Positions 1 through 64,000 of a stretch of DNA of 64,000 nt are shown here, one piece after another. Position 1 is the stretch's first letter. Each line of letters starts with the position of its first letter. The translations under genes and the position numbers were made by a program. The notes beneath the pieces were generated by a model that worked only from the letters and a program-made list of their open reading frames with translations, did no database searches and was not told the DNA's origin. The DNA comes from Oscillospiraceae bacterium (lineage in GTDB: Bacteria; Bacillota; Clostridia; Oscillospirales; Oscillospiraceae): assembly GCA_017412585.1 (NCBI GenBank), contig JAFPXK010000024.1, forward strand, positions 1 to 64,000, in the 5' to 3' direction.

Positions 1-195
1 GCGCCGGAGCCGCCGCCCCACCGTCCGCCGCCGGGCACTCCCTCTCCCCCGCCCTTTTCCCTTGGGCCGCTGCTGCAGCAGATGGAGGACGTGGACTCCG
101 GTGACTTGCTGCTGCTGTTTCTGCTGCTGATGCTGTTCCAAAAAGGAACGGACGAGGAGCTGGTCATCGCCCTGGGCTTGCTGCTGATACTGTAA
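1..195 (+). CDS. C-terminal end of an unidentified Leu-rich protein (5' partial)
   Basis: An open frame enters from the left edge and stops with TAA at 193-195, giving at least 64 residues. The visible part begins Pro-rich, with several PPP runs. It ends in a very Leu-rich tail containing DLLLLFLLLMLF and, after a short charged patch (QKGTDEE), LVIALGLLLIL. The tail could be a membrane or amphipathic segment. A hairpin follows directly, which fits a gene end. I do not recognise the family and the N-terminus is outside the window. Confidence 0.5.
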   Translation, partial: APEPPPHRPPPGTPSPPPFSLGPLLQQMEDVDSGDLLLLFLLLMLFQKGTDEELVIALGLLLIL

Positions 196-196
196 A

Positions 197-222
197 AAGA
201 CGGATGCCGAAGCATCCGTCTT
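197..222 (+). terminator. Hairpin just after the partial gene, also first unit of a palindrome cassette
   Basis: The arms AAGACGGATGC and GCATCCGTCTT flank a CGAA loop and begin one base after the stop codon. Only two Ts follow, so termination is plausible rather than certain. The same hairpin recurs at 426-454. Confidence 0.45.
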
Positions 223-454
223 GAGCCTGTCAAAAATCGGCTATGCCGTTTTTTGACAATGGGATTGCAGGCTACTGCGCGCGCGAATAGTACGCCTCCG
301 GCGCACTATTCGCACACTTCGTAGCCTGAGAAGTGAAAAAAGTGACGCGCATGTCGTCACTTTTTTCGGATTTCACGGGTTCGCGCCTGCGGGCGCGAAA
401 TCTGCGATGCTTTTTTGACAATCTAAAGACGGATGCCGAAGCATCCGTCTTTTT
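197..454. repeat. Cassette of consecutive palindromes bounded by two copies of one hairpin
   Basis: This 258-base non-coding stretch is almost entirely inverted repeats. The identical hairpin arms GACGGATGC/GCATCCGTC mark both ends (197-222 and 426-454). Between them lie: a TGTCAAAA/TTTTTTGACA stem (229-258); a long interrupted stem with outer arms CAGGCTAC/GTAGCCTG and inner arms GCGAATAGT/ACTATTCGC (268-328); AAAAAAGTGACG/CGTCACTTTTTT (336-366); and TTCGCGCC/GGCGCGAA (380-399). The string TTTTTTGACAAT occurs at both 251-260 and 411-421. This looks like a non-autonomous repetitive element (MITE or REP type). No ORF here looks real. Confidence 0.6.
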
Positions 455-471
455 ACATTGGTATCGGTCAA

Positions 472-813
472 TCAGCCCGGAGGCCAGGTCATATCCCGGC
501 CGCTTAGGACGTGGAAGTGCAGGTGGGGCACGCTTTGGCCCGCCTGCTCGCCGATGTTGGACACCACGCGGTAGCTCTCCAGGCCCAGCTCCTTCGTCAC
601 CTTGGCGATGACGGCGAAGATGTGTGCCACCACAGCGCTGTTGCCCTCGTCGATACCGGCCACGGAGGGAATGTGGGCCTTGGGAATCACCAGAAAATGG
701 ACAGGCGCCTGGGGGTCGATATCGTAAAAGGCGTAGCACAACTCATCCTCATACACCTTTTTGCTGGGGATCTCCCCGGCGGCGATGGCGCAAAACAGGC
801 AATCGTTTTTCAT
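472..813 (-). CDS. HIT-family nucleotide-binding hydrolase
   Basis: This 113-residue protein is a complete histidine-triad protein of the HINT branch. The N-terminal CLFCAIAAGEIPS is typical of the family. The catalytic triad HLHFHV has His at about residues 97, 99 and 101. HINT proteins hydrolyse nucleoside phosphoramidates and related AMP conjugates in the cytoplasm; the physiological substrate is usually unknown. It is the last gene of the alaS transcript, 15 bases after the DUF4250 gene, and is followed by the palindrome cassette that may terminate the transcript. Family assignment is secure; the exact substrate is not. Confidence 0.93.
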   Translation of the reverse strand: MKNDCLFCAIAAGEIPSKKVYEDELCYAFYDIDPQAPVHFLVIPKAHIPSVAGIDEGNSAVVAHIFAVIAKVTKELGLESYRVVSNIGEQAGQSVPHLHFHVLSGRDMTWPPG

Positions 814-828
814 GGGATGCTCCTTTCG

Positions 829-1001
829 TCAAATAAACTGATGGGAAGCCTCGTCATACCGGGCGGACACGCCGTGCAGCGCATCCTCCAGGGCGGAGCG
901 GTCAACATCCAGCACGGCGCACAGCTCATCCAGATCGGCGAACTCGTCCCGCAGCTTGGTGTTGACGTAGCTCAGGAGAATATACGGGTCCTTGGGCAGC
1001 A

Positions 1002-1002
<1 letters not shown>
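829..1002 (-). CDS. DUF4250 small protein
   Basis: A 57-residue protein beginning MLPKDPYILLSYVNTKLRD, with a following LDELCAVLDVD segment. This matches the compact, uncharacterised DUF4250 family of Firmicutes. Its ATG (1002-1000) overlaps the alaS stop by one base (TGATG), so translation is probably coupled to alaS. The longer in-frame extension upstream lies inside alaS and is rejected. The LDELC-LDVD region resembles a short helical DNA-binding or interaction motif, but no function is known. Confidence 0.85.
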
Positions 1003-3647
<2,645 letters not shown>

Positions 3648-3691
3648 GGTGGTTTCTTCCTTTCTGAAATCAGAATATGTAATTACGCTGT

Positions 3692-3925
3692 AAAAAAGAG
3701 AAAGACCCCGCCACCAGCATAGGGGCGAAGTCCAGCTTCACGGTACCACCCTAATTATCCTCCCGCAGGAGGCGTCTTAGTCACCCGGTAACGGGGGCGA
3801 AGCGTGCCGCTCGTCGCGGCCGGCTCAGGAGTGGCTGGCGAATGCGCGGTGCCGGCGGGCTCACACCTCTCCCGCCTCGCTTTGGGCTGCTACAAACCCT
3901 TCTTTCCATCATAGCTTTTAACTCT
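3692..3925 (-). promoter_or_regulatory. T-box riboswitch upstream of alaS (alanine type by context)
   Basis: On the minus strand the leader contains the hallmark T-box sequence AGGGTGGTACCGTG (about 3739-3753), which pairs with the NCCA end of uncharged tRNA. It then has a terminator stem GACTTCGCC/GGCGGGGTC (3704-3732) followed by a T-rich run (3692-3703). Upstream lie stem I-like pairings and a strong promoter. Low charged tRNA-Ala should favour the antiterminator and raise alaS expression. I did not pin down the specifier codon; alanine specificity rests on the downstream gene. This leader and the two flanking promoters account for the gene-free stretch 3648-4062. Confidence 0.9.
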
Positions 3926-3929
3926 GCTT

Positions 3930-3957
3930 ATTGTACCACAATTCTATCTGTTGTCAA
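3930..3957 (-). promoter_or_regulatory. Sigma-A type promoter of the alaS operon
   Basis: On the minus strand, TTGACA (3957-3952) and TACAAT (3935-3930) are separated by 16 bases. Initiation near 3923 would produce the T-box leader. Confidence 0.8.
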
Positions 3958-3995
3958 GAACAGGTTTTACCCCGCCCGCGAAGCAAAATCCGGGA

Positions 3996-4023
3996 TTGCA
4001 ATGCCGCGAAAATCTGATATACT
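3996..4023 (+). promoter_or_regulatory. Promoter of the DUF1275 gene
   Basis: TTGCAA (3996-4001), a 16-base spacer and TATACT (4018-4023), with TGA before the -10 acting as an extended -10. Initiation near 4030 rules out the in-frame GTG at 4024 as the start codon. Confidence 0.65.
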
Positions 4024-4062
4024 GTGACAGGATTGATCGAATACCGTGGAATGGGGTGCCCC

Positions 4063-4740
4063 ATGATGGATAAGCTCTCCCAAAAGCCTCATATTGATAT
4101 GTACCGTCATTTCGCCTTTGCCTGCGTGGGCGGTTATTTCGCCTCCTACGCCATTCTGACCCGCTTCGGCGTTATGGCCAACGCCCAGACCATGAACCTG
4201 GTGGAGCTGGTGCTCACGGCTCTCACAGGCAGTTGGGCGGCGGCAGTCCAGCATCTGGGCTCTTTCCTCATCTACGTGGCGGGCACCATGCTGACGGTGC
4301 TTCTCCCCCGCCGCCTTGGCTGGAGCGTGCGGCGGCTCAGCCCCTTCGTGTCTGCCGCGGCGGCGGTGGCCATGGCGTTTATCCCGATGAACACTCCGGT
4401 GATCGTCAGCCTCTACCCCATTTTCTTTGCCGTCAGCTTCCAGTGGAGCAGCTATCACGGCGCCGACGGCTTTTACAGCTCCACCATTTTCTCCACCAAC
4501 AATACCAAGCAGGCCTCTCTGTCTCTGGCGGAATACCTGTGCGACGGCGATAAAGCCCACCTGCGGAAAACCCGGCTCTACGCCTTGACCCTGCTCCACT
4601 TCCACCTGGGCGTTGCACTGGGCTATCTGGCTGTGAAAGCCTTCGCCCAATACGGCTCATTTTGCCTCCTTCCGCTGCTGGCATGGTGCTATATTCTGGT
4701 GTTGGCGGAGGACAATGCGCCTGCTGCCGATAAGAACTAA
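4063..4740 (+). CDS. YoaK/DUF1275-family integral membrane protein
   Basis: About 225 residues with several hydrophobic membrane segments. It carries features of the DUF1275 (YoaK) family: GYFASYAIL in the first segment, MNLVELVLTALTG, and FSTNNTKQASLSLAEYL near the middle, matching the conserved T-x-N stretch. The function is unknown; members are predicted inner-membrane proteins, possibly transporters. Two adjacent ATGs (4063, 4066) or ATG 4051 could start translation; none has a strong ribosome site, and the promoter position excludes the GTG at 4024. It is monocistronic, ending at a hairpin shared with the convergent U32 gene. Confidence 0.8.
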   Translation: MMDKLSQKPHIDMYRHFAFACVGGYFASYAILTRFGVMANAQTMNLVELVLTALTGSWAAAVQHLGSFLIYVAGTMLTVLLPRRLGWSVRRLSPFVSAAAAVAMAFIPMNTPVIVSLYPIFFAVSFQWSSYHGADGFYSSTIFSTNNTKQASLSLAEYLCDGDKAHLRKTRLYALTLLHFHLGVALGYLAVKAFAQYGSFCLLPLLAWCYILVLAEDNAPAADKN

Positions 4741-4756
4741 AGACAATGCAGATGAG

Positions 4757-4784
4757 AAAACCGCCCGTGAGGGCGGTTTTTTAA
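4757..4784. terminator. Bidirectional terminator between the DUF1275 and U32 genes
   Basis: The stem AAAACCGCCC/GGGCGGTTTT with loop GTGA is followed by further Ts on the plus strand and by T-rich sequence in the opposite direction. It serves two convergent genes. Confidence 0.85.
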
Positions 4785-6004
4785 TCTTTTGCGCTCAATT
4801 CCACCCCGTGGCGGACGAAGCTCATAGGCGGCACGGCCCGAGGCAGCTTCATGCGGAACACCATCTGGGGCGTTTTCGGCTCGTCCAGCGGCGTCCCGTC
4901 CTCCGCTTCCATCATAGGGGCCGTCAGCGAAAAGGGCTTTGTGTCCGGGCCCACGATCTCGATTTCATCCCCGGCGCGGAACTTGTTCCGCAGGCTCAAT
5001 GTGGCGTTGCCCTCGCTGTCGCAGGAGGTCACCACGGCGCAAATCTGCCAATCCCGTATATACCGGGAGTTTTCGAAATACTGCCCCGGCGGGCCGTAGA
5101 AAAAGCCGGTGGAATAGTGGCGGTGACTGACGTGCTCCACCTCGTCCCGCCAGACCGGGTCCGCTTCCCTGCCCGCCGCCACGTCGTCCAGCACGTGGCG
5201 ATAGGCCCCGGTGACGATGGCGGCATAGTAGGCGGATTTGGCCCGGCCCTCGATTTTCAGACAGTCCACCCCGGCGTCCATCAGGTCGCCCAGGTGGTCG
5301 ATCATGCACATGTCACGGGAATTCATGATGTAGGTGCCCTTTTCGTCCTCAAACACCGGGAAATACTCCCCCGGCCGCTTCTCCTCCATAAGGGCGTAGC
5401 GGTAGCGGCAGGGCTGAGCGCACTCCCCCCGGTTGCTGTCCCGGCCCGTCATGTAGTTGCTCAAAAGACACCTTCCGGAATAGCTGACGCACATGGCGCC
5501 GTGGCAAAAGGTCTCGATCTCCAACTCCGGTGACACCCGGCGGCGGATTTCCCGCACCTCCTCCAGGCTCAATTCCCGGGCCAGCACCACCCGGGACGCC
5601 CCCAGGTCATACCAGGCCTGGGCCGTGGCGTAGTTGGCGATGGACTGCTGGGTAGAGATGTGGCGCTGACAGTGAGGCGCATATTTTCCCGCCATGGTGA
5701 AGGCCCCCAGGTCGGCCAATATCAGCGCGTCCACCCCTGCGGCATCCAGCCGTTCCAGATGGGCGGGCAGGCCGTCCACCTCGCCGCTGCGGGGCATGGT
5801 GTTGACGGTGGCATGCACCTTCACGCCGTGGTCGTGGGCAAAGGCAACCGCCTTGGGCAGCTCTTCATCAGTAAAATTCCCGGCGAAGGAGCGCATGCCA
5901 AATGCGGTGCCCGCCAGGTACACCGCATCGGCGCCGTATAACACGGCCATCTGTAATTTTTCCCAATCCCCTGCCGGGGCCAGGATTTCCGGTATTTTTC
6001 TCAT
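4781..6004 (-). CDS. Peptidase U32-family protein, probable tRNA uridine-34 hydroxylation (TrhP-like)
   Basis: A 407-residue cytoplasmic U32 protein. PEILAPAGDWEKL at the N-terminus and the Cys-bearing block HGAMCVSYSGRCLLSN...GECAQPCR (about 168-202) are diagnostic of the TrhP/RlhA branch. Members use prephenate to form 5-hydroxyuridine at tRNA position 34 (TrhP) or hydroxycytidine in 23S rRNA (RlhA). Position next to mltG, with alaS nearby, mirrors the Bacillus subtilis alaS-yrrL-yrrN-yrrO neighbourhood, which favours TrhP. It lies two bases after mltG, so co-transcription is likely. Bacilli carry two such genes here; this window has one. The peptidase name is historical. Confidence 0.85.
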   Translation of the reverse strand: MRKIPEILAPAGDWEKLQMAVLYGADAVYLAGTAFGMRSFAGNFTDEELPKAVAFAHDHGVKVHATVNTMPRSGEVDGLPAHLERLDAAGVDALILADLGAFTMAGKYAPHCQRHISTQQSIANYATAQAWYDLGASRVVLARELSLEEVREIRRRVSPELEIETFCHGAMCVSYSGRCLLSNYMTGRDSNRGECAQPCRYRYALMEEKRPGEYFPVFEDEKGTYIMNSRDMCMIDHLGDLMDAGVDCLKIEGRAKSAYYAAIVTGAYRHVLDDVAAGREADPVWRDEVEHVSHRHYSTGFFYGPPGQYFENSRYIRDWQICAVVTSCDSEGNATLSLRNKFRAGDEIEIVGPDTKPFSLTAPMMEAEDGTPLDEPKTPQMVFRMKLPRAVPPMSFVRHGVELSAKD

Positions 6005-6006
6005 GC

Positions 6007-7158
6007 TCAGTCGGGTTGATACATATCGCTGTTGACGAAGTTAAGGTGGTCGTTATAGTTGGTGAAGAAATGGTTGACGCCATCCTTGCCGGCGGCGAAG
6101 TAGAAGTAATCGGTGTGGTTGGGGTAGATGGCCGCCGCAATGGAGCTCATGCCGGGGTTGCAGATGGGGCCGATGGGCAGGCCCTGGTGGAGATAGGTGT
6201 TGTAGGGGCTGTCCAGCTCGGTGGAGAAGGCGGTCTTATCCTTGCCCTCCAGAGACAGGGCGTAATACACCGTGGTATCCAGCTGCAAGTAGCCGTAGGT
6301 CTCCCTGTCCTTGGTGCTCATGCGGTTATAGAGGACAGAGGCGATGTTCTTCCGCTCCTCCACATCGCCGATGCCCTCCTTTTCAATGATGGAGGCCATG
6401 GTGATGATCTGCCGCAGGTCGTAGCCGCTGCCCGCAATGGCGTTGGCGATCTCCGCGTCGATCTTGGTGACAAAGCCGGTCAGCAACGTGTCGATGGCGT
6501 ACACGGCGGACTTGTGGGGGTTAAAGTCGTAGGTATCCGGAAACAGGAAGCCCTCCATGCGGTTGATCTGCCCCAGCATGTCCTCCCGGAGGAAATCGTA
6601 GTCCTTGAACTCGTAGTTGGCGCAGGCGTCCTCCAGCTCCTCCACGGTGGCCACGCCGTTTTCCGCCAGCAGGTCGATGATCTGGCGCACGGTGAGGCCC
6701 TCGGGGATGGTGATGCGCACCAGGCCCTCCGCCTCACGGCGGTCCTCCTCATAGTCGTGCATGTTGGCGATGAGGCTGCGGTAGTCCATATCCGTGTTCA
6801 GCACGTATTCGCCGGGATCGATTTTGCTGGAGGCGTGCATGAACTTGCCCACAAACTTAAAAAAGCCCTTGTAATTGATGAGCCCTTCCTTTTTAAGCTT
6901 CCTCGCCACGTCGGATACGCTGTCGTCCTCCGTCACCACAATGGTAGCCTCCTTGTAAGGCTTGTTGAAGGCGCACAGGTCGTTGGCCAGCATCCAGCCA
7001 AAGCCCGCCAGCAGCGTGGACACCAGCAGAACGCTGACGAGATAGATGGCCACACGGAGACCGGCGTTCTTGCGGCGCTTCTTCCGTGGCCGCTGTCCGG
7101 TCTGCCGACGCACCTCCTTGGGGTCAAAATAGGTGGTTTCAAACTTATCATTTGCCAT
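6007..7158 (-). CDS. mltG: Endolytic murein transglycosylase MltG (YceG-like)
   Basis: A 383-residue type II membrane protein that cleaves nascent glycan strands. A basic cytoplasmic tail (RQTGQRPRKKRRKN) is followed by one membrane segment near residues 32-55 and a LysM-like subdomain (VSDVARKLKKEGLI). The catalytic YceG domain contains IIEKEG with the presumed catalytic Glu, VLYNRM and, near the end, LPIGPICNPGMSSI. Length and motif order match the family. The minus-strand sequence GAAAGGATTTACCGTT precedes the ATG. It has its own promoter at 7222-7250 and is followed closely by the U32 gene. Confidence 0.95.
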   Translation of the reverse strand: MANDKFETTYFDPKEVRRQTGQRPRKKRRKNAGLRVAIYLVSVLLVSTLLAGFGWMLANDLCAFNKPYKEATIVVTEDDSVSDVARKLKKEGLINYKGFFKFVGKFMHASSKIDPGEYVLNTDMDYRSLIANMHDYEEDRREAEGLVRITIPEGLTVRQIIDLLAENGVATVEELEDACANYEFKDYDFLREDMLGQINRMEGFLFPDTYDFNPHKSAVYAIDTLLTGFVTKIDAEIANAIAGSGYDLRQIITMASIIEKEGIGDVEERKNIASVLYNRMSTKDRETYGYLQLDTTVYYALSLEGKDKTAFSTELDSPYNTYLHQGLPIGPICNPGMSSIAAAIYPNHTDYFYFAAGKDGVNHFFTNYNDHLNFVNSDMYQPD

Positions 7159-7221
7159 AACGGTAAATCCTTTCGCATCACCGCCGTTCAGGCGGCGCTA
7201 TGTCCATAAAATTACATGGTA

Positions 7222-7250
7222 AGTATACCACACTCCCCCGGGATTGTAAA
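7222..7250 (-). promoter_or_regulatory. Promoter of the mltG-U32 operon
   Basis: On the minus strand, TTTACA (7250-7245), a 17-base spacer and TATACT (7227-7222) match a sigma-A promoter. Confidence 0.7.
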
Positions 7251-7265
7251 CCGTTCGACAGAAAC

Positions 7266-7290
7266 AAAAGCGGGCATCAGCCCGCTTTTG
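7266..7290 (-). terminator. Terminator of the clostripain-like gene
   Basis: The stem AAAAGCGGGC/GCCCGCTTTT with loop ATCA lies 18 bases past the stop codon. On the minus strand it ends in a T run. Confidence 0.85.
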
Positions 7291-7307
7291 TCGTAAAAGA
7301 TATGGGA

Positions 7308-9662
7308 TTATTGGGGAATCGCCGGCGTCCAGTGCTCCTGGGCATAAATGTCGGTAAAGAGGTAGGAAGCCAGCGCCGGGGACGTGAGATACACGTTGCT
7401 GATCTGGTGGTCGCCGGAGTAGGTCAGCGGCTCACCCAGGGTGTAGCTGCCCTGATACTGCCCGTCATAGCTGTAATAGTCACAAAGGAACACGATTTCG
7501 TCCCCTTCTTCCAGCTGGTCGGATTTGGGCAGGGTGTCCGTCTCGCCGTCCACGTACACGTTCCGGGCCCCGGCGATGTAGCCGTAGGGATGGTCGGTGT
7601 CAAACACCAGCAGCAGCTCGGCCCGCTGGTCGTTCAGCAGCACGGGCACCCGGCCGGTGATGGTGTACTCGTCGCCGTCGTAGACGGTGTCCATGTAGTA
7701 GTAGGCCACAGGCTGATCGTCGATGGCCAGCCAGGTGCCATCAAACTCTCCCAGCAATGCGCCTTCGGCTGTAAAGGAAAAAACATTGTCAAGGCCCATA
7801 TCCAAATAGCCTTCGCCGTCATCCAGGAACACGTTGAGCTGCAGATCGTGAACTAAATCCCACTGCGCATTGCTCATGCGCAGCACGTAGGAGCCGTCCT
7901 CCGGCAGCCACACAAGCTGGCTCTCGTCAAAGCGGTTTTCCGCCAGGAAGCAGGCGGTACTTTCCACGTCCATGGACCTTCCGCCGTCACCCAGCAGGGT
8001 CATCAGCAGCGAGGCGATCTGCTCCGTGTCCACCTGCTGCAAGGCGCTGCCGCCCCCCAGAAGCTGGGAGAACATGGAGCCGGACCCGCCGCCTGAAATC
8101 TGCTGCCCCGCGGAGGACATGGAGGCGAACTGACGGATGCACTGGCTGTACTCGTCGTCCATGCCGATGGCGTCATAGGTGGCCACGGCGCTGTTCACCT
8201 TGCCCTTATTCTGATAGGGGAAATAGATGGACAGGCCGTAGGCGTTGGTCATATCGGAGGAGGTCTTGTTGTATTTAATTGCGCTCAAAAGGGCCTGGGC
8301 CAGGGCGCTGCCCTCCTGGGTGCCCATCTTCCCCGCCATGTGAACAAGGTCCACCTGGTCGATGTGGTTGGCGGAGGCAAATTCTCTGGCGCCGCCCCGG
8401 GCGTTGGACACCGCCGTATACTGATTGCTTTGCAGCATAGCCGTGGTGCTCTCTGCAAAGTCATTCAGCTTTACAGGCACGGTGGTGGAAAGCTCCGCCA
8501 GATCCACCAGGGAAAGGGTGGTTTTCTGCCCGGGGCACTTCTGGGCGCAGACGGACACAAAGTCGTCGATGATGTTCTTGCCCAGCTCCGTGGTGGGCAT
8601 GGAGGTATTTTTGGACAGCTTGGTGAGCCAGTTGGTATAATACCAGCCCACGCCGGGCTCCGTCTCCTCCGAGGCCACCAGGTAGTCGCCGTACTGCTCC
8701 AGCATCAGCGCATTTTCCAGCGTTGCCATCAGGCAGGTGTCAAAGCCAATCATGTCGAAAGTCATGCCCCCGTCGCTCAGCGCCTCGTTGATGCCCTGTA
8801 AACTCATGGAGCCGGCGGAGGAATATTTCTCGTCGTAGCCGTAGCCGCTGATGGAGCCGCCGCCGTGATCCCAGAAAATCAGCATATTCCGGTTGGCGTC
8901 CGGGAAGTTCCTGGCGCAGTATCGGATAAACCGGCTCAGCGTTTCGGGGCTGGTCATGGCCCGGCTGCCATCATCCTCCACCAGGCGCACCAGGCCATTG
9001 CCCGTCACCTGGTAAATCTGATTGACGCTGCTGCTGACCACGTTATTCCGCCACTGCTTGGCGCCGCCGGTATAGATAATCAGGTTCACGTTGTCGCCGA
9101 TGGTGGCGTCCAGCATCTCCTGGAGGTCGCTGGTGGCCATGCCGTTGCGGGATTCCAGGTCCGCGCCGCACATATACACCATCAGGTTGATCTTGTCCCG
9201 TCCGCCGCCCAGGATGGCGGTGCGCTTGGCCCTGGCGGTGGCGGCGGTGTCGGTGTTCAGCCGTCCCACGTTGGTCCCCAGCTCCCACCCGCTGGAGGTG
9301 GTGCCGTTGCCGGTATAGCTGCCGCTTAAAAGGCCGCTCAATACGGAGCTGGTGCCGCTGTACTGCTGGCTGATGGTGGCGGAGGGCGTGACAGGCGCGG
9401 TAACGTCACCGCCGCCCAAAAGGCCGCTGAGCCCCGCTCCGCCGCCGCCCAGCAGCATGACGGCGATGATGATAATGGTAATCAGGGGGCTTCTCCCCCC
9501 TGCCCTGCCGCCGCGCTGTCCGCCGCCGGCGCCGCCCTGGGGCCTGCCTTGGTAGCCGTCCTGGCGCCCGACGGGGCCGCCTGTGGAGACCTGCGTCCCC
9601 TTGCACACGTCCTTTCCTACGCCGGTAATGTGCTTCTCCCGGCCTGTGGGTCGATTATCCAT
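7308..9662 (-). CDS. Clostripain-family (peptidase C11) membrane-anchored cysteine protease
   Basis: 784 residues. A Gly/Arg-rich cytoplasmic N-terminus (about 1-57) precedes one membrane segment (ITIIIIAVMLLG, 61-72), placing the rest outside. The C11 catalytic dyad is visible as WDHGGG (His 266) and FDTCLMA (Cys 310), with the NLMVYMCGADLE strand before it. C11 proteases cut after Arg/Lys and often self-activate. The long C-terminal half is probably beta-rich. The N-terminal extension, about 60 residues rich in GGR/QGG repeats, is unusual and may be a low-complexity cytoplasmic tail. GGAGG precedes the ATG. It follows the EEP-family gene by 28 bases and probably shares its transcript. Confidence 0.88.
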   Translation of the reverse strand: MDNRPTGREKHITGVGKDVCKGTQVSTGGPVGRQDGYQGRPQGGAGGGQRGGRAGGRSPLITIIIIAVMLLGGGGAGLSGLLGGGDVTAPVTPSATISQQYSGTSSVLSGLLSGSYTGNGTTSSGWELGTNVGRLNTDTAATARAKRTAILGGGRDKINLMVYMCGADLESRNGMATSDLQEMLDATIGDNVNLIIYTGGAKQWRNNVVSSSVNQIYQVTGNGLVRLVEDDGSRAMTSPETLSRFIRYCARNFPDANRNMLIFWDHGGGSISGYGYDEKYSSAGSMSLQGINEALSDGGMTFDMIGFDTCLMATLENALMLEQYGDYLVASEETEPGVGWYYTNWLTKLSKNTSMPTTELGKNIIDDFVSVCAQKCPGQKTTLSLVDLAELSTTVPVKLNDFAESTTAMLQSNQYTAVSNARGGAREFASANHIDQVDLVHMAGKMGTQEGSALAQALLSAIKYNKTSSDMTNAYGLSIYFPYQNKGKVNSAVATYDAIGMDDEYSQCIRQFASMSSAGQQISGGGSGSMFSQLLGGGSALQQVDTEQIASLLMTLLGDGGRSMDVESTACFLAENRFDESQLVWLPEDGSYVLRMSNAQWDLVHDLQLNVFLDDGEGYLDMGLDNVFSFTAEGALLGEFDGTWLAIDDQPVAYYYMDTVYDGDEYTITGRVPVLLNDQRAELLLVFDTDHPYGYIAGARNVYVDGETDTLPKSDQLEEGDEIVFLCDYYSYDGQYQGSYTLGEPLTYSGDHQISNVYLTSPALASYLFTDIYAQEHWTPAIPQ

Positions 9663-9690
9663 GGTAAATCCTCCAAAATAGTTGCAAATC

Positions 9691-10764
9691 TCACTCCGCC
9701 AGCAGCGTGAAATCCATCACCACCGGGTTATGGTCGGAATAGGCAAAGCCGGTGTCCACCACGCGAATACCGTTCATCTCCACGTTGGCGGATGTGATGA
9801 AGCCGTCGATGGTCAGCACGTACTGGCCCTGGTGATAGGGGCCGTCGGCGTTGCGGCAGGTGGGCACGGGGTTGTTTTCATCCAGAGGCGCGCGCAGCGT
9901 AAGCTGGGGATACTTGTCCAAAACCTCCTGGGGAATGGGCTGGGCCCAGGTGTACTCCTGGTCCGCCTCGCCGAAATAGACGCTGGAATCGCCTAAAATA
10001 TCCTTGTTGAAGTCACCGCCGCCGATGACGTAGTTGCCCTTGGCATACTCCTCCGCCATGGACCCCAGCACAAGCTCAAGCTGCTCGTTGGCGATGGTAC
10101 CGTCGCTGGTGTAGGCGGACAGATGGAAGTTGTAGACCACCAGCTCCCGGCCGCCCTCCACCGGAATGCGGCTCACACTGTAACACCGGTCCAGATCCAC
10201 CAGCTTCATCACGCTGTCCTCAATGGGCAGCTCATACCGCTGCGCATCCGAAATAGCAAAGGGCGACAGGGTCATGATGCCCGCCACCGACTTGCCGTGG
10301 GGCTGGGTAAAGGGGTAGAACAAAAACGGAGAATCATAGTTCTGGGCCCAAATCCACCCCATATCCGGCAGCGCCGCCACAATGGGCTCCACCTCGTCCC
10401 GGTGATAGGAGCGGGTGGCGTCCCGGTCCACCTCCTGCACGATGTAGAGGTCAGCCTCCTGCGCCGCCAGCTCCCGGGCAATGTTCTCCATGTTGGCGTC
10501 CAGCCGCTCCTCGCTCCAGGCCCAACTCTCGGTGCCGCCGTCCATAAAGAAGCCATAGTCGCTCTCATAGGCGCCGAAGCCGATGTTCCACGTCATAATG
10601 GTGTAGTCCTTGGCGGGCTGCATTTCCCCGCTCTGCGGATTGCTGACCTCCAGCGCCATATCGCCCAGGCGGTGATAATCAATGAACACGTAGGCCACAT
10701 AGCCGCCCACGATCAGCACCAACGCCAGCACCACGCACAGCAGCGCTTTCAACCATTTTTTCAT
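9691..10764 (-). CDS. Endonuclease/exonuclease/phosphatase-family exported protein
   Basis: 357 residues with an N-terminal membrane anchor or uncleaved signal (LKALLCVVLALVLIVGGYVAYVF). The EEP metal-dependent phosphoesterase fold shows TWNIGFG (N for metal contact), YIVQEVD (catalytic Glu), VYNFHLS, GGDFN and the terminal FAYSDHNPVVMDF (catalytic Asp-His). Substrates in this superfamily range from DNA to sphingomyelin and inositol phosphates. Extracytoplasmic location argues for a lipid or phosphodiester substrate over chromosomal DNA, but that is inference. It lies directly upstream of the clostripain-like gene. Confidence 0.85.
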   Translation of the reverse strand: MKKWLKALLCVVLALVLIVGGYVAYVFIDYHRLGDMALEVSNPQSGEMQPAKDYTIMTWNIGFGAYESDYGFFMDGGTESWAWSEERLDANMENIARELAAQEADLYIVQEVDRDATRSYHRDEVEPIVAALPDMGWIWAQNYDSPFLFYPFTQPHGKSVAGIMTLSPFAISDAQRYELPIEDSVMKLVDLDRCYSVSRIPVEGGRELVVYNFHLSAYTSDGTIANEQLELVLGSMAEEYAKGNYVIGGGDFNKDILGDSSVYFGEADQEYTWAQPIPQEVLDKYPQLTLRAPLDENNPVPTCRNADGPYHQGQYVLTIDGFITSANVEMNGIRVVDTGFAYSDHNPVVMDFTLLAE

Positions 10765-10778
10765 AGCATTCCCCTGCC

Positions 10779-10807
10779 TTTACTTTTTTCTTCACTTGCA
10801 TTATAAT
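10779..10807 (+). promoter_or_regulatory. Possible promoter for the rhomboid gene
   Basis: TTTACT (10779-10784), a 17-base spacer and TATAAT (10802-10807) on the plus strand. A second ATTATAAT lies at 10847-10854, with a GGCGGCGCACCGCC inverted repeat between them. The AT boxes are near-palindromic, so either or both could serve the divergent EEP gene. Confidence 0.4.
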
Positions 10808-10887
10808 GGGAATCGATTATCCGGCGGCGCACCGCCGTCACCTGCCATTATAATCGCTATACCGACGTTTGAAAAGAGGAAATTCCA

Positions 10888-11466
10888 TTGAGAAGAATCG
10901 TCATTCGCTTTAACGCCCCGGTGATCCTCACCTTTGCGGCATTGAGCCTGGGGGCGCTGATTTTGGACGGCGTCACCGGCGGCGTTACCACCCACCGCTT
11001 TTTCAGCGTGTACCGCTCCTCTCTCTATGATCCGCTGACCTACGTCCGCATGCTGGGTCACGTGCTGGGCCATGCCAGCTACGCCCACTATATGAGCAAT
11101 ATGCTGCTTCTGCTGCTGGTGGGCCCCCAGGTGGAGGAGAAATACGGCCATAGTCCCACCTTCTGGTGCATCGTTATCACCGCCGTGGTCACCGGCATCG
11201 TGCAGGTGGTCGTCTTCCCCACCACCGCCCTGCTGGGCGCCAGCGGCGTGGTGTTTATGATGATCGTGCTCAGCTCCTTCACGGAGATGAATAAGGAGGG
11301 CATTCCCATCACGCTGATACTGGTGGTGGTGCTGTACCTGGGCGGCGAACTGGTGAGCGGCCTGTTCAACAGCGACAACGTCTCCCAGCTCACCCATATC
11401 GTAGGCGGCGTCTGCGGCCTGGTGTTCGGCTTTACGTTGAAAGGTCGTGGCCGCGGGAAGCGCTGA
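10888..11466 (+). CDS. Rhomboid-family intramembrane serine protease
   Basis: A 192-residue six-helix rhomboid core. HASYAHYMSN (62-71) is the oxyanion-side H-x(8)-N motif. GASG (catalytic Ser 119) and THIVGG (His 170) form the Ser-His dyad. Rhomboids cleave substrates within or near membrane helices; the target here is unknown. The start is TTG at 10888, supported by AAGAGGA seven bases upstream and no competing ATG. The gene stands alone and ends at a strong bidirectional terminator. Confidence 0.9.
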   Translation: MRRIVIRFNAPVILTFAALSLGALILDGVTGGVTTHRFFSVYRSSLYDPLTYVRMLGHVLGHASYAHYMSNMLLLLLVGPQVEEKYGHSPTFWCIVITAVVTGIVQVVVFPTTALLGASGVVFMMIVLSSFTEMNKEGIPITLILVVVLYLGGELVSGLFNSDNVSQLTHIVGGVCGLVFGFTLKGRGRGKR

Positions 11467-11484
11467 CCCTCCCCTATACGACAA

Positions 11485-11512
11485 AACGCCCCCGGAATAG
11501 TCCGGGGGCGTT
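11485..11512. terminator. Bidirectional terminator between rhomboid and kinase-like genes
   Basis: The perfect stem AACGCCCCCGGA/TCCGGGGGCGTT with loop ATAG has T-rich sequence on either side. Confidence 0.88.
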
Positions 11513-11515
11513 ATC

Positions 11516-12136
11516 TTATTGCTGATTGAACCAATCCTTGCAGAACTGGGCAATGGCGGGCACCATGGCCTTGATCTCCCGGCCGCTGGTGTTGATACAC
11601 AGGTGGTAGCACTCCTTGGCGCCCCACTTGCCGTCGTCATACATCAGCCGGTGGTGGGCACGGCCCTTGTCCACCTGCTTGATTTTCCGCACCATTTCCT
11701 TGTAGGTCAGGTTCTCCTCCTCTTTGGCCCGCTCCATGCAGCGGCGCACCTTGGAGTCCATGTCGGCATAAACGAACAGATTCAGCGGGTGCAGATCCCG
11801 CAGAATCACGTCGGCACAGCGGCCCACCACCACGCAGTCGCCCTTGGCGGCCAGCTCCTCGATGATGCGCCGCTGGGCCACCGCCACCCGGATAGGCTGA
11901 TCCATAATGGGCACGGCTGGCATGGCGGCAAAGCGGTTGCCGATGGTCATGGGATAGGCCGCCTCCATGCTGGATTCGGACACGTTGGCCACGTACTGCT
12001 GGTCAAAGCCGTTCTCCTGGGCGATCATCTCAATGATCTGCTCGTCATGGCAGGGCACGTGGAGGGCGTCGGCCAGGCGTTTGCCCAACTCGCGGCCGCC
12101 GCTGCCGAATTCGCGGCTGATGGTAATCACTTTCAT
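11516..12136 (-). CDS. Cytidylate kinase-like family protein
   Basis: A 206-residue P-loop-type kinase of the cytidylate kinase-like family (PF13189). It begins ITISREFGSGGRELGKRLA, with the modified P-loop GSGGRE, followed by CVVVGRCADVILRD, the family's GR-x-A-D signature. It is distinct from the canonical cmk at 28174. Paralogues of this type are frequent in clostridia and their substrate is unproven. It lies 16 bases after the uridine-kinase-like gene and is probably co-transcribed with it. Confidence 0.85.
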   Translation of the reverse strand: MKVITISREFGSGGRELGKRLADALHVPCHDEQIIEMIAQENGFDQQYVANVSESSMEAAYPMTIGNRFAAMPAVPIMDQPIRVAVAQRRIIEELAAKGDCVVVGRCADVILRDLHPLNLFVYADMDSKVRRCMERAKEEENLTYKEMVRKIKQVDKGRAHHRLMYDDGKWGAKECYHLCINTSGREIKAMVPAIAQFCKDWFNQQ

Positions 12137-12152
12137 TTCCTTTCACCTCGCG

Positions 12153-13079
12153 TCAATATTCATAGCAGCTGCCGCCCACGAACTCCCGCACGATGGAATT
12201 CATGGGCACGTAGGGCGTTTCCAGCGGCGGCACGCCGTTGACCACCTTCATCAGATCGGTCAAGCCGTGCTTTTCCAGAAATTCCGGCGTCAGCTCCTGG
12301 GAGAACTGGGGGATCTCCCGCAGATACTTGGACAGGATGCAGGGCTCATAATCGTGGAAGGTATCGATGTGGATGGCGGCGTTGCCCTTGTGGGGCATGA
12401 TGTAGTTGACCTCGCCCCGGTCCACGCTCTCAGCCCGCTCCACCGTATCCCGGAGGGAATGGCCACGGGTGTTATAGTCCCGAATGAGGCGCCGTGCCAC
12501 ACGAAGCTGCTCGGGACGGACGATTTTATCGTCCCCTGTGATGATGCGGGTGCGAGGCGCCACGTACACGCCGTTGGCCTCGCCCCGGAGATGGTCGAAA
12601 ATCAGGGGGTTCAGCATGTGGATGCCCTCGGCAATAATAATGGCTTCCTTATCGCCCCGCATTTTGGTGTAGCCGCCGGTATTGCCGCTTTTGAAATCAT
12701 ACCAGGGAATGTCCACCTCCCTGCCCTCCATCAGATGATGGATGCAGGAAATGAGCTGCGGCACGTTGACGCAGTAGGGCGACTCCCAGTCCGTAGCCTC
12801 GGGGGGCCGCTGGTCCAGGGGCAGGAAAAAGTTGTCCATGCTCAAAAGGCACACCTTCACGCCCAGGTTGTTCAGATAATCCCGCAGGCGCATGGCGGTG
12901 GTGGTCTTGCCGCTGCCACTGGGGCCGGTCAGCGCCACCACGGGCTTCTTGTCCCGGCTGGCCAGTATGGTGGCGGCAGCCGCCCCCACCTTGTCGTGGA
13001 ATACCTCTTCGCACCGCAGCACAAACTGTGTCTGGTTGCGCATGGCATAGTTGATGTTTTCCAGGTCAATGACTCGCAT
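12153..13079 (-). CDS. Uridine kinase / phosphoribulokinase-family protein
   Basis: A 308-residue protein with a clear Walker A GPSGSGKTT near residue 54 and the MDNFFLP segment typical of the uridine kinase/PRK fold. Walker B-like IIIAEGIHML follows. Size is larger than a typical Udk (about 210) because of an extra N-terminal helix and a C-terminal 70-residue tail with HIDTFHDYEP. Uridine phosphorylation is possible but the extended form suggests another small substrate. GGGAGG precedes the ATG. It is the first gene of a two-kinase operon. Confidence 0.78.
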   Translation of the reverse strand: MRVIDLENINYAMRNQTQFVLRCEEVFHDKVGAAAATILASRDKKPVVALTGPSGSGKTTTAMRLRDYLNNLGVKVCLLSMDNFFLPLDQRPPEATDWESPYCVNVPQLISCIHHLMEGREVDIPWYDFKSGNTGGYTKMRGDKEAIIIAEGIHMLNPLIFDHLRGEANGVYVAPRTRIITGDDKIVRPEQLRVARRLIRDYNTRGHSLRDTVERAESVDRGEVNYIMPHKGNAAIHIDTFHDYEPCILSKYLREIPQFSQELTPEFLEKHGLTDLMKVVNGVPPLETPYVPMNSIVREFVGGSCYEY

Positions 13080-13108
13080 AGGCGTATCCTCCCGGCGAAT
13101 TTTTATTC

Positions 13109-13137
13109 AGTATACCATATTATTCTCCCGTAGGCAA
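13109..13137 (-). promoter_or_regulatory. Promoter of the two-kinase operon
   Basis: On the minus strand, TTGCCT (13137-13132), 17 bases, then TATACT (13114-13109) preceded by TGG as an extended -10. Confidence 0.6.
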
Positions 13138-13261
13138 GTTTCCCGCTCCGACGCCGCAGCAGATTTTTTCCATACTATTTACAGAAAAGTAATGCGCGCA
13201 GCGCCGGAGTGTGCTATAATCAGCTCAATCACTGAATCATTTCACGCCTACAGGAGCGCCG

Positions 13262-14338
13262 ATGAACGATCTCTATCAGGAACAACTGGATGTCATGACG
13301 CCGGAACAGCGCATGGCGCGCCGGGCTGCCCGGACAAAGGCGCGGCGGGAGCGGCAGCGCCGCCGCCGTCTCCAAACGCTGCTGCGCCTGTCGCCCATTG
13401 TGGCTGTGCTGCTGATTTTGGCGGTGGTGCTGATTGTCCGCGGCAAGGCGTATCACCCCGCCAAGGCCCAGCCCACCGTGTCCCCGGAGCCGGAAGTGGA
13501 GGTGGCAGAGCCTGTCCCGCCGCCGCCCGCCTATCTGACGCTGGATTACGCCGCCGCCGCAACCCCGGGGGACGCCATCACCAGCACCTATGCCCTGCTG
13601 GTGGATGCCTCCGACGGGCGGGTGCTCATTGACCGCAGCAGCGACGTGCCGATCAACCCCGCCTCCATGACAAAGGTGATGACCATTCTCACCGCCGCCG
13701 ACTATATCGACAATCTCTCCGATACCATCGTGTTCACCAAGGAGATGTCGGACTACGCCTATGTAGACGAGCTGAGCATCGCCGGCTTTATGCCCGGCGA
13801 GCGCGTCACCGTGGCGGATTTGCTCTATGGCACCATCCTTCCCTCCGGCGCCGATGCCGCCATGGGCCTTGCCGTGTACGTGGCGGGCTCGGAGGAGGAT
13901 TTCATGGTACTGGTCAACGAAAAGATGGCCCAAATGGGCCTCAGCTCCCAGGCGCACTTCACCAACTGTTCCGGCAAATATGATGCTGACCATCGCTGCA
14001 CCCTGGGAGACCTGGCCATCATTATGGACACCGCCATGCGCAACGACCTGTGCCGTCAGGTACTGTCGGCCCACACCTATACCACCTCCCTCACCTCTGC
14101 CCACCCGGAGAGGCTGCTGCTGTCCAACTGGTTTTTGCGCCGCATCGAGGACAAGGACAGCGGCGCCATCACCGTGATCGGCGGCAAAACCGGCTACGTC
14201 CGGGAGGCCGGCTCCTGCGCCGTCAGTTACGGCGAAGATGCGTCCGGCCACGGCTATATCTGCGTTACCGGCGACGCCCAGAGCGCCTGGCTGTGCATCT
14301 ACGACCACGCGGCGCTGTACCGAGACTGCGCGGGCTAA
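13262..14338 (+). CDS. D-alanyl-D-alanine carboxypeptidase (S11 penicillin-binding protein), N-terminally anchored
   Basis: 358 residues. A basic cytoplasmic tail and one membrane helix (PIVAVLLILAVVLIV, 45-59) lead to a Pro-rich linker and the S11 domain outside the cell. Active-site motifs: SMTK (Ser 135, Lys 138), SGA (195-197) and KTG (309-311). The second motif has Ala where S11 enzymes usually have Asn (SGN). There is no C-terminal amphipathic anchor; the N-terminal helix replaces it. CAGGAGC precedes the ATG and an extended -10 TGCTATAAT sits at 13212-13220. The enzyme trims the terminal D-Ala of peptidoglycan stem peptides. Confidence 0.88.
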   Translation: MNDLYQEQLDVMTPEQRMARRAARTKARRERQRRRRLQTLLRLSPIVAVLLILAVVLIVRGKAYHPAKAQPTVSPEPEVEVAEPVPPPPAYLTLDYAAAATPGDAITSTYALLVDASDGRVLIDRSSDVPINPASMTKVMTILTAADYIDNLSDTIVFTKEMSDYAYVDELSIAGFMPGERVTVADLLYGTILPSGADAAMGLAVYVAGSEEDFMVLVNEKMAQMGLSSQAHFTNCSGKYDADHRCTLGDLAIIMDTAMRNDLCRQVLSAHTYTTSLTSAHPERLLLSNWFLRRIEDKDSGAITVIGGKTGYVREAGSCAVSYGEDASGHGYICVTGDAQSAWLCIYDHAALYRDCAG

Positions 14339-14475
14339 GGACAAAACCGTGTTGCATGGCAGTTTCTTCAATGGTATAATAATCCTGTCAATCCGTCCCG
14401 CCTCCGGCATCGTTTCTCCGGCTGCGGGCATCATCGCGGCGTCCATCGCCGCCACGTACGAAAGGAGCGCTATCC

Positions 14476-14643
14476 ATGGGTAAGGTTTTCAAGTTTATTG
14501 GCGTCATCACCGGCATTTTGGTTGCCGCAGCCGGCATCGCTTTTGCCGTGTACTACTGGGATCTGGATAAGAAGTTCCTGGACCTGGTGGGCAAATGCTG
14601 CCGCCGCGGTGAAAGCGGCGAGGCCGTGGTATTTGCCGACTGA
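14476..14643 (+). CDS. Small membrane protein, unknown function
   Basis: A 55-residue reading frame with AAAGGAG nine bases before its ATG. One hydrophobic segment (FIGVITGILVAAAGIAFAVYY) is followed by WDLDKKFLDLVGKCCRRGE and a short acidic end. The architecture is a single-pass small protein with a paired-Cys, charged tail. A strong hairpin follows 20 bases after the stop. I do not recognise the family; coding status rests on the ribosome site, composition and terminator. Confidence 0.65.
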   Translation: MGKVFKFIGVITGILVAAAGIAFAVYYWDLDKKFLDLVGKCCRRGESGEAVVFAD

Positions 14644-14663
14644 CACGCCACAAGCCCATACGG

Positions 14664-14698
14664 AAAGGGAGACGGCTCAGCGGAGCCGCCTCCCTTTT
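14664..14698. terminator. Bidirectional terminator between the small membrane protein gene and htpG
   Basis: The arms AAAGGGAGACGGCTC/GAGCCGCCTCCCTTT form a long stem with one mismatch, ending in Ts on the plus strand. Confidence 0.8.
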
Positions 14699-14716
14699 GC
14701 TATCCGTTATTGCCTG

Positions 14717-16594
14717 TCAGCTCCACAGTGAGCACAGCAGATCCGTGTAGGCGCTGGGGTTCTCCAGGGGCAGGCCGGCAATCAGCAGCGCCTGGTTGTA
14801 GAAGATTTCCACGTATTTCTTAGCCTTCTCCGGGTCCATGATCCGGGTGGTCTCAAAGGTGACAAAAGCGGGGTGATCCACGTTCAGCTCCAAAATCCGC
14901 TTGGCCTTCATGCCCAGCTCCGGCTGAACGGCTGTAAAGTATTTTTCCATTTCAAACGTCAGTCCGTCGCCGCTGGTGAGGCACACGGGATGGGTTTTCA
15001 GCTTGGTAGATGCCCGCACCTCGGAGACCTTGTCGCCCAGCACTTCCCGGATGAAGTCAAAGGCCTCCTTGTGGGCCTCGGCGTCCACCTTCTTCTCCTC
15101 GTCCCCCAGCTCCAGATCGCCGTCAATGGCGTTGCGGAACTGCTTGCCGCCATATTCCCGGAACATATCGGGGATAAACTCGTCTGCCTTGTCGGTGAAG
15201 TAGAGAATCTCGTAATTGTGCTCTTTCAGCAGCTCCGTCTGGGGCAGGTTGTCCACCGCTTCGATGGTGTCGCCGGCGGCGTAGTAGATGTACTTCTGGC
15301 CCTCGGGCATCCGGTCTACGTACTCCTTGAGCGTCACCAGCTTCTTCTCGGTGCTGGAGTAGAACAGCAGCAGGTCCTGAAGCTGCTCCTTGTTGGCGCC
15401 GTAATTGTTCAGCGCGCAGACCTTCAGCTGCCGCCCGAAGTTGCGGAAGAAGGTCTCATACTGCTCCCGCTCGTCCTTCAGCATCCGCTCCAGCTCTGCC
15501 CGGATTTTCTTCTCCAGATTGTTGCGGATGACCTTCAGCTGCCGGTCGTGCTGCAGCAGCTCGCGGCTGATATTCAGGCTCAAATCGGGACTGTCCACCA
15601 CGCCGCGAACGAAGTTGAAGTAGTCCGGCAGCAGATCCTCGCACTGGTCCATGATCATCACGCCGGCGCTGTACAGCTGCAATCCGGCCTTATAGTCCTC
15701 GGTGTAATACATGCCCGGCGTCTTGGCGGGGATGAACAGCAGCGCCTTATAGGTGACGGCGCCCTCGGCGCTGACGGTGATCACCGACTGGGGCGCGGCG
15801 AAGTCGCCGAACCGCTCCTGGTAGAACTTGTCGTACTCCTCCCGGGTGACGTCACTCTTCTTCCGTTGCCACAGGGGCACCATGGAGTTGAGGGTCTCCA
15901 GTTCATAGTAATCCTCATACTCCGGCTTGTCGTCGGGGCTGCCCTCCTTGCGGCGGGACTTGGGCATCTCCATGCGGATGGGGAAACGGATATAGTCGGA
16001 GTACTTTTTCACCAGCGAGCGCAGGGTGTACTCCTGCAGATACTGGCTGAATTCCCCCTTCTCCTCCCCGTCGGCCTTGATGTGCATGATCACGTCCGTG
16101 CCCACGGTGTCCTTGTCGCAGGGGGTGATGGTGTAGCCGTCCACGCCTTCGCTTTCCCAGCAATAGGCCTGGTCGCAGCCGTATTTCCGGGTGACGACGG
16201 TGATCTTATCCGCCACCATAAAAGCGGAGTAGAAGCCCACGCCGAACTGGCCGATGATATCGGTGTCGGCGGCGTCGCCGTTCTCCTGGCGGAACTGATA
16301 GCTGCCGGAGTTGGCAATAACGCCCAGGTGCTTATCCAGCTCCTTGTCGTCCATGCCGATGCCGTTGTCGCTGACGGTCAGCGTGCCCTTTTCCTTGTCG
16401 ATGGTCAGGGTAATGGCAAAATCTTTCCGATCAATGCCCACCTTGTCGTCGGTAAGGCTGAGATAGCTCAGCTTGTCGATGGCGTCGGACGCGTTGGAAA
16501 TAATCTCCCGCAGGAAAATCTCCTTGTGGGTGTAGATGGAGTTAATCATCAGATCCAGCATCCGCTTGGACTCGGCCTTGAATTGCTTTTTCAT
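14717..16594 (-). CDS. htpG: Molecular chaperone HtpG (Hsp90)
   Basis: A 625-residue ATP-dependent cytoplasmic chaperone. The GHKL ATPase domain shows REIISNASDAIDK, SDNGIGMD and GQFGVGFYSAFMVADK, the three nucleotide-binding motifs. The middle domain contains NFVRGVVDSPDLSLNISREL with the catalytic Arg region. The C-terminal dimerisation domain is shortened and, as expected for bacteria, lacks an MEEVD tail. The start is the ATG at 16594, preceded by GAGGAGG; the longer in-frame upstream extension has no ribosome site. A small membrane-protein gene lies 77 bases upstream on the same strand. Confidence 0.96.
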   Translation of the reverse strand: MKKQFKAESKRMLDLMINSIYTHKEIFLREIISNASDAIDKLSYLSLTDDKVGIDRKDFAITLTIDKEKGTLTVSDNGIGMDDKELDKHLGVIANSGSYQFRQENGDAADTDIIGQFGVGFYSAFMVADKITVVTRKYGCDQAYCWESEGVDGYTITPCDKDTVGTDVIMHIKADGEEKGEFSQYLQEYTLRSLVKKYSDYIRFPIRMEMPKSRRKEGSPDDKPEYEDYYELETLNSMVPLWQRKKSDVTREEYDKFYQERFGDFAAPQSVITVSAEGAVTYKALLFIPAKTPGMYYTEDYKAGLQLYSAGVMIMDQCEDLLPDYFNFVRGVVDSPDLSLNISRELLQHDRQLKVIRNNLEKKIRAELERMLKDEREQYETFFRNFGRQLKVCALNNYGANKEQLQDLLLFYSSTEKKLVTLKEYVDRMPEGQKYIYYAAGDTIEAVDNLPQTELLKEHNYEILYFTDKADEFIPDMFREYGGKQFRNAIDGDLELGDEEKKVDAEAHKEAFDFIREVLGDKVSEVRASTKLKTHPVCLTSGDGLTFEMEKYFTAVQPELGMKAKRILELNVDHPAFVTFETTRIMDPEKAKKYVEIFYNQALLIAGLPLENPSAYTDLLCSLWS

Positions 16595-16671
16595 AGTAAA
16601 ATGCCTCCTCATGGTGAAAGGGAGATGCCGTCGCATCTCCCTGCAAAAATAACGAAGTAAACGCGGGGGAA

Positions 16672-16935
16672 TCAGCGCTTTTTGCCGCGGCTCAGGAAGA
16701 AGAGCACACCGGAGACAACAGCCACAACGCCGGCGGCGCACATAACGATACGCAGCACATTCCTGGCCTCCTCGGGCACCTTGTCGCCAATGGCGTCAGC
16801 CGCCTTTTTCGCCGCCGCGCCGCATAGCTGCCACAGCTTCTTCGCTGCCGCCGTCACAAAGGCGCACAAGAGCTCCACCGCCTTATTCAGCGCCGGCGCA
16901 ATGATATCCATTACCTGCTCCACAACCTGTTCCAT
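16672..16935 (-). CDS. Small membrane protein upstream of htpG
   Basis: 87 residues, start set by AAAGGAGG ahead of ATG 16935. The N-terminal two thirds is an Ala/Lys-rich helical stretch (NKAVELLCAFVTAAAKKLW, AAAKKAADAIGDKVPEEA). A single C-terminal membrane helix (MCAAGVVAVVSGVLFFL) ends in RGKKR. This tail-anchored layout is clear but the family is not recognised. Its promoter lies just after csoR and htpG follows, so both may share a transcript. Confidence 0.7.
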   Translation of the reverse strand: MEQVVEQVMDIIAPALNKAVELLCAFVTAAAKKLWQLCGAAAKKAADAIGDKVPEEARNVLRIVMCAAGVVAVVSGVLFFLSRGKKR

Positions 16936-16969
16936 GACGGTTCCTCCTTTGTGTATGGTTCCTATCTCT

Positions 16970-16998
16970 ATTATAGCACCGATTCCGCGCCAATGCAA
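16970..16998 (-). promoter_or_regulatory. Promoter for the small membrane gene (and possibly htpG)
   Basis: On the minus strand, TTGCAT (16998-16993), 17 bases and TATAAT (16975-16970), with TGC directly before the -10. It abuts the csoR stop codon. No CIRCE-type inverted repeat was seen. Confidence 0.7.
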
Positions 16999-17274
16999 TC
17001 ACCGCATGAAGCGGTCGATGGCGGTGTCCAGCTTTTCCAGCGCCTCCATGTCGTCAGCCTTGGCGGCGTCCACGATGCAGTGCTCGATATGATCCTTCAG
17101 GATCACACGCCCCGTGCTGTTCAGCGCGGAGATGACGGCGCTGAGCTGCACAAGCACTTCGGTGCAGTCCTCGCCCCGCTCCACCATCCTGCGCACCGAC
17201 TCCAGATGACCCTGGGCCCGGCTGATGCGGTTGAGCACAGCCTTGGTCTGGCTGTGGGAATGGCTGTGTTCCAT
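16999..17274 (-). CDS. CsoR/RcnR-family metal-sensing transcriptional repressor
   Basis: A 91-residue all-helical repressor of the DUF156 family. RISRAQGHLESVRRMVE is the DNA-binding helix pair. The metal-site pattern of CsoR is present: Cys in GEDCTEV (about 37), His in LKDHIEH (about 62) and Cys in HCI (about 66), which suggests Cu(I). The N-terminus MEHSHSHSQ supplies extra His ligands. No copA or copZ is adjacent; the divergent neighbour is a His-rich small protein. TAAGGAG precedes the ATG. Copper is most likely, but other CsoR members sense Ni, formaldehyde or persulfide. Confidence 0.88.
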   Translation of the reverse strand: MEHSHSHSQTKAVLNRISRAQGHLESVRRMVERGEDCTEVLVQLSAVISALNSTGRVILKDHIEHCIVDAAKADDMEALEKLDTAIDRFMR

Positions 17275-17311
17275 GGCGGTTGTCTCCTTACGCGGCGCTT
17301 ACTTTTCTCAA

Positions 17312-17341
17312 ATTATACCAGAATTGCCTGCGGTGTGTCAA
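17312..17341 (-). promoter_or_regulatory. Promoter of csoR
   Basis: On the minus strand, TTGACA (17341-17336), 18 bases, TATAAT (17317-17312). Its -35 lies 14 bases from the -35 of the divergent promoter, so one bound repressor could affect both. Confidence 0.75.
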
Positions 17342-17355
17342 CGCCCGCCCAGGAT

Positions 17356-17384
17356 TTGACTTCCCGCCGCCGCTGTGGTACAAT
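17356..17384 (+). promoter_or_regulatory. Promoter of the His-rich small protein gene
   Basis: TTGACT (17356-17361), 17 bases, TACAAT (17379-17384). It is back to back with the csoR promoter. Confidence 0.75.
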
Positions 17385-17414
17385 TTCGGCAGGATAGTAA
17401 AGGAGGTTTCCGCC

Positions 17415-17645
17415 ATGCACATGCACGTTTCGCCCCACGAGGCGCACTCGCTCCACTCCCCCGAGGCCGCTATGGCGCTGCTACAGCACATGACCCAGGG
17501 CGTCCGCCGCCAGGTGGAGGATCTCCATGAGCTGGCCCACTCCATCGACGGCGACGCTGAATCGCTGATTCACGACGCCTGCGTGGATTTGCAGGTGGGC
17601 TGCGAAAAGCTGGATGAGGCCCTCCGTCTGCTGAAAGGCGAATAA
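17415..17645 (+). CDS. His-rich small protein divergent to csoR
   Basis: 76 residues, start fixed by AGGAGG (17401-17406) nine bases before the ATG. The N-terminus MHMHVSPHEAHSLHS is rich in Met and His and could bind a soft metal. The rest is predicted helical (AMALLQHMTQGVRRQVEDLH, LIHDACVDLQVGCEKLDEAL) with two Cys. There is no signal peptide, so it should be cytoplasmic. It shares a divergent promoter region with the CsoR-type repressor, suggesting a metal-responsive pair. No family name is recognised; the metal role is inference. Confidence 0.7.
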   Translation: MHMHVSPHEAHSLHSPEAAMALLQHMTQGVRRQVEDLHELAHSIDGDAESLIHDACVDLQVGCEKLDEALRLLKGE

Positions 17646-17659
17646 CCTGCCAAAAGGAT

Positions 17660-17687
17660 AAAACGCCCCGCTACGGCGGGGCGTTTT
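17660..17687. terminator. Bidirectional terminator
   Basis: The stem AAAACGCCCCGC/GCGGGGCGTTTT lies between the His-rich gene and the convergent guanine deaminase gene. Confidence 0.85.
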
Positions 17688-17699
17688 GCTGTGTTGCCG

Positions 17700-18968
17700 T
17701 CAATCCCGGCGGACAACTTCCCTGCCCTCGGACCATACGGACACGATATTATGGCGGTGGGTCATGTAGATGGCCCGCTCAAACCGCTGCCCCACGGAGA
17801 GGGGCTTTGCCGTCTCCGGGAAATCCCAGTCGTTGATGACGATGGCGTGGAGCATATCCCCCGGCGCAAAGCCCGCCCCGGCGCCGAAATACCGGTGGCC
17901 TGCCGTAGTACCCAGATAATACCCCTCCTCCACGGTGAGGAAGTCGCTCTGCCAGTTGTCCAGCATTCGCCGGGTCTTGCTGGTGCGGATGGTGGCGGCG
18001 ATCACCTTGTACATGGGAAGCTGTGCGCCGCCAGCGATATCGCTGCCCAGCGTCACCTGCAGCCCCTCGTCCAGCATCCGCTTCACCGGGCAAACGCCTG
18101 AGCAGATGTTGGTGTTGGAGTCGGCGCAGTGTACCACCACCACGCCGGCGTCCCGGATGGCCCGGCGCTCCACTTCGTCCGACCAGACGCAGTGGGCCAT
18201 CAGCGTATGATCCTTCCACAGCCCGAACTTGTCGTAGGTCTCCCAATACCGCTGGGTGTCGGGGTGCAGCTCATGGGTAAAGGCGATCTCCTGGTCGTTT
18301 TCGCTGAGGTGGGACTGGACGTAAAGCCCCCGCTCCTTAGCGATGCGCCCCAATGCCGCCATCAGCTCATCGGTGCAGCTGATGGTGAACCGGGGCGTCA
18401 AAATGGGCTTAATATGCTCAAAATGGCACCCTTCCAGCCACCGCAGCGTCTCCCGTATGGACTCCTCCGTGGTCTCCTGTAATAAGCCCGGCTTGCCGTT
18501 GCGGTCCATGTTCACCTTGCCCACGTAGCCGGTGACACCCGCCTTTTCCAGCTCCTCCATCAAAATCCACGTGGCGTCGGTGTGGAGAGAGGAGAACATA
18601 CACACCCGCGTGGTACCGTTGGTAATCAAATCCGAGGCCAGCCGCCGATAGGTACGCCTGGCGTATTCCAAATCGGCAAACCGGGCCTCCACCGGAAAGG
18701 TATAGGTGTCCAGCCAGTCCATCAGCGGCAGGTCCATGCCCATGCCCAGCATGGGGTACTGGGGCCCATGGAGGTGCATATCCGCAAATGACTGCATAAT
18801 AAGGCCGTTGCCGTAGTCGTGTACCGCCGCGTCGGCCCAATCCTCCGGCACGCTGTCGCACACGCCCCGGATGCGGCCATCCTCCAGCAGCAAATACCCC
18901 TGCTCCCTGACGCGAAGCTGCCCCAGCGCCGGCGTGTCAATGATATTGCCCTTCAAAATCTCACGCAT
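17700..18968 (-). CDS. guaD: Guanine deaminase (amidohydrolase)
   Basis: 422 residues of the metal-dependent amidohydrolase superfamily. QSFADMHLHGPQYPMLG supplies the first HxH metal ligands, and the neighbouring GMDLPLMDWLDTYTFPVEA is characteristic of guanine deaminase. YVQSHLSEND and MAHCVW give the later His ligands, and GSDIAGG the catalytic Asp region. The reaction is guanine + water to xanthine + ammonia. GAGGAGG precedes the ATG at 18968; the longer frame into the leader is rejected. The purine riboswitch directly upstream supports the substrate. Confidence 0.92.
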   Translation of the reverse strand: MREILKGNIIDTPALGQLRVREQGYLLLEDGRIRGVCDSVPEDWADAAVHDYGNGLIMQSFADMHLHGPQYPMLGMGMDLPLMDWLDTYTFPVEARFADLEYARRTYRRLASDLITNGTTRVCMFSSLHTDATWILMEELEKAGVTGYVGKVNMDRNGKPGLLQETTEESIRETLRWLEGCHFEHIKPILTPRFTISCTDELMAALGRIAKERGLYVQSHLSENDQEIAFTHELHPDTQRYWETYDKFGLWKDHTLMAHCVWSDEVERRAIRDAGVVVVHCADSNTNICSGVCPVKRMLDEGLQVTLGSDIAGGAQLPMYKVIAATIRTSKTRRMLDNWQSDFLTVEEGYYLGTTAGHRYFGAGAGFAPGDMLHAIVINDWDFPETAKPLSVGQRFERAIYMTHRHNIVSVWSEGREVVRRD

Positions 18969-18986
18969 ACTCTCAGCCTCCTCCCC

Positions 18987-19087
18987 AAAAAACAAAAGAG
19001 CGCCCTGCCGAAAGCAGAACACCCATAGTGGGAGCATAGGTGCCCCCGTAGAGACGCCGCAGGCCAACACCCCGCAGCTATATGGTT
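18987..19087 (-). promoter_or_regulatory. Purine (guanine-type) riboswitch with terminator
   Basis: Minus-strand aptamer, about 19087-19021. P1 is CCATA/TATGG, P2 GCGGG/CCTGC with loop GTGTTGG, J2/3 GTCTCTAC, and P3 GGGGG/CTCCC with loop containing CACC. It closes with J3/1 AC before TATGG. The C of J3/1 matches the guanine-specifying C74 of known aptamers. A terminator follows: arms GGGTGTTCTGC/GCAGGGCGCTC (19024-18998) then TTTTGTTTTTT. The terminator's first bases overlap the 3' arm of P1, so ligand binding may weaken the terminator and turn guaD on. That direction is inference. Confidence 0.8.
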
Positions 19088-19100
19088 ATCTTGTAATTCC

Positions 19101-19128
19101 ATTATAGCACGTCGCCGCCACTTTGCAA
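19101..19128 (-). promoter_or_regulatory. Promoter of the guanine deaminase leader
   Basis: On the minus strand, TTGCAA (19128-19123), 16 bases and a perfect TATAAT (19106-19101). Confidence 0.65.
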
Positions 19129-19142
19129 GTCCATTCTTTTCC

Positions 19143-19171
19143 GCATAAGCCTGTCCCGGCGGTCATAGAAT
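19143..19171 (+). promoter_or_regulatory. Possible sigma-E (mother-cell) promoter of spoIIP
   Basis: GCATAAG (19143-19149), 14 bases, CATAGAAT (19164-19171). This resembles the sigma-E consensus, whose -10 is close to CATACAAT. spoIIP is a sigma-E target in Bacillus. Confidence 0.5.
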
Positions 19172-19194
19172 GAGAGCTGAAAGAGGTGTCACCA

Positions 19195-20310
19195 ATGAAA
19201 ACTTCTCCCCTACGCCGAGGATGCGCCGCACTGACCGCCATAGCCGTCATAGCGGGCAATTATCTGCTGCTGCAAAGCGGTAATAATCAAGGTATTATCG
19301 AGAGTGTAAAGGAATTACACCTGCCATTGAAAATCGTGCAATGGGAGCTGGGGGACCTCTTTGACGCCACCGGACGCATTCCTCCCGGGGCCGTTTTGGC
19401 CCTGCGGCAGTCCCCTGCCCTGTATGCCGCCCGGTATGAAATAGCGGAAACGGCGACCCAAAGTCCCGCCGTCTCCACCCTGCCGCAATCGCCCGGAACC
19501 CCCATTCCCGCGCCCCGGTCCGGCGACCTGACCTTTACGGATAACGGCGTTCCCTCACAGACCACAAAGCCCACCGGCATCGGTGGCTACACGGTGGTGA
19601 ACGGTGTATATATCAAAAATGCCTCCAATAAGACATTAAGCGAAGATGCGCTGACCCAGCCCTTGTCGAATCTCCCCGCGGACGGCGCCCCTCTGGTGCT
19701 GATCATGCACACCCATGGCAGCGAGGCATATACGCCCGCGGAGCCTGTCGAATATGTCAGCGAGGGCACCTACCGCTCCTCCGACCCTGCTTACAGCGTC
19801 ATAGGCGTGGGCGACGCCATGGCAGCCACACTGTCGGAATACGGCATCTCCGTCGTCCATGACCGTACTCTGTATGACGACCCGCTTTATGACGGCTCTT
19901 ACGAGCGCTCAGCCCAGGGCGTGTCGGCTTACCTGGAGAAATACCCCTCCATCGCCTATGTGCTGGATGTACACCGTGACGCCGTGCAGGACAGCAGCGG
20001 CAGGCAGTATAAGCTCATTTCCCAGGAGGACCCCCACGCCGCCCAGATCAGCTTCGTCATGGGCAGCAATCACGACGGCTGGGAGGACAATCTCCGTCTC
20101 GCCATTGCCGTCTCCTCAGCCGCCGTCGCTGACCGTCCCACACTGATGCGCCCCATCACCCTGCGCAACTCCAACTATAATCAGCATCTCTGCTCCGGCT
20201 CCCTGCTGGTGGAGGTGGGCACAGCGGGCAATTCCCCGGAGGAGGCCGTCTATTCCGGTCGCCTCTTTGCCGCCGCACTGGCCCGGGTCATTACGGGGCA
20301 ACCATCATAA
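19195..20310 (+). CDS. spoIIP: Stage II sporulation protein P (peptidoglycan hydrolase)
   Basis: About 371 residues. An N-terminal membrane anchor (ALTAIAVIAGNYLLLQ) is followed by a variable linker and the SpoIIP amidase/endopeptidase domain: LVLIMHTHGSEAYTP (metal His and Glu), YVLDVHRDA and NYNQHLCSGSLLVEVGTAGN. In engulfment SpoIIP acts with SpoIID and SpoIIM to thin septal peptidoglycan. AAGAGGTG eight bases upstream supports ATG 19195 over an in-frame GTG at 19186. The gene is monocistronic and ends at a bidirectional terminator. It marks the organism as an endospore-former. Confidence 0.95.
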   Translation: MKTSPLRRGCAALTAIAVIAGNYLLLQSGNNQGIIESVKELHLPLKIVQWELGDLFDATGRIPPGAVLALRQSPALYAARYEIAETATQSPAVSTLPQSPGTPIPAPRSGDLTFTDNGVPSQTTKPTGIGGYTVVNGVYIKNASNKTLSEDALTQPLSNLPADGAPLVLIMHTHGSEAYTPAEPVEYVSEGTYRSSDPAYSVIGVGDAMAATLSEYGISVVHDRTLYDDPLYDGSYERSAQGVSAYLEKYPSIAYVLDVHRDAVQDSSGRQYKLISQEDPHAAQISFVMGSNHDGWEDNLRLAIAVSSAAVADRPTLMRPITLRNSNYNQHLCSGSLLVEVGTAGNSPEEAVYSGRLFAAALARVITGQPS

Positions 20311-20322
20311 TAGAACAAGCGC

Positions 20323-20355
20323 AAAAAATACGCCGGGTTTCCCCGGCGTATTTAC
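20323..20355. terminator. Bidirectional terminator between spoIIP and tsf
   Basis: The stem AAATACGCCGGG/CCCGGCGTATTT has A/T runs on both sides (AAAAAAT and TATTTACT). Confidence 0.88.
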
Positions 20356-20375
20356 TATCACACTGTCAAGTAAAA

Positions 20376-21293
20376 TTACTTGCCCATGTTCATCTGAGCG
20401 GCGACTTCAGCGGCGAAGTCCTCCTGCTTCTTCTCGATGCCCTCACCGGTCTGGAAGCGGACGGCGTCCACGAACTTCACAGCGCCCTTGGAGGCCTCGG
20501 CGATGTACTTCTCCACGCTGCCGGTGAAGATGTCGCTGCGGACGAACTCCATCTGCAGCAGGCAGTTCTCCTCGTAGAACTTGTTCATCTTGCCCATGAC
20601 GATCTTTTCCTTGACCTGAGCGGGCTTGTTGGCCATCTTGGGGTCGGAATCCATGAGAGCCAGAGCAACCTTCTTCTCCTCGGCCAGCACCTCGTCGGTG
20701 ACCTGGGCCTTATCCCAGAAGCGGGGATTCAGCGCGGCGATCTGCATGGCCACGTTCTTGCCGATCTCGGTGGCGTCAAAGCCGCCCTCCACAGCCAGAT
20801 TCACCAGCACGCCGATCTTGCCGCCGGCATGGACGTAACCCACGCTGGTGTTGTTGGCAAAACGGACGAAGCGGCGGATCTGCAGGTTCTCACCGATGGA
20901 CATGACCTTCTCGGGCATGGTCTCGGAAACGGTCAGCTCGGAGCCGGGATACTTGCAGTTCATCAGGGCGTCCACATCGGCGGGATCGTTGTCCACCACA
21001 ACCTTGGCCACGTCCTTGACAAAGGCCACAAACAGGTCGGACTTGGCGCAGAAGTCGGTCTCGCAGTTGACCTCCACCACAGCGCCCACCCCGTTCTCGC
21101 ACAGGGCGTAGGACATACCCTCGGCGGCGATGCGGCCGGCCTTCTTGGCGGCCTTGGCCAGGCCCTTCTCCCGCAGCCACTCAACGGCCTTGTCCATGTC
21201 GCCGTCGCACTCGGTCAGCGCCTTCTTGCAGTCCATCATACCCACGCTGGTCATCTCGCGCAGGGTCTTAACATCCTGAGCAGTAAAAGCCAT
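20376..21293 (-). CDS. tsf: Elongation factor Ts
   Basis: A 305-residue EF-Ts, the nucleotide exchange factor for EF-Tu. LREMTSVGMMDCKKALTECD is the N-terminal UBA-like domain with its conserved TSVGMMDCKKAL block. The dimerisation core includes VNCETDFCAKSD and later KPAQVKEKIVMGKMNKFYEE. TAGGAGG precedes the ATG. It lies about 80 bases after rpsB, the conserved rpsB-tsf pair. The usual downstream pyrH-frr genes are absent here; a terminator ends the operon. Confidence 0.97.
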   Translation of the reverse strand: MAFTAQDVKTLREMTSVGMMDCKKALTECDGDMDKAVEWLREKGLAKAAKKAGRIAAEGMSYALCENGVGAVVEVNCETDFCAKSDLFVAFVKDVAKVVVDNDPADVDALMNCKYPGSELTVSETMPEKVMSIGENLQIRRFVRFANNTSVGYVHAGGKIGVLVNLAVEGGFDATEIGKNVAMQIAALNPRFWDKAQVTDEVLAEEKKVALALMDSDPKMANKPAQVKEKIVMGKMNKFYEENCLLQMEFVRSDIFTGSVEKYIAEASKGAVKFVDAVRFQTGEGIEKKQEDFAAEVAAQMNMGK

Positions 21294-21376
21294 AGTAAAT
21301 ATCCTCCTAAGTCAAATTAAAGGGGGCAGGGACATCGCCCTGCCCCGTGGATTACGCGGTTTTACTTGCGCCGAGA

Positions 21377-22114
21377 TTACTCAGCGTCAGCGGTCTCCTC
21401 GGCGGCAGCCTCTTCCATCTGCTCGCCCTGACGGCCCTCGATCATGGCGTTGGCCATCACGGAGGCGATCAGCTTGATGGCGCGGATGGCGTCATCGTTG
21501 CCGGGGATGGGATAATCGATCTCGTCGGGATCGCAGTTGGTATCGGCGATGGCCACAACGGGGATGCCCAGACGGTGGGCCTCGGCGATGGCGTTGCGCT
21601 CCTTGCGGGTGTCCACGATGAACAGAGCGCCGGGCAGACGGTTCATTTCCTTCACGCCGCCCAGATACTTCTCCAGCTTCTCGATCTCGCCCATGTGCTT
21701 GATAACTTCCTTCTTGGGCAGCATATCAAAGGTGCCGTCAGCCTGCATGGCCTTCAGCTGATTCAGGCGATCCACGCGGGTGCGCATGGTCTTGAAGTTG
21801 GTCATCATGCCGCCCAGCCAGCGGGCGTTGACGTAATACATGTTGCAGCGCAGGGCCTCGTCACGAATGGCCTCCTGGGCCTGCTTCTTGGTGCCCACGA
21901 ACAGCAGGGACTTACCGGACTCGCTGAGCTCACGGACGAAGCTGTAAGCCTCCTCCAGCTTCTTCACGGTCTTCTGCAGGTCGATGATGTAGATACCGTT
22001 GCGCTCGGTGTAGATGTAGGGAGCCATCTTGGGGTTCCAGCGGCGGGTCTGATGACCGAAATGCACGCCGGCCTCCAACAGGGCCTTCATGGATACGACG
22101 TTCTGATTAGCCAT
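21377..22114 (-). CDS. rpsB: 30S ribosomal protein S2
   Basis: A 245-residue S2. Diagnostic blocks: [52 protein letters not shown] and [21 protein letters not shown]-type sequence near 190 (here [20 protein letters not shown]). The acidic C-terminus ([13 protein letters not shown]) is common. The start is ATG 22114 with AAGGAGAA upstream; the longer in-frame extension falls in the leader. First gene of the rpsB-tsf operon. Confidence 0.97.
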
Positions 22115-22225
22115 TTTGTTGTTTCTCCTTAATATTAGTTTTGTACCTCCGAACCCCTCATCCCAAGCAGCTAACCGATTGCCGGCACCGGCTGTCAGTC
22201 CGGGTTCGTGCGGATTCACCGGGAT

Positions 22226-22254
22226 ATAATACCACAAGTATAGCCCGATTGCAA
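22226..22254 (-). promoter_or_regulatory. Promoter of rpsB-tsf
   Basis: On the minus strand, TTGCAA (22254-22249), 17 bases, TATTAT (22231-22226). It leaves a leader of about 105 bases with GC-rich inverted sequence, possibly an S2 autoregulatory site. Confidence 0.7.
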
Positions 22255-22292
22255 GGAAAATTTCACTAAAAATCGGGATTTTTTCGGCTTGT

Positions 22293-22574
22293 TTACCACG
22301 GTTTCTTTTTCTTGTGGCCTGGGCCGTCCCGGCGCTGAAAGGGCTTGTCAATTAAGATAATGTCGTCCCCGAACCGCTGTACACAGTCCCAGGGAATGTA
22401 GTAGTCCTCTCCCCTGCCGAACAGGCCGAAAAACTTGCACGGGCCCAGCACGATCAGTGCCTTCACGGTGCCCTCCGGCATACACAGCTCCAGATCCCCC
22501 ACGTACCCCAGCCGGCAGCCGTCGCTGAGATTGATGACCTCCTTGCGCCGCAGTTGGCAATAGCGCATCAGCAT
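22293..22574 (-). CDS. YlmC/YmxH-family PRC-barrel sporulation protein
   Basis: 93 residues of the PRC-barrel type. [21 protein letters not shown] at the N-terminus, [19 protein letters not shown] and GDDIILID are the YlmC/YmxH signature. Bacillus ymxH and ylmC are sporulation-associated and of unknown biochemical role. A Lys-rich tail (HKKKKPW) ends the protein. GGGGAGG supports ATG 22574. It is divergent from sigG, whereas many clostridia place ymxH after sigG on the same strand. Confidence 0.85.
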
Positions 22575-22656
22575 GGCGCTCCACCTCCCCGTCACAGCTT
22601 ATGCGCCGTGCCGCCTGTCCCATTCTGCCGCAATCGCTGTAGTTTTGTCGCCGCAG

Positions 22657-22686
22657 GCATAAGCCAGTCCCCGGCAGTCCATACTT
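22657..22686 (+). promoter_or_regulatory. Possible forespore (sigma-F/G) promoter of sigG
   Basis: GCATAA (22657-22662), 17 bases, CATACTT (22680-22686), similar to the sigma-F/sigma-G consensus (GCATA and CATACTA-like). No good sigma-A promoter is visible in front of sigG. Confidence 0.45.
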
Positions 22687-22711
22687 CCGGTAAACAGCAG
22701 GAGGCGAAAGT

Positions 22712-23482
22712 ATGCGGGGAAAAGTGGAGATATGCGGCGTCAACACGGCAAAATTGCAGCGGCTGAGTCACGAGGAAATGATGGCGCTGCTGCCCAAGGC
22801 CCAGGCGGGAGACGATGCCGCCAGAGAAAAGCTGATCTGCGGCAATCTGAAGCTGGTGCTTTCGGTGGTGCAGCGGTTTTCAGGCAGGGGAGCCGACATG
22901 GACGATTTATTTCAGGTGGGCTGTATCGGCCTTGTCAAGGCCATCGACCACTTTGACATGACCCAGGACGTGCGGCTGTCCACCTACGCCGTTCCTCTCA
23001 TTATCGGCGAGGTGCGGCGCTATCTCCGGGACTTCACCACCGTCCGGGTCAGTCGCAGCCTTCGGGATACCGCTTACCGGGTGCTCCAGGCCCGGGAGAA
23101 GCTGACGGCGGAGTGGCAGCGGGAGCCTACGGCGGACGAAATCGCCCAATTCCTGCAAATCCCCCGGGAGGACATCGCCCTGGCCCTGGACGCCATTACC
23201 GACCCCGTCAGCCTTTTCGATCCCATTTACGACCAGGGCGGCGACGCCATGTGCGTGATGGATCAGGTGCGGGACGAGAAAAACAACGATGACCGCTGGC
23301 TGGAGCGCATCACCTTGAAGGACGCCGTTTCTCACCTGACGGAGCGGCAGCGCAGCATCCTCACCATGCGCTACTTCCAGGGGCTGACCCAGATGGAGGT
23401 ATCCGCCGAAATCGGCATTTCCCAGGCTCAGGTCAGCCGTTTGGAAAAGGCCGCCATGGCGGCCATCCGCAGGGAATTATAA
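22712..23482 (+). CDS. sigG: RNA polymerase sporulation sigma factor SigG
   Basis: A 256-residue sigma-70 family factor directing late forespore transcription. The N-terminal KVEICGVNTAKLQRLS is the hallmark of SigG (and the site involved in anti-sigma recognition). Region 2 follows with DLFQVGCIGLVKAIDHFD, then region 3 and region 4 (LTERQRSILTMRYFQGLTQMEVSAEIGISQAQVSRLEK). AGGAGG precedes the ATG. The gene is monocistronic, with a terminator after it. Confidence 0.95.
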   Translation: MRGKVEICGVNTAKLQRLSHEEMMALLPKAQAGDDAAREKLICGNLKLVLSVVQRFSGRGADMDDLFQVGCIGLVKAIDHFDMTQDVRLSTYAVPLIIGEVRRYLRDFTTVRVSRSLRDTAYRVLQAREKLTAEWQREPTADEIAQFLQIPREDIALALDAITDPVSLFDPIYDQGGDAMCVMDQVRDEKNNDDRWLERITLKDAVSHLTERQRSILTMRYFQGLTQMEVSAEIGISQAQVSRLEKAAMAAIRREL

Positions 23483-23498
23483 TATGTAGCATCCACGC

Positions 23499-23528
23499 AA
23501 AACCGCCGTCCCGATGGGACGGCGGTTT
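23499..23528. terminator. Bidirectional terminator between sigG and ispF
   Basis: The stem AAACCGCCGTCCC/GGGACGGCGGTTT with loop GAT, between convergent genes. Confidence 0.88.
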
Positions 23529-23549
23529 CATATTAACATTGGTAAGCAA

Positions 23550-24032
23550 TCAGAGCTTTTCCACCAGCGCCACCGCATGGCATGCCATGCCCTCCCCGCT
23601 GCCGGTGAAGCCCAAATGCTCCTCTGTGGTGGCCTTCACATTGACAAGCTCCGGAGAAATCCCCATGCGGCAGGCCAGGTTCTCCGCCATCTGCCGCCGA
23701 TAGGAGCCCACCTTGGGCGCCTGGGCAATCAGCGTCACGTCCACGTTCACAACGCCGTAGCCCTCCTGCCCCAGCAGCGCCGCCACATGCTCCAGCAGCA
23801 ACAGGCTGCTGATGCCCCGGTATCGCTCATCGCTGTCCGGGAAATGGCGTCCGATATCCCCCAGGCCGCAGGCGCCCAGCAGGGCGTCCATCACCGCATG
23901 GGTCAGCACGTCGGCGTCGCTGTGGCCGTCCAGGCCCTTTTCATAGGGAATCTCCACGCCGCCCAAAATCAGCTTACGCCCGGCGGCAAGGCGATGCACG
24001 TCATATCCGTGCCCTATCCGCAGGTTCGTCAC
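23550..24032 (-). CDS. ispF: 2-C-methyl-D-erythritol 2,4-cyclodiphosphate synthase
   Basis: A 160-residue trimeric MEP-pathway enzyme forming MEcPP and releasing CMP. RIGHGYDVHRLAAGRKLILGG carries the metal-binding Asp and His; LDGHSDADVLTHAVMDALLGA is the second signature. The C-terminal VKATTEEHLGFTGSGEGMACHAV is also typical. It overlaps ispD by four bases (ATGA type), a translationally coupled pair. Confidence 0.97.
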   Translation of the reverse strand: MTNLRIGHGYDVHRLAAGRKLILGGVEIPYEKGLDGHSDADVLTHAVMDALLGACGLGDIGRHFPDSDERYRGISSLLLLEHVAALLGQEGYGVVNVDVTLIAQAPKVGSYRRQMAENLACRMGISPELVNVKATTEEHLGFTGSGEGMACHAVALVEKL

Positions 24033-24766
24033 AGGCTGTCACCGCCTCGTGTCAGAATGGCCTCACCGATAATCAAATCAAAAGGCGTGGTGATTTTAAT
24101 GTTTTCCGGGTCGCCGGGTGTCAAGTAGACTTCCTTGCCAAGGCGCTCCACAGCAGCGCAGTCGTCGGTGGCGGTCACGCCGTCGTTCAGCGCCGACTGC
24201 AGTGCCGCCCGCAGAATGTTGGCCTGAAATACCTGGGGCGTCTGTACGGCGTACAAGGTGTCCCTGTCGGGGGTGGATACCACCTTTCCCTCATCGTCCG
24301 CCACCTTGATGGTGTCCGTCACCGGCAAAGCGGGGGCCACGGCATTGGTCTTTGCCCCCAGGCGGATCAAATCGTCGATCTGCTGCGGTCTTACCAGGGG
24401 CCGGGCCCCATCGTGTACGGCAATCAGCTCCGTATCCGCCCGGCATTCCATAGCCGCCGCCAGCACCGACGCCGTACGCGATTCGCCGCCCTGCACCACA
24501 CGGATGGGCTTGTGAAGGCCCGCCTTGTGGCAGAGGTCGGCGATTTCCAGCATATCCTCTTCCCTGGCGGCTACAATAATCTCATCCGCCAGTGCCGCGC
24601 TGTCAATGGCCATCAGCGTCCGCTGCAGGACGGGGATGCCGCAAAGATCCATCATCAGCTTATTGCCGCCGCCCATCCGCCGGGAGCTGCCGGCAGCGGG
24701 CACAATCACAGTGCAGCGGGGCAGCGTCTTATCCTGCACCTTCTGCACTTTATTCCAAAAGCTCAT
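24029..24766 (-). CDS. ispD: 2-C-methyl-D-erythritol 4-phosphate cytidylyltransferase
   Basis: About 245 residues. VIVPAAGSSRRMGGGNKLMMDL is the nucleotide-binding loop of IspD; VHDGARPLV and TDDCAAVERLG are the other signatures. The enzyme joins CTP and MEP to CDP-ME. GCGGAG eight bases upstream favours ATG 24766 over the in-frame GTG 24772 that overlaps the carD stop. There is an N-terminal extension of about 17 residues (FWNKVQKVQDKTLP) before the domain. The carD-ispD-ispF order is common in Firmicutes. Confidence 0.95.
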   Translation of the reverse strand: MSFWNKVQKVQDKTLPRCTVIVPAAGSSRRMGGGNKLMMDLCGIPVLQRTLMAIDSAALADEIIVAAREEDMLEIADLCHKAGLHKPIRVVQGGESRTASVLAAAMECRADTELIAVHDGARPLVRPQQIDDLIRLGAKTNAVAPALPVTDTIKVADDEGKVVSTPDRDTLYAVQTPQVFQANILRAALQSALNDGVTATDDCAAVERLGKEVYLTPGDPENIKITTPFDLIIGEAILTRGGDSL

Positions 24767-24771
24767 AACCA

Positions 24772-25251
24772 CTACTCCGCAATCATCTTGAATAAATCGC
24801 GCTCCACCGCCTCATAGGTGGTCTCCCACACCAAGGCCACCTCGGACAGGAACACCTGCTTGGCATTATACAGCATTTTCCGCTCGCCGGTGGACAAACC
24901 CTGTCGAATGTCCCGCAGAGAAAGGCCTTTTATCACGTGGAGCAAATCATGGAGGTCTCCGCTTTTCAGCTTCTCCATATTCTCACGATACCGACGGTTC
25001 CAGTTGTTGGTCATGTCGGCCTCGATTTCGGGGATCTTGCGGAACAGGTCCTCCGCGTCCTCCCGGCTCATAGGCCGCCGCAGCCCCACAACGCCGCATT
25101 TGTCCGTGGGTACCTTCAGCATCAGGCCGCCGGACGGCATACGAAACACATAATACGTGGACGTTTTGCCGGCCAGACGCTCTTGGGTGATGTCCTCAAT
25201 GACACCAGCGCCGTGCAGGGGATGAACTACATTATCACCAATCTGAAACAT
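24772..25251 (-). CDS. CarD-family transcriptional regulator
   Basis: A 159-residue protein. The N-terminal Tudor-like RNAP-interacting domain (MFQIGDNVVHPLHGAGVIEDI) resembles the RNAP-interaction domain of CarD/TRCF. A helical C-terminal domain follows (DLHDLLHVIKGLSLRDIRQG, LSTGERKMLYNAKQVFLSEV). CarD binds the RNA polymerase beta subunit and stabilises open complexes, especially at rRNA promoters. TAGGAGG supports ATG 25251. First gene of the carD-ispD-ispF operon. Confidence 0.93.
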   Translation of the reverse strand: MFQIGDNVVHPLHGAGVIEDITQERLAGKTSTYYVFRMPSGGLMLKVPTDKCGVVGLRRPMSREDAEDLFRKIPEIEADMTNNWNRRYRENMEKLKSGDLHDLLHVIKGLSLRDIRQGLSTGERKMLYNAKQVFLSEVALVWETTYEAVERDLFKMIAE

Positions 25252-25292
25252 CCGGCAGCCTCCTATACGCATATTAATCGCTTATAGTAGGC

Positions 25293-25321
25293 ATTATAAA
25301 CGCTAATATATGAAAAATCAA
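25293..25321 (-). promoter_or_regulatory. Promoter of the carD-ispDF operon
   Basis: On the minus strand, TTGATT (25321-25316), 17 bases, TATAAT (25298-25293). Confidence 0.65.
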
Positions 25322-25428
25322 GTAAAAATAGTTAAGAATTGTATTAAATTTTTATAAAAACGCCATTTTTTGCAGCAAAAAGCAAAGCAAATTGTCAGAT
25401 TCAGCCATAAAGCTGTATCGCAAAGGAA

Positions 25429-25564
25429 AAGCCCGGCGCAAATTGCGCCGGGCTTCAAGCTGTCGACAAAGTGTCGACAGCTTGAAGCGCAAATGCAGAA
25501 GCATGCAAGATGCTCCTGCATTTGCATGGATTTCATGTGAAGGGGGATTCCCATCCCCCTTCAC
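25429..25564. repeat. Second palindrome cassette: four back-to-back hairpins
   Basis: Four near-perfect hairpins fill 136 bases: AAGCCCGGCGCAA/TTGCGCCGGGCTT (25429-25455); CTTCAAGCTGTCGACA/TGTCGACAGCTTGAAG (25453-25487, 16 bp perfect); GCAAATGCAG/CTGCATTTGC with inner AGCAT/ATGCT (25489-25525); GTGAAGGGGGAT/ATCCCCCTTCAC (25537-25564). Neighbouring hairpins share arm bases (CTT at 25453-25455). The first one, read on the minus strand, has TTTTCCTTT after it and can terminate the S1 transcript. The organisation resembles 197-454, though the sequences differ. The rest of the gene-free stretch 25252-25628 holds the carD promoter and AT-rich sequence. Confidence 0.65.
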
Positions 25565-25628
25565 AATCCCCCATGCTTATCGAACTCTGTTCAAAAAGGC
25601 CCTTAGTCTACAGTCTATTTAGGTACAA

Positions 25629-27581
25629 TTACTCAGCGTCCTCGGCCGCATCGGCAGCGGGAGTCAGCAGAGCGCGGATGGACAGGGAGATCTTCTGCTT
25701 CTCCTCGTCCACAGCGGTGATCTTGGCGTCCACCATCTGGCCCTCAGACAGCACGTCGCCGGGCTTCTCGATGCGGCGATCGGCGATCTGGGAGATGTGG
25801 ATCAGGCCGTCCACACCGGGAACGATCTCGGCAAAGGCGCCGAAGGTCATCAGCTTGACGATACGCACGTTGGCCACGTCGCCCACCTTGTAAGTCTCCA
25901 TGAACTTATCCCAGGGGTTGGCGCTGCGGTCCTTGACGCCCAGGGAAATCTTGTGCTTCTCGGGGTCGAAGGAGATGACGTACACGTCCAGGGTGTCGCC
26001 CACAGAAACCACCTCGGCGGGGTTCTTGATGCGGGACCAGGACAGCTCGGAAATATGGACCATGCCATCCACGCCGCCGATGTCCACAAACACGCCGTAG
26101 CTGGTCATGGACTTGACGGTACCGGTGTAGTGCTTGCCCACCTCGATGTTGTTCCAGATCTCAGCCTGGGCAGCGGCACGGGCCTCGTAGGACACGGCCT
26201 TGATGGAGCCCACCACGCGGCGGCGGGCACGGTTGACCTCGGTGATGCGCAGGGAGACAGTCTTGCCGATCATCTCGCTGAGCTCAGCGCCACGGGGCAG
26301 GCCGCTCTGGGAAGCGGGCACGAACACACGGATACCCTTGACGTTGACGACGATACCGCCCTTGTTCTCCTCGGTGACCTTGCCCTCAACGGTGGTCTTG
26401 TCCTCGGCATACTGGGCGATATCCTCCCAGATCTTCACGGCGTCCAGGCGCTTCTTGGACAGCTTGGCATAGCCGTCCACGTCGTTGACGCGGATGACGA
26501 ACAGCTCGATCTCGTCGCCAACCTTGACGACGTCCTCAGGCTTCACGTTGGGGTCGGCGGACAGCTCTTCGATATCAATATAACCTGCCTGCTTAGTGCC
26601 GAGATCGACCTGCACTTCGGTGGGGCCGATGGCGGTCACAATACCGGTTACCTTATCTCCTGTATTTAAAGTTTTAAAGGATTTTTCCAGCATTTCTTCG
26701 AAGCTCTCTTCCATAGCTTCCGTGTTCTTGATTTCTTCGCTCATCGTTTTGTTTACCTCCTTAATAATGCCCGCAGGCGTGGAGGCTCCTGCTGTCAGCC
26801 CCGCCACCCTGCATCCTGCGAACCACTCCTTCCGCAAATCTGCCGCCGTCTCAATCTGATAGACCTTGGCACAGTGCATCCGGCACAGCTCGGTAAGGTG
26901 CTTGGTATTGGCGCTCTTGCCGTCACCCACCACTACCATAGCGTCCACTTGGGCGGCTATTTTTGCCGCCTCGGATTGACGCTTATGCGTAGCATTACAT
27001 ATTGTATCAAATAATTTGACATTTGTACACTGTTTTTTCAAAAAATTTGCGGAACTTTCCCAAACGGATCGAATGCAGGTGGTTTGGGCCACCACAGACA
27101 GGGGGATATCCCGCCTTGCGCTGTCTTGGGACAGCCATTCCCGGATGGCCTCCTGGCCTTCGAATATGAGGCTGCGGGCGGAATAGCTGGCCACGCCCAT
27201 CACCTCCGGGTGCTGGGGCTCGCCAATGATGACAGGCGTACGTCCCTCCCGGTCCGCCTGGGCCACCAGGGCCTGAATGTGCATCACGTTGGGGCAGGTG
27301 GCGTTCACCTGCTCCACACCCATTTCCGTGAGCCGCTCCAGCGTTTCATGCCGCTCGCCGTGGGCGCGGATCAGCACCGTATCCCCGGGACGGATCTCCT
27401 CTGCCAAGGTCACCTGCCGGGCGCCCTTGGCGGCTAAATCCCGTACCACATTGGCGTTGTGCACGATGCTGCCCAGCATCACGCAGCCGCCCTTTTCCGC
27501 GGCTACCTGCTCCGCCAGCTTCACTGCCCGCTCCACGCCGTAGCAAAAGCCGGCGCTGCCGGCCAGAATCACCTTCATCAC
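25629..27581 (-). CDS. ispH-rpsA: Fused IspH (HMBPP reductase) - ribosomal protein S1
   Basis: 650 residues. Residues 1-279 are IspH, a [4Fe-4S] enzyme making IPP and DMAPP. The cluster ligands are Cys 13 (GFCYGV), Cys 96 (NATCPNV) and Cys 195 (TICNATHKRQ), with His in GEPQHPEV. From about residue 280 four S1 OB-fold repeats follow (for example YGVFVDIGGVDGMVHISELSW and FGAFAEIVPGVDGLIHISQIA), ending in an acidic tail. This fusion is known in clostridia. A well-placed ribosome site and ATG sit exactly at the domain junction (see 26742-26762). It overlaps plsC by four bases and ends a twelve-gene run. Confidence 0.95.
   Translation of the reverse strand: MMKVILAGSAGFCYGVERAVKLAEQVAAEKGGCVMLGSIVHNANVVRDLAAKGARQVTLAEEIRPGDTVLIRAHGERHETLERLTEMGVEQVNATCPNVMHIQALVAQADREGRTPVIIGEPQHPEVMGVASYSARSLIFEGQEAIREWLSQDSARRDIPLSVVAQTTCIRSVWESSANFLKKQCTNVKLFDTICNATHKRQSEAAKIAAQVDAMVVVGDGKSANTKHLTELCRMHCAKVYQIETAADLRKEWFAGCRVAGLTAGASTPAGIIKEVNKTMSEEIKNTEAMEESFEEMLEKSFKTLNTGDKVTGIVTAIGPTEVQVDLGTKQAGYIDIEELSADPNVKPEDVVKVGDEIELFVIRVNDVDGYAKLSKKRLDAVKIWEDIAQYAEDKTTVEGKVTEENKGGIVVNVKGIRVFVPASQSGLPRGAELSEMIGKTVSLRITEVNRARRRVVGSIKAVSYEARAAAQAEIWNNIEVGKHYTGTVKSMTSYGVFVDIGGVDGMVHISELSWSRIKNPAEVVSVGDTLDVYVISFDPEKHKISLGVKDRSANPWDKFMETYKVGDVANVRIVKLMTFGAFAEIVPGVDGLIHISQIADRRIEKPGDVLSEGQMVDAKITAVDEEKQKISLSIRALLTPAADAAEDAE
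26742..26762 (-). promoter_or_regulatory. Internal ribosome-binding site and ATG at the IspH/S1 junction
   Basis: On the minus strand, AAGGAGGT is followed about ten bases later by ATG (26744-26742), in frame with the S1 half (MSEEIKN). A complete Shine-Dalgarno inside a fused gene suggests separate production of an S1-only protein of about 371 residues. Confidence 0.6.
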
Positions 27582-28177
27582 ATGCCTCCCAGCGCGTAGC
27601 TTTGGCGCATCACCTCGTCCACGTTGGCCTGCATCTCCTCCGCAGTGCCCTTGCGCCCGGTATACACCGGGTCAAAAGGCTTGCCGAAAATCACCTTCGT
27701 CTTGCGGAACAGCCGCTTTTTTGTGCCGATGAACACCGGCATCATGGGCACGCCGCCACGGACGGCGATCACCGCCGCGCCGCTTTTGGGCTGCACCTGC
27801 CCCTTCGCCTTCACACGGGTTCCCTCCGGGAACAGCAGCAGCGTAAAGCCTTCGTTCAGACTCTTGATAGAGGTTTTTACCGCGTTGATGTCGGAGTTGC
27901 CCCTGTCCACAGGAAACACGCCGATGGCGGTGAGAAACGGCCCGATCAGCGGAATGCGAAACAGCTGCTTTTTTGCCATGATCCGCAGCGGAAACGTCTT
28001 CGGCAGCGCCATAATCACCTGAATGGGGTCCCAGGCGCTGGAATGGTTGCCGCACATCAGCACCGGCCCCTCCGGCAGGTTCTCCGCCCCGATGACCTCC
28101 ACCGGGTGGAAAAGGCTGAAAATAGGATAGAGAATATTGTGGGTAATGCGATAGGCTTTGGCAAAGGGATTCGTCAC
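27578..28177 (-). CDS. plsC: Lysophospholipid acyltransferase (1-acylglycerol-3-phosphate acyltransferase)
   Basis: A 199-residue PlsC-family enzyme adding the second acyl chain in phosphatidic acid synthesis. The acyltransferase signature is CGNHSSAWDP (H-x4-D), with LFPEGTR and VPVDRGN-like (FPVDRGN) blocks downstream. A short hydrophobic N-terminus may contact the membrane. ATGA-type overlaps link it to cmk upstream and to the IspH-S1 gene downstream. The cmk-plsC-ispH order is a known clostridial arrangement. Confidence 0.93.
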   Translation of the reverse strand: MTNPFAKAYRITHNILYPIFSLFHPVEVIGAENLPEGPVLMCGNHSSAWDPIQVIMALPKTFPLRIMAKKQLFRIPLIGPFLTAIGVFPVDRGNSDINAVKTSIKSLNEGFTLLLFPEGTRVKAKGQVQPKSGAAVIAVRGGVPMMPVFIGTKKRLFRKTKVIFGKPFDPVYTGRKGTAEEMQANVDEVMRQSYALGGM

Positions 28178-28854
28178 TGTCCAACACTTCCTTTGATGAC
28201 GTCCAGCAGCAAATTGCGGCTGCCGTCGAAGTCCAGGTCACTGGTGTCAATCATGATGGCGTCATCGGCAGGCCGCAGAGGGGCCGTCTCCCGGTGGGAG
28301 TCCTGATAGTCCCGCTGCTCCATCTCCTGCAGCACTTCTTCATAGGGCTTGGGGGTGCCCCGCTGCGCCAGCTCCTTCACCCTTCGCTGCGCCCGCACCT
28401 TCACGTCGGCAAAGAGAAAAATTTTCACGTCGGCGTCCGGCAGCACCACCGTGCCAATGTCCCGCCCGTCCATGATCACGCTCTTTTCCCGGGCAATGGA
28501 GCGCTGCATCTCCATCAGGAACTGCCGCACCTGGGGAATGGCGGACACGTGGGAGGCGTACATGCTGATCTCCGGCAGGCGGATGTCCGCGGAAACGTCC
28601 CGCCCGCCCAGATACATGTGCTGGGTGCCGTCGTCAGAGTAATCCATATCAATATGTATCTCCGGCAGCGCGGCGATCACCGCCGCGGCGTCCTGGGGGT
28701 CGATACCCTTTTCCCGGATATGGAGGCCGATGGAGCGGTACATCGCCCCGGTGTCCACGTACACAATGCCAAGTTCCTTGGCAATCGCCTTGGCCAGCGT
28801 GCTTTTACCGGCGCCGCTGGGGCCGTCCACCGCCACGGAATAAATCTTATTCAT
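28174..28854 (-). CDS. cmk: Cytidylate kinase
   Basis: 226 residues of canonical (d)CMP kinase. SVAVDGPSGAGKSTLAKAIA holds the P-loop; YVDTGAMYRSIG and MDGRDIGTVVLPDADVKIFL are diagnostic. It phosphorylates CMP and dCMP with ATP. It overlaps plsC by four bases. This is the true cmk, in contrast to the cytidylate kinase-like protein at 11516. Confidence 0.96.
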   Translation of the reverse strand: MNKIYSVAVDGPSGAGKSTLAKAIAKELGIVYVDTGAMYRSIGLHIREKGIDPQDAAAVIAALPEIHIDMDYSDDGTQHMYLGGRDVSADIRLPEISMYASHVSAIPQVRQFLMEMQRSIAREKSVIMDGRDIGTVVLPDADVKIFLFADVKVRAQRRVKELAQRGTPKPYEEVLQEMEQRDYQDSHRETAPLRPADDAIMIDTSDLDFDGSRNLLLDVIKGSVGQ

Positions 28855-28855
28855 G

Positions 28856-30100
28856 TCAAACGCTCTCCTTTATCTGCTGTGCGGCGCTCTCCCCGGCAAG
28901 ATGCCCGGTGGCCCAGGCGATCTGCAGGTTAAAGCCGCCGGTATAGGCGTCCACGTCCAGCACCTCTCCGGCAAAATAGAGGCCGAAGACCAGCTTGGAC
29001 GCCATAGTGCCCGGCTGCACCTCCGACACCTTCACGCCGCCGGAGGTAACGATGGCCTCCGCCACGCCACGAGGGCCGGAAACGGGTATTTCAAAATGCT
29101 TTAACAGCTTCACCAGTGCCTGCCGCTGCTCCCGGGTGACGGAATTGACCTTAACGGTGCCGTCCATCCCCAGCCGGGACAGGATTACGTTCACCATGCT
29201 GTGGGGCACCAGGCCCGCCACGATCTTTTCAAAGTCCCGGTTGGGGCTCTCACCCATGTCCCGCAAAATGCGGCTGTCCAGCTTCTGCTCGTCCAGGGCG
29301 GGCTTCAGGTCCACCGCCAGGCGGTAGCTCTCCTTGTCCCAGTCCCGCAGATGGGCGCTGGCGCTGAGCACCAGCGGGCCGGACACGCCGAAATGGGTAA
29401 ACAGCATCTCGCCGAACTCCCGGAATACCGCTTTATTCTTTCTGTTATAGGCGGTTAATTCCACGTTTTTCAGCGCCAGGCCCTGCATTCTGCCACAGTC
29501 GGCGTCGGGGCTGACCAGGGGCACAAGAGACCCCCGGGGCGAAATCACGGTATGGCCCACCGCCTCCGCCATACGGTAGCCGTCGCCGGTGGAGCCGGTG
29601 CCGGGATAGCTGACGCCGCCGGTGGCAATCACCGCCGCAGCGCAGGGATAGGTCCCCTTCTCCCCTTTCACCGCCGACACAGCGCCGTCGGCCACAACAA
29701 TCTCCAAAGCCCGGTCGTGCACCCACGCCACACGGAGCTGATGGCACCGCCGCTTTAAGGCGTCGGAGATATCAAAGGCGCTGTCGGATACCGGGAACAC
29801 CCGGTTGCCCCGCTCCACCTTCAAGGGCACCCCCTGGCTCTCAAAAAAAGCCATGGTGTCGGCGGGAAGAAAGCGGGAAAAGGCGCTGTAAAGGAATCTG
29901 CCATTACGGGGGATATTGGCCATCAGGCCGTCTAAATCCGTCTGGTTGGTGACGTTGCACCGTCCCTTTCCGGTGATATTGATTTTTTTGCCCAGGCGCT
30001 CGTTAGGCTCTATGAGCTGCACCCTCGCGCCGTTCTCCGCAGCGGCCACCGCGGCCATAAGCCCCGCCGCACCGCCGCCGATGATCACGATATCAGTCAT
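28856..30100 (-). CDS. HI0933/BaiN-family flavoprotein
   Basis: 414 residues from ATG 30100. The N-terminus DIVIIGGGAAGLMAAVAAAE is a GxGxxG FAD-binding fold, followed by LGKKINITGKGRCNVTN, the HI0933/YhiN signature. GGVSYPGTGSTGDGY and, at the end, YTGGFNLQIAWATGHLAGE are typical. BaiN, a family member, is a bile-acid reductase, but most homologues have no assigned substrate. The start overlaps the rpiR-type gene by eight bases; the longer frame lies inside that gene. One base separates it from cmk. Confidence 0.9.
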   Translation of the reverse strand: MTDIVIIGGGAAGLMAAVAAAENGARVQLIEPNERLGKKINITGKGRCNVTNQTDLDGLMANIPRNGRFLYSAFSRFLPADTMAFFESQGVPLKVERGNRVFPVSDSAFDISDALKRRCHQLRVAWVHDRALEIVVADGAVSAVKGEKGTYPCAAAVIATGGVSYPGTGSTGDGYRMAEAVGHTVISPRGSLVPLVSPDADCGRMQGLALKNVELTAYNRKNKAVFREFGEMLFTHFGVSGPLVLSASAHLRDWDKESYRLAVDLKPALDEQKLDSRILRDMGESPNRDFEKIVAGLVPHSMVNVILSRLGMDGTVKVNSVTREQRQALVKLLKHFEIPVSGPRGVAEAIVTSGGVKVSEVQPGTMASKLVFGLYFAGEVLDVDAYTGGFNLQIAWATGHLAGESAAQQIKESV

Positions 30101-30959
30101 CTTCCGCCTTCCCGAAAATGTTGTATTTGGTCCATACCTTCTCCATTTCGGCAAAGGTATGGGAAACGTCGTCGCTGCGCTGGCGTCCAACCGCCACGAT
30201 CAAGGCGTTCAAAAGGCTCAGGGGCGCCGCCATGGAGTCGATAAAGGAAATGGCGTCGCAGCCCACCAGCAGCGCCGCTGAGGACAGCGGATACAGGGGC
30301 GACACCTTGCTGTCGGTAATGGCGATCACGTCCGCCCCGCGCTCCGAGGCCATCTCCACAGCGTGAATCACCATTTTGGAGTACCGGGGAAAGCTGATGC
30401 CCACCAGCACGTCCCCCGGCGCGATATGCACCAGCTGCTCGTAAATCTCTCCGGCAGCGGTGTTCTGCACATAGATGACGTTCTTAAATATCAGATGAAA
30501 ATAAAAGTTCAGATAACCCGCCAAAAAGGAGCTGGATCGGACGCCTAATATATAGATGTGTTCCGCTTTTTGCAGCTTGTCCACCACCCGGTCAAAGTCC
30601 TCACGGTCGATGCCGTTGATGGCGCTGCGGATGCTGTCGGCGTCCCGCTGCATCACGGAGCCCAGGATATCCGAGTCGTTGATTTGCTGTCGGGACACCT
30701 GGATGCGCTGAATGGAGGTGAGCTTGCCCCGGACAATCTCCTGCAGCGCCCGCTGCATCTCCGGGTAGCCCTCATAGCCCAGGTGGGAGGCAAACCGCAC
30801 CACCGTGGACTCGCTGACGTCGGCTGTCTCCGCCAGCCTGGCTGCCGTCATAAAGGCGGCCTTGTCGTAATTATCCAATATGTATTGGGCGATGCGCCTG
30901 TGTCCCTTGCTGAGATGGTCCATCTCGGCGCGAATGGTCTGCAATACGTTCTGCTTCAC
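30093..30959 (-). CDS. RpiR-family (HTH + SIS domain) regulator
   Basis: 288 residues from a GTG start at 30959 that overlaps the rluB stop (GTGA) and follows AGGGGGG. The N-terminal HTH_6 domain shows RRIAQYILDNYDKAAFMTAARLA and VSESTVVRFASHLGYEGY. The SIS domain (about 125-260, ILGVRSSSFLAGYLNFYF, GDVLVGISFPRYSK) usually senses sugar phosphates. The target is unknown and no sugar genes are adjacent; the position within this housekeeping run suggests a conserved role in clostridia. Confidence 0.9.
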   Translation of the reverse strand: MKQNVLQTIRAEMDHLSKGHRRIAQYILDNYDKAAFMTAARLAETADVSESTVVRFASHLGYEGYPEMQRALQEIVRGKLTSIQRIQVSRQQINDSDILGSVMQRDADSIRSAINGIDREDFDRVVDKLQKAEHIYILGVRSSSFLAGYLNFYFHLIFKNVIYVQNTAAGEIYEQLVHIAPGDVLVGISFPRYSKMVIHAVEMASERGADVIAITDSKVSPLYPLSSAALLVGCDAISFIDSMAAPLSLLNALIVAVGRQRSDDVSHTFAEMEKVWTKYNIFGKAEDD

Positions 30960-31696
30960 CGTCCATCGCCCCCCTTTGCCTCCTGTATCTCTTCCTCGGT
31001 AAGATAGCGCCACTGTCCGCAGGGCAAATCGCCCAACGACAGCTTGTCCTCCTGTATCCTGACCAGCCGCCGCACCGACAATCCCGCCTTGGCGCAAAGC
31101 CTGCGAATCTGCCGCTTGCGGCCCTGGTGAATGGTGATTTCCATTTCGGCGTCGCTGCCGTCGCGGCGTAATATCATCACCTGGGCGTGCATAACGCTCT
31201 CCCCGTCCAGATCGGTAATGGCCGCAATCCTGTCCTCACAGCCTTCCCACGCACCGCTGACGCTGACCCGGTACACCTTGTCCATTCGGTGGGAGGGGTG
31301 GGTCATCCGCTCCATAAAGGCGCCGTCGTTGGTCATCAGCAGCAGCCCCTCGGAGTCGCGGTCCAGCCGCCCCACCGGGTACACCTTCACGCCGCAGTCC
31401 GCCACCAGCTCCCCCACCAGGTGTTCGGCATGGTCATCTGCCATGGAGCAGGTGTATCCCCGGGGCTTATGGAGCATCAAATAGGTGTATTTCTCTGGCA
31501 AGGAAATCTCCTTGCCATCTACGGATATCACAGCGTTTTCCGCCGCACTCTGTCCCAGCGCCGCCACCTGTCCGTCCACGGTGACTCTCCCCTGCCGCAG
31601 CAGCGCCTCCGCGGCCCGGCGGGAGCACAGGCCGCTCCGGGCGATAATCTTCTGTATCCGTTCCGTTACGTTGCGCCCCCTTCTCCGAAGCCCCAT
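30956..31696 (-). CDS. rluB: Pseudouridine synthase, RluB/RsuA family
   Basis: About 246 residues. An S4 RNA-binding domain (RIQKIIARSGLCSRRAAEALL) is followed by the RsuA/RluB catalytic domain with VGRLDRDSEGLLLMTND (catalytic Asp) and HQGRKRQIRRL. Family members make pseudouridine in 23S (RluB, near 2605) or 16S (RsuA) rRNA. The start is uncertain: ATG 31696 overlaps dacF by 31 bases and has no clear ribosome site, but no other standard start precedes the S4 domain. RluB is likelier than RsuA from its place after scpAB and dacF. Confidence 0.9.
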   Translation of the reverse strand: MGLRRRGRNVTERIQKIIARSGLCSRRAAEALLRQGRVTVDGQVAALGQSAAENAVISVDGKEISLPEKYTYLMLHKPRGYTCSMADDHAEHLVGELVADCGVKVYPVGRLDRDSEGLLLMTNDGAFMERMTHPSHRMDKVYRVSVSGAWEGCEDRIAAITDLDGESVMHAQVMILRRDGSDAEMEITIHQGRKRQIRRLCAKAGLSVRRLVRIQEDKLSLGDLPCGQWRYLTEEEIQEAKGGDGR

Positions 31697-32439
31697 TCGT
31701 ACAATGCGGCGTGATCCGCCCAGTCGTTGCCGTCGCAGAGCGTCACCGCCACCAGCCGCCGTCCGTCCCGGACGCAGCAGCTCACCAGTGTCCGTCCCGC
31801 CGCCTTGGTGTATCCGGTTTTCAGCCCGATGCACCCCGGCAGCGTCTTTAACAGTTTATTGTGATTGCTCATGGTGCGGTCGCCCACGGTGACGCTTGTG
31901 GAGGAACAAAACCGCACAAATGCAGGGTCATTTACGGCATAGGCCGCCAAAATCGCCATATCCCGGGCGGTGGAGTAATGGTTTTCCCCGTCCAGCCCGT
32001 TGGGATTTTCAAAGGAGGTGTTCACCATCCCCAGCGCCCGAGCCTTCTCGTTCATTCGCTCCACAAAGGCGTCCAGCCCGCCGCAGTGATCGGCCAGGCA
32101 CAGCGCCGCGTCGTTGCCGCTGCAAAGCAGCAGTCCGTACAGCAGCTCCTCCACCGTCACCGTCTCGCCGGGCTGCAAATACATGGAGGACCCCTCCACC
32201 ATGTGGGAAGCAGTCACCTCCACCGTGTCCTGCAGTCGGGCGCAGTCCAATGCCACCAGCGCCGTCATGATCTTGGTAGTGCTGGCAATCAGCCGTCTCT
32301 CGTCTGAGCGGTGTTCGTACAACACCTCCCCGGTGTCGGCGTCCATCAAAACGGCAGCCCCGGCAGACGTTCCCACGCTGTCGGCAAGGCAAGGCACGAT
32401 CAACCCAACGATCATCAGCAAGCAAAGCGCACGTTTCAC
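31666..32439 (-). CDS. dacF: D-alanyl-D-alanine carboxypeptidase (DacF-like, S11)
   Basis: 257 residues from a GTG start (32439) preceded by GAGGTGA. A signal peptide (LCLLMIVGLIVPCLADS) exports it. Motifs: STTK (Ser 53, Lys 56), SGN (107-109) and KTG (207-209), all intact. Only the catalytic domain is present; the C-terminal beta domain and amphipathic anchor of longer DacF/DacA proteins are missing, so it may be free or loosely attached. Position near the gerW-scpB genes matches the sporulation-linked dacF of clostridia. It trims D-Ala from peptidoglycan. Confidence 0.9.
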   Translation of the reverse strand: MKRALCLLMIVGLIVPCLADSVGTSAGAAVLMDADTGEVLYEHRSDERRLIASTTKIMTALVALDCARLQDTVEVTASHMVEGSSMYLQPGETVTVEELLYGLLLCSGNDAALCLADHCGGLDAFVERMNEKARALGMVNTSFENPNGLDGENHYSTARDMAILAAYAVNDPAFVRFCSSTSVTVGDRTMSNHNKLLKTLPGCIGLKTGYTKAAGRTLVSCCVRDGRRLVAVTLCDGNDWADHAALYEWGFGEGGAT

Positions 32440-32471
32440 CGTCTATCACCTCGACGGTGCAGTGTATGCGC

Positions 32472-32870
32472 TTACAGGATGTCCTGTTCCTCTTTCTTAC
32501 GGTTGACAAAATTCTCCACCCGGTCCATCACCTCGGGCACAAGCTCAATGGCCCTGTCCAGAGTGGTCACAGCGGGGGTGCCCACCGGCAGCACACGGGT
32601 AATGCCGTCCTTCACCATCAGGAAGGAGACCGGCTCCACCTTCACGCCCGCCGCCGCGCCGCCGCCGAAGCGGTCGCCCGACTTGCCGTAGTCACCGCCG
32701 CCGCTGCCGAAGCCAAAGGTCATGCGGCTCACCGGAATCAGCGTCACGCCGTCGGCGGTGTGAATCGGCTCGCCCACGATGGTGTTGGAATCCACCATCT
32801 GGCGAATTTTATTGATGGATGCCTCCATAAGCTCCGTCAAGGACTGGTTCTTATTCTCCTGCTTGTCCAT
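32472..32870 (-). CDS. gerW: GerW/YtfJ-family sporulation protein
   Basis: About 132 residues. The GerW family is recognised by LMEASINKIRQMVDSNTIVG, the Gly-rich FGFGSGGGDYG block, GGGAAAGVKVEPVSFLMVKDG and the ending VPEVMDRVENFV. In Bacillus, YtfJ/GerW is a spore protein needed for L-alanine germination. ATG 32870 is chosen over an in-frame GTG three codons earlier because AAAGGGTGA is well placed for it. Confidence 0.92.
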   Translation of the reverse strand: MDKQENKNQSLTELMEASINKIRQMVDSNTIVGEPIHTADGVTLIPVSRMTFGFGSGGGDYGKSGDRFGGGAAAGVKVEPVSFLMVKDGITRVLPVGTPAVTTLDRAIELVPEVMDRVENFVNRKKEEQDIL

Positions 32871-32900
32871 AATGGTCACCCTTTCTCTATTGAAGTACTG

Positions 32901-33569
32901 TTAAGCGATTTTACTTTCCACCGCGCTTGTTTCTTTGCCTTTTTCGCCGGAAGCCTGCTTCTGCTGCTTCTGGAAGCGGATAAACCATCTGATCAGCGGC
33001 CCCGCGGCAGAGGCGCCGATGGCGAAGAAGTCGCCCACGCGGAAGAAGATGCCCACATCCCCCTCCGCACGTATTCTCTCCGCTGTAAAGTCCACTCCCA
33101 GGTGGATTTCCGGGTCCGGAAGCTGGGCCATCTGCTCCAGCCGGGGCATCACAGACCACATACCGCTGCAGGCGGCGCCGTACATCTCCGCCACCACGCA
33201 GGGGTCGTCGCCGCCAAAGATCACCGTCAGATGCAGCGGGTTAATGCGAATCCGCTTTCCCGTGGCGCGCAGCGCCCGCTGCACACTCTGCCACACCGCC
33301 TTCAGCAGCTCCCAGATGTCCCAAAAGCCCATCTTAGGACGCGACGCCTCCTTCTGCCGCTTGGCAGCGGCCGCCTTTTCCTGCTTTGGCTTCTCCGCCT
33401 TGGGCTTTTTCGGCTTACGCTCAGGCTTTGGAATAACAGCGATACTCTTGGGCCCGATTTTCACCGCCACTGCCAGGCTTTCGCCGAACTGCACCCGCAG
33501 GCCTACCCGCAGCCGGGAGACGCCAAACAGCGCCGCCAGCAATCCGCCGACAATATAAAGCGCCGTCAT
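32901..33569 (-). CDS. DUF2953 domain-containing membrane protein
   Basis: 222 residues. One N-terminal membrane segment (ALYIVGGLLAALFGV) is followed by a Lys/Pro-rich linker (KPERKPKKPKAEKPKQEK) and the DUF2953 domain, with AACSGMWSVMPRLEQM and DFTAERIRAEGDVGI. DUF2953 genes adjoin gerW in many spore-formers, suggesting a sporulation link, but the function is not known. It lies 38 bases after scpB. Confidence 0.85.
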   Translation of the reverse strand: MTALYIVGGLLAALFGVSRLRVGLRVQFGESLAVAVKIGPKSIAVIPKPERKPKKPKAEKPKQEKAAAAKRQKEASRPKMGFWDIWELLKAVWQSVQRALRATGKRIRINPLHLTVIFGGDDPCVVAEMYGAACSGMWSVMPRLEQMAQLPDPEIHLGVDFTAERIRAEGDVGIFFRVGDFFAIGASAAGPLIRWFIRFQKQQKQASGEKGKETSAVESKIA

Positions 33570-33607
33570 AGGCCTCCCCCCTCTCTCATGGCAGCGTCAC
33601 GCCGGTT

Positions 33608-34231
33608 TTACGCCTCGGTTTCCGCCTCCGCCGCTGCCTCCGAGGCAGCCTCAGCGCCGTCTGCACTTTGCAGCAGCGCCATATCCTCCAGCCGCATCTG
33701 GCCGTCCTCCGCCATGCCGGGCATCTCCGGCAGCTCGTCCAGGGAGTTCAGATGGAAGGCCCGCAAAAACGCCTGTGTGGTACGGTACAGACGGGGCCGT
33801 CCCGGCACCTGCAGCCGTCCGCACTCCTCTATGAGGTGCCGGTCCAGCAGCAGGCCAACCGTGTAGGAGCTGTCCACGCCGCGAATCTGGTCCACGTAAG
33901 CCCGGGTGGTGGGCTGATAGTAGGCGATGATGGTCAGCACCTCCAGCGCCGGCTGGGACAGCTTGGCAGGCTTGCGGATCTCAAAAGCCTTGCGGATGAT
34001 GTCGGCGTATTCCGGTGCCGAGCAGAGCTGATAGCTGTCGTCCATCCGCAGCAGGCGGATGCCCCGCCGTTCGTAGGCGTAATAGTCGCTCAGCCGCTGC
34101 AGCACCAGCTCCACCGTGGCCTTGTCCATATCCATGGCGATGCAGATGCGGTCAATGGCCACCGGCTCGCCGGAGGCAAAGAGGATGCCCTCGATGGCAG
34201 CCTCTATCTCTTTCATTTCCAGGTTTTCCAT
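33608..34231 (-). CDS. scpB: Segregation and condensation protein B
   Basis: A 207-residue winged-helix kleisin-interacting subunit of Smc-ScpAB. AAIEGILFASGEPVAIDRI, YYQPTTRAYVDQIRGVDS and CGRLQVPGRPRLYRTT are ScpB signatures. The C-terminus is Ala/Glu-rich. It lies three bases after scpA. The complex compacts and segregates the chromosome. Confidence 0.95.
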   Translation of the reverse strand: MENLEMKEIEAAIEGILFASGEPVAIDRICIAMDMDKATVELVLQRLSDYYAYERRGIRLLRMDDSYQLCSAPEYADIIRKAFEIRKPAKLSQPALEVLTIIAYYQPTTRAYVDQIRGVDSSYTVGLLLDRHLIEECGRLQVPGRPRLYRTTQAFLRAFHLNSLDELPEMPGMAEDGQMRLEDMALLQSADGAEAASEAAAEAETEA

Positions 34232-34234
34232 AGT

Positions 34235-35026
34235 TTATCCTTCCCACTTGAATTCTTCCGGCATTTCGCCCTGGCAGGTCACGGTGCAGTCTGCCTCGCC
34301 GCCTGCCAGACGGATGACGTGGCTGCGGCACAGCTCCAGCACCGCCATAAACGTGGCCACGATCTCGCTGCGGGTTTTGCTGCCCCGAAACAGCAGCAAA
34401 AATCTTGTGATGCCCGCCTGCTTCAGCCGTCTGAAAATCTCATGGGCCTTGCGCTCCACCGGGTAGGGCTCCCGCTTCACAATCTCCTCAAAGGCCTTGG
34501 TGACCGGTGCCTCCACGGCTCCCTTGCGGTCGGCCACCTCCTGCATGGCCAGAATCAGGTCCCCCGGCTCCTGGTCATACTCGTAGATTTTGCCCCGCTC
34601 CATGGGCTCCGGGTTGCGCACCATGATGTCACGGCCGAACTCCCCCATGGGCCCCAGCCGCAGCGCCAGATCCTTCACCTTGGCGTAGATATCGCCCCGC
34701 TTGCGCTCCTCCAGGGACGCAATCAGCGCATCCATCTCGCTTTGGGCCTCCTCGTCCTCCAATGACAGCAGCATCCGAGTCTTGATATACATCAGGTGGG
34801 CCGCCATGGTGATAAACTCGCTTGCCACCTCCAGATCCATCTGCTGCCGCCGTTCCAGATATTCCAGGTACTGGTCCAGAATCAGCGCAATGGGAATGTC
34901 CTGAATCTCTATTTTATTTTTTCCCAGCAGGAACAGAATTAAGTCCAGGGGGCCTTCAAAATCCTGCAAAGCCTCGTCGGCCCTGCCCTGCACCACTTTT
35001 TCCAGTTTATAAATCGGATTGTCCAA
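34235..35026 (-). CDS. scpA: Segregation and condensation protein A
   Basis: A 263-residue kleisin. LQDFEGPLDLILFLLGKNKIEIQDI and FITMAAHLMYIKTRMLL form the N-terminal Smc-neck binding part; the C-terminal VATFMAVLELCRSHVIRL is the winged helix contacting the Smc head. It pairs with ScpB directly downstream. Length matches the family. Confidence 0.95.
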   Translation of the reverse strand: MDNPIYKLEKVVQGRADEALQDFEGPLDLILFLLGKNKIEIQDIPIALILDQYLEYLERRQQMDLEVASEFITMAAHLMYIKTRMLLSLEDEEAQSEMDALIASLEERKRGDIYAKVKDLALRLGPMGEFGRDIMVRNPEPMERGKIYEYDQEPGDLILAMQEVADRKGAVEAPVTKAFEEIVKREPYPVERKAHEIFRRLKQAGITRFLLLFRGSKTRSEIVATFMAVLELCRSHVIRLAGGEADCTVTCQGEMPEEFKWEG

Positions 35027-35031
35027 ATCAA

Positions 35032-35697
35032 TTACACCTCAAAGCCGACCACGCGGCAGAATAGGCGGAACAGGGTGCTGATGGCCACGTTGAGATACTG
35101 TGACGCAGCGCCCGCGCTCACCAGAAGAATCACCAGAATAAAGCCGAAGCGCTCATAGCGCATCAGCCACACATACGCCCGGTCCGGCAGGAACGAGGCC
35201 AGGATCTTGGAGCCGTCCAGAGGGGGAATGGGCAGCAGATTGAATACCCCCAGGCCGATGGAGAGTATGGCCGTGTCCCGCAGAAAATAGAACAGCGTCC
35301 CCGGCAGCTGCCCGGTGGCCAGCAAATAATTGGCCAGCAGCCTGTCGCCCAGAATCAGCAGCAGCGCCAGCACCAGGTTGGACACCGGCCCCGCCAGCGC
35401 CGTCAGCGCCATGCCCTGCTTGGGGTGCTTGAAGTAGCGCATATCCACCGGCACGGGCTTTGCCCAGCCCACCCCGGTGATGACCATGGACACGAAGCCC
35501 AGCCAGTCGATGTGGTGCAGCGGGTTCAGGCTCAGCCGGTGCTGCCGCTTGGCGGTGGGGTCGCCCAGTGCGTAGGCCGCAAAGCCGTGGCACATCTCGT
35601 GGAGTATGATACACAGCAGCGCCCCCGCCACCCGCAGCGCAGTGCTCTCCAGGCTGGCGAAATCCATTGCGCTCCAAAGATTGGATAAATAATTCAA
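35032..35697 (-). CDS. Site-2-protease-like (M50) membrane metalloprotease
   Basis: 221 residues from the TTG at 35697, which has GGGAGG seven bases upstream. An in-frame ATG at 35718 lacks any ribosome site and is less likely. The active site is HEMCHGFAAY (HExxH) near residue 45, and the second motif is NLLPIPPLDGSKIL with its metal Asp. Four or more membrane segments surround these. This short YwhC/YwhC-like form, lacking a PDZ domain, is common next to scpAB. Its substrate is unknown. It begins the twelve-gene run that ends at the IspH-S1 gene. Confidence 0.88.
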   Translation of the reverse strand: MNYLSNLWSAMDFASLESTALRVAGALLCIILHEMCHGFAAYALGDPTAKRQHRLSLNPLHHIDWLGFVSMVITGVGWAKPVPVDMRYFKHPKQGMALTALAGPVSNLVLALLLILGDRLLANYLLATGQLPGTLFYFLRDTAILSIGLGVFNLLPIPPLDGSKILASFLPDRAYVWLMRYERFGFILVILLVSAGAASQYLNVAISTLFRLFCRVVGFEV

Positions 35698-35880
35698 CGC
35701 GATTGCCTCCCGGGTCATAGGCACAATTAGCCAATTTACAGATATTATACCACAAACCAGAGGCAAAACACAAGGGCGATTCCCACCACATTTCGTAACC
35801 TGATTGTCACCCTTTTGTAACCCTTTTCCTGTCGCTCTATGGTATATTGTAGACAAGAAAAAAGAAGGAGGTAAGGCAAA

Positions 35881-36066
35881 ATGAAAGCCGTCAGAACCAT
35901 CGTTCCGCTGCTTCTCGTGTGTGTGCTGCTCACCCTGGTCACCCTGCTCGCCCCCGCAATGCACAGCGCCGCCCTCTCCTACCTCTCATTCAGCTTCGCG
36001 TCCCTGGTTGGCATCGTCTGCATCCTGGCTCTGGCATACACGATTCTGCACCGCGAAAACCCATGA
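35881..36066 (+). CDS. Small two-helix membrane protein
   Basis: 61 residues, with AAGGAGGTAAGGC before the ATG. Two hydrophobic segments (IVPLLLVCVLLTLVTLLAP and FASLVGIVCILALAYTIL) span most of it. An extended -10 (TGGTATATT, 35840-35848) lies upstream. The family is not recognised. It is divergent from the M50 gene and ends near a bidirectional terminator. Confidence 0.7.
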   Translation: MKAVRTIVPLLLVCVLLTLVTLLAPAMHSAALSYLSFSFASLVGIVCILALAYTILHRENP

Positions 36067-36149
36067 CTCTCCCCTTTCCTCCCCTGCCATGATCCATAGA
36101 GATACCTTCCCCGCATAGCGTTCCATCCCCCGCGGGCAGCACACATAGC

Positions 36150-36184
36150 AGCGCCCCCGCCTCGAAAGAGGCGGGGGCGCTTTT
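36150..36184. terminator. Bidirectional terminator
   Basis: A 14-bp perfect stem AGCGCCCCCGCCTC/GAGGCGGGGGCGCT with GAAA loop and TTTT, between convergent genes. Confidence 0.9.
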
Positions 36185-36202
36185 CGTCTTTCACGAAGCG
36201 GC

Positions 36203-36496
36203 TCACCGGTTCTTCTTCGCCAGCTCCATCAGCTCCGGATACCGGCTGATGATATAGCTGTAGCTCTTTCTGCCGTGGGGCACCAGACAGGCGGAGCAGT
36301 CCTTCACGCCGCTGTCAAGATACCGGAAGTTGCCGCCGCATTTGCTGCCCAGAGTGTACAGCGGGCAGTAGCAGAACAGGCAGTTGAAATCCTCCGGATG
36401 GTCCGTCTTATGGCAGGGGAAAAACTCGCAAGCCCTGTGCTGGGTAAAGGAGTAGGCGCACTCCTCCGGCTTCTTGCCCATTACGTCTTTCCGCAT
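36203..36496 (-). CDS. Cysteine-rich small-domain protein
   Basis: 97 residues with eight or more Cys in the arrangement of the Cys-rich small domain (PF04071): CEFFPCHK, FNCLFCYCPLY, CGGNF, DCSACLVPH. The pattern suggests a zinc or Fe-S site. Homologues are often near cobalamin genes, but here it follows the flavodiiron-rubredoxin gene by about 36 bases, so a redox or metal role with that enzyme is plausible. ATG 36496 is preferred over GTG 36505 because GGCGGGTG fits it. Confidence 0.82.
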   Translation of the reverse strand: MRKDVMGKKPEECAYSFTQHRACEFFPCHKTDHPEDFNCLFCYCPLYTLGSKCGGNFRYLDSGVKDCSACLVPHGRKSYSYIISRYPELMELAKKNR

Positions 36497-36532
36497 GATA
36501 TTCACCCGCCTTTCACCGTGGGATAAAGGTCT

Positions 36533-37921
36533 TTACTCAGCCTTCTCGAACATGTCCTTGCCCACGCCGCAGATGGGGCAGCACCAGTCATCGGGCAGGG
36601 CCTCGAAGGGGGTGCCGGGAGCGATGCCGCTGTCGGGATCACCCACCGCCGGGTCGTACACGTAGCCGCAGGGGCCGCAAACATACTTGCTCATGGATTT
36701 GTCCTCCGTATCATTATTTTCAGGCTCGTCCTGGATATTGAGCAGGCTCTTCACCAGAGCCGGAACCTGTGCAAAATCACCCTCCTCGGGGTTCCAAAGG
36801 GAGCGCACGTTTTCCTCGATGACCTCGAAGCCGCATTCCGCCAACCGAGCCTGCAAAAGCTTCACACTCTCGCCGCTCCAGCCGTAGCAGCCAAAGGCGG
36901 CAGCCCGCTTGTTCTTGAACTTCAACTGCTTCATGAATTCCAGCAGCCCTGCCACGCTGGACAGGATGCTGTTCACCACCGTGGGGGAGCCCAGTGCGAT
37001 GGCCTTGGACTTGAAAATCTCCGTCATGATCTCGTTCTTGTCCTGCTTGGCGCAGTTGAACACCTTCACCACCGTGTTGGGGCTCTGGGCGGAGATCTCC
37101 CGGGCAATGGCGTGGGCCAGCTTGACGGTGCCCTCCCACATGGTGTCGTACACCACCGTCACCTGGTCCTCCTGGTAGGCGTCGGCCCAGAGGGCGTACT
37201 GCCGCACGATCTGCATGGGGTCCTCCCGCCAGATGGCGCCGTGGGAGGGGGCGATCATCTCAATGGGCAGCGCCAGCTTGTCCAGCTCCTCCAGCTTCTT
37301 GGTCAGCACACCCGCAAAGGGATTGAGAATATTGGTGAAATATTTGATGGCCTCTTTCCACAGCAGGCACTGGTCCGCCTTGTCGGCAAACAGCTCCTCC
37401 ACGGCGAAATGCTGGCCAAAGGCGTCGTTGGAGAACAGAATGTTGTCCCCGGTCATAAAGGTGGCCATGGAGTCGGGCCAGTGGAGCATCTTCATCTCCA
37501 CGAAAATCAGCTTTTTGCCGTTGCCGATGTCCAGGGTGTCGCCGGTCTTTACCACGTGGAAGTTCCAGCCCCGCTTGCCGTACTGCCCCTCCAGGCTCTT
37601 GACGGCGGCGGCGGTGCAGTAGATGGGGGTGTCGGGAATCTCGTCCATCAGCGCGGTGAGAGAGCCGGAATGGTCGCACTCGCCGTGGTTGGCGATGATG
37701 TAATCAATCTTGTGGAGATCGATTTCCTTCTTCAGATTCTCCACAAACTCAAACCGATGGGGCACCCACACGGTGTCCACCAGTACGGTCTTTTCCTCCT
37801 CGATGAGATAGGCGTTCTGGCTGGAGCCGTTCATAATGGAGTAATCATCCCCGTGGAAGGTCTCCAGCTCCCAGTCGATATAGCCTACCCAGCTTACGTT
37901 GCCCTTGATGTGCTTTTTCAT
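36533..37921 (-). CDS. Flavodiiron protein with C-terminal rubredoxin
   Basis: 462 residues in three domains. The metallo-beta-lactamase diiron domain has HGECDHSG (His 79, Glu 81, Asp 83, His 84) and MLHWPDSM. A flavodoxin domain (about 255-395) binds FMN. A rubredoxin domain (about 408-462) has [12 protein letters not shown] and CPICG, with four Cys for iron. The enzyme reduces O2 to water or NO to N2O; fused rubredoxin passes electrons from an NADH oxidoreductase. It is a cytoplasmic defence against oxygen in a strict anaerobe. AAGGAGAAG precedes the ATG; the promoter sits inside the terminator of the preceding operon. Confidence 0.94.
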
Positions 37922-37969
37922 GTTGCGCTTCTCCTTACGGCAGTATTCTACCTTGACATTGTATCATCC

Positions 37970-37998
37970 ATTATATAAAAATCCTGTTGCGTCTGCAA
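37970..37998 (-). promoter_or_regulatory. Promoter of the flavodiiron gene
   Basis: On the minus strand, TTGCAG (37998-37993), 17 bases, TATAAT (37975-37970). The -35 lies in an arm of the upstream terminator hairpin. A second TACAAT occurs at 37957-37962. Confidence 0.65.
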
Positions 37999-38006
37999 CA
38001 GGATTT
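37977..38006 (-). terminator. Terminator of the feo-HMA operon
   Basis: The arms AAAATCCTGTTGC/GCAACAGGATTTT with loop AGAC. On the minus strand it ends in TTTTT. Confidence 0.85.
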
Positions 38007-38031
38007 TCTGAATTTTCCGTAAAACCTTTGG

Positions 38032-38283
38032 TCAGCCGAAAAGAGAAAACCGTTTCTTCTCCACGCTCTCCGTTTTCACGTCGCACACCCGGTATCCCGT
38101 GGCCTCAATGGCGGCGCGCAAATCGTTTTCATCCAGCGCATTCTCCGAAAGGATCTCCGTCACGCCCTTTTTGAACGAGGACGTCACTTTTTTCACGGCG
38201 AATTTTCCCCGCACGGCGTCGTTGACGTGGGCCTCGCACATAGAGCAGGCCATACCGTCGATGGTCAAAGTGGTCTTGATCAT
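38032..38283 (-). CDS. Heavy-metal-associated domain protein
   Basis: 83 residues. IKTTLTIDGMACSMCEAHVND is the HMA fold with a CxxC metal site (CSMC). The second half (LDENDLRAAIEATGYRVCDV) completes the ferredoxin-like fold. A Lys/Phe tail follows. ATG 38283 is supported by AAGGGA; a longer in-frame start is rejected. It ends the Feo operon, so it may handle iron or another transition metal rather than copper. Confidence 0.85.
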   Translation of the reverse strand: MIKTTLTIDGMACSMCEAHVNDAVRGKFAVKKVTSSFKKGVTEILSENALDENDLRAAIEATGYRVCDVKTESVEKKRFSLFG

Positions 38284-38341
38284 TTTCGTTCCCTTTCCAT
38301 ACAATCGGGGAGGCGCAGTTTCCCGCGCCTCCCCTGTTGCC

Positions 38342-38515
38342 TTATGCCTTGCTTTGGCAGTGCTGGCAGCCGTGACAGCTGCTGCAGTTGCCGCCGCAGG
38401 AGGAGCGACCGGCCCGCTTATCCGCTACCATTTTCTTCACGATAAGCGTCACGACCGCCGCCAGCACCAGCACCACCGCGATGGTGCCCAAATTCATCTG
38501 CAGCCACAGCATCAT
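38342..38515 (-). CDS. FeoB-associated Cys-rich membrane protein
   Basis: A 57-residue protein missed by longer ORF cut-offs. One membrane helix (LGTIAVVLVLAAVVTLIV) is followed by a Cys-rich tail (SSCGGNCSSCHGCQHC, six Cys). This is the known FeoB-associated family found directly downstream of feoB. The first of two tandem ATGs (38515, 38512) starts it; AAAGGATG lies upstream. Six Cys and one His in the tail could bind ferrous iron. The feoB stop lies 40 bases before it. Confidence 0.88.
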   Translation of the reverse strand: MMLWLQMNLGTIAVVLVLAAVVTLIVKKMVADKRAGRSSCGGNCSSCHGCQHCQSKA

Positions 38516-38555
38516 ATCCGATCACATCCTTTCCGCTTGAAATCGTCTTTTGAAA

Positions 38556-41048
38556 TTACACCCGCACGTTGCCGGTGAGCTTGGTGGCCTCCTTGTAAGG
38601 CCGCACCAGCATGTACACCACAGCGGCAATGATCACCACCGACAGCACCACGCCGATGACGTTGGCCTGACCGGCAAACAGGTTCATCAGCTGGTACACG
38701 CAGAAGGCCACCACATAGGCGAAGCCGCACTGATAGCCGATGGCAAACCAGGTCCACTTGCGGTTGTTCATCTCACGTCTGATAGCGCCGATAGCGGCAA
38801 AGCAGGGGGCGCACAGCAGGTTGAAGATGAGGAAGCTCATGCCGGACGCCGCGGTGAACTGCTGGGCCAGCTCGCCCCACACGGACAGCTCGCCGCCGCC
38901 GTACAGGGTGCCCATGGTAGCCACGATGTTCTCCTTGGCCACCAGGCCGGTGACGGAGGCCACGGCGGCCTGCCAGTTGCCCCAGCCCAGAGGCGCGAAC
39001 AGCCATGCGATGGCGCCGCCAATCTTGGCCAGGATGCTCATGCCAATCTCCTCTTCCTCCAGCATGCCGAAGGCGCCGTCATGCCAGCCAAAGCGGGACA
39101 GGAACCAGATAACGATGGTGGACAGCAGGATGATGGTGCCGGCCTTCTTGATGAAGGACCAGCCCCGCTCCCACATGCTGCGCAGCACGTTGCCCAGAGT
39201 GGGCCAGTGGTACGCGGGCAGCTCCATCACGAAGGGAGCAGGCTCGCCGGCGAACATCTTTGTCTTCTTCAGGATGATGCCGGAGATAATGATGGCCGCC
39301 AGGCCGATGAAGTAGGCCCCGGTGGACACCCAGGCGCTGCCGCCGAAGATGGCGCCGGCGATCATGGCGATAAAGGGCACCTTGGCGCCGCAGGGGATAA
39401 ACGTGGTAGTCATGATGGTCATGCGGCGGTCGCGCTCATTCTCAATGGTGCGGGAGGCCATAACGCCGGGGATGCCGCAGCCGGTACCGATCAGAATGGG
39501 GATAAAGGACTTGCCGGACAGGCCGAAGCGGCGGAACACACGGTCCAGCACGAAGGCCACACGGGCCATGTAGCCGCAGGCCTCCACGAAGGCCAGCAGC
39601 AGGAACAGCACCAGCATCTGGGGCACGAAGCCCAGCACGGCGCCCACGCCGGCCACGATGCCGTCCAGAATCAGGCCCTTCAGCCAGTCGGCGCAGCCGA
39701 TGGCGTCCAGACCGCTCTCCACGAGGACGGGCACGCCGGGCACCCACACGCCGAAGTCGGCGGGATCGGGCTCGTCAAAGCCGTTCTCCTCAAAGTAGCT
39801 GACAGCGTCGGTAAAGGCCATGGCGTTGGTCTCGTCACCGGCGTCCTCCGGGATATCCTTGGCGTCGAAGTAGACGGCGATTTCGCTCTCCTCCAACGTC
39901 TCCTCGTCCTCCACGGTGTACGCCACCACGGACTCGTCAGCGGTAAACGCCTTGGCCTCGGCCAGCAGTGCGTCGCCGTCAAAGTCCTCGGCCTCGGTGT
40001 CCAGACCCAGGTAGGCGTCAATGGCGTTGGCAGCCGCGCCGTAGTCCTCGGCGGATTCCTCATAGGCGGCGGTGCCGATGCCGAACAGGTGGAAGCCATC
40101 GCCAAACAGGCCGTCGTTGGCCCAGTCGGTGGCCGCCGCGCCCACGGTAACCATGGAGATATAGTAGATGAGGAACATCACCAGGGCGAAGATGGGCAGA
40201 CCCAGCCAGCGGTTGGTAACGATCTTGTCGATCTTATCGGAGGTGGACAGCTGACCGGCGCCCTTCTTTTTGTAGGAAGCCTTCAGAATGTCGGCAATGT
40301 ACACGTAGCGCTCGTTGGTGATGATGGACTCGGCGTCGTCATCCAGCTCCTTCTCGGCAGCCTGAATATCGCTCTCAATATGCTCCCGGGTGGCCTGGGA
40401 GATGTTCAGCTGCTCCAGCACCTTGTCGTCCCGCTCGAACACCTTGATGGCGTACCACCGCTGCTGCTCCTCGGGCATATCGTGTACCACCGCCTCCTCA
40501 ATGTGGGCGATGGCGTGCTCCACCGGGCCGGAGAAGGTGTGCATGGGCACGGTCTTCTCGTTCCTGGCGGCAGCGATGGCAGCCTCGGCGGCCTCCATGA
40601 CGCCGTCGCCCTTCAGGGCGGAGATCTCCACGATCTGGCAGCCCAGCTGGCGGCTCAGCTCCTTGGTGTTGATGGTGTCGCCGTTCTTCTTCACTACGTC
40701 CATCATATTGATGGCGATGACCACCGGGATGCCCAGCTCGGTAAGCTGGGTGGTGAGATACAGGTTGCGCTCCAGATTGGTGCCGTCGATAATGTTCAGA
40801 ATGGCGTCGGGGCGCTCGCCGATCAGATAGTTACGGGCCACCACTTCCTCCAGCGTGTAGGGGGACAGGGAGTAGATGCCGGGCAGGTCGGTGATGGTCA
40901 CGCCGTCATGCTTGCGCAGCTTGCCTTCCTTCTTCTCCACGGTGACGCCGGGCCAATTGCCCACGAACTGGTTGGAGCCCGTCAGGGCGTTAAACAGCGT
41001 GGTTTTACCGCTGTTGGGGTTGCCCGCCAGGGCAATGCGAATATCCAT
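38556..41048 (-). CDS. feoB: Ferrous iron transporter FeoB
   Basis: 830 residues. The cytoplasmic G domain has GNPNSGKTT (about 9-17), DLPGIYSL and NMMD, followed by a GDI-like helical domain and a membrane domain with gate motifs. A roughly 110-residue acidic insertion (about 327-435; rich in Glu/Asp, for example ESAEDYG and EEDTLE-type sequence) sits between the first and second membrane segments, predicted outside the cell. Typical FeoB is 700-780 residues. ATG 41048 is preferred over an upstream in-frame ATG because the core begins there. It imports Fe(II) with FeoA. Confidence 0.96.
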   Translation of the reverse strand: MDIRIALAGNPNSGKTTLFNALTGSNQFVGNWPGVTVEKKEGKLRKHDGVTITDLPGIYSLSPYTLEEVVARNYLIGERPDAILNIIDGTNLERNLYLTTQLTELGIPVVIAINMMDVVKKNGDTINTKELSRQLGCQIVEISALKGDGVMEAAEAAIAAARNEKTVPMHTFSGPVEHAIAHIEEAVVHDMPEEQQRWYAIKVFERDDKVLEQLNISQATREHIESDIQAAEKELDDDAESIITNERYVYIADILKASYKKKGAGQLSTSDKIDKIVTNRWLGLPIFALVMFLIYYISMVTVGAAATDWANDGLFGDGFHLFGIGTAAYEESAEDYGAAANAIDAYLGLDTEAEDFDGDALLAEAKAFTADESVVAYTVEDEETLEESEIAVYFDAKDIPEDAGDETNAMAFTDAVSYFEENGFDEPDPADFGVWVPGVPVLVESGLDAIGCADWLKGLILDGIVAGVGAVLGFVPQMLVLFLLLAFVEACGYMARVAFVLDRVFRRFGLSGKSFIPILIGTGCGIPGVMASRTIENERDRRMTIMTTTFIPCGAKVPFIAMIAGAIFGGSAWVSTGAYFIGLAAIIISGIILKKTKMFAGEPAPFVMELPAYHWPTLGNVLRSMWERGWSFIKKAGTIILLSTIVIWFLSRFGWHDGAFGMLEEEEIGMSILAKIGGAIAWLFAPLGWGNWQAAVASVTGLVAKENIVATMGTLYGGGELSVWGELAQQFTAASGMSFLIFNLLCAPCFAAIGAIRREMNNRKWTWFAIGYQCGFAYVVAFCVYQLMNLFAGQANVIGVVLSVVIIAAVVYMLVRPYKEATKLTGNVRV

Positions 41049-41065
41049 ACGATTTCTCTCCTCTC

Positions 41066-41293
41066 TCACATTTCCACGTCCACCATTTCGGCGTCCGCCT
41101 TCCGCAGGCTCAGCTCGTAGCCCCGCACGGTGATCTCAATGGGATCGCCCAGGGGCGCCACCTTGCGCACGTAGACCTCCACGCCCTTGGTGATGCCCAT
41201 GTCCATAATGCGGCGCTTCACGGCACCCTCGCCCCGCAGCTTCAGCACGCGGGCGGTCTGGCCAACAGGTACTTCTCTCAGATTGGTAACCAT
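41066..41293 (-). CDS. feoA: FeoA-family protein (first copy before feoB)
   Basis: 75 residues of the SH3-like FeoA fold. VPVGQTARVLKLRGEGAVKRRIMDMGI and PLGDPIEITVRGYELSLRKADA match the conserved blocks. FeoA is thought to contact the FeoB G domain. It lies 17 bases from feoB and about 31 bases after a second FeoA-like gene. Confidence 0.93.
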   Translation of the reverse strand: MVTNLREVPVGQTARVLKLRGEGAVKRRIMDMGITKGVEVYVRKVAPLGDPIEITVRGYELSLRKADAEMVDVEM

Positions 41294-41324
41294 TATGTCT
41301 CCTCCTATCTATGTAAACACAAAT

Positions 41325-41537
41325 TTACACCATGATTTTCTGGGCCAGCTTCTGGTCCAGGGCCACCCGGGCCTCCTTCACGTTCACGATGAGGTTCTCA
41401 TTCACCCGCGCCACCACGATGACGCTGCCCCCGGCCACAAAGCCCAGGTTCTCCAGGTGACGCTTCACCTCTGTCGTCCCGCCGATGCGGCGAATGATCT
41501 GCTCCTCGCCCTCCGTTGCCAGTGTCAGCGGCATCAT
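41325..41537 (-). CDS. FeoA-family protein (leading copy)
   Basis: 70 residues. EEQIIRRIGGTTEVKRHLENLGF and VNENLIVNVKEARVALDQKLAQKI resemble FeoA. It starts with tandem ATGs after AGAGGAGA. Two FeoA-like genes before feoB are common in clostridia. It is the first gene of the iron operon and lies just after the triple operator. Confidence 0.88.
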   Translation of the reverse strand: MMPLTLATEGEEQIIRRIGGTTEVKRHLENLGFVAGGSVIVVARVNENLIVNVKEARVALDQKLAQKIMV

Positions 41538-41568
41538 ATCCAGGATCTCCTCTCTATACCTCTCGGTG

Positions 41569-41584
41569 ATTAGCGCAGCCTAAC
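41569..41584 (-). promoter_or_regulatory. Iron-box-like inverted repeat, copy 3
   Basis: On the minus strand GTTAGGCTGCGCTAAT, an imperfect inverted repeat similar to copies 1 and 2. It lies within the untranslated leader about 34 bases from copy 2. Confidence 0.5.
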
Positions 41585-41602
41585 CATATAGCAAAATATA
41601 TA

Positions 41603-41618
41603 GTTAGCTCTCGCTAAC
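41603..41618 (-). promoter_or_regulatory. Iron-box-like inverted repeat, copy 2
   Basis: Perfect GTTAGCGAGAGCTAAC (6-4-6) on the minus strand, just past the predicted transcription start. It resembles DtxR/IdeR-type boxes with their TTAG...CTAA arms. Confidence 0.65.
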
Positions 41619-41628
41619 GTTCAATGGT

Positions 41629-41657
41629 ATTATAGTTATCTTAAGCTAACTTGTCAA
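41629..41657 (-). promoter_or_regulatory. Promoter of the feo operon
   Basis: On the minus strand, TTGACA (41657-41652), 17 bases, TATAAT (41634-41629), both hexamers perfect. Confidence 0.88.
41635..41650 (-). promoter_or_regulatory. Iron-box-like inverted repeat, copy 1, in the promoter spacer
   Basis: GTTAGCTTAAGATAAC fills the spacer between the -35 and -10 hexamers. A bound repressor here would block RNA polymerase directly. Confidence 0.65.
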
Positions 41658-41773
41658 CCGTTTTTTCCCGGAAATGGCGATTTTTGCGGAATAAACGCCC
41701 AGTTATCCCAAAAATAGAAAACGCACAGCCGCCCCGAAAGCCGCCATGCGCTCACTTAAAATATAATGTATCA

Positions 41774-42349
41774 TCACGGAATCGGTGTAAAGGAAATTGG
41801 CTTGCCATCATCGTCAAACACAATTTGATAGCCGTGCCCCGGCTCAGGCGTCCGGGCATAGGTGTCGGCTAAATCCGCCGGGAACCAACGCCGCAGCAGC
41901 ATCACGATGACGCCGCCGTGCACCACGCATACCGCGTCACGGTCCCGGGCCAGAATCGGCGCAATGGCCTCCCCTACCCTGTCGTATACCATCTGAAAGC
42001 TGTCGCCTCCCGGCGCACGGTGCTGCTCCACGTCGCCGGTGCACCATGCCTGAAAGGCGGGATCGTCCTTCAAATCCTCGTAGGACTTCATCTCCCACGC
42101 CCCGAAGTCCATCTCCCGCAGCCCCGGCACCTGGGTGTGGGCCGTGTCGCCGTACAAAATGGCAAAGGTCTGCTCTGTCCGAAGCATACCGCTGGTGTAG
42201 TAGTCCTGCCCCCGGGGATAGTCCGCCGTCTCCCTCAGCTGCCGCAGCGCCGCCTCCCCCTCCGGGGCCAGCGGAATGTCGGCGCCGCCATAGTAGAGCC
42301 GCCGCAAATTCCCCTCGGTGAGGCCATGTCGAATCAATGTCAAAATCAT
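41774..42349 (-). CDS. cobC: Histidine phosphatase, probable alpha-ribazole phosphatase
   Basis: 191 residues of the histidine phosphatase family: LIRHGLTEGN supplies the phosphorylated His near residue 8, and CVVHGGVIVMLLR the second His. EMDFGAWEMKSYEDL is the typical substrate loop. In cobalamin synthesis CobC removes phosphate from alpha-ribazole-5'-phosphate or from adenosylcobalamin-5'-phosphate. Its place as last gene of the cob operon, with a four-base overlap, supports that role over a phosphoglycerate mutase. Confidence 0.88.
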   Translation of the reverse strand: MILTLIRHGLTEGNLRRLYYGGADIPLAPEGEAALRQLRETADYPRGQDYYTSGMLRTEQTFAILYGDTAHTQVPGLREMDFGAWEMKSYEDLKDDPAFQAWCTGDVEQHRAPGGDSFQMVYDRVGEAIAPILARDRDAVCVVHGGVIVMLLRRWFPADLADTYARTPEPGHGYQIVFDDDGKPISFTPIP

Positions 42350-42681
42350 TTCATTCTCTCTCCGATTCCGCAGAATACCCGGTACACACGGTCAGCCCCC
42401 TTGGCAAGGGCCTGCAAAGCCGCGCCGTGGCGCTCCCGCCAGGCCCGCTCCTGCCCGTCCATGGGCACCACGCCGCAGCCCGCCTCCCGGGCGATAATCA
42501 CGGCGTCCTCCGGAAATTGCGGCATTTCCCCCTGTCGGGTCGCCGCCTCCAGATGAAAATAGCACCGTTTTCCCGGCAAAAAGCCCTCCGCCAGATCGCA
42601 GCAATCCCCATCGCAAAGGTCAAATTTTTCCTTTGCCCAGGTCAGCTTCCCCTGATATGCCCCGCCAATCACCAAAATCAT
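42346..42681 (-). CDS. Short CobU-like protein
   Basis: 111 residues. The start MILVIGGAYQGKLTWAKEKF is a CobU-like P-loop (GGAYQGKLT), and the end DAVIIAREAGCGVVPMD, ALAKGADRVYRVFCGIGERMK matches CobU C-terminal parts. The middle third, including the segment with the GMP-accepting His, is missing. It lies between cobS and cobC, with overlaps or gaps of four bases. It could be a kinase-only or regulatory paralogue of the full CobU at 43408. Confidence 0.75.
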   Translation of the reverse strand: MILVIGGAYQGKLTWAKEKFDLCDGDCCDLAEGFLPGKRCYFHLEAATRQGEMPQFPEDAVIIAREAGCGVVPMDGQERAWRERHGAALQALAKGADRVYRVFCGIGERMK

Positions 42682-42685
42682 GCCG

Positions 42686-43411
42686 TCACCTCACGCAGGT
42701 CATCACGGCCACCCCCGCCAGCTCTCCCAATGTGAGGGCAAAACCGGAAATATCGCCGCTCATGCCGTCCAACTGTTTTACGCCGTATGCCGCCCACAGC
42801 CAGTACACTGCCGCCGCTGCCAGGGGGGCATAGCTGCCCCACACCACTGCCGGCACAGCAATGGCCGCCGCCAGCATCACCGCCAGCGCCGCCGCGAAGC
42901 CGCCCCGGCCCGCCGCCATGGCGCTGTACTGACTGGTATGCATGGGCCGCAGCAGCAGCACCGCCAGCCCCGCGCAGGCCCTTGTGGCCACGGGGATCAG
43001 CAGCACGTCATACCACATGGCTTTTCCCGCCAGAAAAAAGCTCCACTGGGCCAGCGCCAGCAGCACCATGCCGATGACGGCAAAGGCCCCGCTGTGGGAA
43101 TCCTTCAAGATGCGCTGGCGGGTTGCCAGGTCCCGACGGGACAGCACCGCGTCGCACACGTCCATATACCCGTCCAGGTGAATAAACCCGGTGCAGAGCC
43201 AGGGTGCCGCCGTCAGCAGCAGCGCCGCCACGGATAACGGCAGAAAGCGGCCCAGCCACAGCGCCGCCGCCCACACGCCGCCCACGATAGCGCCAATCAG
43301 CGGCAGCGCCGCCAGCATATAGGGCCTGGCAGCTTCGTCCCACCGCTTCCAGGGGCAGGGAATGGCCAGAAACATCCCCCAGGCCATGAAAAACCCAGTG
43401 ATTGCGCTCAT
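42686..43411 (-). CDS. cobS: Adenosylcobinamide-GDP ribazoletransferase
   Basis: 241 residues, an integral membrane enzyme joining adenosylcobinamide-GDP and alpha-ribazole(-phosphate). MAWGMFLAIPCPWKRWD is the family start, and FIHLDGYMDVCDAVLSRR holds the Asp-rich catalytic motif. Several membrane helices follow, for example VIGMVLLALAQWSFFL. It overlaps cobU by four bases. Confidence 0.94.
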   Translation of the reverse strand: MSAITGFFMAWGMFLAIPCPWKRWDEAARPYMLAALPLIGAIVGGVWAAALWLGRFLPLSVAALLLTAAPWLCTGFIHLDGYMDVCDAVLSRRDLATRQRILKDSHSGAFAVIGMVLLALAQWSFFLAGKAMWYDVLLIPVATRACAGLAVLLLRPMHTSQYSAMAAGRGGFAAALAVMLAAAIAVPAVVWGSYAPLAAAAVYWLWAAYGVKQLDGMSGDISGFALTLGELAGVAVMTCVR

Positions 43412-43938
43412 ATCCTCTCCCCTTTCCAGACGTGGACAAGTCCCGCCGTTACCTCATACACGGCGTCAAACTCCGTCGCCAGCGTCCGGCAAATCTCCGC
43501 CAGACACCGGCGATACGCTTCCGTGGTCTCGTCAAAGATACATCCATCCCGCCAGATTTCGTCGCAGACGCAAACGAAATGACGGCAGCGACGGCTGATA
43601 TACAGCAAGTCCCCTGCCAGCCGCGCAGCGGCATCCGCATCCACACCGTCAGCGGTGAACATCTCGTTGCCCAGCGCCGCCGTCACGCTGTCCAGCAGCA
43701 CGGTTGCGTCCTTGACCTCCTCGGCGACAAGGCGCAGGTCTCTCCCCCGCTCCAGCGTGGTAAAGCCCCAGCCGGCCCGGTCCTCCACATGGCGGCGAAT
43801 CCGTTCCCGGTCCTCGCCGTCCACCGGCTCCATGGTGGCCCAGTAGATCATAGGCCCACCCTCCGCCAGCTTCCGGCACAGTTCCTGGGCAAGATGGCTC
43901 TTGCCGCTCTTGCTGCCGCCTAAAAGCAGAATCCTCAT
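43408..43938 (-). CDS. cobU: Bifunctional adenosylcobinamide kinase/guanylyltransferase
   Basis: 176 residues. LLLGGSKSGKSHLAQELC is the CobU P-loop; IYWATMEPVDGEDRERIRRH includes the His that accepts GMP, and LLDSVTAALGNEMF follows. The C-terminus (CVCDEIWRDGCIFDETTEAYR) departs from the usual NEVG-x-GIVP sequence, which instead appears in the short CobU-like protein two genes downstream. It overlaps cobT and cobS by four bases each. Confidence 0.92.
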   Translation of the reverse strand: MRILLLGGSKSGKSHLAQELCRKLAEGGPMIYWATMEPVDGEDRERIRRHVEDRAGWGFTTLERGRDLRLVAEEVKDATVLLDSVTAALGNEMFTADGVDADAAARLAGDLLYISRRCRHFVCVCDEIWRDGCIFDETTEAYRRCLAEICRTLATEFDAVYEVTAGLVHVWKGERI

Positions 43939-45032
43939 GGCGTCACGGTAAAGGCGTCACCCTTGCGGATGTCCGCCAGATAGTCGTCGTTGATGGCCGC
44001 CTGGGAAAAGGTGGCCATTTCGTTCATGGCGGCGCAGGCCGCCTCCAGCACCCGGAACATCACCACGCAGCCGCTGCCCTCGCCCAGCCGCATGCCCAGG
44101 CCCAGGGGCGGCACCTGCCCCAGCTCCTCCGCCGCCAGAGTATACCCGATTTCGAAAGAGGCGTGGGAGAGGAAAATCACGTCCTTTACAGCAGGGCAAA
44201 GCCGTGCCGCGCACAGCGCCGCCACGATGCTGATGTACCCATCCACCACGGCGGGCATACGATGGACGGCGCAGCCGATAAAGGCCCCGCACATAGCGGC
44301 GATATCCAGTCCGCCCACCTTGGAAACAGTGTCAAGTATATCCTCTTTACAGGGCTGATGCAGCCGAAGCGCCTCCTCAATCACCGCCTTCTTGCGGCCA
44401 AAGGCCTCATCCGTCAGTCCGCCGCCCCGGCCGCACACCTGCTCCACGGTGGCCCCGGTCAATACGGCCAGCACGGATGCACTGGTGGTGGTGTTGCCGA
44501 TGCCCATTTCACCGATGCCCACGATGTCCACGCCCTCCGCTTTGGCTCTTTCCACCGCTTCCATCCCGGCGGTCATGGCCTCCAGGGCCTGCTGCCGGGT
44601 CATTGCCGGCTCACGGGAAATATCCCCGGTACTCCATCGTACCTTGCGGTTCACCACGCCCTCCGGCGTCGGGGCGTTGATGCCCACGTCCGTCACCACC
44701 ACGCTGTCACCGAAGTGGCAGGCCGTGGCGGACATGCCGGTTTTATGCCGGGTCATATTGATGCACTGCTGCACCGTCACGCTCTGAGGCGCCGAGCTGA
44801 CCCCCTGGGCCACCACGCCGTTGTCGGCGGCAAACACCAGCACCCGGCATTTTTCCGCCCTTGGCGTCACCGTGCCCTGAATCCCCGCAAGCGCCACGGC
44901 GTAGTCCTCCAGCCGCCCCAGGCTCCCCGGGGGCTTGGCCAGCTCCGCCTGCCGCCGCCGTGCCCTGTCCATACAGTCCCGGTCGACAGGGTGGGCTGCG
45001 GCGATATAAGCCATCAGCTCCTGTTCCGTCAT
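43935..45032 (-). CDS. cobT: Nicotinate-nucleotide--dimethylbenzimidazole phosphoribosyltransferase
   Basis: 365 residues. It activates the lower-ligand base to alpha-ribazole phosphate. KPPGSLGRLEDYAVALAGIQG is the start signature; AADNGVVAQGVSSAPQSVT, GEMGIGNTTTSASVLAVLTG and the end LGLGMRLGEGSGCVVMFRVLEAA are diagnostic, the last including the catalytic Glu. The ATG 45032 is chosen because AAGGGG lies nine bases upstream; ATG 45041 is too close to that site. Confidence 0.95.
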   Translation of the reverse strand: MTEQELMAYIAAAHPVDRDCMDRARRRQAELAKPPGSLGRLEDYAVALAGIQGTVTPRAEKCRVLVFAADNGVVAQGVSSAPQSVTVQQCINMTRHKTGMSATACHFGDSVVVTDVGINAPTPEGVVNRKVRWSTGDISREPAMTRQQALEAMTAGMEAVERAKAEGVDIVGIGEMGIGNTTTSASVLAVLTGATVEQVCGRGGGLTDEAFGRKKAVIEEALRLHQPCKEDILDTVSKVGGLDIAAMCGAFIGCAVHRMPAVVDGYISIVAALCAARLCPAVKDVIFLSHASFEIGYTLAAEELGQVPPLGLGMRLGEGSGCVVMFRVLEAACAAMNEMATFSQAAINDDYLADIRKGDAFTVTP

Positions 45033-45045
45033 GCTCTTCATCCCC

Positions 45046-45336
45046 TTATGCGTGAATCCAATAAATCACATAACATTCCGTCATATCGCCCCGGTAGAGA
45101 AAAATATTCTCCCCCATCTCGATATGCCGGTCAAACAGCAGGTCCGGGATGAACAGCCGCGCCGTGGTGCGCCGCTGGCCCCGCAAGGTCAGCCCCTCCT
45201 TAGTGGGATGCTCGTGCAGCTCCGTGGCCGCCTCCTGCAAGCCGGGCAGCTGCAGCTGCACCTCCAGCCGGTGCAGGTCTTTCTCCGCATTGATATAGAT
45301 TAAATTGTCCTCATTGCAAAACCAGTTGATATTCAT
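45046..45336 (-). CDS. Unidentified 96-residue protein in the cob operon
   Basis: No family recognised. There is no signal peptide. The chain alternates hydrophobic and charged residues (MNINWFCNEDNLIYINAEKD, TARLFIPDLLFD, NIFLYRGDMTECYVIYWIHA), as in a small beta-rich fold. It lies four bases before cobT's ribosome site and about 50 bases after the exported protein, so it is probably translated in the same cobalamin-regulated transcript. Confidence 0.6.
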   Translation of the reverse strand: MNINWFCNEDNLIYINAEKDLHRLEVQLQLPGLQEAATELHEHPTKEGLTLRGQRRTTARLFIPDLLFDRHIEMGENIFLYRGDMTECYVIYWIHA

Positions 45337-45386
45337 ATAGTAACCCTCACCCTACGGTCACACTTTACGTGACTTCCGCCGCTAAA

Positions 45387-45887
45387 TCAAGCATTATTCT
45401 TTCGCAGCCGGGCAAAGCGGAATACAAATACCACCGCCAGCACCGCCACTACCGCGATCCACATCCCCACCGACGGCCGGGCCGGGTCAGAGAGGAACCG
45501 CGCCGTAGCGCCGTCAAAGCGCAGCGTATAGTCAATCACGTGGGGCTGGCTCATAGCCAATGTCTCGGCGGACACGGGAATGTCCTCGTCCAGCGTAACA
45601 GGAATCAGGAAGGTGGAATTGCCCTCCTTGTTCACCGGAAGATACCGGACGCCCTCCACCTCCATGTAGTCGTAGTGGGGACTGCTCATCACTACCTTGG
45701 CGGTGCATTTTCCGCCGAAAACGGTGATCTCGGCAGGCGACTGTACGCTTGCCTTGCCGCTGCCGCCCAGCAGCACAGCGTCCACATAGTACACACCGTC
45801 CGCCAGGGTGGTTTCCGCCGCCGCAAATACGGGCAGCAGCATCAAAACAAGGCACAGCAGGCAGGCAAATACACCGGTCTTTTTCAT
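45387..45887 (-). CDS. Exported NEAT-like beta-sandwich protein with C-terminal anchor
   Basis: 166 residues. A signal peptide (FACLLCLVLMLLPVFAAAE) precedes a beta-rich domain with DGVYYVDAVLLGGSGKAS, ITVFGGKCTAKVVMSSPHYDYM, LPVNKEGNSTFLIPV and AMSQPHVIDYTLRF. A C-terminal membrane helix (VGMWIAVVAVLAVVFVFRF) with basic tail RLRKNNA anchors it to the cell surface. The DGxYxV start and tVxxG strand pattern recall NEAT heme-binding domains, but I cannot confirm this. It sits between the CbiK lipoprotein genes and cobT under B12 control, so tetrapyrrole or metal binding is a reasonable inference. Confidence 0.72.
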   Translation of the reverse strand: MKKTGVFACLLCLVLMLLPVFAAAETTLADGVYYVDAVLLGGSGKASVQSPAEITVFGGKCTAKVVMSSPHYDYMEVEGVRYLPVNKEGNSTFLIPVTLDEDIPVSAETLAMSQPHVIDYTLRFDGATARFLSDPARPSVGMWIAVVAVLAVVFVFRFARLRKNNA

Positions 45888-45925
45888 CGTTCAGCACCTC
45901 AAATTACAAATTAGCCCTCAAATGC

Positions 45926-45971
45926 GCGAGCTCCCGCCCACACGGTGCCCGCCGTGCGCACGGAAGCTCGC
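45926..45971 (-). other. Long intergenic hairpin inside the cbiK operon
   Basis: The arms GCGAGCTTCC and GGGAGCTCGC enclose an inner GTGCGCACGGCGGGCACC structure between the two surface-protein genes. It has no T run and may act as an mRNA stabiliser or processing point. Confidence 0.5.
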
Positions 45972-45999
45972 TCTATGGGTAACACTTGGCTTGACGAAA

Positions 46000-46497
46000 T
46001 TAAGCGGCGGGCACATCCATAGGCTCCGGGTCAGACACGGACACCATATGATCATACCACACACCCTTCTTGCCAATCAAGGCGCAGGGGAAATCTTTGT
46101 CCAGATACGGCACGGGAATGTCGAACGCATTGGCCTCGTCGGTGGTGCCGTCGCTGTACTTGACCTCCTCCAGGGTGGGCTCCAGCAAAACGGCGCCCTC
46201 GGCCTGGGCCTCCTCGGCGGTGCCGGGATACAGGTTCACAATCGAAGTGCTGGCCAGCACCACGTGAAGGGTCATCTGACCGTTCTCCACTGTGAGAACG
46301 CCTTTCCCGTCCTTAGTCTCGTTGGCGTGGAACATGGTGCTATCGGTGGTAAATACGGCGGAATATACGCCATCCGGCAGAGCGGGCTCCTCCACAGCGG
46401 GCTCAGCCGTCTTCTCCCCAGAGTCGGCGGCAGAGCCGCAGGCAGCCAGCGTCAGCAGGCAAAGCACGGTCAGTGCCACAGCAATCCATCGTTTCAT
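46000..46497 (-). CDS. Lipoprotein with NEAT-like beta-rich domain
   Basis: 165 residues. The lipobox LLTLAACG places the mature protein on the outer face of the membrane, after an acidic linker. The domain has DGVYSAVFTTDSTMFHANET, VLTVENGQMTLHVVLAST, IVNLYPG and later FDIPVPYLDKDFPCALIG. Its layout (DGVYxV, tVenGqmt) parallels the neighbouring exported protein and recalls NEAT domains; similar lipoproteins occur near corrinoid or iron genes in clostridia. A metal or tetrapyrrole ligand is inferred. It lies 15 bases after cbiK. Confidence 0.72.
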   Translation of the reverse strand: MKRWIAVALTVLCLLTLAACGSAADSGEKTAEPAVEEPALPDGVYSAVFTTDSTMFHANETKDGKGVLTVENGQMTLHVVLASTSIVNLYPGTAEEAQAEGAVLLEPTLEEVKYSDGTTDEANAFDIPVPYLDKDFPCALIGKKGVWYDHMVSVSDPEPMDVPAA

Positions 46498-46512
46498 ACC
46501 GTTTTCGGCTCC

Positions 46513-47706
46513 TTACTTGGCAAGCTGCTCCATGGCAGCGGCGGTGTGGGCCACATACAGCGCCTGCACGGCGGGAATGCCGCCCATGCCGTTGATCTGC
46601 ACGTCAAAGCCCTCGAACTTGCCGGAGGCCTTGAACATGCTCAGCCAGGAATCCTCGTCCTCACCGGCCATATCGTTGTTGGCGTGATCGCCGGCCACCA
46701 CCATCAGGGGACGCAGCACCACGTGCTTATAACCGGCCTGGGCCACCTTCTCGATAATGGCCTCGCAGGCGGTATCCTCGGGCTCGCCCTCCACGGTGCC
46801 GATAAACACATTCTTGTAGCCCAGCTCGTCCATCATGGTCTGCATCTGGGAATAGGTCACCTTTGCCACGTGAGCGGTGCCGTGGCCCATGAACACGAAG
46901 GCGGTGCTCAGGCCCTCGGCGCTCTCCAGGGAGTCGAAACCACCGGCGCCCACAGCGGCGTTGACAATAGCCTCCGCAGCGGCCTTCTTGTCGGCGTTCA
47001 CCACGGTGGCGTCAGCGCCCACCTCGCCCAGCAGAGGCTCGGCAATGACCACGGACTTGAAGTTATCCTTGTAGGCTTCCACAGTCGCGGCCATCTCGTC
47101 GTACTCCGCGCCGTGCATCAGATGGGTGGGCTGCACCACCAGGTTCTCCACGCCGTTGGCCACGGCGCGGTCCAGGGCCTGGGTCATATTGTCGATCTTC
47201 TCGCCGTCACGTGCCTGGATGTGGTTGATGATGATCTGGGCCGTAAAGGCGCGGCGCACGGACCAGTCGGGATAGGCCTCCTGCAGGGCGTCCTCAATAC
47301 CCTTGATATCGTTGACGCGGCTGTCGTTGAAGGAGGTGCCGAAGGACACCACCAGCAGCTCGTTGGCACCGATGTCGTCACCGTTGCGGGGATCGTCAAA
47401 GGAGGCGTCGCCGGTGTCCAGGGCGAAATAGTCAGCCTCTTCCACCAGCTCCTTCTGCGCGTCGGTCAGAGCGTCCCACGCGGCCTTGGCGGCCTCGCAA
47501 TCCGCGTCGGTGGTCTCGGTGCGCTCCTGCACCTGGATGGCGGCAATCAGCTCGTCCACTTTGGCGGCAGCCTCCTCGTCGGACGGAGTCTCCACGGCAG
47601 GGGCCTCGTCCTCCTGCTCAGGCTGGGCGCTCTGGCCGCAGGCCGCCAGGCTCAGCACCATGCACAGCGCCAGTACCAGCGCCAGAAGGGTCTTTACGTT
47701 TTTCAT
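46513..47706 (-). CDS. cbiK: Sirohydrochlorin cobaltochelatase CbiK, lipoprotein form
   Basis: 397 residues. The first 20 or so form a lipoprotein signal (ALVLALCMVLSLAACG), followed by a Glu-rich linker with helical sequence (about 25-95). The CbiK chelatase starts at ELLVVSFGTSFNDSRVNDI, with THLMHGAEYDEM, FVFMGHGTAH (metal His) and MVVAGDHANNDMAGEDEDSW. Cytoplasmic CbiK inserts cobalt into sirohydrochlorin. Here the protein should sit outside the membrane, as in the exported CbiK of Desulfovibrio, so its true role may be heme or metal handling rather than B12 synthesis. It is the first gene after the cobalamin riboswitch. Confidence 0.88.
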   Translation of the reverse strand: MKNVKTLLALVLALCMVLSLAACGQSAQPEQEDEAPAVETPSDEEAAAKVDELIAAIQVQERTETTDADCEAAKAAWDALTDAQKELVEEADYFALDTGDASFDDPRNGDDIGANELLVVSFGTSFNDSRVNDIKGIEDALQEAYPDWSVRRAFTAQIIINHIQARDGEKIDNMTQALDRAVANGVENLVVQPTHLMHGAEYDEMAATVEAYKDNFKSVVIAEPLLGEVGADATVVNADKKAAAEAIVNAAVGAGGFDSLESAEGLSTAFVFMGHGTAHVAKVTYSQMQTMMDELGYKNVFIGTVEGEPEDTACEAIIEKVAQAGYKHVVLRPLMVVAGDHANNDMAGEDEDSWLSMFKASGKFEGFDVQINGMGGIPAVQALYVAHTAAAMEQLAK

Positions 47707-47770
47707 CTTACAAAACTTCCTTTCCTCAATGATATTTGCTATTATTTCGGTATCACGCCGGAATAAACAA

Positions 47771-47795
47771 AGAAAAAGCGGGCCTTGCAGCCCGC
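47771..47795 (-). terminator. Terminator within the cbiK riboswitch leader
   Basis: On the minus strand GCGGGC/GCCCGC followed by TTTTTC. It lies between the aptamer and cbiK and is the likely OFF switch. Confidence 0.8.
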
Positions 47796-47859
47796 AGCCA
47801 CGCCGCGCCCCCAGTCAAGGGACGCCAAGCGCCGATCTGCACAATACTCCGGAAGTCCG

Positions 47860-48056
47860 CGAAGCTGCACACGCCATGCTTCCATGGCAAGGAGGGCGCT
47901 CGTATCCTGGCTGATCGCGTCGGAGGCTTCCCCTCCCGCGGCGAAGCGCCTTCCCGGTTACCCAGTGGCATCTGCCCCGCCGCCTGCGCGAATCACAGTA
48001 ACGGCCTTGCGTGGGTCTTTCACCCAACTTCCGATCGCCGTCCCATCCCTATGTAG
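47860..48056 (-). promoter_or_regulatory. Cobalamin riboswitch upstream of cbiK
   Basis: The minus-strand leader contains GCCACTGGGTAACCGGGAAGG and the B12-box-like AGCCAGGATACGAGCGCC (47912-47895), both cobalamin aptamer hallmarks. A terminator follows at 47771-47795. Bound adenosylcobalamin should stop transcription of the cbiK-cobC operon. Confidence 0.9.
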
Positions 48057-48065
48057 TTCATTTGC

Positions 48066-48094
48066 ATCATAGCACCGGGCGCCTCTTTTGTCAA
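48066..48094 (-). promoter_or_regulatory. Promoter of the cbiK-cobC operon
   Basis: On the minus strand, TTGACA (48094-48089), 17 bases, TATGAT (48071-48066). Confidence 0.75.
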
Positions 48095-48117
48095 CACCTC
48101 CTCCTGTACGACCTATC

Positions 48118-48147
48118 TTGACAACTTCTTCCCCCACGCTGTATAAT
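48118..48147 (+). promoter_or_regulatory. Promoter of the cbiD-cbiC operon
   Basis: TTGACA (48118-48123), 18 bases, TATAAT (48142-48147). It is divergent from the cbiK promoter with 23 bases between the two -35 hexamers. Confidence 0.75.
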
Positions 48148-48164
48148 CAGCATGTCAATATAAT

Positions 48165-48318
48165 GGACAAGTAGGGTGCAATTCCCTCGCAAGTGCGTTG
48201 CCGTGACAGCCGGATGACCATGTGGCATATTCCTTTGCGGACACCGGAGGATATGAGGGCGTGACAGCGGCTGCGTTATGCCCTTACCCCGGCAGTTCGC
48301 TGTCGGGGGTTACTTATT
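48165..48318 (+). promoter_or_regulatory. Probable cobalamin riboswitch upstream of cbiD
   Basis: The leader has AGGGTGCAATTCCCT (48172-48186), the usual P3 arm pattern GGTGCAA...CC of cobalamin aptamers. TTGCCGTGACAG follows, then a B12-box-like segment CACCGGAGGATATGAGGGC (48242-48260). A hairpin CCCCGGCAG/CTGTCGGGG (48287-48308) followed by TTACTTATTTT may terminate or hide the ribosome site. The match is weaker than for the cbiK leader, but the position before cbiD supports it. Confidence 0.65.
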
Positions 48319-48320
48319 TT

Positions 48321-49463
48321 ATGGATGTATTTCGCAATATCAACGGAAAACTGTTACGCTGCGGCTACACCACCGGCTCCTGCGCTGCGGCGGCGGCCAA
48401 AGGTGCAACGGAAATGCTGCTGGGCCAGTCCCTGGTGGGCACCGTGTCCCTGGACACCCCCAAGGGCCTCCCCCTGTCGCTTATGCTGGAGGATTGCGCT
48501 TTCACGGCGTCCCAGGCCAGCTGCGCCGTCCGCAAGGACGCCGGCGACGATCCCGACGTCACCTCCGGCATCCTGGTGTACGCCACCGTCCGCAAAAGTG
48601 ACGCAAACGGCGTCACCATCGACGGCGGCCGTGGCGTGGGCCGCGTCACCAAGCCGGGGCTGGACCAACCCATAGGCGCCGCTGCCATCAACTCCACCCC
48701 CCGGCGCATGATCGCCCAGGCGGTGGAAGCCGTCTGCCATACCCACGGTTACAAAGGCGGCATGGAGGTCATCATCTCCATCCCGGAGGGCGAGGCCCTG
48801 GCCAGCCGCACCTTCAACCCCCGCATGGGCATCCGGGGCGGCATCTCCATCCTGGGCACCAGCGGCATCGTGGAGCCCATGAGCAACCAGGCCCTGGTGG
48901 ACACCATCACGCTGGAGCTGCGGCAGTTTGCCGCCTCCGGCGAGCGGCACCTGCTCCTCTCTCCCGGCAATTACGGACGGGATTTCGCCCGGGATAAACT
49001 GGGCCTGGACGTGACACACTGCGTAAGCTGCGCCAACTTCATCGGCGACGCCATCGACGCCGCCGTAAGCTGCGGCTTCCGCCATATCCTGCTCATCGGC
49101 CACATCGGCAAGCTGGTAAAGCTGGGCATCGGCCAGACCAATACCCACTCCGCCTCCGGCGACGGGCGGATGGAAACCCTTCTGGCCTGCGCCCTGCCCC
49201 ACACCGACGATATCGCCCTGCTGCGCGCCATTGCCGACTGCGCCACCACTGACGCCGCCCTGGCACTGCTGCAAGCGTCCGGGATAAAGGACGCCGTCAT
49301 GGCCACCCTGGGCGCACGCATTGAGGACACCCTTCGCCGCCGCGTCCCCTGCGACGTCACCGTGGGCTATCTCATGTTCACCAACCGCGCCGATTTAGGC
49401 GGCGTGCTGATACAAAGCGACAACGCATCGGAACTGATGCACCATTGGAGGATAGAAAAATGA
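48321..49463 (+). CDS. cbiD: Cobalt-precorrin-5B C1-methyltransferase CbiD
   Basis: 380 residues from ATG 48321; the in-frame extension upstream lies in the riboswitch. LRCGYTTGSCAAAAAKGA is the CbiD start signature, and GGISILGTSGIVEPMS follows. HILLIGHIGKLVKLG and TNTHSASGDGRME are later blocks. CbiD is specific to the anaerobic pathway, methylating C-1 of cobalt-precorrin-5B with SAM. It overlaps cbiF (ATGA) and begins an eleven-gene plus-strand operon. Confidence 0.95.
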   Translation: MDVFRNINGKLLRCGYTTGSCAAAAAKGATEMLLGQSLVGTVSLDTPKGLPLSLMLEDCAFTASQASCAVRKDAGDDPDVTSGILVYATVRKSDANGVTIDGGRGVGRVTKPGLDQPIGAAAINSTPRRMIAQAVEAVCHTHGYKGGMEVIISIPEGEALASRTFNPRMGIRGGISILGTSGIVEPMSNQALVDTITLELRQFAASGERHLLLSPGNYGRDFARDKLGLDVTHCVSCANFIGDAIDAAVSCGFRHILLIGHIGKLVKLGIGQTNTHSASGDGRMETLLACALPHTDDIALLRAIADCATTDAALALLQASGIKDAVMATLGARIEDTLRRRVPCDVTVGYLMFTNRADLGGVLIQSDNASELMHHWRIEK

Positions 49464-50215
49464 TTCATTTTGTAGGCGCCGGCAGCGGCGCGGCAGATCT
49501 CATCACGGTGCGGGGCAAAAATCTGCTGGAACAGGCGGACGTTATCATCTACGCCGGCTCTCTGGTCAACCCCGCCCTGCTGGATTGCGCCAAAGAGAAA
49601 TGCGCCATTTATAACAGCGCCACCATGACCCTGGAGGAGGTGCTGTACGTCATGCGCAAGGCGGAGGCCGAGGGCAAGACCACCGTCCGCCTCCACACCG
49701 GCGACCCCTGCCTTTACGGCGCCATCCGTGAGCAGATGGACAAGCTGGACCAGTGGCAGATCCCCTATGACTACACCCCCGGCGTGTCCAGCTTCTGCGG
49801 TGCGGCGGCGGCCCTCCGGGCGGAATACACCCTCCCCGGCGTGTCCCAGACGGTGATTATCGCCCGCATGGCGGGCCGCACCCCTGTCCCCGACAGCCAG
49901 TCCATCCGCTCCCTGGCCGCCCACGACGCCACCATGGTTATCTTCCTCAGCACCGGGCTTCTGGAGGGATTGGAACAGGAGCTGCAATCCGGCGGCCTCT
50001 CCCCCGATACTCCCGCCGCCATCGTATATAAGGCCACCTGGCCGGAGGAAAAGGTGCTGCGCTGCACCGTCGCCACCCTCCACGACACCGCCCGTGCCAA
50101 CGACGTCACCAAAACCGCCCTCATCGTGGTGGGCCGCGTCCTGGGCAGCGACTATGAATTGAGCCGTCTCTACGCCGCTGACTTCTCCACCGAATTCCGG
50201 GAGGCCAAGCAATGA
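49460..50215 (+). CDS. cbiF: Cobalt-precorrin-4 C11-methyltransferase
   Basis: 251 residues of the SAM-dependent tetrapyrrole methylase family. HFVGAGSGAADLITVRG, ADVIIYAGSLVN and LHTGDPCLYGAI identify CbiF/CobM. The Gly-rich GAGSGA binds SAM. GGAGG within the end of cbiD supports ATG 49460. Confidence 0.95.
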   Translation: MIHFVGAGSGAADLITVRGKNLLEQADVIIYAGSLVNPALLDCAKEKCAIYNSATMTLEEVLYVMRKAEAEGKTTVRLHTGDPCLYGAIREQMDKLDQWQIPYDYTPGVSSFCGAAAALRAEYTLPGVSQTVIIARMAGRTPVPDSQSIRSLAAHDATMVIFLSTGLLEGLEQELQSGGLSPDTPAAIVYKATWPEEKVLRCTVATLHDTARANDVTKTALIVVGRVLGSDYELSRLYAADFSTEFREAKQ

Positions 50216-51204
50216 CCATCGCCGCCATCGCCTTTTCCGAAACCGGCATGGCCCTGGGCCAAAGGCTGATGGAAAACGTGCCGGACATGACGCTGCACCG
50301 CTGCGGCCACGGCGAACTGGCAAGCTGGACAGCGGACAATTTCACCCGAAATGACGCCCTTTTGTTCATCGGCTCCGTAGGCATCGCCGTCCGGGCCATC
50401 GCCCCCCACGTGGTCAGCAAGACCAGCGACCCCGCCGTGGTGGTGATGGACGAACTGGGCACCTACGCCATCCCCGTCCTGTCCGGCCATCTGGGGGGCG
50501 CCAACGCCCTGGCGGTGCAGCTTTCCCGGGCCTGCGGCGCCCTGGCGGTGGTCACCACCGCCACTGATATCCACGGCCTTTTTGCGGTGGATGATTGGGC
50601 CCGCCGCCAGGGTCTCCGGGTGGCCAACCCGGAGCGCATCAAGTGGATTTCCGCCCGGCTTCTCTCCGGCGAAACCATCCGCTACAAGAGCCTTTACCCC
50701 ATTTCCGGCCCGGTTCCCGCCCATCTGGAGAGCGCCGACGAGGAATATGACGTATTGATCAGCCACCGCAGCCGTGGCCGCGACACCGCTCTTCGTCTGG
50801 TGCCCCCCATCGTGACCCTGGGCATCGGCTGCCGCAAGAATATCTCCCGCCAGGCGGTGGAGGCCGCCATCGACAACGCCTTGCGCCGTGCCGGGTGCCA
50901 CCCTGCCGCTGTCAGCGCCGTTGCCACCATCGACCTGAAGGCCCATGAGGGCGCTCTGGTGCGCTATTGCAAGGATAAAGGCATTCCCCTTGTCACTTAT
51001 AGCGCCGAAGCCCTTTCCCAGGTTCCCGGCGTCTTTTCTTCCTCCGCCTTTGTCCAGAAAACCACCGGCGTGGACAACGTCTGCGAGCGGGCCGCGGTGC
51101 GCCACAGCGGCGGCCGCCTGATCCGGCCCAAGGAGGCCATGGACGGCGTCACCGTAGCGCTGGCTCTGTCCGAACCCCATCTCTCTTTTCAGGAGGCACT
51201 ATGA
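50212..51204 (+). CDS. cbiG: Cobalt-precorrin 5A hydrolase CbiG
   Basis: 330 residues. AIAFSETGMALGQRL opens the N-terminal domain, DALLFIGSVGIAVRAIAPHV and SGHLGGANALAVQLSR follow. The C-terminal domain has LGIGCRKNISRQAVEAAI. CbiG opens the ring of cobalt-precorrin-5A and releases acetaldehyde in the anaerobic pathway. Four-base overlaps on both sides. Confidence 0.95.
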   Translation: MTIAAIAFSETGMALGQRLMENVPDMTLHRCGHGELASWTADNFTRNDALLFIGSVGIAVRAIAPHVVSKTSDPAVVVMDELGTYAIPVLSGHLGGANALAVQLSRACGALAVVTTATDIHGLFAVDDWARRQGLRVANPERIKWISARLLSGETIRYKSLYPISGPVPAHLESADEEYDVLISHRSRGRDTALRLVPPIVTLGIGCRKNISRQAVEAAIDNALRRAGCHPAAVSAVATIDLKAHEGALVRYCKDKGIPLVTYSAEALSQVPGVFSSSAFVQKTTGVDNVCERAAVRHSGGRLIRPKEAMDGVTVALALSEPHLSFQEAL

Positions 51205-51932
51205 AACTGTTATACGTAGTGGGCCTTGGCCCCGGCAAGCAGGAGGGAATGACCCTGGCGGCAGACCATGCCCTCCGCGAGAGTGAAATCATCATTGGTT
51301 ACAGTAAATATGTGGCCCTGGTGCGTCCCTATTTCCCCGAAAAAACTTATATGGACACCGGCATGACGAAGGAAACGGAGCGCTGCCGCAAGGCGTTGGA
51401 AACGGCCAACGAGGGCCGTACCACCGCCCTTGTCTGCAGCGGTGACAGCAGCGTCTACGGCATGGCGGGCCTCGTCTATGAGTTGAGCGTGGATTATACG
51501 ACTGTGTCCATCCGCGTTATCCCCGGCGTCACGGCGGCCCTCAGCGGCGGTGCCATTCTGGGTGCACCTCTGGGCCACGACTTTGCCGTCATCAGTCTCA
51601 GCGATCTGTTGACCCCCTGGGAGACCATCGAAAAGCGGCTCCACTGCGCCGGACAGGGGGATTTCTGCATCAGCCTCTATAACCCCGGCAGCCACAAGCG
51701 CACCGACTATCTCCAAAAAGCCTGTGATATCCTGCTGCAATACCGCAGCGGCGACACCGTCTGCGGCCTGGCCCACGACATCGGCCGGGACGGCGAATGG
51801 TGCGAGCTGACCACCCTTGCCAAGCTGCGGGATACCGCCGTGGATATGTTCACCACCGTCTTTATCGGCAACGATCAGACCCGCGTCATCGCCGGGAAAA
51901 TGGTGACCCCCAGGGGGTATCGCCTTGACTGA
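51201..51932 (+). CDS. cbiH: Cobalt-precorrin-3 C17-methyltransferase (ring contraction)
   Basis: 243 residues. LLYVVGLGPGKQEGMTLAAD, GYSKYVALVRPYF and HDFAVISLSDLLTPWETIEKR are CbiH/CobJ signatures. It methylates C-17 and contracts the macrocycle. AGGAGG precedes the ATG. The DLLTPWE block separates it from CbiL, which is missing from this window. Confidence 0.94.
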   Translation: MKLLYVVGLGPGKQEGMTLAADHALRESEIIIGYSKYVALVRPYFPEKTYMDTGMTKETERCRKALETANEGRTTALVCSGDSSVYGMAGLVYELSVDYTTVSIRVIPGVTAALSGGAILGAPLGHDFAVISLSDLLTPWETIEKRLHCAGQGDFCISLYNPGSHKRTDYLQKACDILLQYRSGDTVCGLAHDIGRDGEWCELTTLAKLRDTAVDMFTTVFIGNDQTRVIAGKMVTPRGYRLD

Positions 51933-52677
51933 CGTACTGCTGTTCGGCGGCACCACCGAGGGCCGCCAGTTGGCCCACTGCCTCAAGGCGCAAAATATCC
52001 CCACCCTTGTCTGTGTGGCCACCGAGTATGGCGAATCTCTGCTGCAGGAGGGCGGCTGCCTGCGGGTCCACCCCGGACGGCTGGATGAAGCTGCCATGAC
52101 GGCGCTGATGCACCGCGAGCAGCCCAAACTGGTGCTGGACGCCACCCACCCCTACGCCGCCGCCGTCAGCCAGACGGTGTCCGCTGCCTGCGCCGCGGCA
52201 GGCGTGCCCTATCACCGCGTCCTGCGCCGCTCGGCCATGGAGGACGGCTGCGTGCTGCTGCGGGATATGAAGGAGATGATCGAGTATCTCTCCGCCTCAG
52301 AGGGCGTGATCTTCTCCTCTCTGGGCTCCAAGGCGTCCAGGGACTTGTGTCGGGTCAGGGACTACCAAAGCCGCCTGTGGCTGCGTATCCTGCCCACCGT
52401 TTCCAGCATCAGCGACTGTCTGGAGGCCGGTTTTCCCGCCGCACACCTCATCTGTATGCAGGGGCCCTTTTCCCGGGAGCTGAACGCCGCCATGTTCCGC
52501 GCAACAGGCGCCCAAATTCTCATTACCAAGGAATCCGGCGCCACCGGCGGTTTCCCGGAAAAGGTGGCTGCCGCCCGGGACTGCGGCATGACCGTGGCGG
52601 TGCTGGCCCGGCCCCAGGATTTCCCCGGCCTCACCTGTGAGGCGTGGCTGCAGCGCATCAAGGAGGGCAATTTATGA
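51925..52677 (+). CDS. cbiJ: Cobalt-precorrin-6A reductase
   Basis: 250 residues, TTG start (51925) overlapping cbiH by eight bases, with CAGGGGG upstream. VLLFGGTTEGRQLAH, DATHPYAAAVSQTVSAAC and later ITKESGATGGFPEKVAAA identify CbiJ/CobK. NADH- or NADPH-dependent reduction of cobalt-precorrin-6A. Confidence 0.93.
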   Translation: MTDVLLFGGTTEGRQLAHCLKAQNIPTLVCVATEYGESLLQEGGCLRVHPGRLDEAAMTALMHREQPKLVLDATHPYAAAVSQTVSAACAAAGVPYHRVLRRSAMEDGCVLLRDMKEMIEYLSASEGVIFSSLGSKASRDLCRVRDYQSRLWLRILPTVSSISDCLEAGFPAAHLICMQGPFSRELNAAMFRATGAQILITKESGATGGFPEKVAAARDCGMTVAVLARPQDFPGLTCEAWLQRIKEGNL

Positions 52678-53864
52678 AGCAACTCACCATTGTAGGCGTA
52701 GGCGTGGGGCCCGAAAGCGTCACCCCATCCGCCCGCCAAGCCATTGAACGCGCCCAGGTGCTCTTCGGCGCCCCCCGGCTGCTGCAGGAGTGGAACGCGG
52801 TGCAAAAGACGGCCTACCCCTACTACACCGCCGCCAAAATCTTGCCTATTGTCAATAGCAGCGACGCTGACCGCTTCGCCCTCCTCGTGTCCGGCGACGT
52901 GGGCTTTTACAGCGCCGCCGCGTCCCTCTGCCGGGAATGTGATGATATCGACGTCCGTATGGAGCCGGGCATTTCCTCTCTCCACTACTTTTTTGCTCGT
53001 CTGGGCCGCCCCTGGCAGGATGCGGCCACGGTGAGCTGCCACGGTCGCCAGGCCAATCTGGTGGACACGGTGCGCCGCAGCGCCGCCACCTTCATCCTCA
53101 CCGGCGGCAACGTACCGGCGCTGGGCGACGCCCTGTGCAGGGCCGGATTCAGCGGCCTTGCCGTCACGGTGGGCCAGCGCCTGGGGATGGAGGACGAATC
53201 CATCACCCGTCACACCGCCGCGGAGCTGCCATCCTTCTCCGCCGATCCCCTGACGGTGCTGCTCATCGATAACCCCGCCCCCGACGCTTCCTGCCCCACC
53301 GGCATCGACGATGCCGCTTTCATCCGGGGCCAGGTGCCCATGACCAAATCCGCCGTCCGGGCCGTCACCATGAGCAAGCTGCGCCTGCAGCCCGGCGCCG
53401 TATGCTGCGATGTGGGGGCCGGCACCGGCTCCGTCACCGTGGAAATGGCCCTCTCCGCCTGGCGGGGTCACGTCTACGCCATCGATAAAGCCCCCGCCGC
53501 CATAGATTTAATCAAGCAGAATTGCGCCGCCTTTCATATCGGCAACGTGACGCCCATTTTAGGGGACGCATTGGAGCAGTTCACCGCCCTGCCCCCCATG
53601 GACGCGGTGTTCATCGGCGGCAGCAGCGGCGAAATGGAAGCCCTTATCGCCGCCGCCGTGGCGAAGAATCCCGCCGTCCGCATCGTGGTCAACGCCATCG
53701 CATTGGAGACGGTGCAGCAGGCCATGGCCGCCTTTTCCGCCCAGGGAATCGAACCGGAAATCGTGCAGCTCTCCTGGGCCGAGACCCGGGCCGTGGGCCG
53801 CGTCCACATGCTGACGGCACAGAATCCCATTTTCATTCTCTCCGGAGGTGGCGCCCATGAATGA
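52674..53864 (+). CDS. cbiET: Fused CbiE-CbiT (C5,15-methyltransferase / C12-decarboxylase)
   Basis: 396 residues from ATG 52674 after AAGGAGGG. Residues 1-200 are CbiE (LTIVGVGVGPESVTPSA, SGDVGFYSAAASL); residues 210-396 are CbiT with SAM motif CDVGAGTGSVTVEMA. This is the CobL-like arrangement, methylating C-5 and C-15 and decarboxylating the C-12 acetate. Overlaps with cbiJ and cbiA suggest tight coupling. Confidence 0.95.
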   Translation: MKQLTIVGVGVGPESVTPSARQAIERAQVLFGAPRLLQEWNAVQKTAYPYYTAAKILPIVNSSDADRFALLVSGDVGFYSAAASLCRECDDIDVRMEPGISSLHYFFARLGRPWQDAATVSCHGRQANLVDTVRRSAATFILTGGNVPALGDALCRAGFSGLAVTVGQRLGMEDESITRHTAAELPSFSADPLTVLLIDNPAPDASCPTGIDDAAFIRGQVPMTKSAVRAVTMSKLRLQPGAVCCDVGAGTGSVTVEMALSAWRGHVYAIDKAPAAIDLIKQNCAAFHIGNVTPILGDALEQFTALPPMDAVFIGGSSGEMEALIAAAVAKNPAVRIVVNAIALETVQQAMAAFSAQGIEPEIVQLSWAETRAVGRVHMLTAQNPIFILSGGGAHE

Positions 53865-55179
53865 CCGTCTGCTCATCGCCGGTACCCACTCCGGCTGCGG
53901 TAAGACCACCGTCACCTGCGCCCTGCTGGGGGCGCTGCACCGCCGCGGCCTTGCCCTCCAATCCTACAAGTGCGGCCCCGACTACATTGACCCCATGTTC
54001 CACCGCCGGGTGCTGGGCGTCAGCGCCGAAAATCTGGACCCCTTTTTCTCCACCCCGGCCCAGCTTCGCCTCCATCTGGGCCAGAGCGCATACCAATGCA
54101 GCGTCATCGAGGGCGTCATGGGCTACTATGACGGCATCGGCCCCCAGGGCGACGCCAGCACCTACCATGTGGCCCACGCCACCGATACCCCCGTGGTGCT
54201 GGTGGTGAACGCCAAGGGCGCCTTCACCTCTCTGGGGGCTACCATACAAGGCTTCGTCCATTTCCGCCCGGAGAGCCACATCCAGGGCGTCATCTTCAAC
54301 GGCTGCTCCCCCATGATGTATTCCCAGCTATGCCACGTGGCGGAGGCGGCAGGGGTTAAACCCTACGGCTTCCTGCCCCAGGCCCCGGAGGCCACCGTGG
54401 GCAGCCGCCATCTGGGCCTCATCACCGCCGATGAAATCGACGATATCCGCCGCCGTATGGATGTCCTTGCCGATTTGGCGGAAAAATATCTGGATATTGA
54501 CGGTCTGCTGGCTCTGTCTGCCACCGCTTCCCCCCTGCCTATGTGCGGCAAACCGCTACCCGTCACCCGGGACACTGTCATCGCCGTGGCCCGCGACGAG
54601 GCATTTTGCTTCCTCTATGAGGAAAACCTGAAAACGTTACGCCATTTGGGCTGTGAGTTGGCCTATTTCAGCCCCCTCCATGACGCCCATCTCCCCGCAA
54701 ACGCCCAGGGCCTCTATCTTCCCGGCGGCTACCCCGAGCTTCACGCCGCTGCCTTGAGCGAAAACCCCATCCGCCACGAGATCGCCGCCGCCATCCGCAG
54801 CGGCATGCCCACCATCGCCGAGTGCGGCGGTTTTCTCTACCTCCATCGCACCCTGGACGGCATCCCCATGGCGGGTGTGCTGGACACCGAGGCCCACACC
54901 ACGGACAAACTCCAGACCTTCGGCTACGTCACCCTCCGCTGTGAAAAGGACAACCTGCTCTGCCACGCTGGCGACACACTCCCGGCCCACGAATTCCATT
55001 ACTGCGCCAGCACTGACAATGGAAATACCTTTACAGCCGTAAAGCCCTCCGGCACCCGCTCCTGGCCCTGCGTCCACAGCAGCGACACCCTCTACGCAGG
55101 CTATCCCCATCTCTATTTTCCCTCCTGCGTGGACATGGTGTCCCGCTTCGTGAGAAAGGCGGCCGCCTATGCCCTATGA
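53857..55179 (+). CDS. cbiA: Cobyrinate a,c-diamide synthase
   Basis: 440 residues from ATG 53857 after GGAGGTGG. A P-loop-like GTHSGCGKTTVTCALL starts the ATP-dependent amidoligase domain, and YKCGPDYIDPMFH follows. The class I glutamine amidotransferase domain has LPGGYPELH and AECGGFLYLHR (nucleophilic Cys). Two amides are added to cobyrinic acid. Confidence 0.95.
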   Translation: MNDRLLIAGTHSGCGKTTVTCALLGALHRRGLALQSYKCGPDYIDPMFHRRVLGVSAENLDPFFSTPAQLRLHLGQSAYQCSVIEGVMGYYDGIGPQGDASTYHVAHATDTPVVLVVNAKGAFTSLGATIQGFVHFRPESHIQGVIFNGCSPMMYSQLCHVAEAAGVKPYGFLPQAPEATVGSRHLGLITADEIDDIRRRMDVLADLAEKYLDIDGLLALSATASPLPMCGKPLPVTRDTVIAVARDEAFCFLYEENLKTLRHLGCELAYFSPLHDAHLPANAQGLYLPGGYPELHAAALSENPIRHEIAAAIRSGMPTIAECGGFLYLHRTLDGIPMAGVLDTEAHTTDKLQTFGYVTLRCEKDNLLCHAGDTLPAHEFHYCASTDNGNTFTAVKPSGTRSWPCVHSSDTLYAGYPHLYFPSCVDMVSRFVRKAAAYAL

Positions 55180-56122
55180 CGTCATCGCCATCGCTCTTGG
55201 CTTCGGCCTGGACCTGCTGCTGGGGGACCCGCCTACCTGGCCACATCTGGTACGCTGGTACGGCAAGGTCATCACTTGGGCGGAAAAATGGTTTTACCCC
55301 ATTAAAAACAAGCATTTCGGCGGCTTCCTGCTGGTAATCGCCACCCTGCTCTTGGGTGCCGGAGCGCCTCTTGTCTGCCTCTACGGCGCATGGCGCATCC
55401 ATCCCTGGTGCTATACCGCCATCGGCGCCCTCCTCTGCTGGCAGTGTCTGGCGGCAAAAAGCCTCTGCGCGGAGAGCGGAAAGGTCTACAACGCCCTGCA
55501 AACCGGCACGCTTGCTGACGCACAAAAGGCCGTTGCCATGATCGTTGGCCGGGACACCGACGTGCTGGACGAGGCCGGCGTCACCCGGGCCGCCGTGGAG
55601 ACGGTGGCGGAGAACACCTCCGACGGCGAGGTGGCCCCCCTGTTTTTCATGCTGCTCCTGGGCCCAGCCGGCGGCTGCCTCTACAAGGCCGTCAACACCA
55701 TGGACTCCATAGTGGGCTACCGCAACGACCGCTACGCCCGCTTCGGCACCTGTGCCGCCCGGCTGGACGACGCCGCCAACTACCTGCCCGCCCGCCTGGC
55801 CGCCCTCTTAATGATAGCAGCCGCCTGCCTTGCCGGCATGGACGGCAAAAACGCCTGTCGCATCTGGCGGCGTGACCGACGCAACCACGCCAGCCCCAAT
55901 TCCGCTCAAACCGAGTCCGTCATGGCCGGTGCGCTGAACATCCGCCTGGCAGGGGACGCCCAATACTTCGGCGTCATCCATCATAAGCCCTACATCGGCG
56001 ACGATATCCGCCCCATTCAGCCGGAGGACATTCTCCGCTCCCATCGTCTTTTGCGCATCACCGCCTGGCTGATGCTGCTCATCACACTTGCCGGGAGGTG
56101 TTTGCTCCATGCAGCCCTATGA
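55169..56122 (+). CDS. cbiB: Adenosylcobinamide-phosphate synthase CbiB
   Basis: 317 residues, an integral membrane protein joining the aminopropanol phosphate arm to adenosylcobyric acid. LDLLLGDPPTWPHLVRWYGK is the family start, AVNTMDSIVGYRNDRYARFG and NAQTESVMAGALNIRLAGD-like sequence (SAQTESVMAGALNIRL) are diagnostic. It overlaps cbiA by 11 bases and cobD by 14. Confidence 0.95.
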   Translation: MPYDVIAIALGFGLDLLLGDPPTWPHLVRWYGKVITWAEKWFYPIKNKHFGGFLLVIATLLLGAGAPLVCLYGAWRIHPWCYTAIGALLCWQCLAAKSLCAESGKVYNALQTGTLADAQKAVAMIVGRDTDVLDEAGVTRAAVETVAENTSDGEVAPLFFMLLLGPAGGCLYKAVNTMDSIVGYRNDRYARFGTCAARLDDAANYLPARLAALLMIAAACLAGMDGKNACRIWRRDRRNHASPNSAQTESVMAGALNIRLAGDAQYFGVIHHKPYIGDDIRPIQPEDILRSHRLLRITAWLMLLITLAGRCLLHAAL

Positions 56123-57143
56123 CCATGGCGGCGACGTCTACGGCGGTCCCCGCCCCAAGGTGGACTTCTCCATCAACGTAAACCCTTTGGGCATGCCTCC
56201 CCAGGTCGTCGAGGCCCTGTCTCCTGACCCTGCCGCCGACGCCCGCTATCCCGATCCCGCCTGCCGCACCCTGCGCAGCGCCCTGGCAAATCACTTTGCC
56301 ATCTCCCGGGAGAACATCCTCTGCGGCAACGGCAGCGCCGACCTGCTCATGCGCCTCTGCGCCGCCCTTCGCCCGAAGAACGTCCTTCTCCCCGCCCCCA
56401 CCTTTTCGGAGTATTCCCGCTGTGTCCGTTTGTTCGGCGGCACTGTAAAGGAATTTCCCCTGTCAGAAAATGACGGCTTCGCCATCACGAATGGCTTTCT
56501 CCAAGCTGTCACCCCAGACACAGACATGGTGTTCCTCTGCAACCCCAACAACCCCACCGGGCGCCTCTGCCCCCCGGAGCTGGTGGCAAAGCTGGCAGAC
56601 CGCTGCCGCACCACGGATACCTATTTCGTTGTAGACGAGTGCTTTCTCCCCTTCACCGACGGCGCCTCCGCCCTGCCCCTGCTGGCGGATCACCCCAAGC
56701 TGCTGATCCTCCGCGCCTTCACCAAAATCTACGCCATGGCGGGTCTCCGCCTGGGCGTATTGCTGGGTGACGCCGCTCTCCTTGCTCGCATCGCCCCCTA
56801 TGGCGCCCAGTGGAGCGTGTCCACCGTTGCCCAGCGCTGCGGCGTCGCGGCCTTAACCAATGAGGGCTGGATTCCCCAAACCCGCCGCTATGTCCGCCAG
56901 CAGCGGCAGCACCTGGCCTCCGCCCTATCGTCCCTGGGCTGCACCGTCTACCCCTCCGACGCCAACTTTCTGCTGCTGCGCGCCCCCATCCCCCTTGCCG
57001 AGCCACTGCAGCAGCGGGGCCTATGGGTACGCAAGTGCAATAACTTTACAGGTCTTGACGACCGTTTCATCCGCGTCGGCATCCAAAATCCTGCCGAAAA
57101 TGACTTACTGATCCAATCCATCCAGGAGGTGCTGCATGGCTAA
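56109..57143 (+). CDS. cobD: Threonine-phosphate decarboxylase CobD
   Basis: 344 residues from ATG 56109 (GGGAGG ten bases upstream). PLP-dependent aminotransferase fold: DFSINVNPLGMP, CNPNNPTGRLCPP, VVDECFLPFTDGA and AFTKIYAMAGLRLGVLLG (the Lys in FTKIYAM binds PLP). It makes (R)-1-amino-2-propanol phosphate for CbiB. HisC-like enzymes share the fold, but cob context decides. Confidence 0.92.
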   Translation: MQPYDHGGDVYGGPRPKVDFSINVNPLGMPPQVVEALSPDPAADARYPDPACRTLRSALANHFAISRENILCGNGSADLLMRLCAALRPKNVLLPAPTFSEYSRCVRLFGGTVKEFPLSENDGFAITNGFLQAVTPDTDMVFLCNPNNPTGRLCPPELVAKLADRCRTTDTYFVVDECFLPFTDGASALPLLADHPKLLILRAFTKIYAMAGLRLGVLLGDAALLARIAPYGAQWSVSTVAQRCGVAALTNEGWIPQTRRYVRQQRQHLASALSSLGCTVYPSDANFLLLRAPIPLAEPLQQRGLWVRKCNNFTGLDDRFIRVGIQNPAENDLLIQSIQEVLHG

Positions 57144-58635
57144 CGTCATCATGGTGCAGGGCACCATGTCCAACGCAGGAAAAAGTATCCTTGTCACCGG
57201 CCTGTGCCGCGTATTCCGCCAGGACGGCTACCGGGTGGCCCCCTTCAAAAGCCAGAACATGGCCCTCAACTCCTTCATCACCCGTGACGGTCTGGAGATG
57301 GGCCGGGCCCAGGTGGTGCAGGCCGAGGCCTGCGGCATTGAGCCCTCGGTGCTGATGAACCCCATCCTCCTCAAGCCCTCCTCCGACGCGGGGTCACAGG
57401 TCATCGTCAACGGCGAAGTCCTGGGCAACAAAACCGCCCGGGAGTATTTCGCCATGAAGCGCAGCCTCATCCCCCAGGTCATGGCGGCCTTTGACGCCCT
57501 CAGCGTCCAGAATGATATCATCGTCATCGAGGGCGCCGGCAGCCCTGCGGAGATCAACCTGAAGCAGGACGACATTGTCAACATGGGCCTTGCCAAGATG
57601 GTCAACGCCCCCGTGCTGCTGGTGGGCGACATCGACCGAGGCGGCGTATTCGCCCAGCTCTACGGCACCATCGCCCTGCTGGATGAGACGGAAAAAGCCC
57701 TGGTCAAAGCCACCGTTATCAACAAATTCCGTGGCGACGTCAACATCTTAAAGCCAGGTCTCGATATGCTGGAGCAGCTTACCGGCAAGCCGGTGGCCGG
57801 CGTTCTCCCCTATCTCCATGTGGACATCGAGGACGAGGACAGCCTGACAGACCGCTTTTCCCGCCATGAAATCGGCCTGCTGGACATCGCTGTGCCCAAG
57901 CTGCCCCACATCTCCAACGCTACCGACTTCGCCGTCTGGGAGGCCACCCCCGGCGTTTCCGTGCGCTACGTCACCTCTCCCGGCCAGCTCCGATCGCCGG
58001 ATCTCATCGTCCTCCCCGGCACCAAGAGCACCATCGCCGACCTGCTTTGGCTGCGCCAATGCGGTCTGGAGGCCGCCATCTCCCACGCCCACGCCTCCGG
58101 CACTCCCGTCATGGGCATCTGCGGCGGCTATCAGATGCTGGGCCGCCGCATCGTGGACGCAAGTGGCGTAGAGGGCGGCGGCGCGGTAAACGGCATGGGT
58201 ATCCTGCCCGTCGAGACCGTATTTGCCGCCGAGAAGCACCGCACCCGGGTCACCGGCGTCATTAATACCGGTGGCCTCTACTCCGCCCTGGACAGCGCGG
58301 CGGTAGAGGGCTACGAGGTACACATGGGCGAAACCGCTCTGGAAGATAACGCCCGCCCCTTCATCACTCTGTCCGACGGCAAAGCCGACGGATGCGCCAC
58401 GCAACACGCCTTCGGCACCTATCTCCACGGCATTTTCGACACCGCCGAAAGCCGACAGGCCATTCTCAAAATGCTGTGTGAGCGTAAAGGCATTTCGCCT
58501 GACACCCTGCATACCTTCGACTATTCCGCCTATAAGGAGCAGCAGTACGACCTGCTGGCCGACGCCGTTCGGAAAAATCTGGACATGGACATGATCTATC
58601 GCATCGTAAAGGAGGGCGCGTCCTATGCACATTGA
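57136..58635 (+). CDS. cbiP: Cobyric acid synthase
   Basis: 499 residues. VQGTMSNAGKSILVTGLCRVF contains the ATP site, FKSQNMALNSFIT is a family block and GAGSPAEINLKQDDIVNMG follows. The glutamine amidotransferase domain has MGICGGYQMLG (nucleophilic Cys) and TYLHGIFD (His). It adds the four side-chain amides at b, d, e and g. Confidence 0.96.
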   Translation: MANVIMVQGTMSNAGKSILVTGLCRVFRQDGYRVAPFKSQNMALNSFITRDGLEMGRAQVVQAEACGIEPSVLMNPILLKPSSDAGSQVIVNGEVLGNKTAREYFAMKRSLIPQVMAAFDALSVQNDIIVIEGAGSPAEINLKQDDIVNMGLAKMVNAPVLLVGDIDRGGVFAQLYGTIALLDETEKALVKATVINKFRGDVNILKPGLDMLEQLTGKPVAGVLPYLHVDIEDEDSLTDRFSRHEIGLLDIAVPKLPHISNATDFAVWEATPGVSVRYVTSPGQLRSPDLIVLPGTKSTIADLLWLRQCGLEAAISHAHASGTPVMGICGGYQMLGRRIVDASGVEGGGAVNGMGILPVETVFAAEKHRTRVTGVINTGGLYSALDSAAVEGYEVHMGETALEDNARPFITLSDGKADGCATQHAFGTYLHGIFDTAESRQAILKMLCERKGISPDTLHTFDYSAYKEQQYDLLADAVRKNLDMDMIYRIVKEGASYAH

Positions 58636-59257
58636 ACTGGAGCAAGTGACCCCTATGGACATCGAGCGCCGCAGCTTTGAAATCATCGAGTCCGAGCTGC
58701 CCCATCCCCTTGATCCCCAGCTCGCCCCCATCATCAAGCGGGTCATCCACACCACCGCCGACTTCTCCTTTGCCGACTCCCTCTGCTTCTCCCCCGGCGT
58801 GGTGGAAAAGGCCCTGGCCGCCATGCAAGATGGCGCCTGCATCGTCACAGACACCAACATGGGCAAGGCCGGCGTCAATAAATCGGCCCTTGCCAAACAC
58901 GGCGGCGAGGTGTTCTGCTTCATGGCCGATGAGGACGTGCGGCTTGCCGCCAGGGACAACGGCACCACCCGTGCCGTGGCCTCCATGGACAAGGCCGCCG
59001 CCCTGGGCCGCCCCACCATTTTCGCCATCGGCAACGCCCCCACGGCGCTGATCCGCCTCTATGAGCTGATTCAGGAAGGCAAGCTGTCCCCCGCCCTCAT
59101 TATCGGCGTGCCGGTGGGCTTCGTCAACGTGGTGCAGTCCAAGGAGCTGATCATGACCACCGACGTGCCCTACATTGTAGCCCGTGGCCGCAAGGGCGGC
59201 AGCAACGTGGCCGCCGCCATCTGCAACGCCCTGCTCTATCTCCTGGGCCGCGATTGA
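58625..59257 (+). CDS. cbiC: Cobalt-precorrin-8 methylmutase
   Basis: 210 residues. RRSFEIIESELP, RVIHTTADFSFADSLCFS (catalytic His) and IVTDTNMGKAGVNKSAL, and PVGFVNVVQSKELIM are CbiC/CobH signatures. It moves the methyl group from C-11 to C-12 to make cobyrinic acid. Last gene of the plus operon; it overlaps cbiP by 11 bases. Confidence 0.95.
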   Translation: MHIELEQVTPMDIERRSFEIIESELPHPLDPQLAPIIKRVIHTTADFSFADSLCFSPGVVEKALAAMQDGACIVTDTNMGKAGVNKSALAKHGGEVFCFMADEDVRLAARDNGTTRAVASMDKAAALGRPTIFAIGNAPTALIRLYELIQEGKLSPALIIGVPVGFVNVVQSKELIMTTDVPYIVARGRKGGSNVAAAICNALLYLLGRD

Positions 59258-59282
59258 CCCGCCTCATCCCCCATGTTATAAT
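59254..59282 (+). promoter_or_regulatory. Promoter of the M32 carboxypeptidase gene
   Basis: TTGACC (59254-59259, overlapping the cbiC stop codon), 17 bases, TATAAT (59277-59282). Confidence 0.75.
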
Positions 59283-59314
59283 ACCGATTGAAACTATCAG
59301 AGGAGGTAACCCCT

Positions 59315-60820
59315 ATGACCATGCAAGAAGCCCGTCAAAAGCTGACAGCCCTCCAGCATAAGCTGGCGGCCTACGGCCACGCACTGTCCTTGATGAGCTA
59401 CGACGGCGCCACCACCGCCCCCAAGGGCACCGCCGCCAACCGCGCCCAGTCCATGGGCGTGCTGGGCGAGGAATTGTACCGGCTGTCCACCGGAGAAGAC
59501 ACCGTCCGGTTGTTGGAATATCTGGACGAGCACAAGAACGAGCTGGACGAAAAGGAACAGCGCATCGTCTATCTGCTGCTCCGTGACATCCGCCGTATGC
59601 AGAAGATCCCCATGGACGAGTACATCGCCTATGAGAAGTTGACGGTGGAGGCCGACGACGTGTGGCACACCTGCAAGCTGAACAGCGATTTTGCCACCTT
59701 TGAGCCCTATTTGCAGCAGATTTTCGACTATAATCGGAAATTTGCCCGCTATTGCGCCCCGGAAAAGGACCCCTATGACGAGTGCCTCAACCGCTACGAG
59801 GAGGGTCTGGACCGCAAACAGTGCGACGCCTTCTTCGCCACGCTGCGTGAGCATATCGTCCCTCTGCTGCATAAGGTGATGGCCCGGCCCCAGCTGGACA
59901 ACAGCCTCATCCGCGGCCATTTCGACGCCGGCCGCCAGGACGTCCTCTCCCGCCGCCTCATGTCCCTCATCGGCCTGGACACCGACCACGTGGGCCTCTC
60001 CACCACCGAGCATCCCTTCACCACCAGCCTGGGCTCCCATCTGGATGAGCGCATCACCACCCATTATTATGAGGAGGATTTCTCCGACTCCATGTTCAGC
60101 GTCATCCATGAGGGCGGCCACGCCCTGTATGACACCGGAAGCGACGACGACCTGGCCTACACCGCCCTGGACGGCGGCGTGTCCATGGGCATCCACGAGA
60201 GCCAGAGCCGTTTCTACGAGAATATTTTAGGCCGCAGCCAGGCCTTCTGCGACCATCTCATGCCCATTTTGCAGGAGATTTTCCCGGAGAAGATGGCGGG
60301 CCACACCTCGGAGGAGCTGTACCGGGCCATCAACCGGGTGGAGCCCTCCCTCATCCGCACCCAGGCCGACGAGCTGACCTATTGCCTCCACGTCATGGTG
60401 CGCTATGAGTTGGAAAAGCAGATCATGGACGGCGCCCTGGCGGTCCACGACCTGCCTCGGGCCTGGAACGCCCTCTATAAAGAATACCTGGGCATCGACG
60501 TGCCCGACGACCGACGCGGCGTGCTGCAGGACAGCCACTGGGCCGGCGGTCTGGTGGGCTACTTCCCCTCCTACGCCATCGGCAACGCCTACGGTGCCCA
60601 GTTCCTGCGGAAGATGAAGGAAACCGTGGACGTGGAGGGCTGCCTCCGCCGGGGCGATTTCGGCCCCATCAACGACTGGAACCGCACCCACATCTGGCGC
60701 TTCGGCTGCCTGAAAACCCCCAAGGCCCTCTTCGAGGAAGCCACCGGCGAGACCTTCGACCCCACCGTATACACTGCCTACCTGGAGGAAAAATACGGCA
60801 AGCTGTATGGCATCCGCTGA
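59315..60820 (+). CDS. Carboxypeptidase M32
   Basis: 501 residues from ATG 59315 after AGGAGG. The catalytic motif is VIHEGGHALYD (HExxH), with IHESQSRFYENILGRS (second-shell Glu) and the M32 block HPFTTSLGSHLDERITTHYYEEDF upstream. M32 enzymes are cytoplasmic zinc carboxypeptidases of peptide turnover. Monocistronic, with its own promoter and terminator, independent of B12 control. Confidence 0.94.
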   Translation: MTMQEARQKLTALQHKLAAYGHALSLMSYDGATTAPKGTAANRAQSMGVLGEELYRLSTGEDTVRLLEYLDEHKNELDEKEQRIVYLLLRDIRRMQKIPMDEYIAYEKLTVEADDVWHTCKLNSDFATFEPYLQQIFDYNRKFARYCAPEKDPYDECLNRYEEGLDRKQCDAFFATLREHIVPLLHKVMARPQLDNSLIRGHFDAGRQDVLSRRLMSLIGLDTDHVGLSTTEHPFTTSLGSHLDERITTHYYEEDFSDSMFSVIHEGGHALYDTGSDDDLAYTALDGGVSMGIHESQSRFYENILGRSQAFCDHLMPILQEIFPEKMAGHTSEELYRAINRVEPSLIRTQADELTYCLHVMVRYELEKQIMDGALAVHDLPRAWNALYKEYLGIDVPDDRRGVLQDSHWAGGLVGYFPSYAIGNAYGAQFLRKMKETVDVEGCLRRGDFGPINDWNRTHIWRFGCLKTPKALFEEATGETFDPTVYTAYLEEKYGKLYGIR

Positions 60821-60833
60821 TAGAGAATAGCAT

Positions 60834-60866
60834 AAAACACGGCTCCCCACCGGGGAGCCGTGTTTT
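60834..60866 (+). terminator. Terminator of the M32 carboxypeptidase gene
   Basis: The arms AAAACACGGCTCCCC/GGGGAGCCGTGTTTT lie 14 bases past the stop. Confidence 0.88.
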
Positions 60867-60919
60867 GCTGTCAAAAATGCGTTGAAACCGCTATCTCAAA
60901 TGATTCCATCATTAAATTG

Positions 60920-61001
60920 TTCGCAGAAGTGACCATATATTTCGTAGGGGCGGGGCTCTGCTCCGCCCAAGCCCGCTTTATTATTGATGATAAGATTGTT
61001 T
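60920..61001. repeat. 82-base repeat unit, diverged first copy
   Basis: Starts TTCGCAGAAGT and contains TTTCGTAGGGGCGGGG...CTCCGCCC and TTGATGATAAGATTG. The same unit follows at 61002 with a period of 82. Confidence 0.75.
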
Positions 61002-61301
61002 TTCGCAGAAGTTACCGTCTATTTCGTAGGGGCGGGGCTCTGCTCCGCCCAAACCCGTTTTATCCTTGACGATAAGATGGTCTTTCGCAGAAGTTACCGT
61101 CTATTTCGTAGGGGCGGACGACTCTGTCCGCCCCACCCTTTCTATCATTGAATAAAGGTTTGATTGCTCGCGTAATGTTCGTTCCATCCGTAGGGCGGGA
61201 CCTATGTGTCCCGCCTCGACGGCATTGATAACCGCCTGCCGCCGTCAGGGGCGGGACTCTGTCCGCCCAAACCCGTTTTATCCTTGATGATATGAATGCT
61301 T
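61002..61301. repeat. 300-base tandem duplication, copy A
   Basis: Comprises an 82-base unit (61002-61083) plus a longer unit starting at 61084 with TAGGGGCGGACGA, CATTGAATAAAGGTTTG and a GGCGGGACCTATGTGTCCCGCC palindrome. Bases 61002-61247 recur at exactly +300. The last 54 bases (61248-61301) are present only in this copy. Confidence 0.85.
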
Positions 61302-61547
61302 TTCGCAGAAGTTACCGTCTACTCCGTAGGGGCGGGGCTCTGCTCCGCCCCTACCCGTTTTATCCTTGATGATAAGATTGCTTTTCGCAGAAGTTACCGT
61401 CTATTTCGTAGGGGCGGACGACTCTGTCCGCCCCACCCTTTCTATCATTGAATAAAGGTTTGGTCGCTTGCGTAATGTTCGTTCCATCCGCAGGGCGGGA
61501 CCTATGTGTCCCGCCTCGACGACATCGATAAACGCCTGCCGCCGTCA
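61302..61547. repeat. 300-base tandem duplication, copy B (truncated)
   Basis: Nearly identical to 61002-61247. Similarity stops at 61547, exactly the last base of the TGA stop codon (61545-61547) of the minus-strand NifX-like gene. The gene-free stretch 60821-61544 holds only the terminator at 60834 and these repeats. Confidence 0.85.
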
Positions 61548-61940
61548 ATGGCAGCCGTGGTGCCCGCAGCCGTGGTCGCTGTGGTGCGTACAGTCGTGTC
61601 CCTCACCGTGGTGGTCGCAGGTGGCACCCTCCACATAGGTCAACTTCCCATCCAGCAGCGCCTGCACGGCGGCGTCCGCGCTGCCTGCCACACCGGCGTA
61701 CAGCCTGATGCCCGCCTCCCCCAGCGCCATCTGTGCCCCGGGCCCGATGCCGCCGCAGATCAAAGCGTCCACCCGGCCCATCTGCAAAAAGCCGGCCAGG
61801 GCACCGTGACCCTGCCCGTTGGTGTCCACCACCTGCTGATTTACCACAGCGCCGTTTTCGACGTCGTACACCTTAAACTGCTGCGTGTGGCCGAAATGCT
61901 GAAAGATACCGCCATTTTCATAGGTAACTGCAATTCTCAT
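61545..61940 (-). CDS. NifX/NifB-like dinitrogenase iron-molybdenum cofactor protein
   Basis: 131 residues from ATG 61940, which follows AAGGGAG. RIAVTYENGGIFQHFGHTQQF, VDALICGGIGPGAQMALGEAGI and AAVQALLDGKL match the NifX-like domain family, which binds metal-sulfur clusters. The C-terminal 20 residues are rich in His and Cys (CDHHGEGHDCTHHSDHGCGH) and could bind metal. Its stop codon lies at the edge of the tandem repeat. An xdh operon is nearby, so a role in molybdenum or Fe-S handling is possible. No nitrogenase genes are present. Confidence 0.85.
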   Translation of the reverse strand: MRIAVTYENGGIFQHFGHTQQFKVYDVENGAVVNQQVVDTNGQGHGALAGFLQMGRVDALICGGIGPGAQMALGEAGIRLYAGVAGSADAAVQALLDGKLTYVEGATCDHHGEGHDCTHHSDHGCGHHGCH

Positions 61941-62020
61941 AATAACTCCCTTACTTCGTTCCTCCCTACACCGCCAAGGACAGACAGGCATAGAATGGGG
62001 TGTGGAGAGGAGGTAAATAA

Positions 62021-62236
62021 ATGAATAACGTGTGTTTTCGCGGCACCATCCGCTCCGTGGAGGATGGTCAGCTCCTGGTCCGCAACTGGGAAAGCTGCCA
62101 GGACGTAGTGGTGTTCTACGATGGCGCCTGCCGCTTTTCCAGCGGTCAATGCGTCCGGGTCCACTATAACGGCATCATGACCCTGAGCCTGCCGCCCCAG
62201 GTCACCGCCGACTGCGTGGAGCAGATTGCCTGCTAA
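62021..62236 (+). CDS. Small unidentified protein
   Basis: 71 residues, with AGAGGAGGTAAATA before the ATG. NNVCFRGTIRSVEDGQLLV, VVVFYDGACRF and VRVHYNGIMTLSLP suggest a small beta-barrel with several Cys. No family is recognised. It is divergent from the NifX-like gene and convergent with xdh, ending before a hairpin. Confidence 0.62.
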   Translation: MNNVCFRGTIRSVEDGQLLVRNWESCQDVVVFYDGACRFSSGQCVRVHYNGIMTLSLPPQVTADCVEQIAC

Positions 62237-62246
62237 ACGCGGCAAG

Positions 62247-62274
62247 AGGCCCCATCCCCTGGAGGACGGGGCCT
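62247..62274. terminator. Hairpin between the small gene and the xdh operon
   Basis: The arms AGGCCCCATCC/GGACGGGGCCT. The T run is weak on both strands. Confidence 0.6.
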
Positions 62275-62287
62275 ACATAGCCACGCT

Positions 62288-62785
62288 TTAGAAGTCGATT
62301 TCTTTCCCCAGGCGGCGGTACATAGTCTTCTTCACCGCCCGCAGAATGTTTTCATAGCCGGTGCAGCGGCACAGGTGGCCGGACAGCAGCTTGCGCAGCT
62401 CGTCGTCGCTGTACAGCTTACCCGCCTCCAAAATCTCCACCGCCGTCATGATGAAGCCCGGCGTGCAGAAGCCGCACTGGATGGCGGCCTCGTCCACGAA
62501 GGCCTGCTGAATGTCGCTGAGCTCTCCGTCGGGTCCCAAAAGGCTCTCCAGCGTGCGGATGTGCTTGCCCTCGGCCCACACCGCCAGATAGATGCAGGAA
62601 TTGAAGCACTCGCCGTCGATCAGCACGTTGCACGCGCCGCACTCGCCCACCTCGCAGCCCTTTTTCACAGAAGTCAAATGGTAGTCGTTGCGCAGCATGT
62701 CGGTCAGCGAGGCCCGCACGTCCACCACCCGCTCCACGTCTTTTCCGTTGATGTTGCAGCGGACAACCTTATACTGTACGCTCAT
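62288..62785 (-). CDS. xdhC: Xanthine dehydrogenase-type 2Fe-2S subunit
   Basis: 165 residues with two [2Fe-2S] clusters: a plant-type CEVGECGACNVLIDGE...NSC site and an all-helical CGFCTPGF...CRCTGY site. This is the small subunit of molybdenum hydroxylases. It overlaps the FAD subunit by four bases. Purine substrate is inferred from the family and not proven. Confidence 0.93.
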   Translation of the reverse strand: MSVQYKVVRCNINGKDVERVVDVRASLTDMLRNDYHLTSVKKGCEVGECGACNVLIDGECFNSCIYLAVWAEGKHIRTLESLLGPDGELSDIQQAFVDEAAIQCGFCTPGFIMTAVEILEAGKLYSDDELRKLLSGHLCRCTGYENILRAVKKTMYRRLGKEIDF

Positions 62786-63672
62786 GCCAGCTCACCTCCC
62801 GCCTTGATAATGGACTCCCGCAGTGCCCGCTTTGCCATTTCCACGGCGATATGCTGGCGAAACGCCTTGCTGGCCCGCCAGGAGTCACGGGGGTTGATGT
62901 CCTCAATGACGGCGTTGCCGAATGCCTCCAGCAGCGCCTCCGTAGGCTTGGCCCCATTGGCCACCGCCTCGGCGGTGGGCACCCGCATGGGCACCGGCCC
63001 CGCCACACCGTAGGCAATGCGGCACCGTTCAATGGTGGACTTGTCAGGGCTGAGCCTCACGTTGACGCTGCACCCCAGGGTGGCGATCTCCATGGCGTTG
63101 CGCAGGCCGTATTTAATATAGTGTCCGTAGCAGTTTTCATAGCTGGCCTTGGGAATGAGGATGGCCGTCTGAATCTCGCCCTCCTCGGCCCGAATGTCCA
63201 CGGTGCCCGCCTTGATGTAGAAATCATGGATGGGCAGCCGGCGAACACCGTTCTTCCCCGCCAGCTCCACAATCGCCTCCCAGGCGTGGAGGGTGGAGGC
63301 GGAGTCGGCGGAGGTCACGCCGTTGCAGGTGTTGCCGCCGATGGTGCCGATGTTGCGGATCTGGGGCGAGCCCACCTGGTCCACCGCCTCGCCCAGCACG
63401 TTGCAATACCGCTGGATGATGGGGTCTTTCGTAATGTGGGAAAAGCTGGTCAGCGAGCCGATGCGGATATTCTCCTCCTCGTCGATGGTCACGCCCCGCA
63501 GCGCGTCGATCCTATAGATGGAGATCAGCTCTTTCCCGGCACGCTTTCCCTCCCGCATCTGCACCAGCACGTCGGAGCCGCCGGCGATGATCTGTGCCTC
63601 CGGGTGGGCCAGACGCAGCGCGATGGCCTCCTCCACGCTGAGCGCCTCATATAACGCTTTCATATCATACAT
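62782..63672 (-). CDS. xdhB: Xanthine dehydrogenase-type FAD-binding subunit
   Basis: 296 residues. AQIIAGGSDVLVQMREGK and IRNIGTIGGNTCNG, the two FAD-binding loops of CO dehydrogenase/xanthine dehydrogenase medium subunits, are clear. AAGGAGGACTGAGCC precedes the ATG. It passes electrons from the Fe-S subunit to NAD or another acceptor. Confidence 0.93.
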   Translation of the reverse strand: MYDMKALYEALSVEEAIALRLAHPEAQIIAGGSDVLVQMREGKRAGKELISIYRIDALRGVTIDEEENIRIGSLTSFSHITKDPIIQRYCNVLGEAVDQVGSPQIRNIGTIGGNTCNGVTSADSASTLHAWEAIVELAGKNGVRRLPIHDFYIKAGTVDIRAEEGEIQTAILIPKASYENCYGHYIKYGLRNAMEIATLGCSVNVRLSPDKSTIERCRIAYGVAGPVPMRVPTAEAVANGAKPTEALLEAFGNAVIEDINPRDSWRASKAFRQHIAVEMAKRALRESIIKAGGELA

Positions 63673-63675
63673 GGC

Positions 63676-64000
63676 TCAGTCCTCCTTACTCCGCCAGGGG
63701 TCATTGATGAGCCCTGCCTTGGTGAACTCCGCAAACAGCACATGGGGATTGATGGGGTTGTGGTCAATGGCCACGCCGGTGGCGTTGAAGATGGCGTTGC
63801 GGATGGCCGGCGCGCCGGAGCAGGCCGGCGGCTCGCCCAGCGCCTTGGTGCCAAAGGGCGACGTAGGCTCCGGGTTCTCCGCAAATTGCGCCTCCAGATG
63901 GGGGTGGTCCATCACGGTGGACAGCTTGTAGTCCAAAAGGTTATTATTCAGCGGCTTGCCCGTCTTTTCGTCAAACAAAAGCTGTTCGGACAGGCCGTAG
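63676..64000 (-). CDS. xdhA: Xanthine dehydrogenase-type molybdenum-binding subunit (C-terminal part)
   Basis: The frame runs off the right edge; about 108 C-terminal residues are visible. FGTKALGEPPACSGAPAIRNAIFNATGV is the conserved end of the large subunit, with the Glu-containing GTKALGEPP block that lies at the molybdenum active site. Order on the minus strand is xdhA-xdhB-xdhC. Substrate specificity cannot be judged from this part. Confidence 0.9.
   Translation of the reverse strand, partial: YGLSEQLLFDEKTGKPLNNNLLDYKLSTVMDHPHLEAQFAENPEPTSPFGTKALGEPPACSGAPAIRNAIFNATGVAIDHNPINPHVLFAEFTKAGLINDPWRSKED

Follow-up and report, generated by a model that had tools for sequence, protein, structure and literature searches.

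A guanine-type purine riboswitch that probably acts as a transcriptional ON switch for a guanine deaminase gene in an Oscillospiraceae bacterium

A stretch of 64,000 nucleotides from an Oscillospiraceae bacterium (contig JAFPXK010000024.1 of assembly GCA_017412585.1, positions 1 to 64,000; hereafter the window) contains on its minus strand a purine riboswitch that precedes the guanine deaminase gene guaD. The element is probably a riboswitch of the guanine-I type, acting on this gene as a transcriptional ON switch. For the group of close and distant guaD leaders there is good support for an ON direction; for the window switch, the binding of guanine, the direction of control in the cell and the size of the effect are what we infer. 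In the proposed mechanism, P2, P3 and P1 would fold while the leader is being transcribed. Without guanine, the 3′ arm of the terminator would displace P1 by strand exchange into its 3′ strand (GGGUG), and the complete hairpin would reach the U tract, so that transcription would stop. Guanine bound at C74 would lock the junction and the inner part of P1, the base of the terminator could then not form, and RNA polymerase would continue into guaD, whose product removes guanine.

When the whole window was searched with cmscan, the single match above its gathering score was RF00167, aligned over model positions 1–102 (E 8e-4 over all families; Table 1); elsewhere in the same genome, RF00167 was matched nowhere at E up to 10. 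The first-pass annotation had placed a guanine-type purine aptamer ahead of a guanine deaminase gene and had named the covariance-model score as a check, and both the score and the protein matches described below agree with it. The J2/3 segment GUCUCUAC and the guanine-recognition C that it had read are present as well. Position numbers such as C74 and U51 follow the B. subtilis xpt aptamer. With J3/1 being AC and J2/3 being GUCUCUAC, the purine-reading base is C74, the guanine form. Among the features of guanine-I, the window has U22, U47, U51, C74 and the P1-P2-P3 junction, and U48 is replaced by C when GUCUCUAC is set against GUUUCUAC. As to a possible L2–L3 contact, GG in L2 and CC in L3 are retained, L3 having only 4 nt and no GUAAA. 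Taken alone, the aptamer part has an unremarkable folding energy (z −1.22).

In the Rfam alignment the window carries one extra C ahead of J2/3, a one-nucleotide J2-3 insertion being one of the criteria of the guanine-II class. This C probably adds one P2 pair with G24; the two co-occur in 13 of the 35 close guaD leaders of the comparison below, as an added pair would need. Three other classes were considered and rejected: guanine-II, as the J3-1 insertion is absent and just two nucleotides separate P3 from P1; xanthine-II, as U51 is kept and U51G is not seen; and the adenine class, as the reading base is C74 and not U74.

Table 1. Features of the guaD leader and gene in the window (all on the minus strand)
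Feature	Position	Strand	Remarks
Promoter-like site TTGCAA-16-TATAAT, TG ahead of the -10	19101..19128	-	10/12 matches; 1 found, shuffle mean 0.1
Purine riboswitch aptamer RF00167 with flanks	19006..19105	-	43.2 bits, gathering 37
P1 5′ strand UAACCAUA	19081..19088	-	inner pairs CCAUA/UAUGG (5), next A x G mismatch
P2, L2 = GUGUUGG	19056..19078	-	nt 24 = G; extra C ahead of J2/3
J2/3 GUCUCUAC	19048..19055	-	U47, C48, U51
P3, loop CCUA (4 nt)	19030..19047	-	without the usual GUAAA part
J3/1 AC	19028..19029	-	its C is C74, the guanine-pairing base of the class
P1 3′ strand UAUGGGUG	19020..19027	-	common to the terminator 5′ arm
Intrinsic terminator hairpin, 12 pairs	18998..19024	-	-15.8 kcal/mol
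U tract UUUUGUUUUUU, 11 nt	18987..18997	-	sequence
Shine-Dalgarno-like GGGGAGGAGG	18977..18986	-	ATG 8 nt downstream
Guanine deaminase gene guaD, 422 aa, amidohydrolase type	17700..18968	-	ATG at 18968

The terminator hairpin (GGGUGUUCUGC-loop-GCAGGGCGCUC followed by UUUUGUUUUU) was the sole terminator-like site within 18850–19250 (shuffle mean 0.4, sd 0.8). Its stem had been said to start inside the 3′ strand of P1, and it does so, at the fourth base of UAUGGGUG; its 5′ arm uses five of the eight nucleotides of that strand, the arrangement of a pbuE-type ON platform. From P1 to the U tract, the RNA folds with −43.4 kcal/mol (z −3.16), which 0 of 200 shuffles equalled. A stage II sporulation protein P gene (window 19186–20310, plus strand) lies divergent from guaD.

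The best NCBIfam model by far for the guaD product, scanned as 17703–18968 on the minus strand, was TIGR02967, guanine deaminase (E 4.5e-90), with a score below the equivalog cut-off (302.5 versus 375.4 bits). Its best solved relatives were 2i9u, a cytosine/guanine deaminase related protein (E 1.6e-95), and 2uz9, a human-type guanine deaminase (E 3.2e-68). The genome also encodes a xanthine phosphoribosyltransferase (over the cut-off) and an NCS2 permease nearest to uracil permeases, and on the same contig as guaD are XdhB, XdhA, a selenium-dependent xanthine dehydrogenase and SelD. None of these other loci (xanthine phosphoribosyltransferase, NCS2, the Xdh cluster, SelD) had an RF00167 match at E up to 10. 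Since genes for Xdh and xanthine phosphoribosyltransferase are present, xanthine derived from guanine could be oxidised or salvaged, and making the deaminase only under guanine excess would fit the purine physiology suggested by this gene content. Within the window, XdhB is contained and XdhA begins near the end (62782–63669 and 63676–64000, both minus strand, running past the window end; L177); the selenium-dependent xanthine dehydrogenase and SelD come after them on the contig.

The aptamer recurs with guaD. It was found in 18 of 32 genus genomes at E up to 0.01 (17 above the cut-off), and in all 18 the next gene was guaD. A protein search matched guaD in 21 of the 32 genomes; the aptamer-bearing genomes coincide one for one with the 18 whose copy reaches 70% identity or more, and no aptamer lies beside the three remote homologues in the genus (38–39%). 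On public contigs, 35 guaD relatives were found, and directly upstream of 19 of them lies an aptamer above the cut-off. This number is a minimum, since one or more further leaders fall narrowly short of the cut-off (36.2). Among the hosts are a cultured strain, Agathobaculum butyriciproducens DSM 100391 (L015), which holds a relative, and metagenome-assembled genomes labelled Oscillospiraceae, Oscillibacter, Bacilli and Spirochaetales, although such labels can be in error. Across the family, a match was obtained in 89 of 300 genomes.

These searches gave 131 aptamer records (18 from the genus, 19 from public contigs, 30 and 64 from the family), which reduced to 111 distinct leaders; 3 of the 67 family matches from outside the genus, all under the cut-off, were left out. 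Gene classes were assigned from one Pfam-scanned representative per BLAST cluster: 35 close guaD leaders (55–100% identical), 18 distant guaD (38–45%), 27 BMP-type transporter, 9 xpt-type phosphoribosyltransferase, 7 NCS2 permease, 4 adenine deaminase, 4 FAD-dependent protein and 7 others. C74 is present in 35/35 close and 18/18 distant guaD leaders, and the adenine deaminase cluster has U74, the adenine form, in three leaders and C74 in one. The predicted ligand is thus the substrate of the enzyme in both groups, with one C74 exception in the adenine group. The loop motif CC[GA][UC]AA occurs in 25/27 BMP leaders, as against 0/35 close guaD and 0/9 xpt leaders. Close guaD leaders have a shortened L3 (window 19037–19040), and this shortening may lower the affinity.

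The ON topology that had been proposed for the window is shared across the guaD leaders. Under a lenient measure, in which the terminator may reach up to P3 and must use 3 nt or more of the P1 3′ strand in its 5′ arm, overlap was seen in the window, in all 35 close guaD leaders and in all 15 distant ones with a terminator (18 distant in all), versus one of nine xpt leaders. It was also seen in adenine deaminase (3/4), FAD-dependent protein (4/4), other (6/7), NCS2 (4/6) and BMP (7/26) leaders. The ON topology is therefore not exclusive to guaD, and some of the lenient overlaps outside guaD (e.g. L125, L130 and L136), with pairing across the U tract, look like folding artefacts. A strict measure required a contiguous stem and began its scan at the P1 3′ strand, so that deep terminators, as in the distant guaD and adenine deaminase leaders, escape it; it gave 32/34 close guaD leaders versus 8/51 for all other classes pooled (xpt 0/9, BMP 3/26, NCS2 1/4), and Fisher values on such counts take related leaders as independent and so overstate significance.

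The guaD leaders have two terminator designs. P1 alone is taken in the close ones, where P3 is involved in 0/35, versus P1 plus P3 in the distant ones (15/15); P3 is also taken in all three U74 leaders. The adenine deaminase leaders serve as an internal control, U74 in 3/4 going with the same ON topology. In the close guaD leaders, covariation links the shared bases of the P1 3′ strand to both of their partners: at base 5 of this strand, 9 of 34 read U-A-U and one A-U-A, and the remaining ones have G, with C, U or A on the P1 side and C or U on the terminator side. The aptamer helices covary as well (RNAalifold, 34 leaders, 95.7% of cells paired, a figure without a shuffle baseline; L115 was dropped from this set only). 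We lean slightly towards a wider reading, in which the guanine-I aptamers found on guanine deaminase form a broad catabolic ON branch, with a shallow P1-only terminator in the window type (guaD at least 55% identical) and a deep, pbuE-like one taking P1 and P3 with distant guaD and U74 adenine deaminase. There the enzyme would exert direct negative feedback by destroying the ligand, and in some members two whole ON switches would stand in series.

The response to a ligand was explored by computation. As long as the 3′ arm of the terminator has not been transcribed, the window leader with its natural 5′ flank adopts the aptamer fold, P1 reaching about 0.44 without ligand; in the whole leader the terminator wins. 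A rough equilibrium model that required the four lowest terminator pairs gave 0.925 terminator for the window without ligand and 0.025 at 1000 x Kd. Among close guaD leaders, the terminator fell more than twofold in 29/34 at 100,000 x Kd and rose in 0/34, and three leaders terminated at less than 0.1 even without ligand. This model called OFF just 2/9 xpt and 8/26 BMP leaders; with so few xpt leaders called, it is a weak control and cannot prove the direction. For L115 the model rows are meaningless, its P1 slice being out of register.

The first-pass annotation had expected a stable ligand-bound P1 to compete with the terminator. For the window's own sequence this is borne out only in part. 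The window and its near twins have A x G at the sixth position of P1, and with five good pairs followed by this mismatch, bound P1 takes away those two pairs only. When the five inner P1 pairs were held, a residual terminator of 10 bp (−12.2 kcal/mol) persisted, with a spacer of 2 nt (UC) to the U tract. The coexistence of this hairpin with a 5-bp bound P1 makes the size of the effect in the window uncertain, and if a working terminator is defined leniently, hardly any switching would be expected of the window. Across the close guaD leaders, the bound state had the hairpin base at least 4 nt off the U tract, or no hairpin, in 24/34; the spacer was 2 nt in eight (window included) and 3 nt in one, and L115 was out of register. 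From this spacing the group looks ON, and the switch of the window itself may be shallow.

These results bear on an alternative in which the lineage of the window has a poorly switching or non-switching attenuator: guanine would be bound, the residual terminator would go on halting transcription, and guaD would stay low and nearly constant. The bound window and its near twin L003 do retain the 10-bp hairpin with the 2-nt spacer, even when six P1 pairs are required, and the energies of the 112-nt window leader (−45.1 unconstrained, −43.5 with P1 held and the residual terminator present, −31.8 when the 3′ arm of the terminator was in addition kept open) point the same way. However, the junction nucleotides, C74 and the shared strand are conserved in the lineage, and the hairpin and U tract have been retained as a pair together with the aptamer; we regard such an attenuator as unlikely.

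An OFF switch is a good deal less probable. Here the 5′ strand of L3/P3 would pair with the P1 3′ strand in the ligand-free RNA and block the terminator, and guanine would favour P1 plus a shortened terminator that stops transcription. A transcript lacking the 5′ flank does fold into this helix, and the residual terminator is compatible with P1; once the natural flank was included, however, the helix had a probability of 0.02 before and 0.00 after the terminator was made, and the L3:P1-3′ antiterminator was rejected. Among the leaders it exceeded 0.5 in 5/34 before the terminator and in 0/34 after, and in the equilibrium model no leader of the 34 gained termination with ligand. Equally improbable is another ligand, such as xanthine (the product), guanosine or 2′-deoxyguanosine: variants of the fold are described as sensing xanthine and 2′-dG (PMC9295807) and the window has U48C and one extra nucleotide before J2/3, yet U22, U51 and C74 are retained, neither a J3/1 insertion nor the U51G of xanthine-II is present, and U48C is frequent elsewhere (12/35 close guaD and 16/27 BMP leaders).

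The guanine-I ON switch that we prefer combines known parts, the aptamer class and the ON logic being already known. In the adenine riboswitch of Vibrio vulnificus add, too, the ligand is the substrate of the deaminase that is switched on; that switch differs in sensing adenine and in acting on translation. With guanine-I (RF00167, xpt type) the window shares the three-stem aptamer, C74, U51 and the J2/3 and J1/2 core. Descriptions of natural guanine-I switches are mainly of OFF devices: guanine riboswitches are reported commonly to lower expression at high guanine, mostly on synthesis, salvage and uptake genes (PMC9295807), whereas the window has an ON topology, a degradation gene and a short L3. 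One account of C. difficile lists four purine riboswitches, all OFF and none of those listed on a deaminase (PMC11477304), and a guanine OFF switch on a regulator has been described (PMC9430930). Some riboswitches in general are said to activate degradation genes (PMC2258182).

As the source describes it, the B. subtilis pbuE adenine riboswitch likewise has its P1 3′ strand taken into the terminator by strand exchange, which the ligand blocks; it differs in sensing adenine (U74), in controlling efflux and in a terminator that takes P3 too, against just 5 nt of P1 in the window (PMC7707468). The layout described there (PMC7707468) is that of the distant guaD leaders and the U74 leaders, which also take P3. 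The same account reports an engineered xpt aptamer on the pbuE platform that gives about 14-fold induction, a guanine-type aptamer driving an ON terminator as in the window, in a man-made chimera (PMC7707468). An ON direction has been predicted for guanine-II, xanthine-II and 2′-dG-III (PMC9295807). Guanine-II, from Paenibacillus, is also a guanine aptamer, with J2-3 and J3-1 insertions and mainly before phosphoribosyltransferase genes, whereas the window lacks the J3-1 insertion; 2′-dG-III and xanthine-II share the scaffold and lie on catabolic genes, with other junction bases (U51G in xanthine-II) and other ligands (PMC9295807).

Searches of the open-licence literature (text, without figures or supplements) yielded no natural guanine-I ON switch ahead of guaD, which does not prove its absence from print. 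If the conserved ON branch is true, a single aptamer fold would be used in whichever direction matches the role of the gene (off for salvage, on for degradation), and the branch would be a source of natural guanine-inducible parts. The window type makes it testable how small the strand overlap of an ON terminator switch can be (here 2 to 5 nt).

Several other leaders have arrangements of their own. In L086, L101 and L117, two guanine aptamers lie in series ahead of distant guaD; in L101 and L117 each of the two has its own deep ON-type terminator, and in L086 one was found for the first aptamer only. L090 has two purine aptamers, with Rfam matches overlapping by 9 nt, ahead of an NCS2-type permease, and its single long terminator invades the second aptamer. 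The U74 aptamers of L064, L070 and L083 precede adenine deaminase genes; their terminators are long and almost perfect, and they take P1 as well as P3. Guanine-type aptamers with ON topology were also seen ahead of a xanthine-dehydrogenase-like protein (L105), the FAD-dependent protein cluster (L102, L122, L135 and L137) and a MATE transporter (L112).
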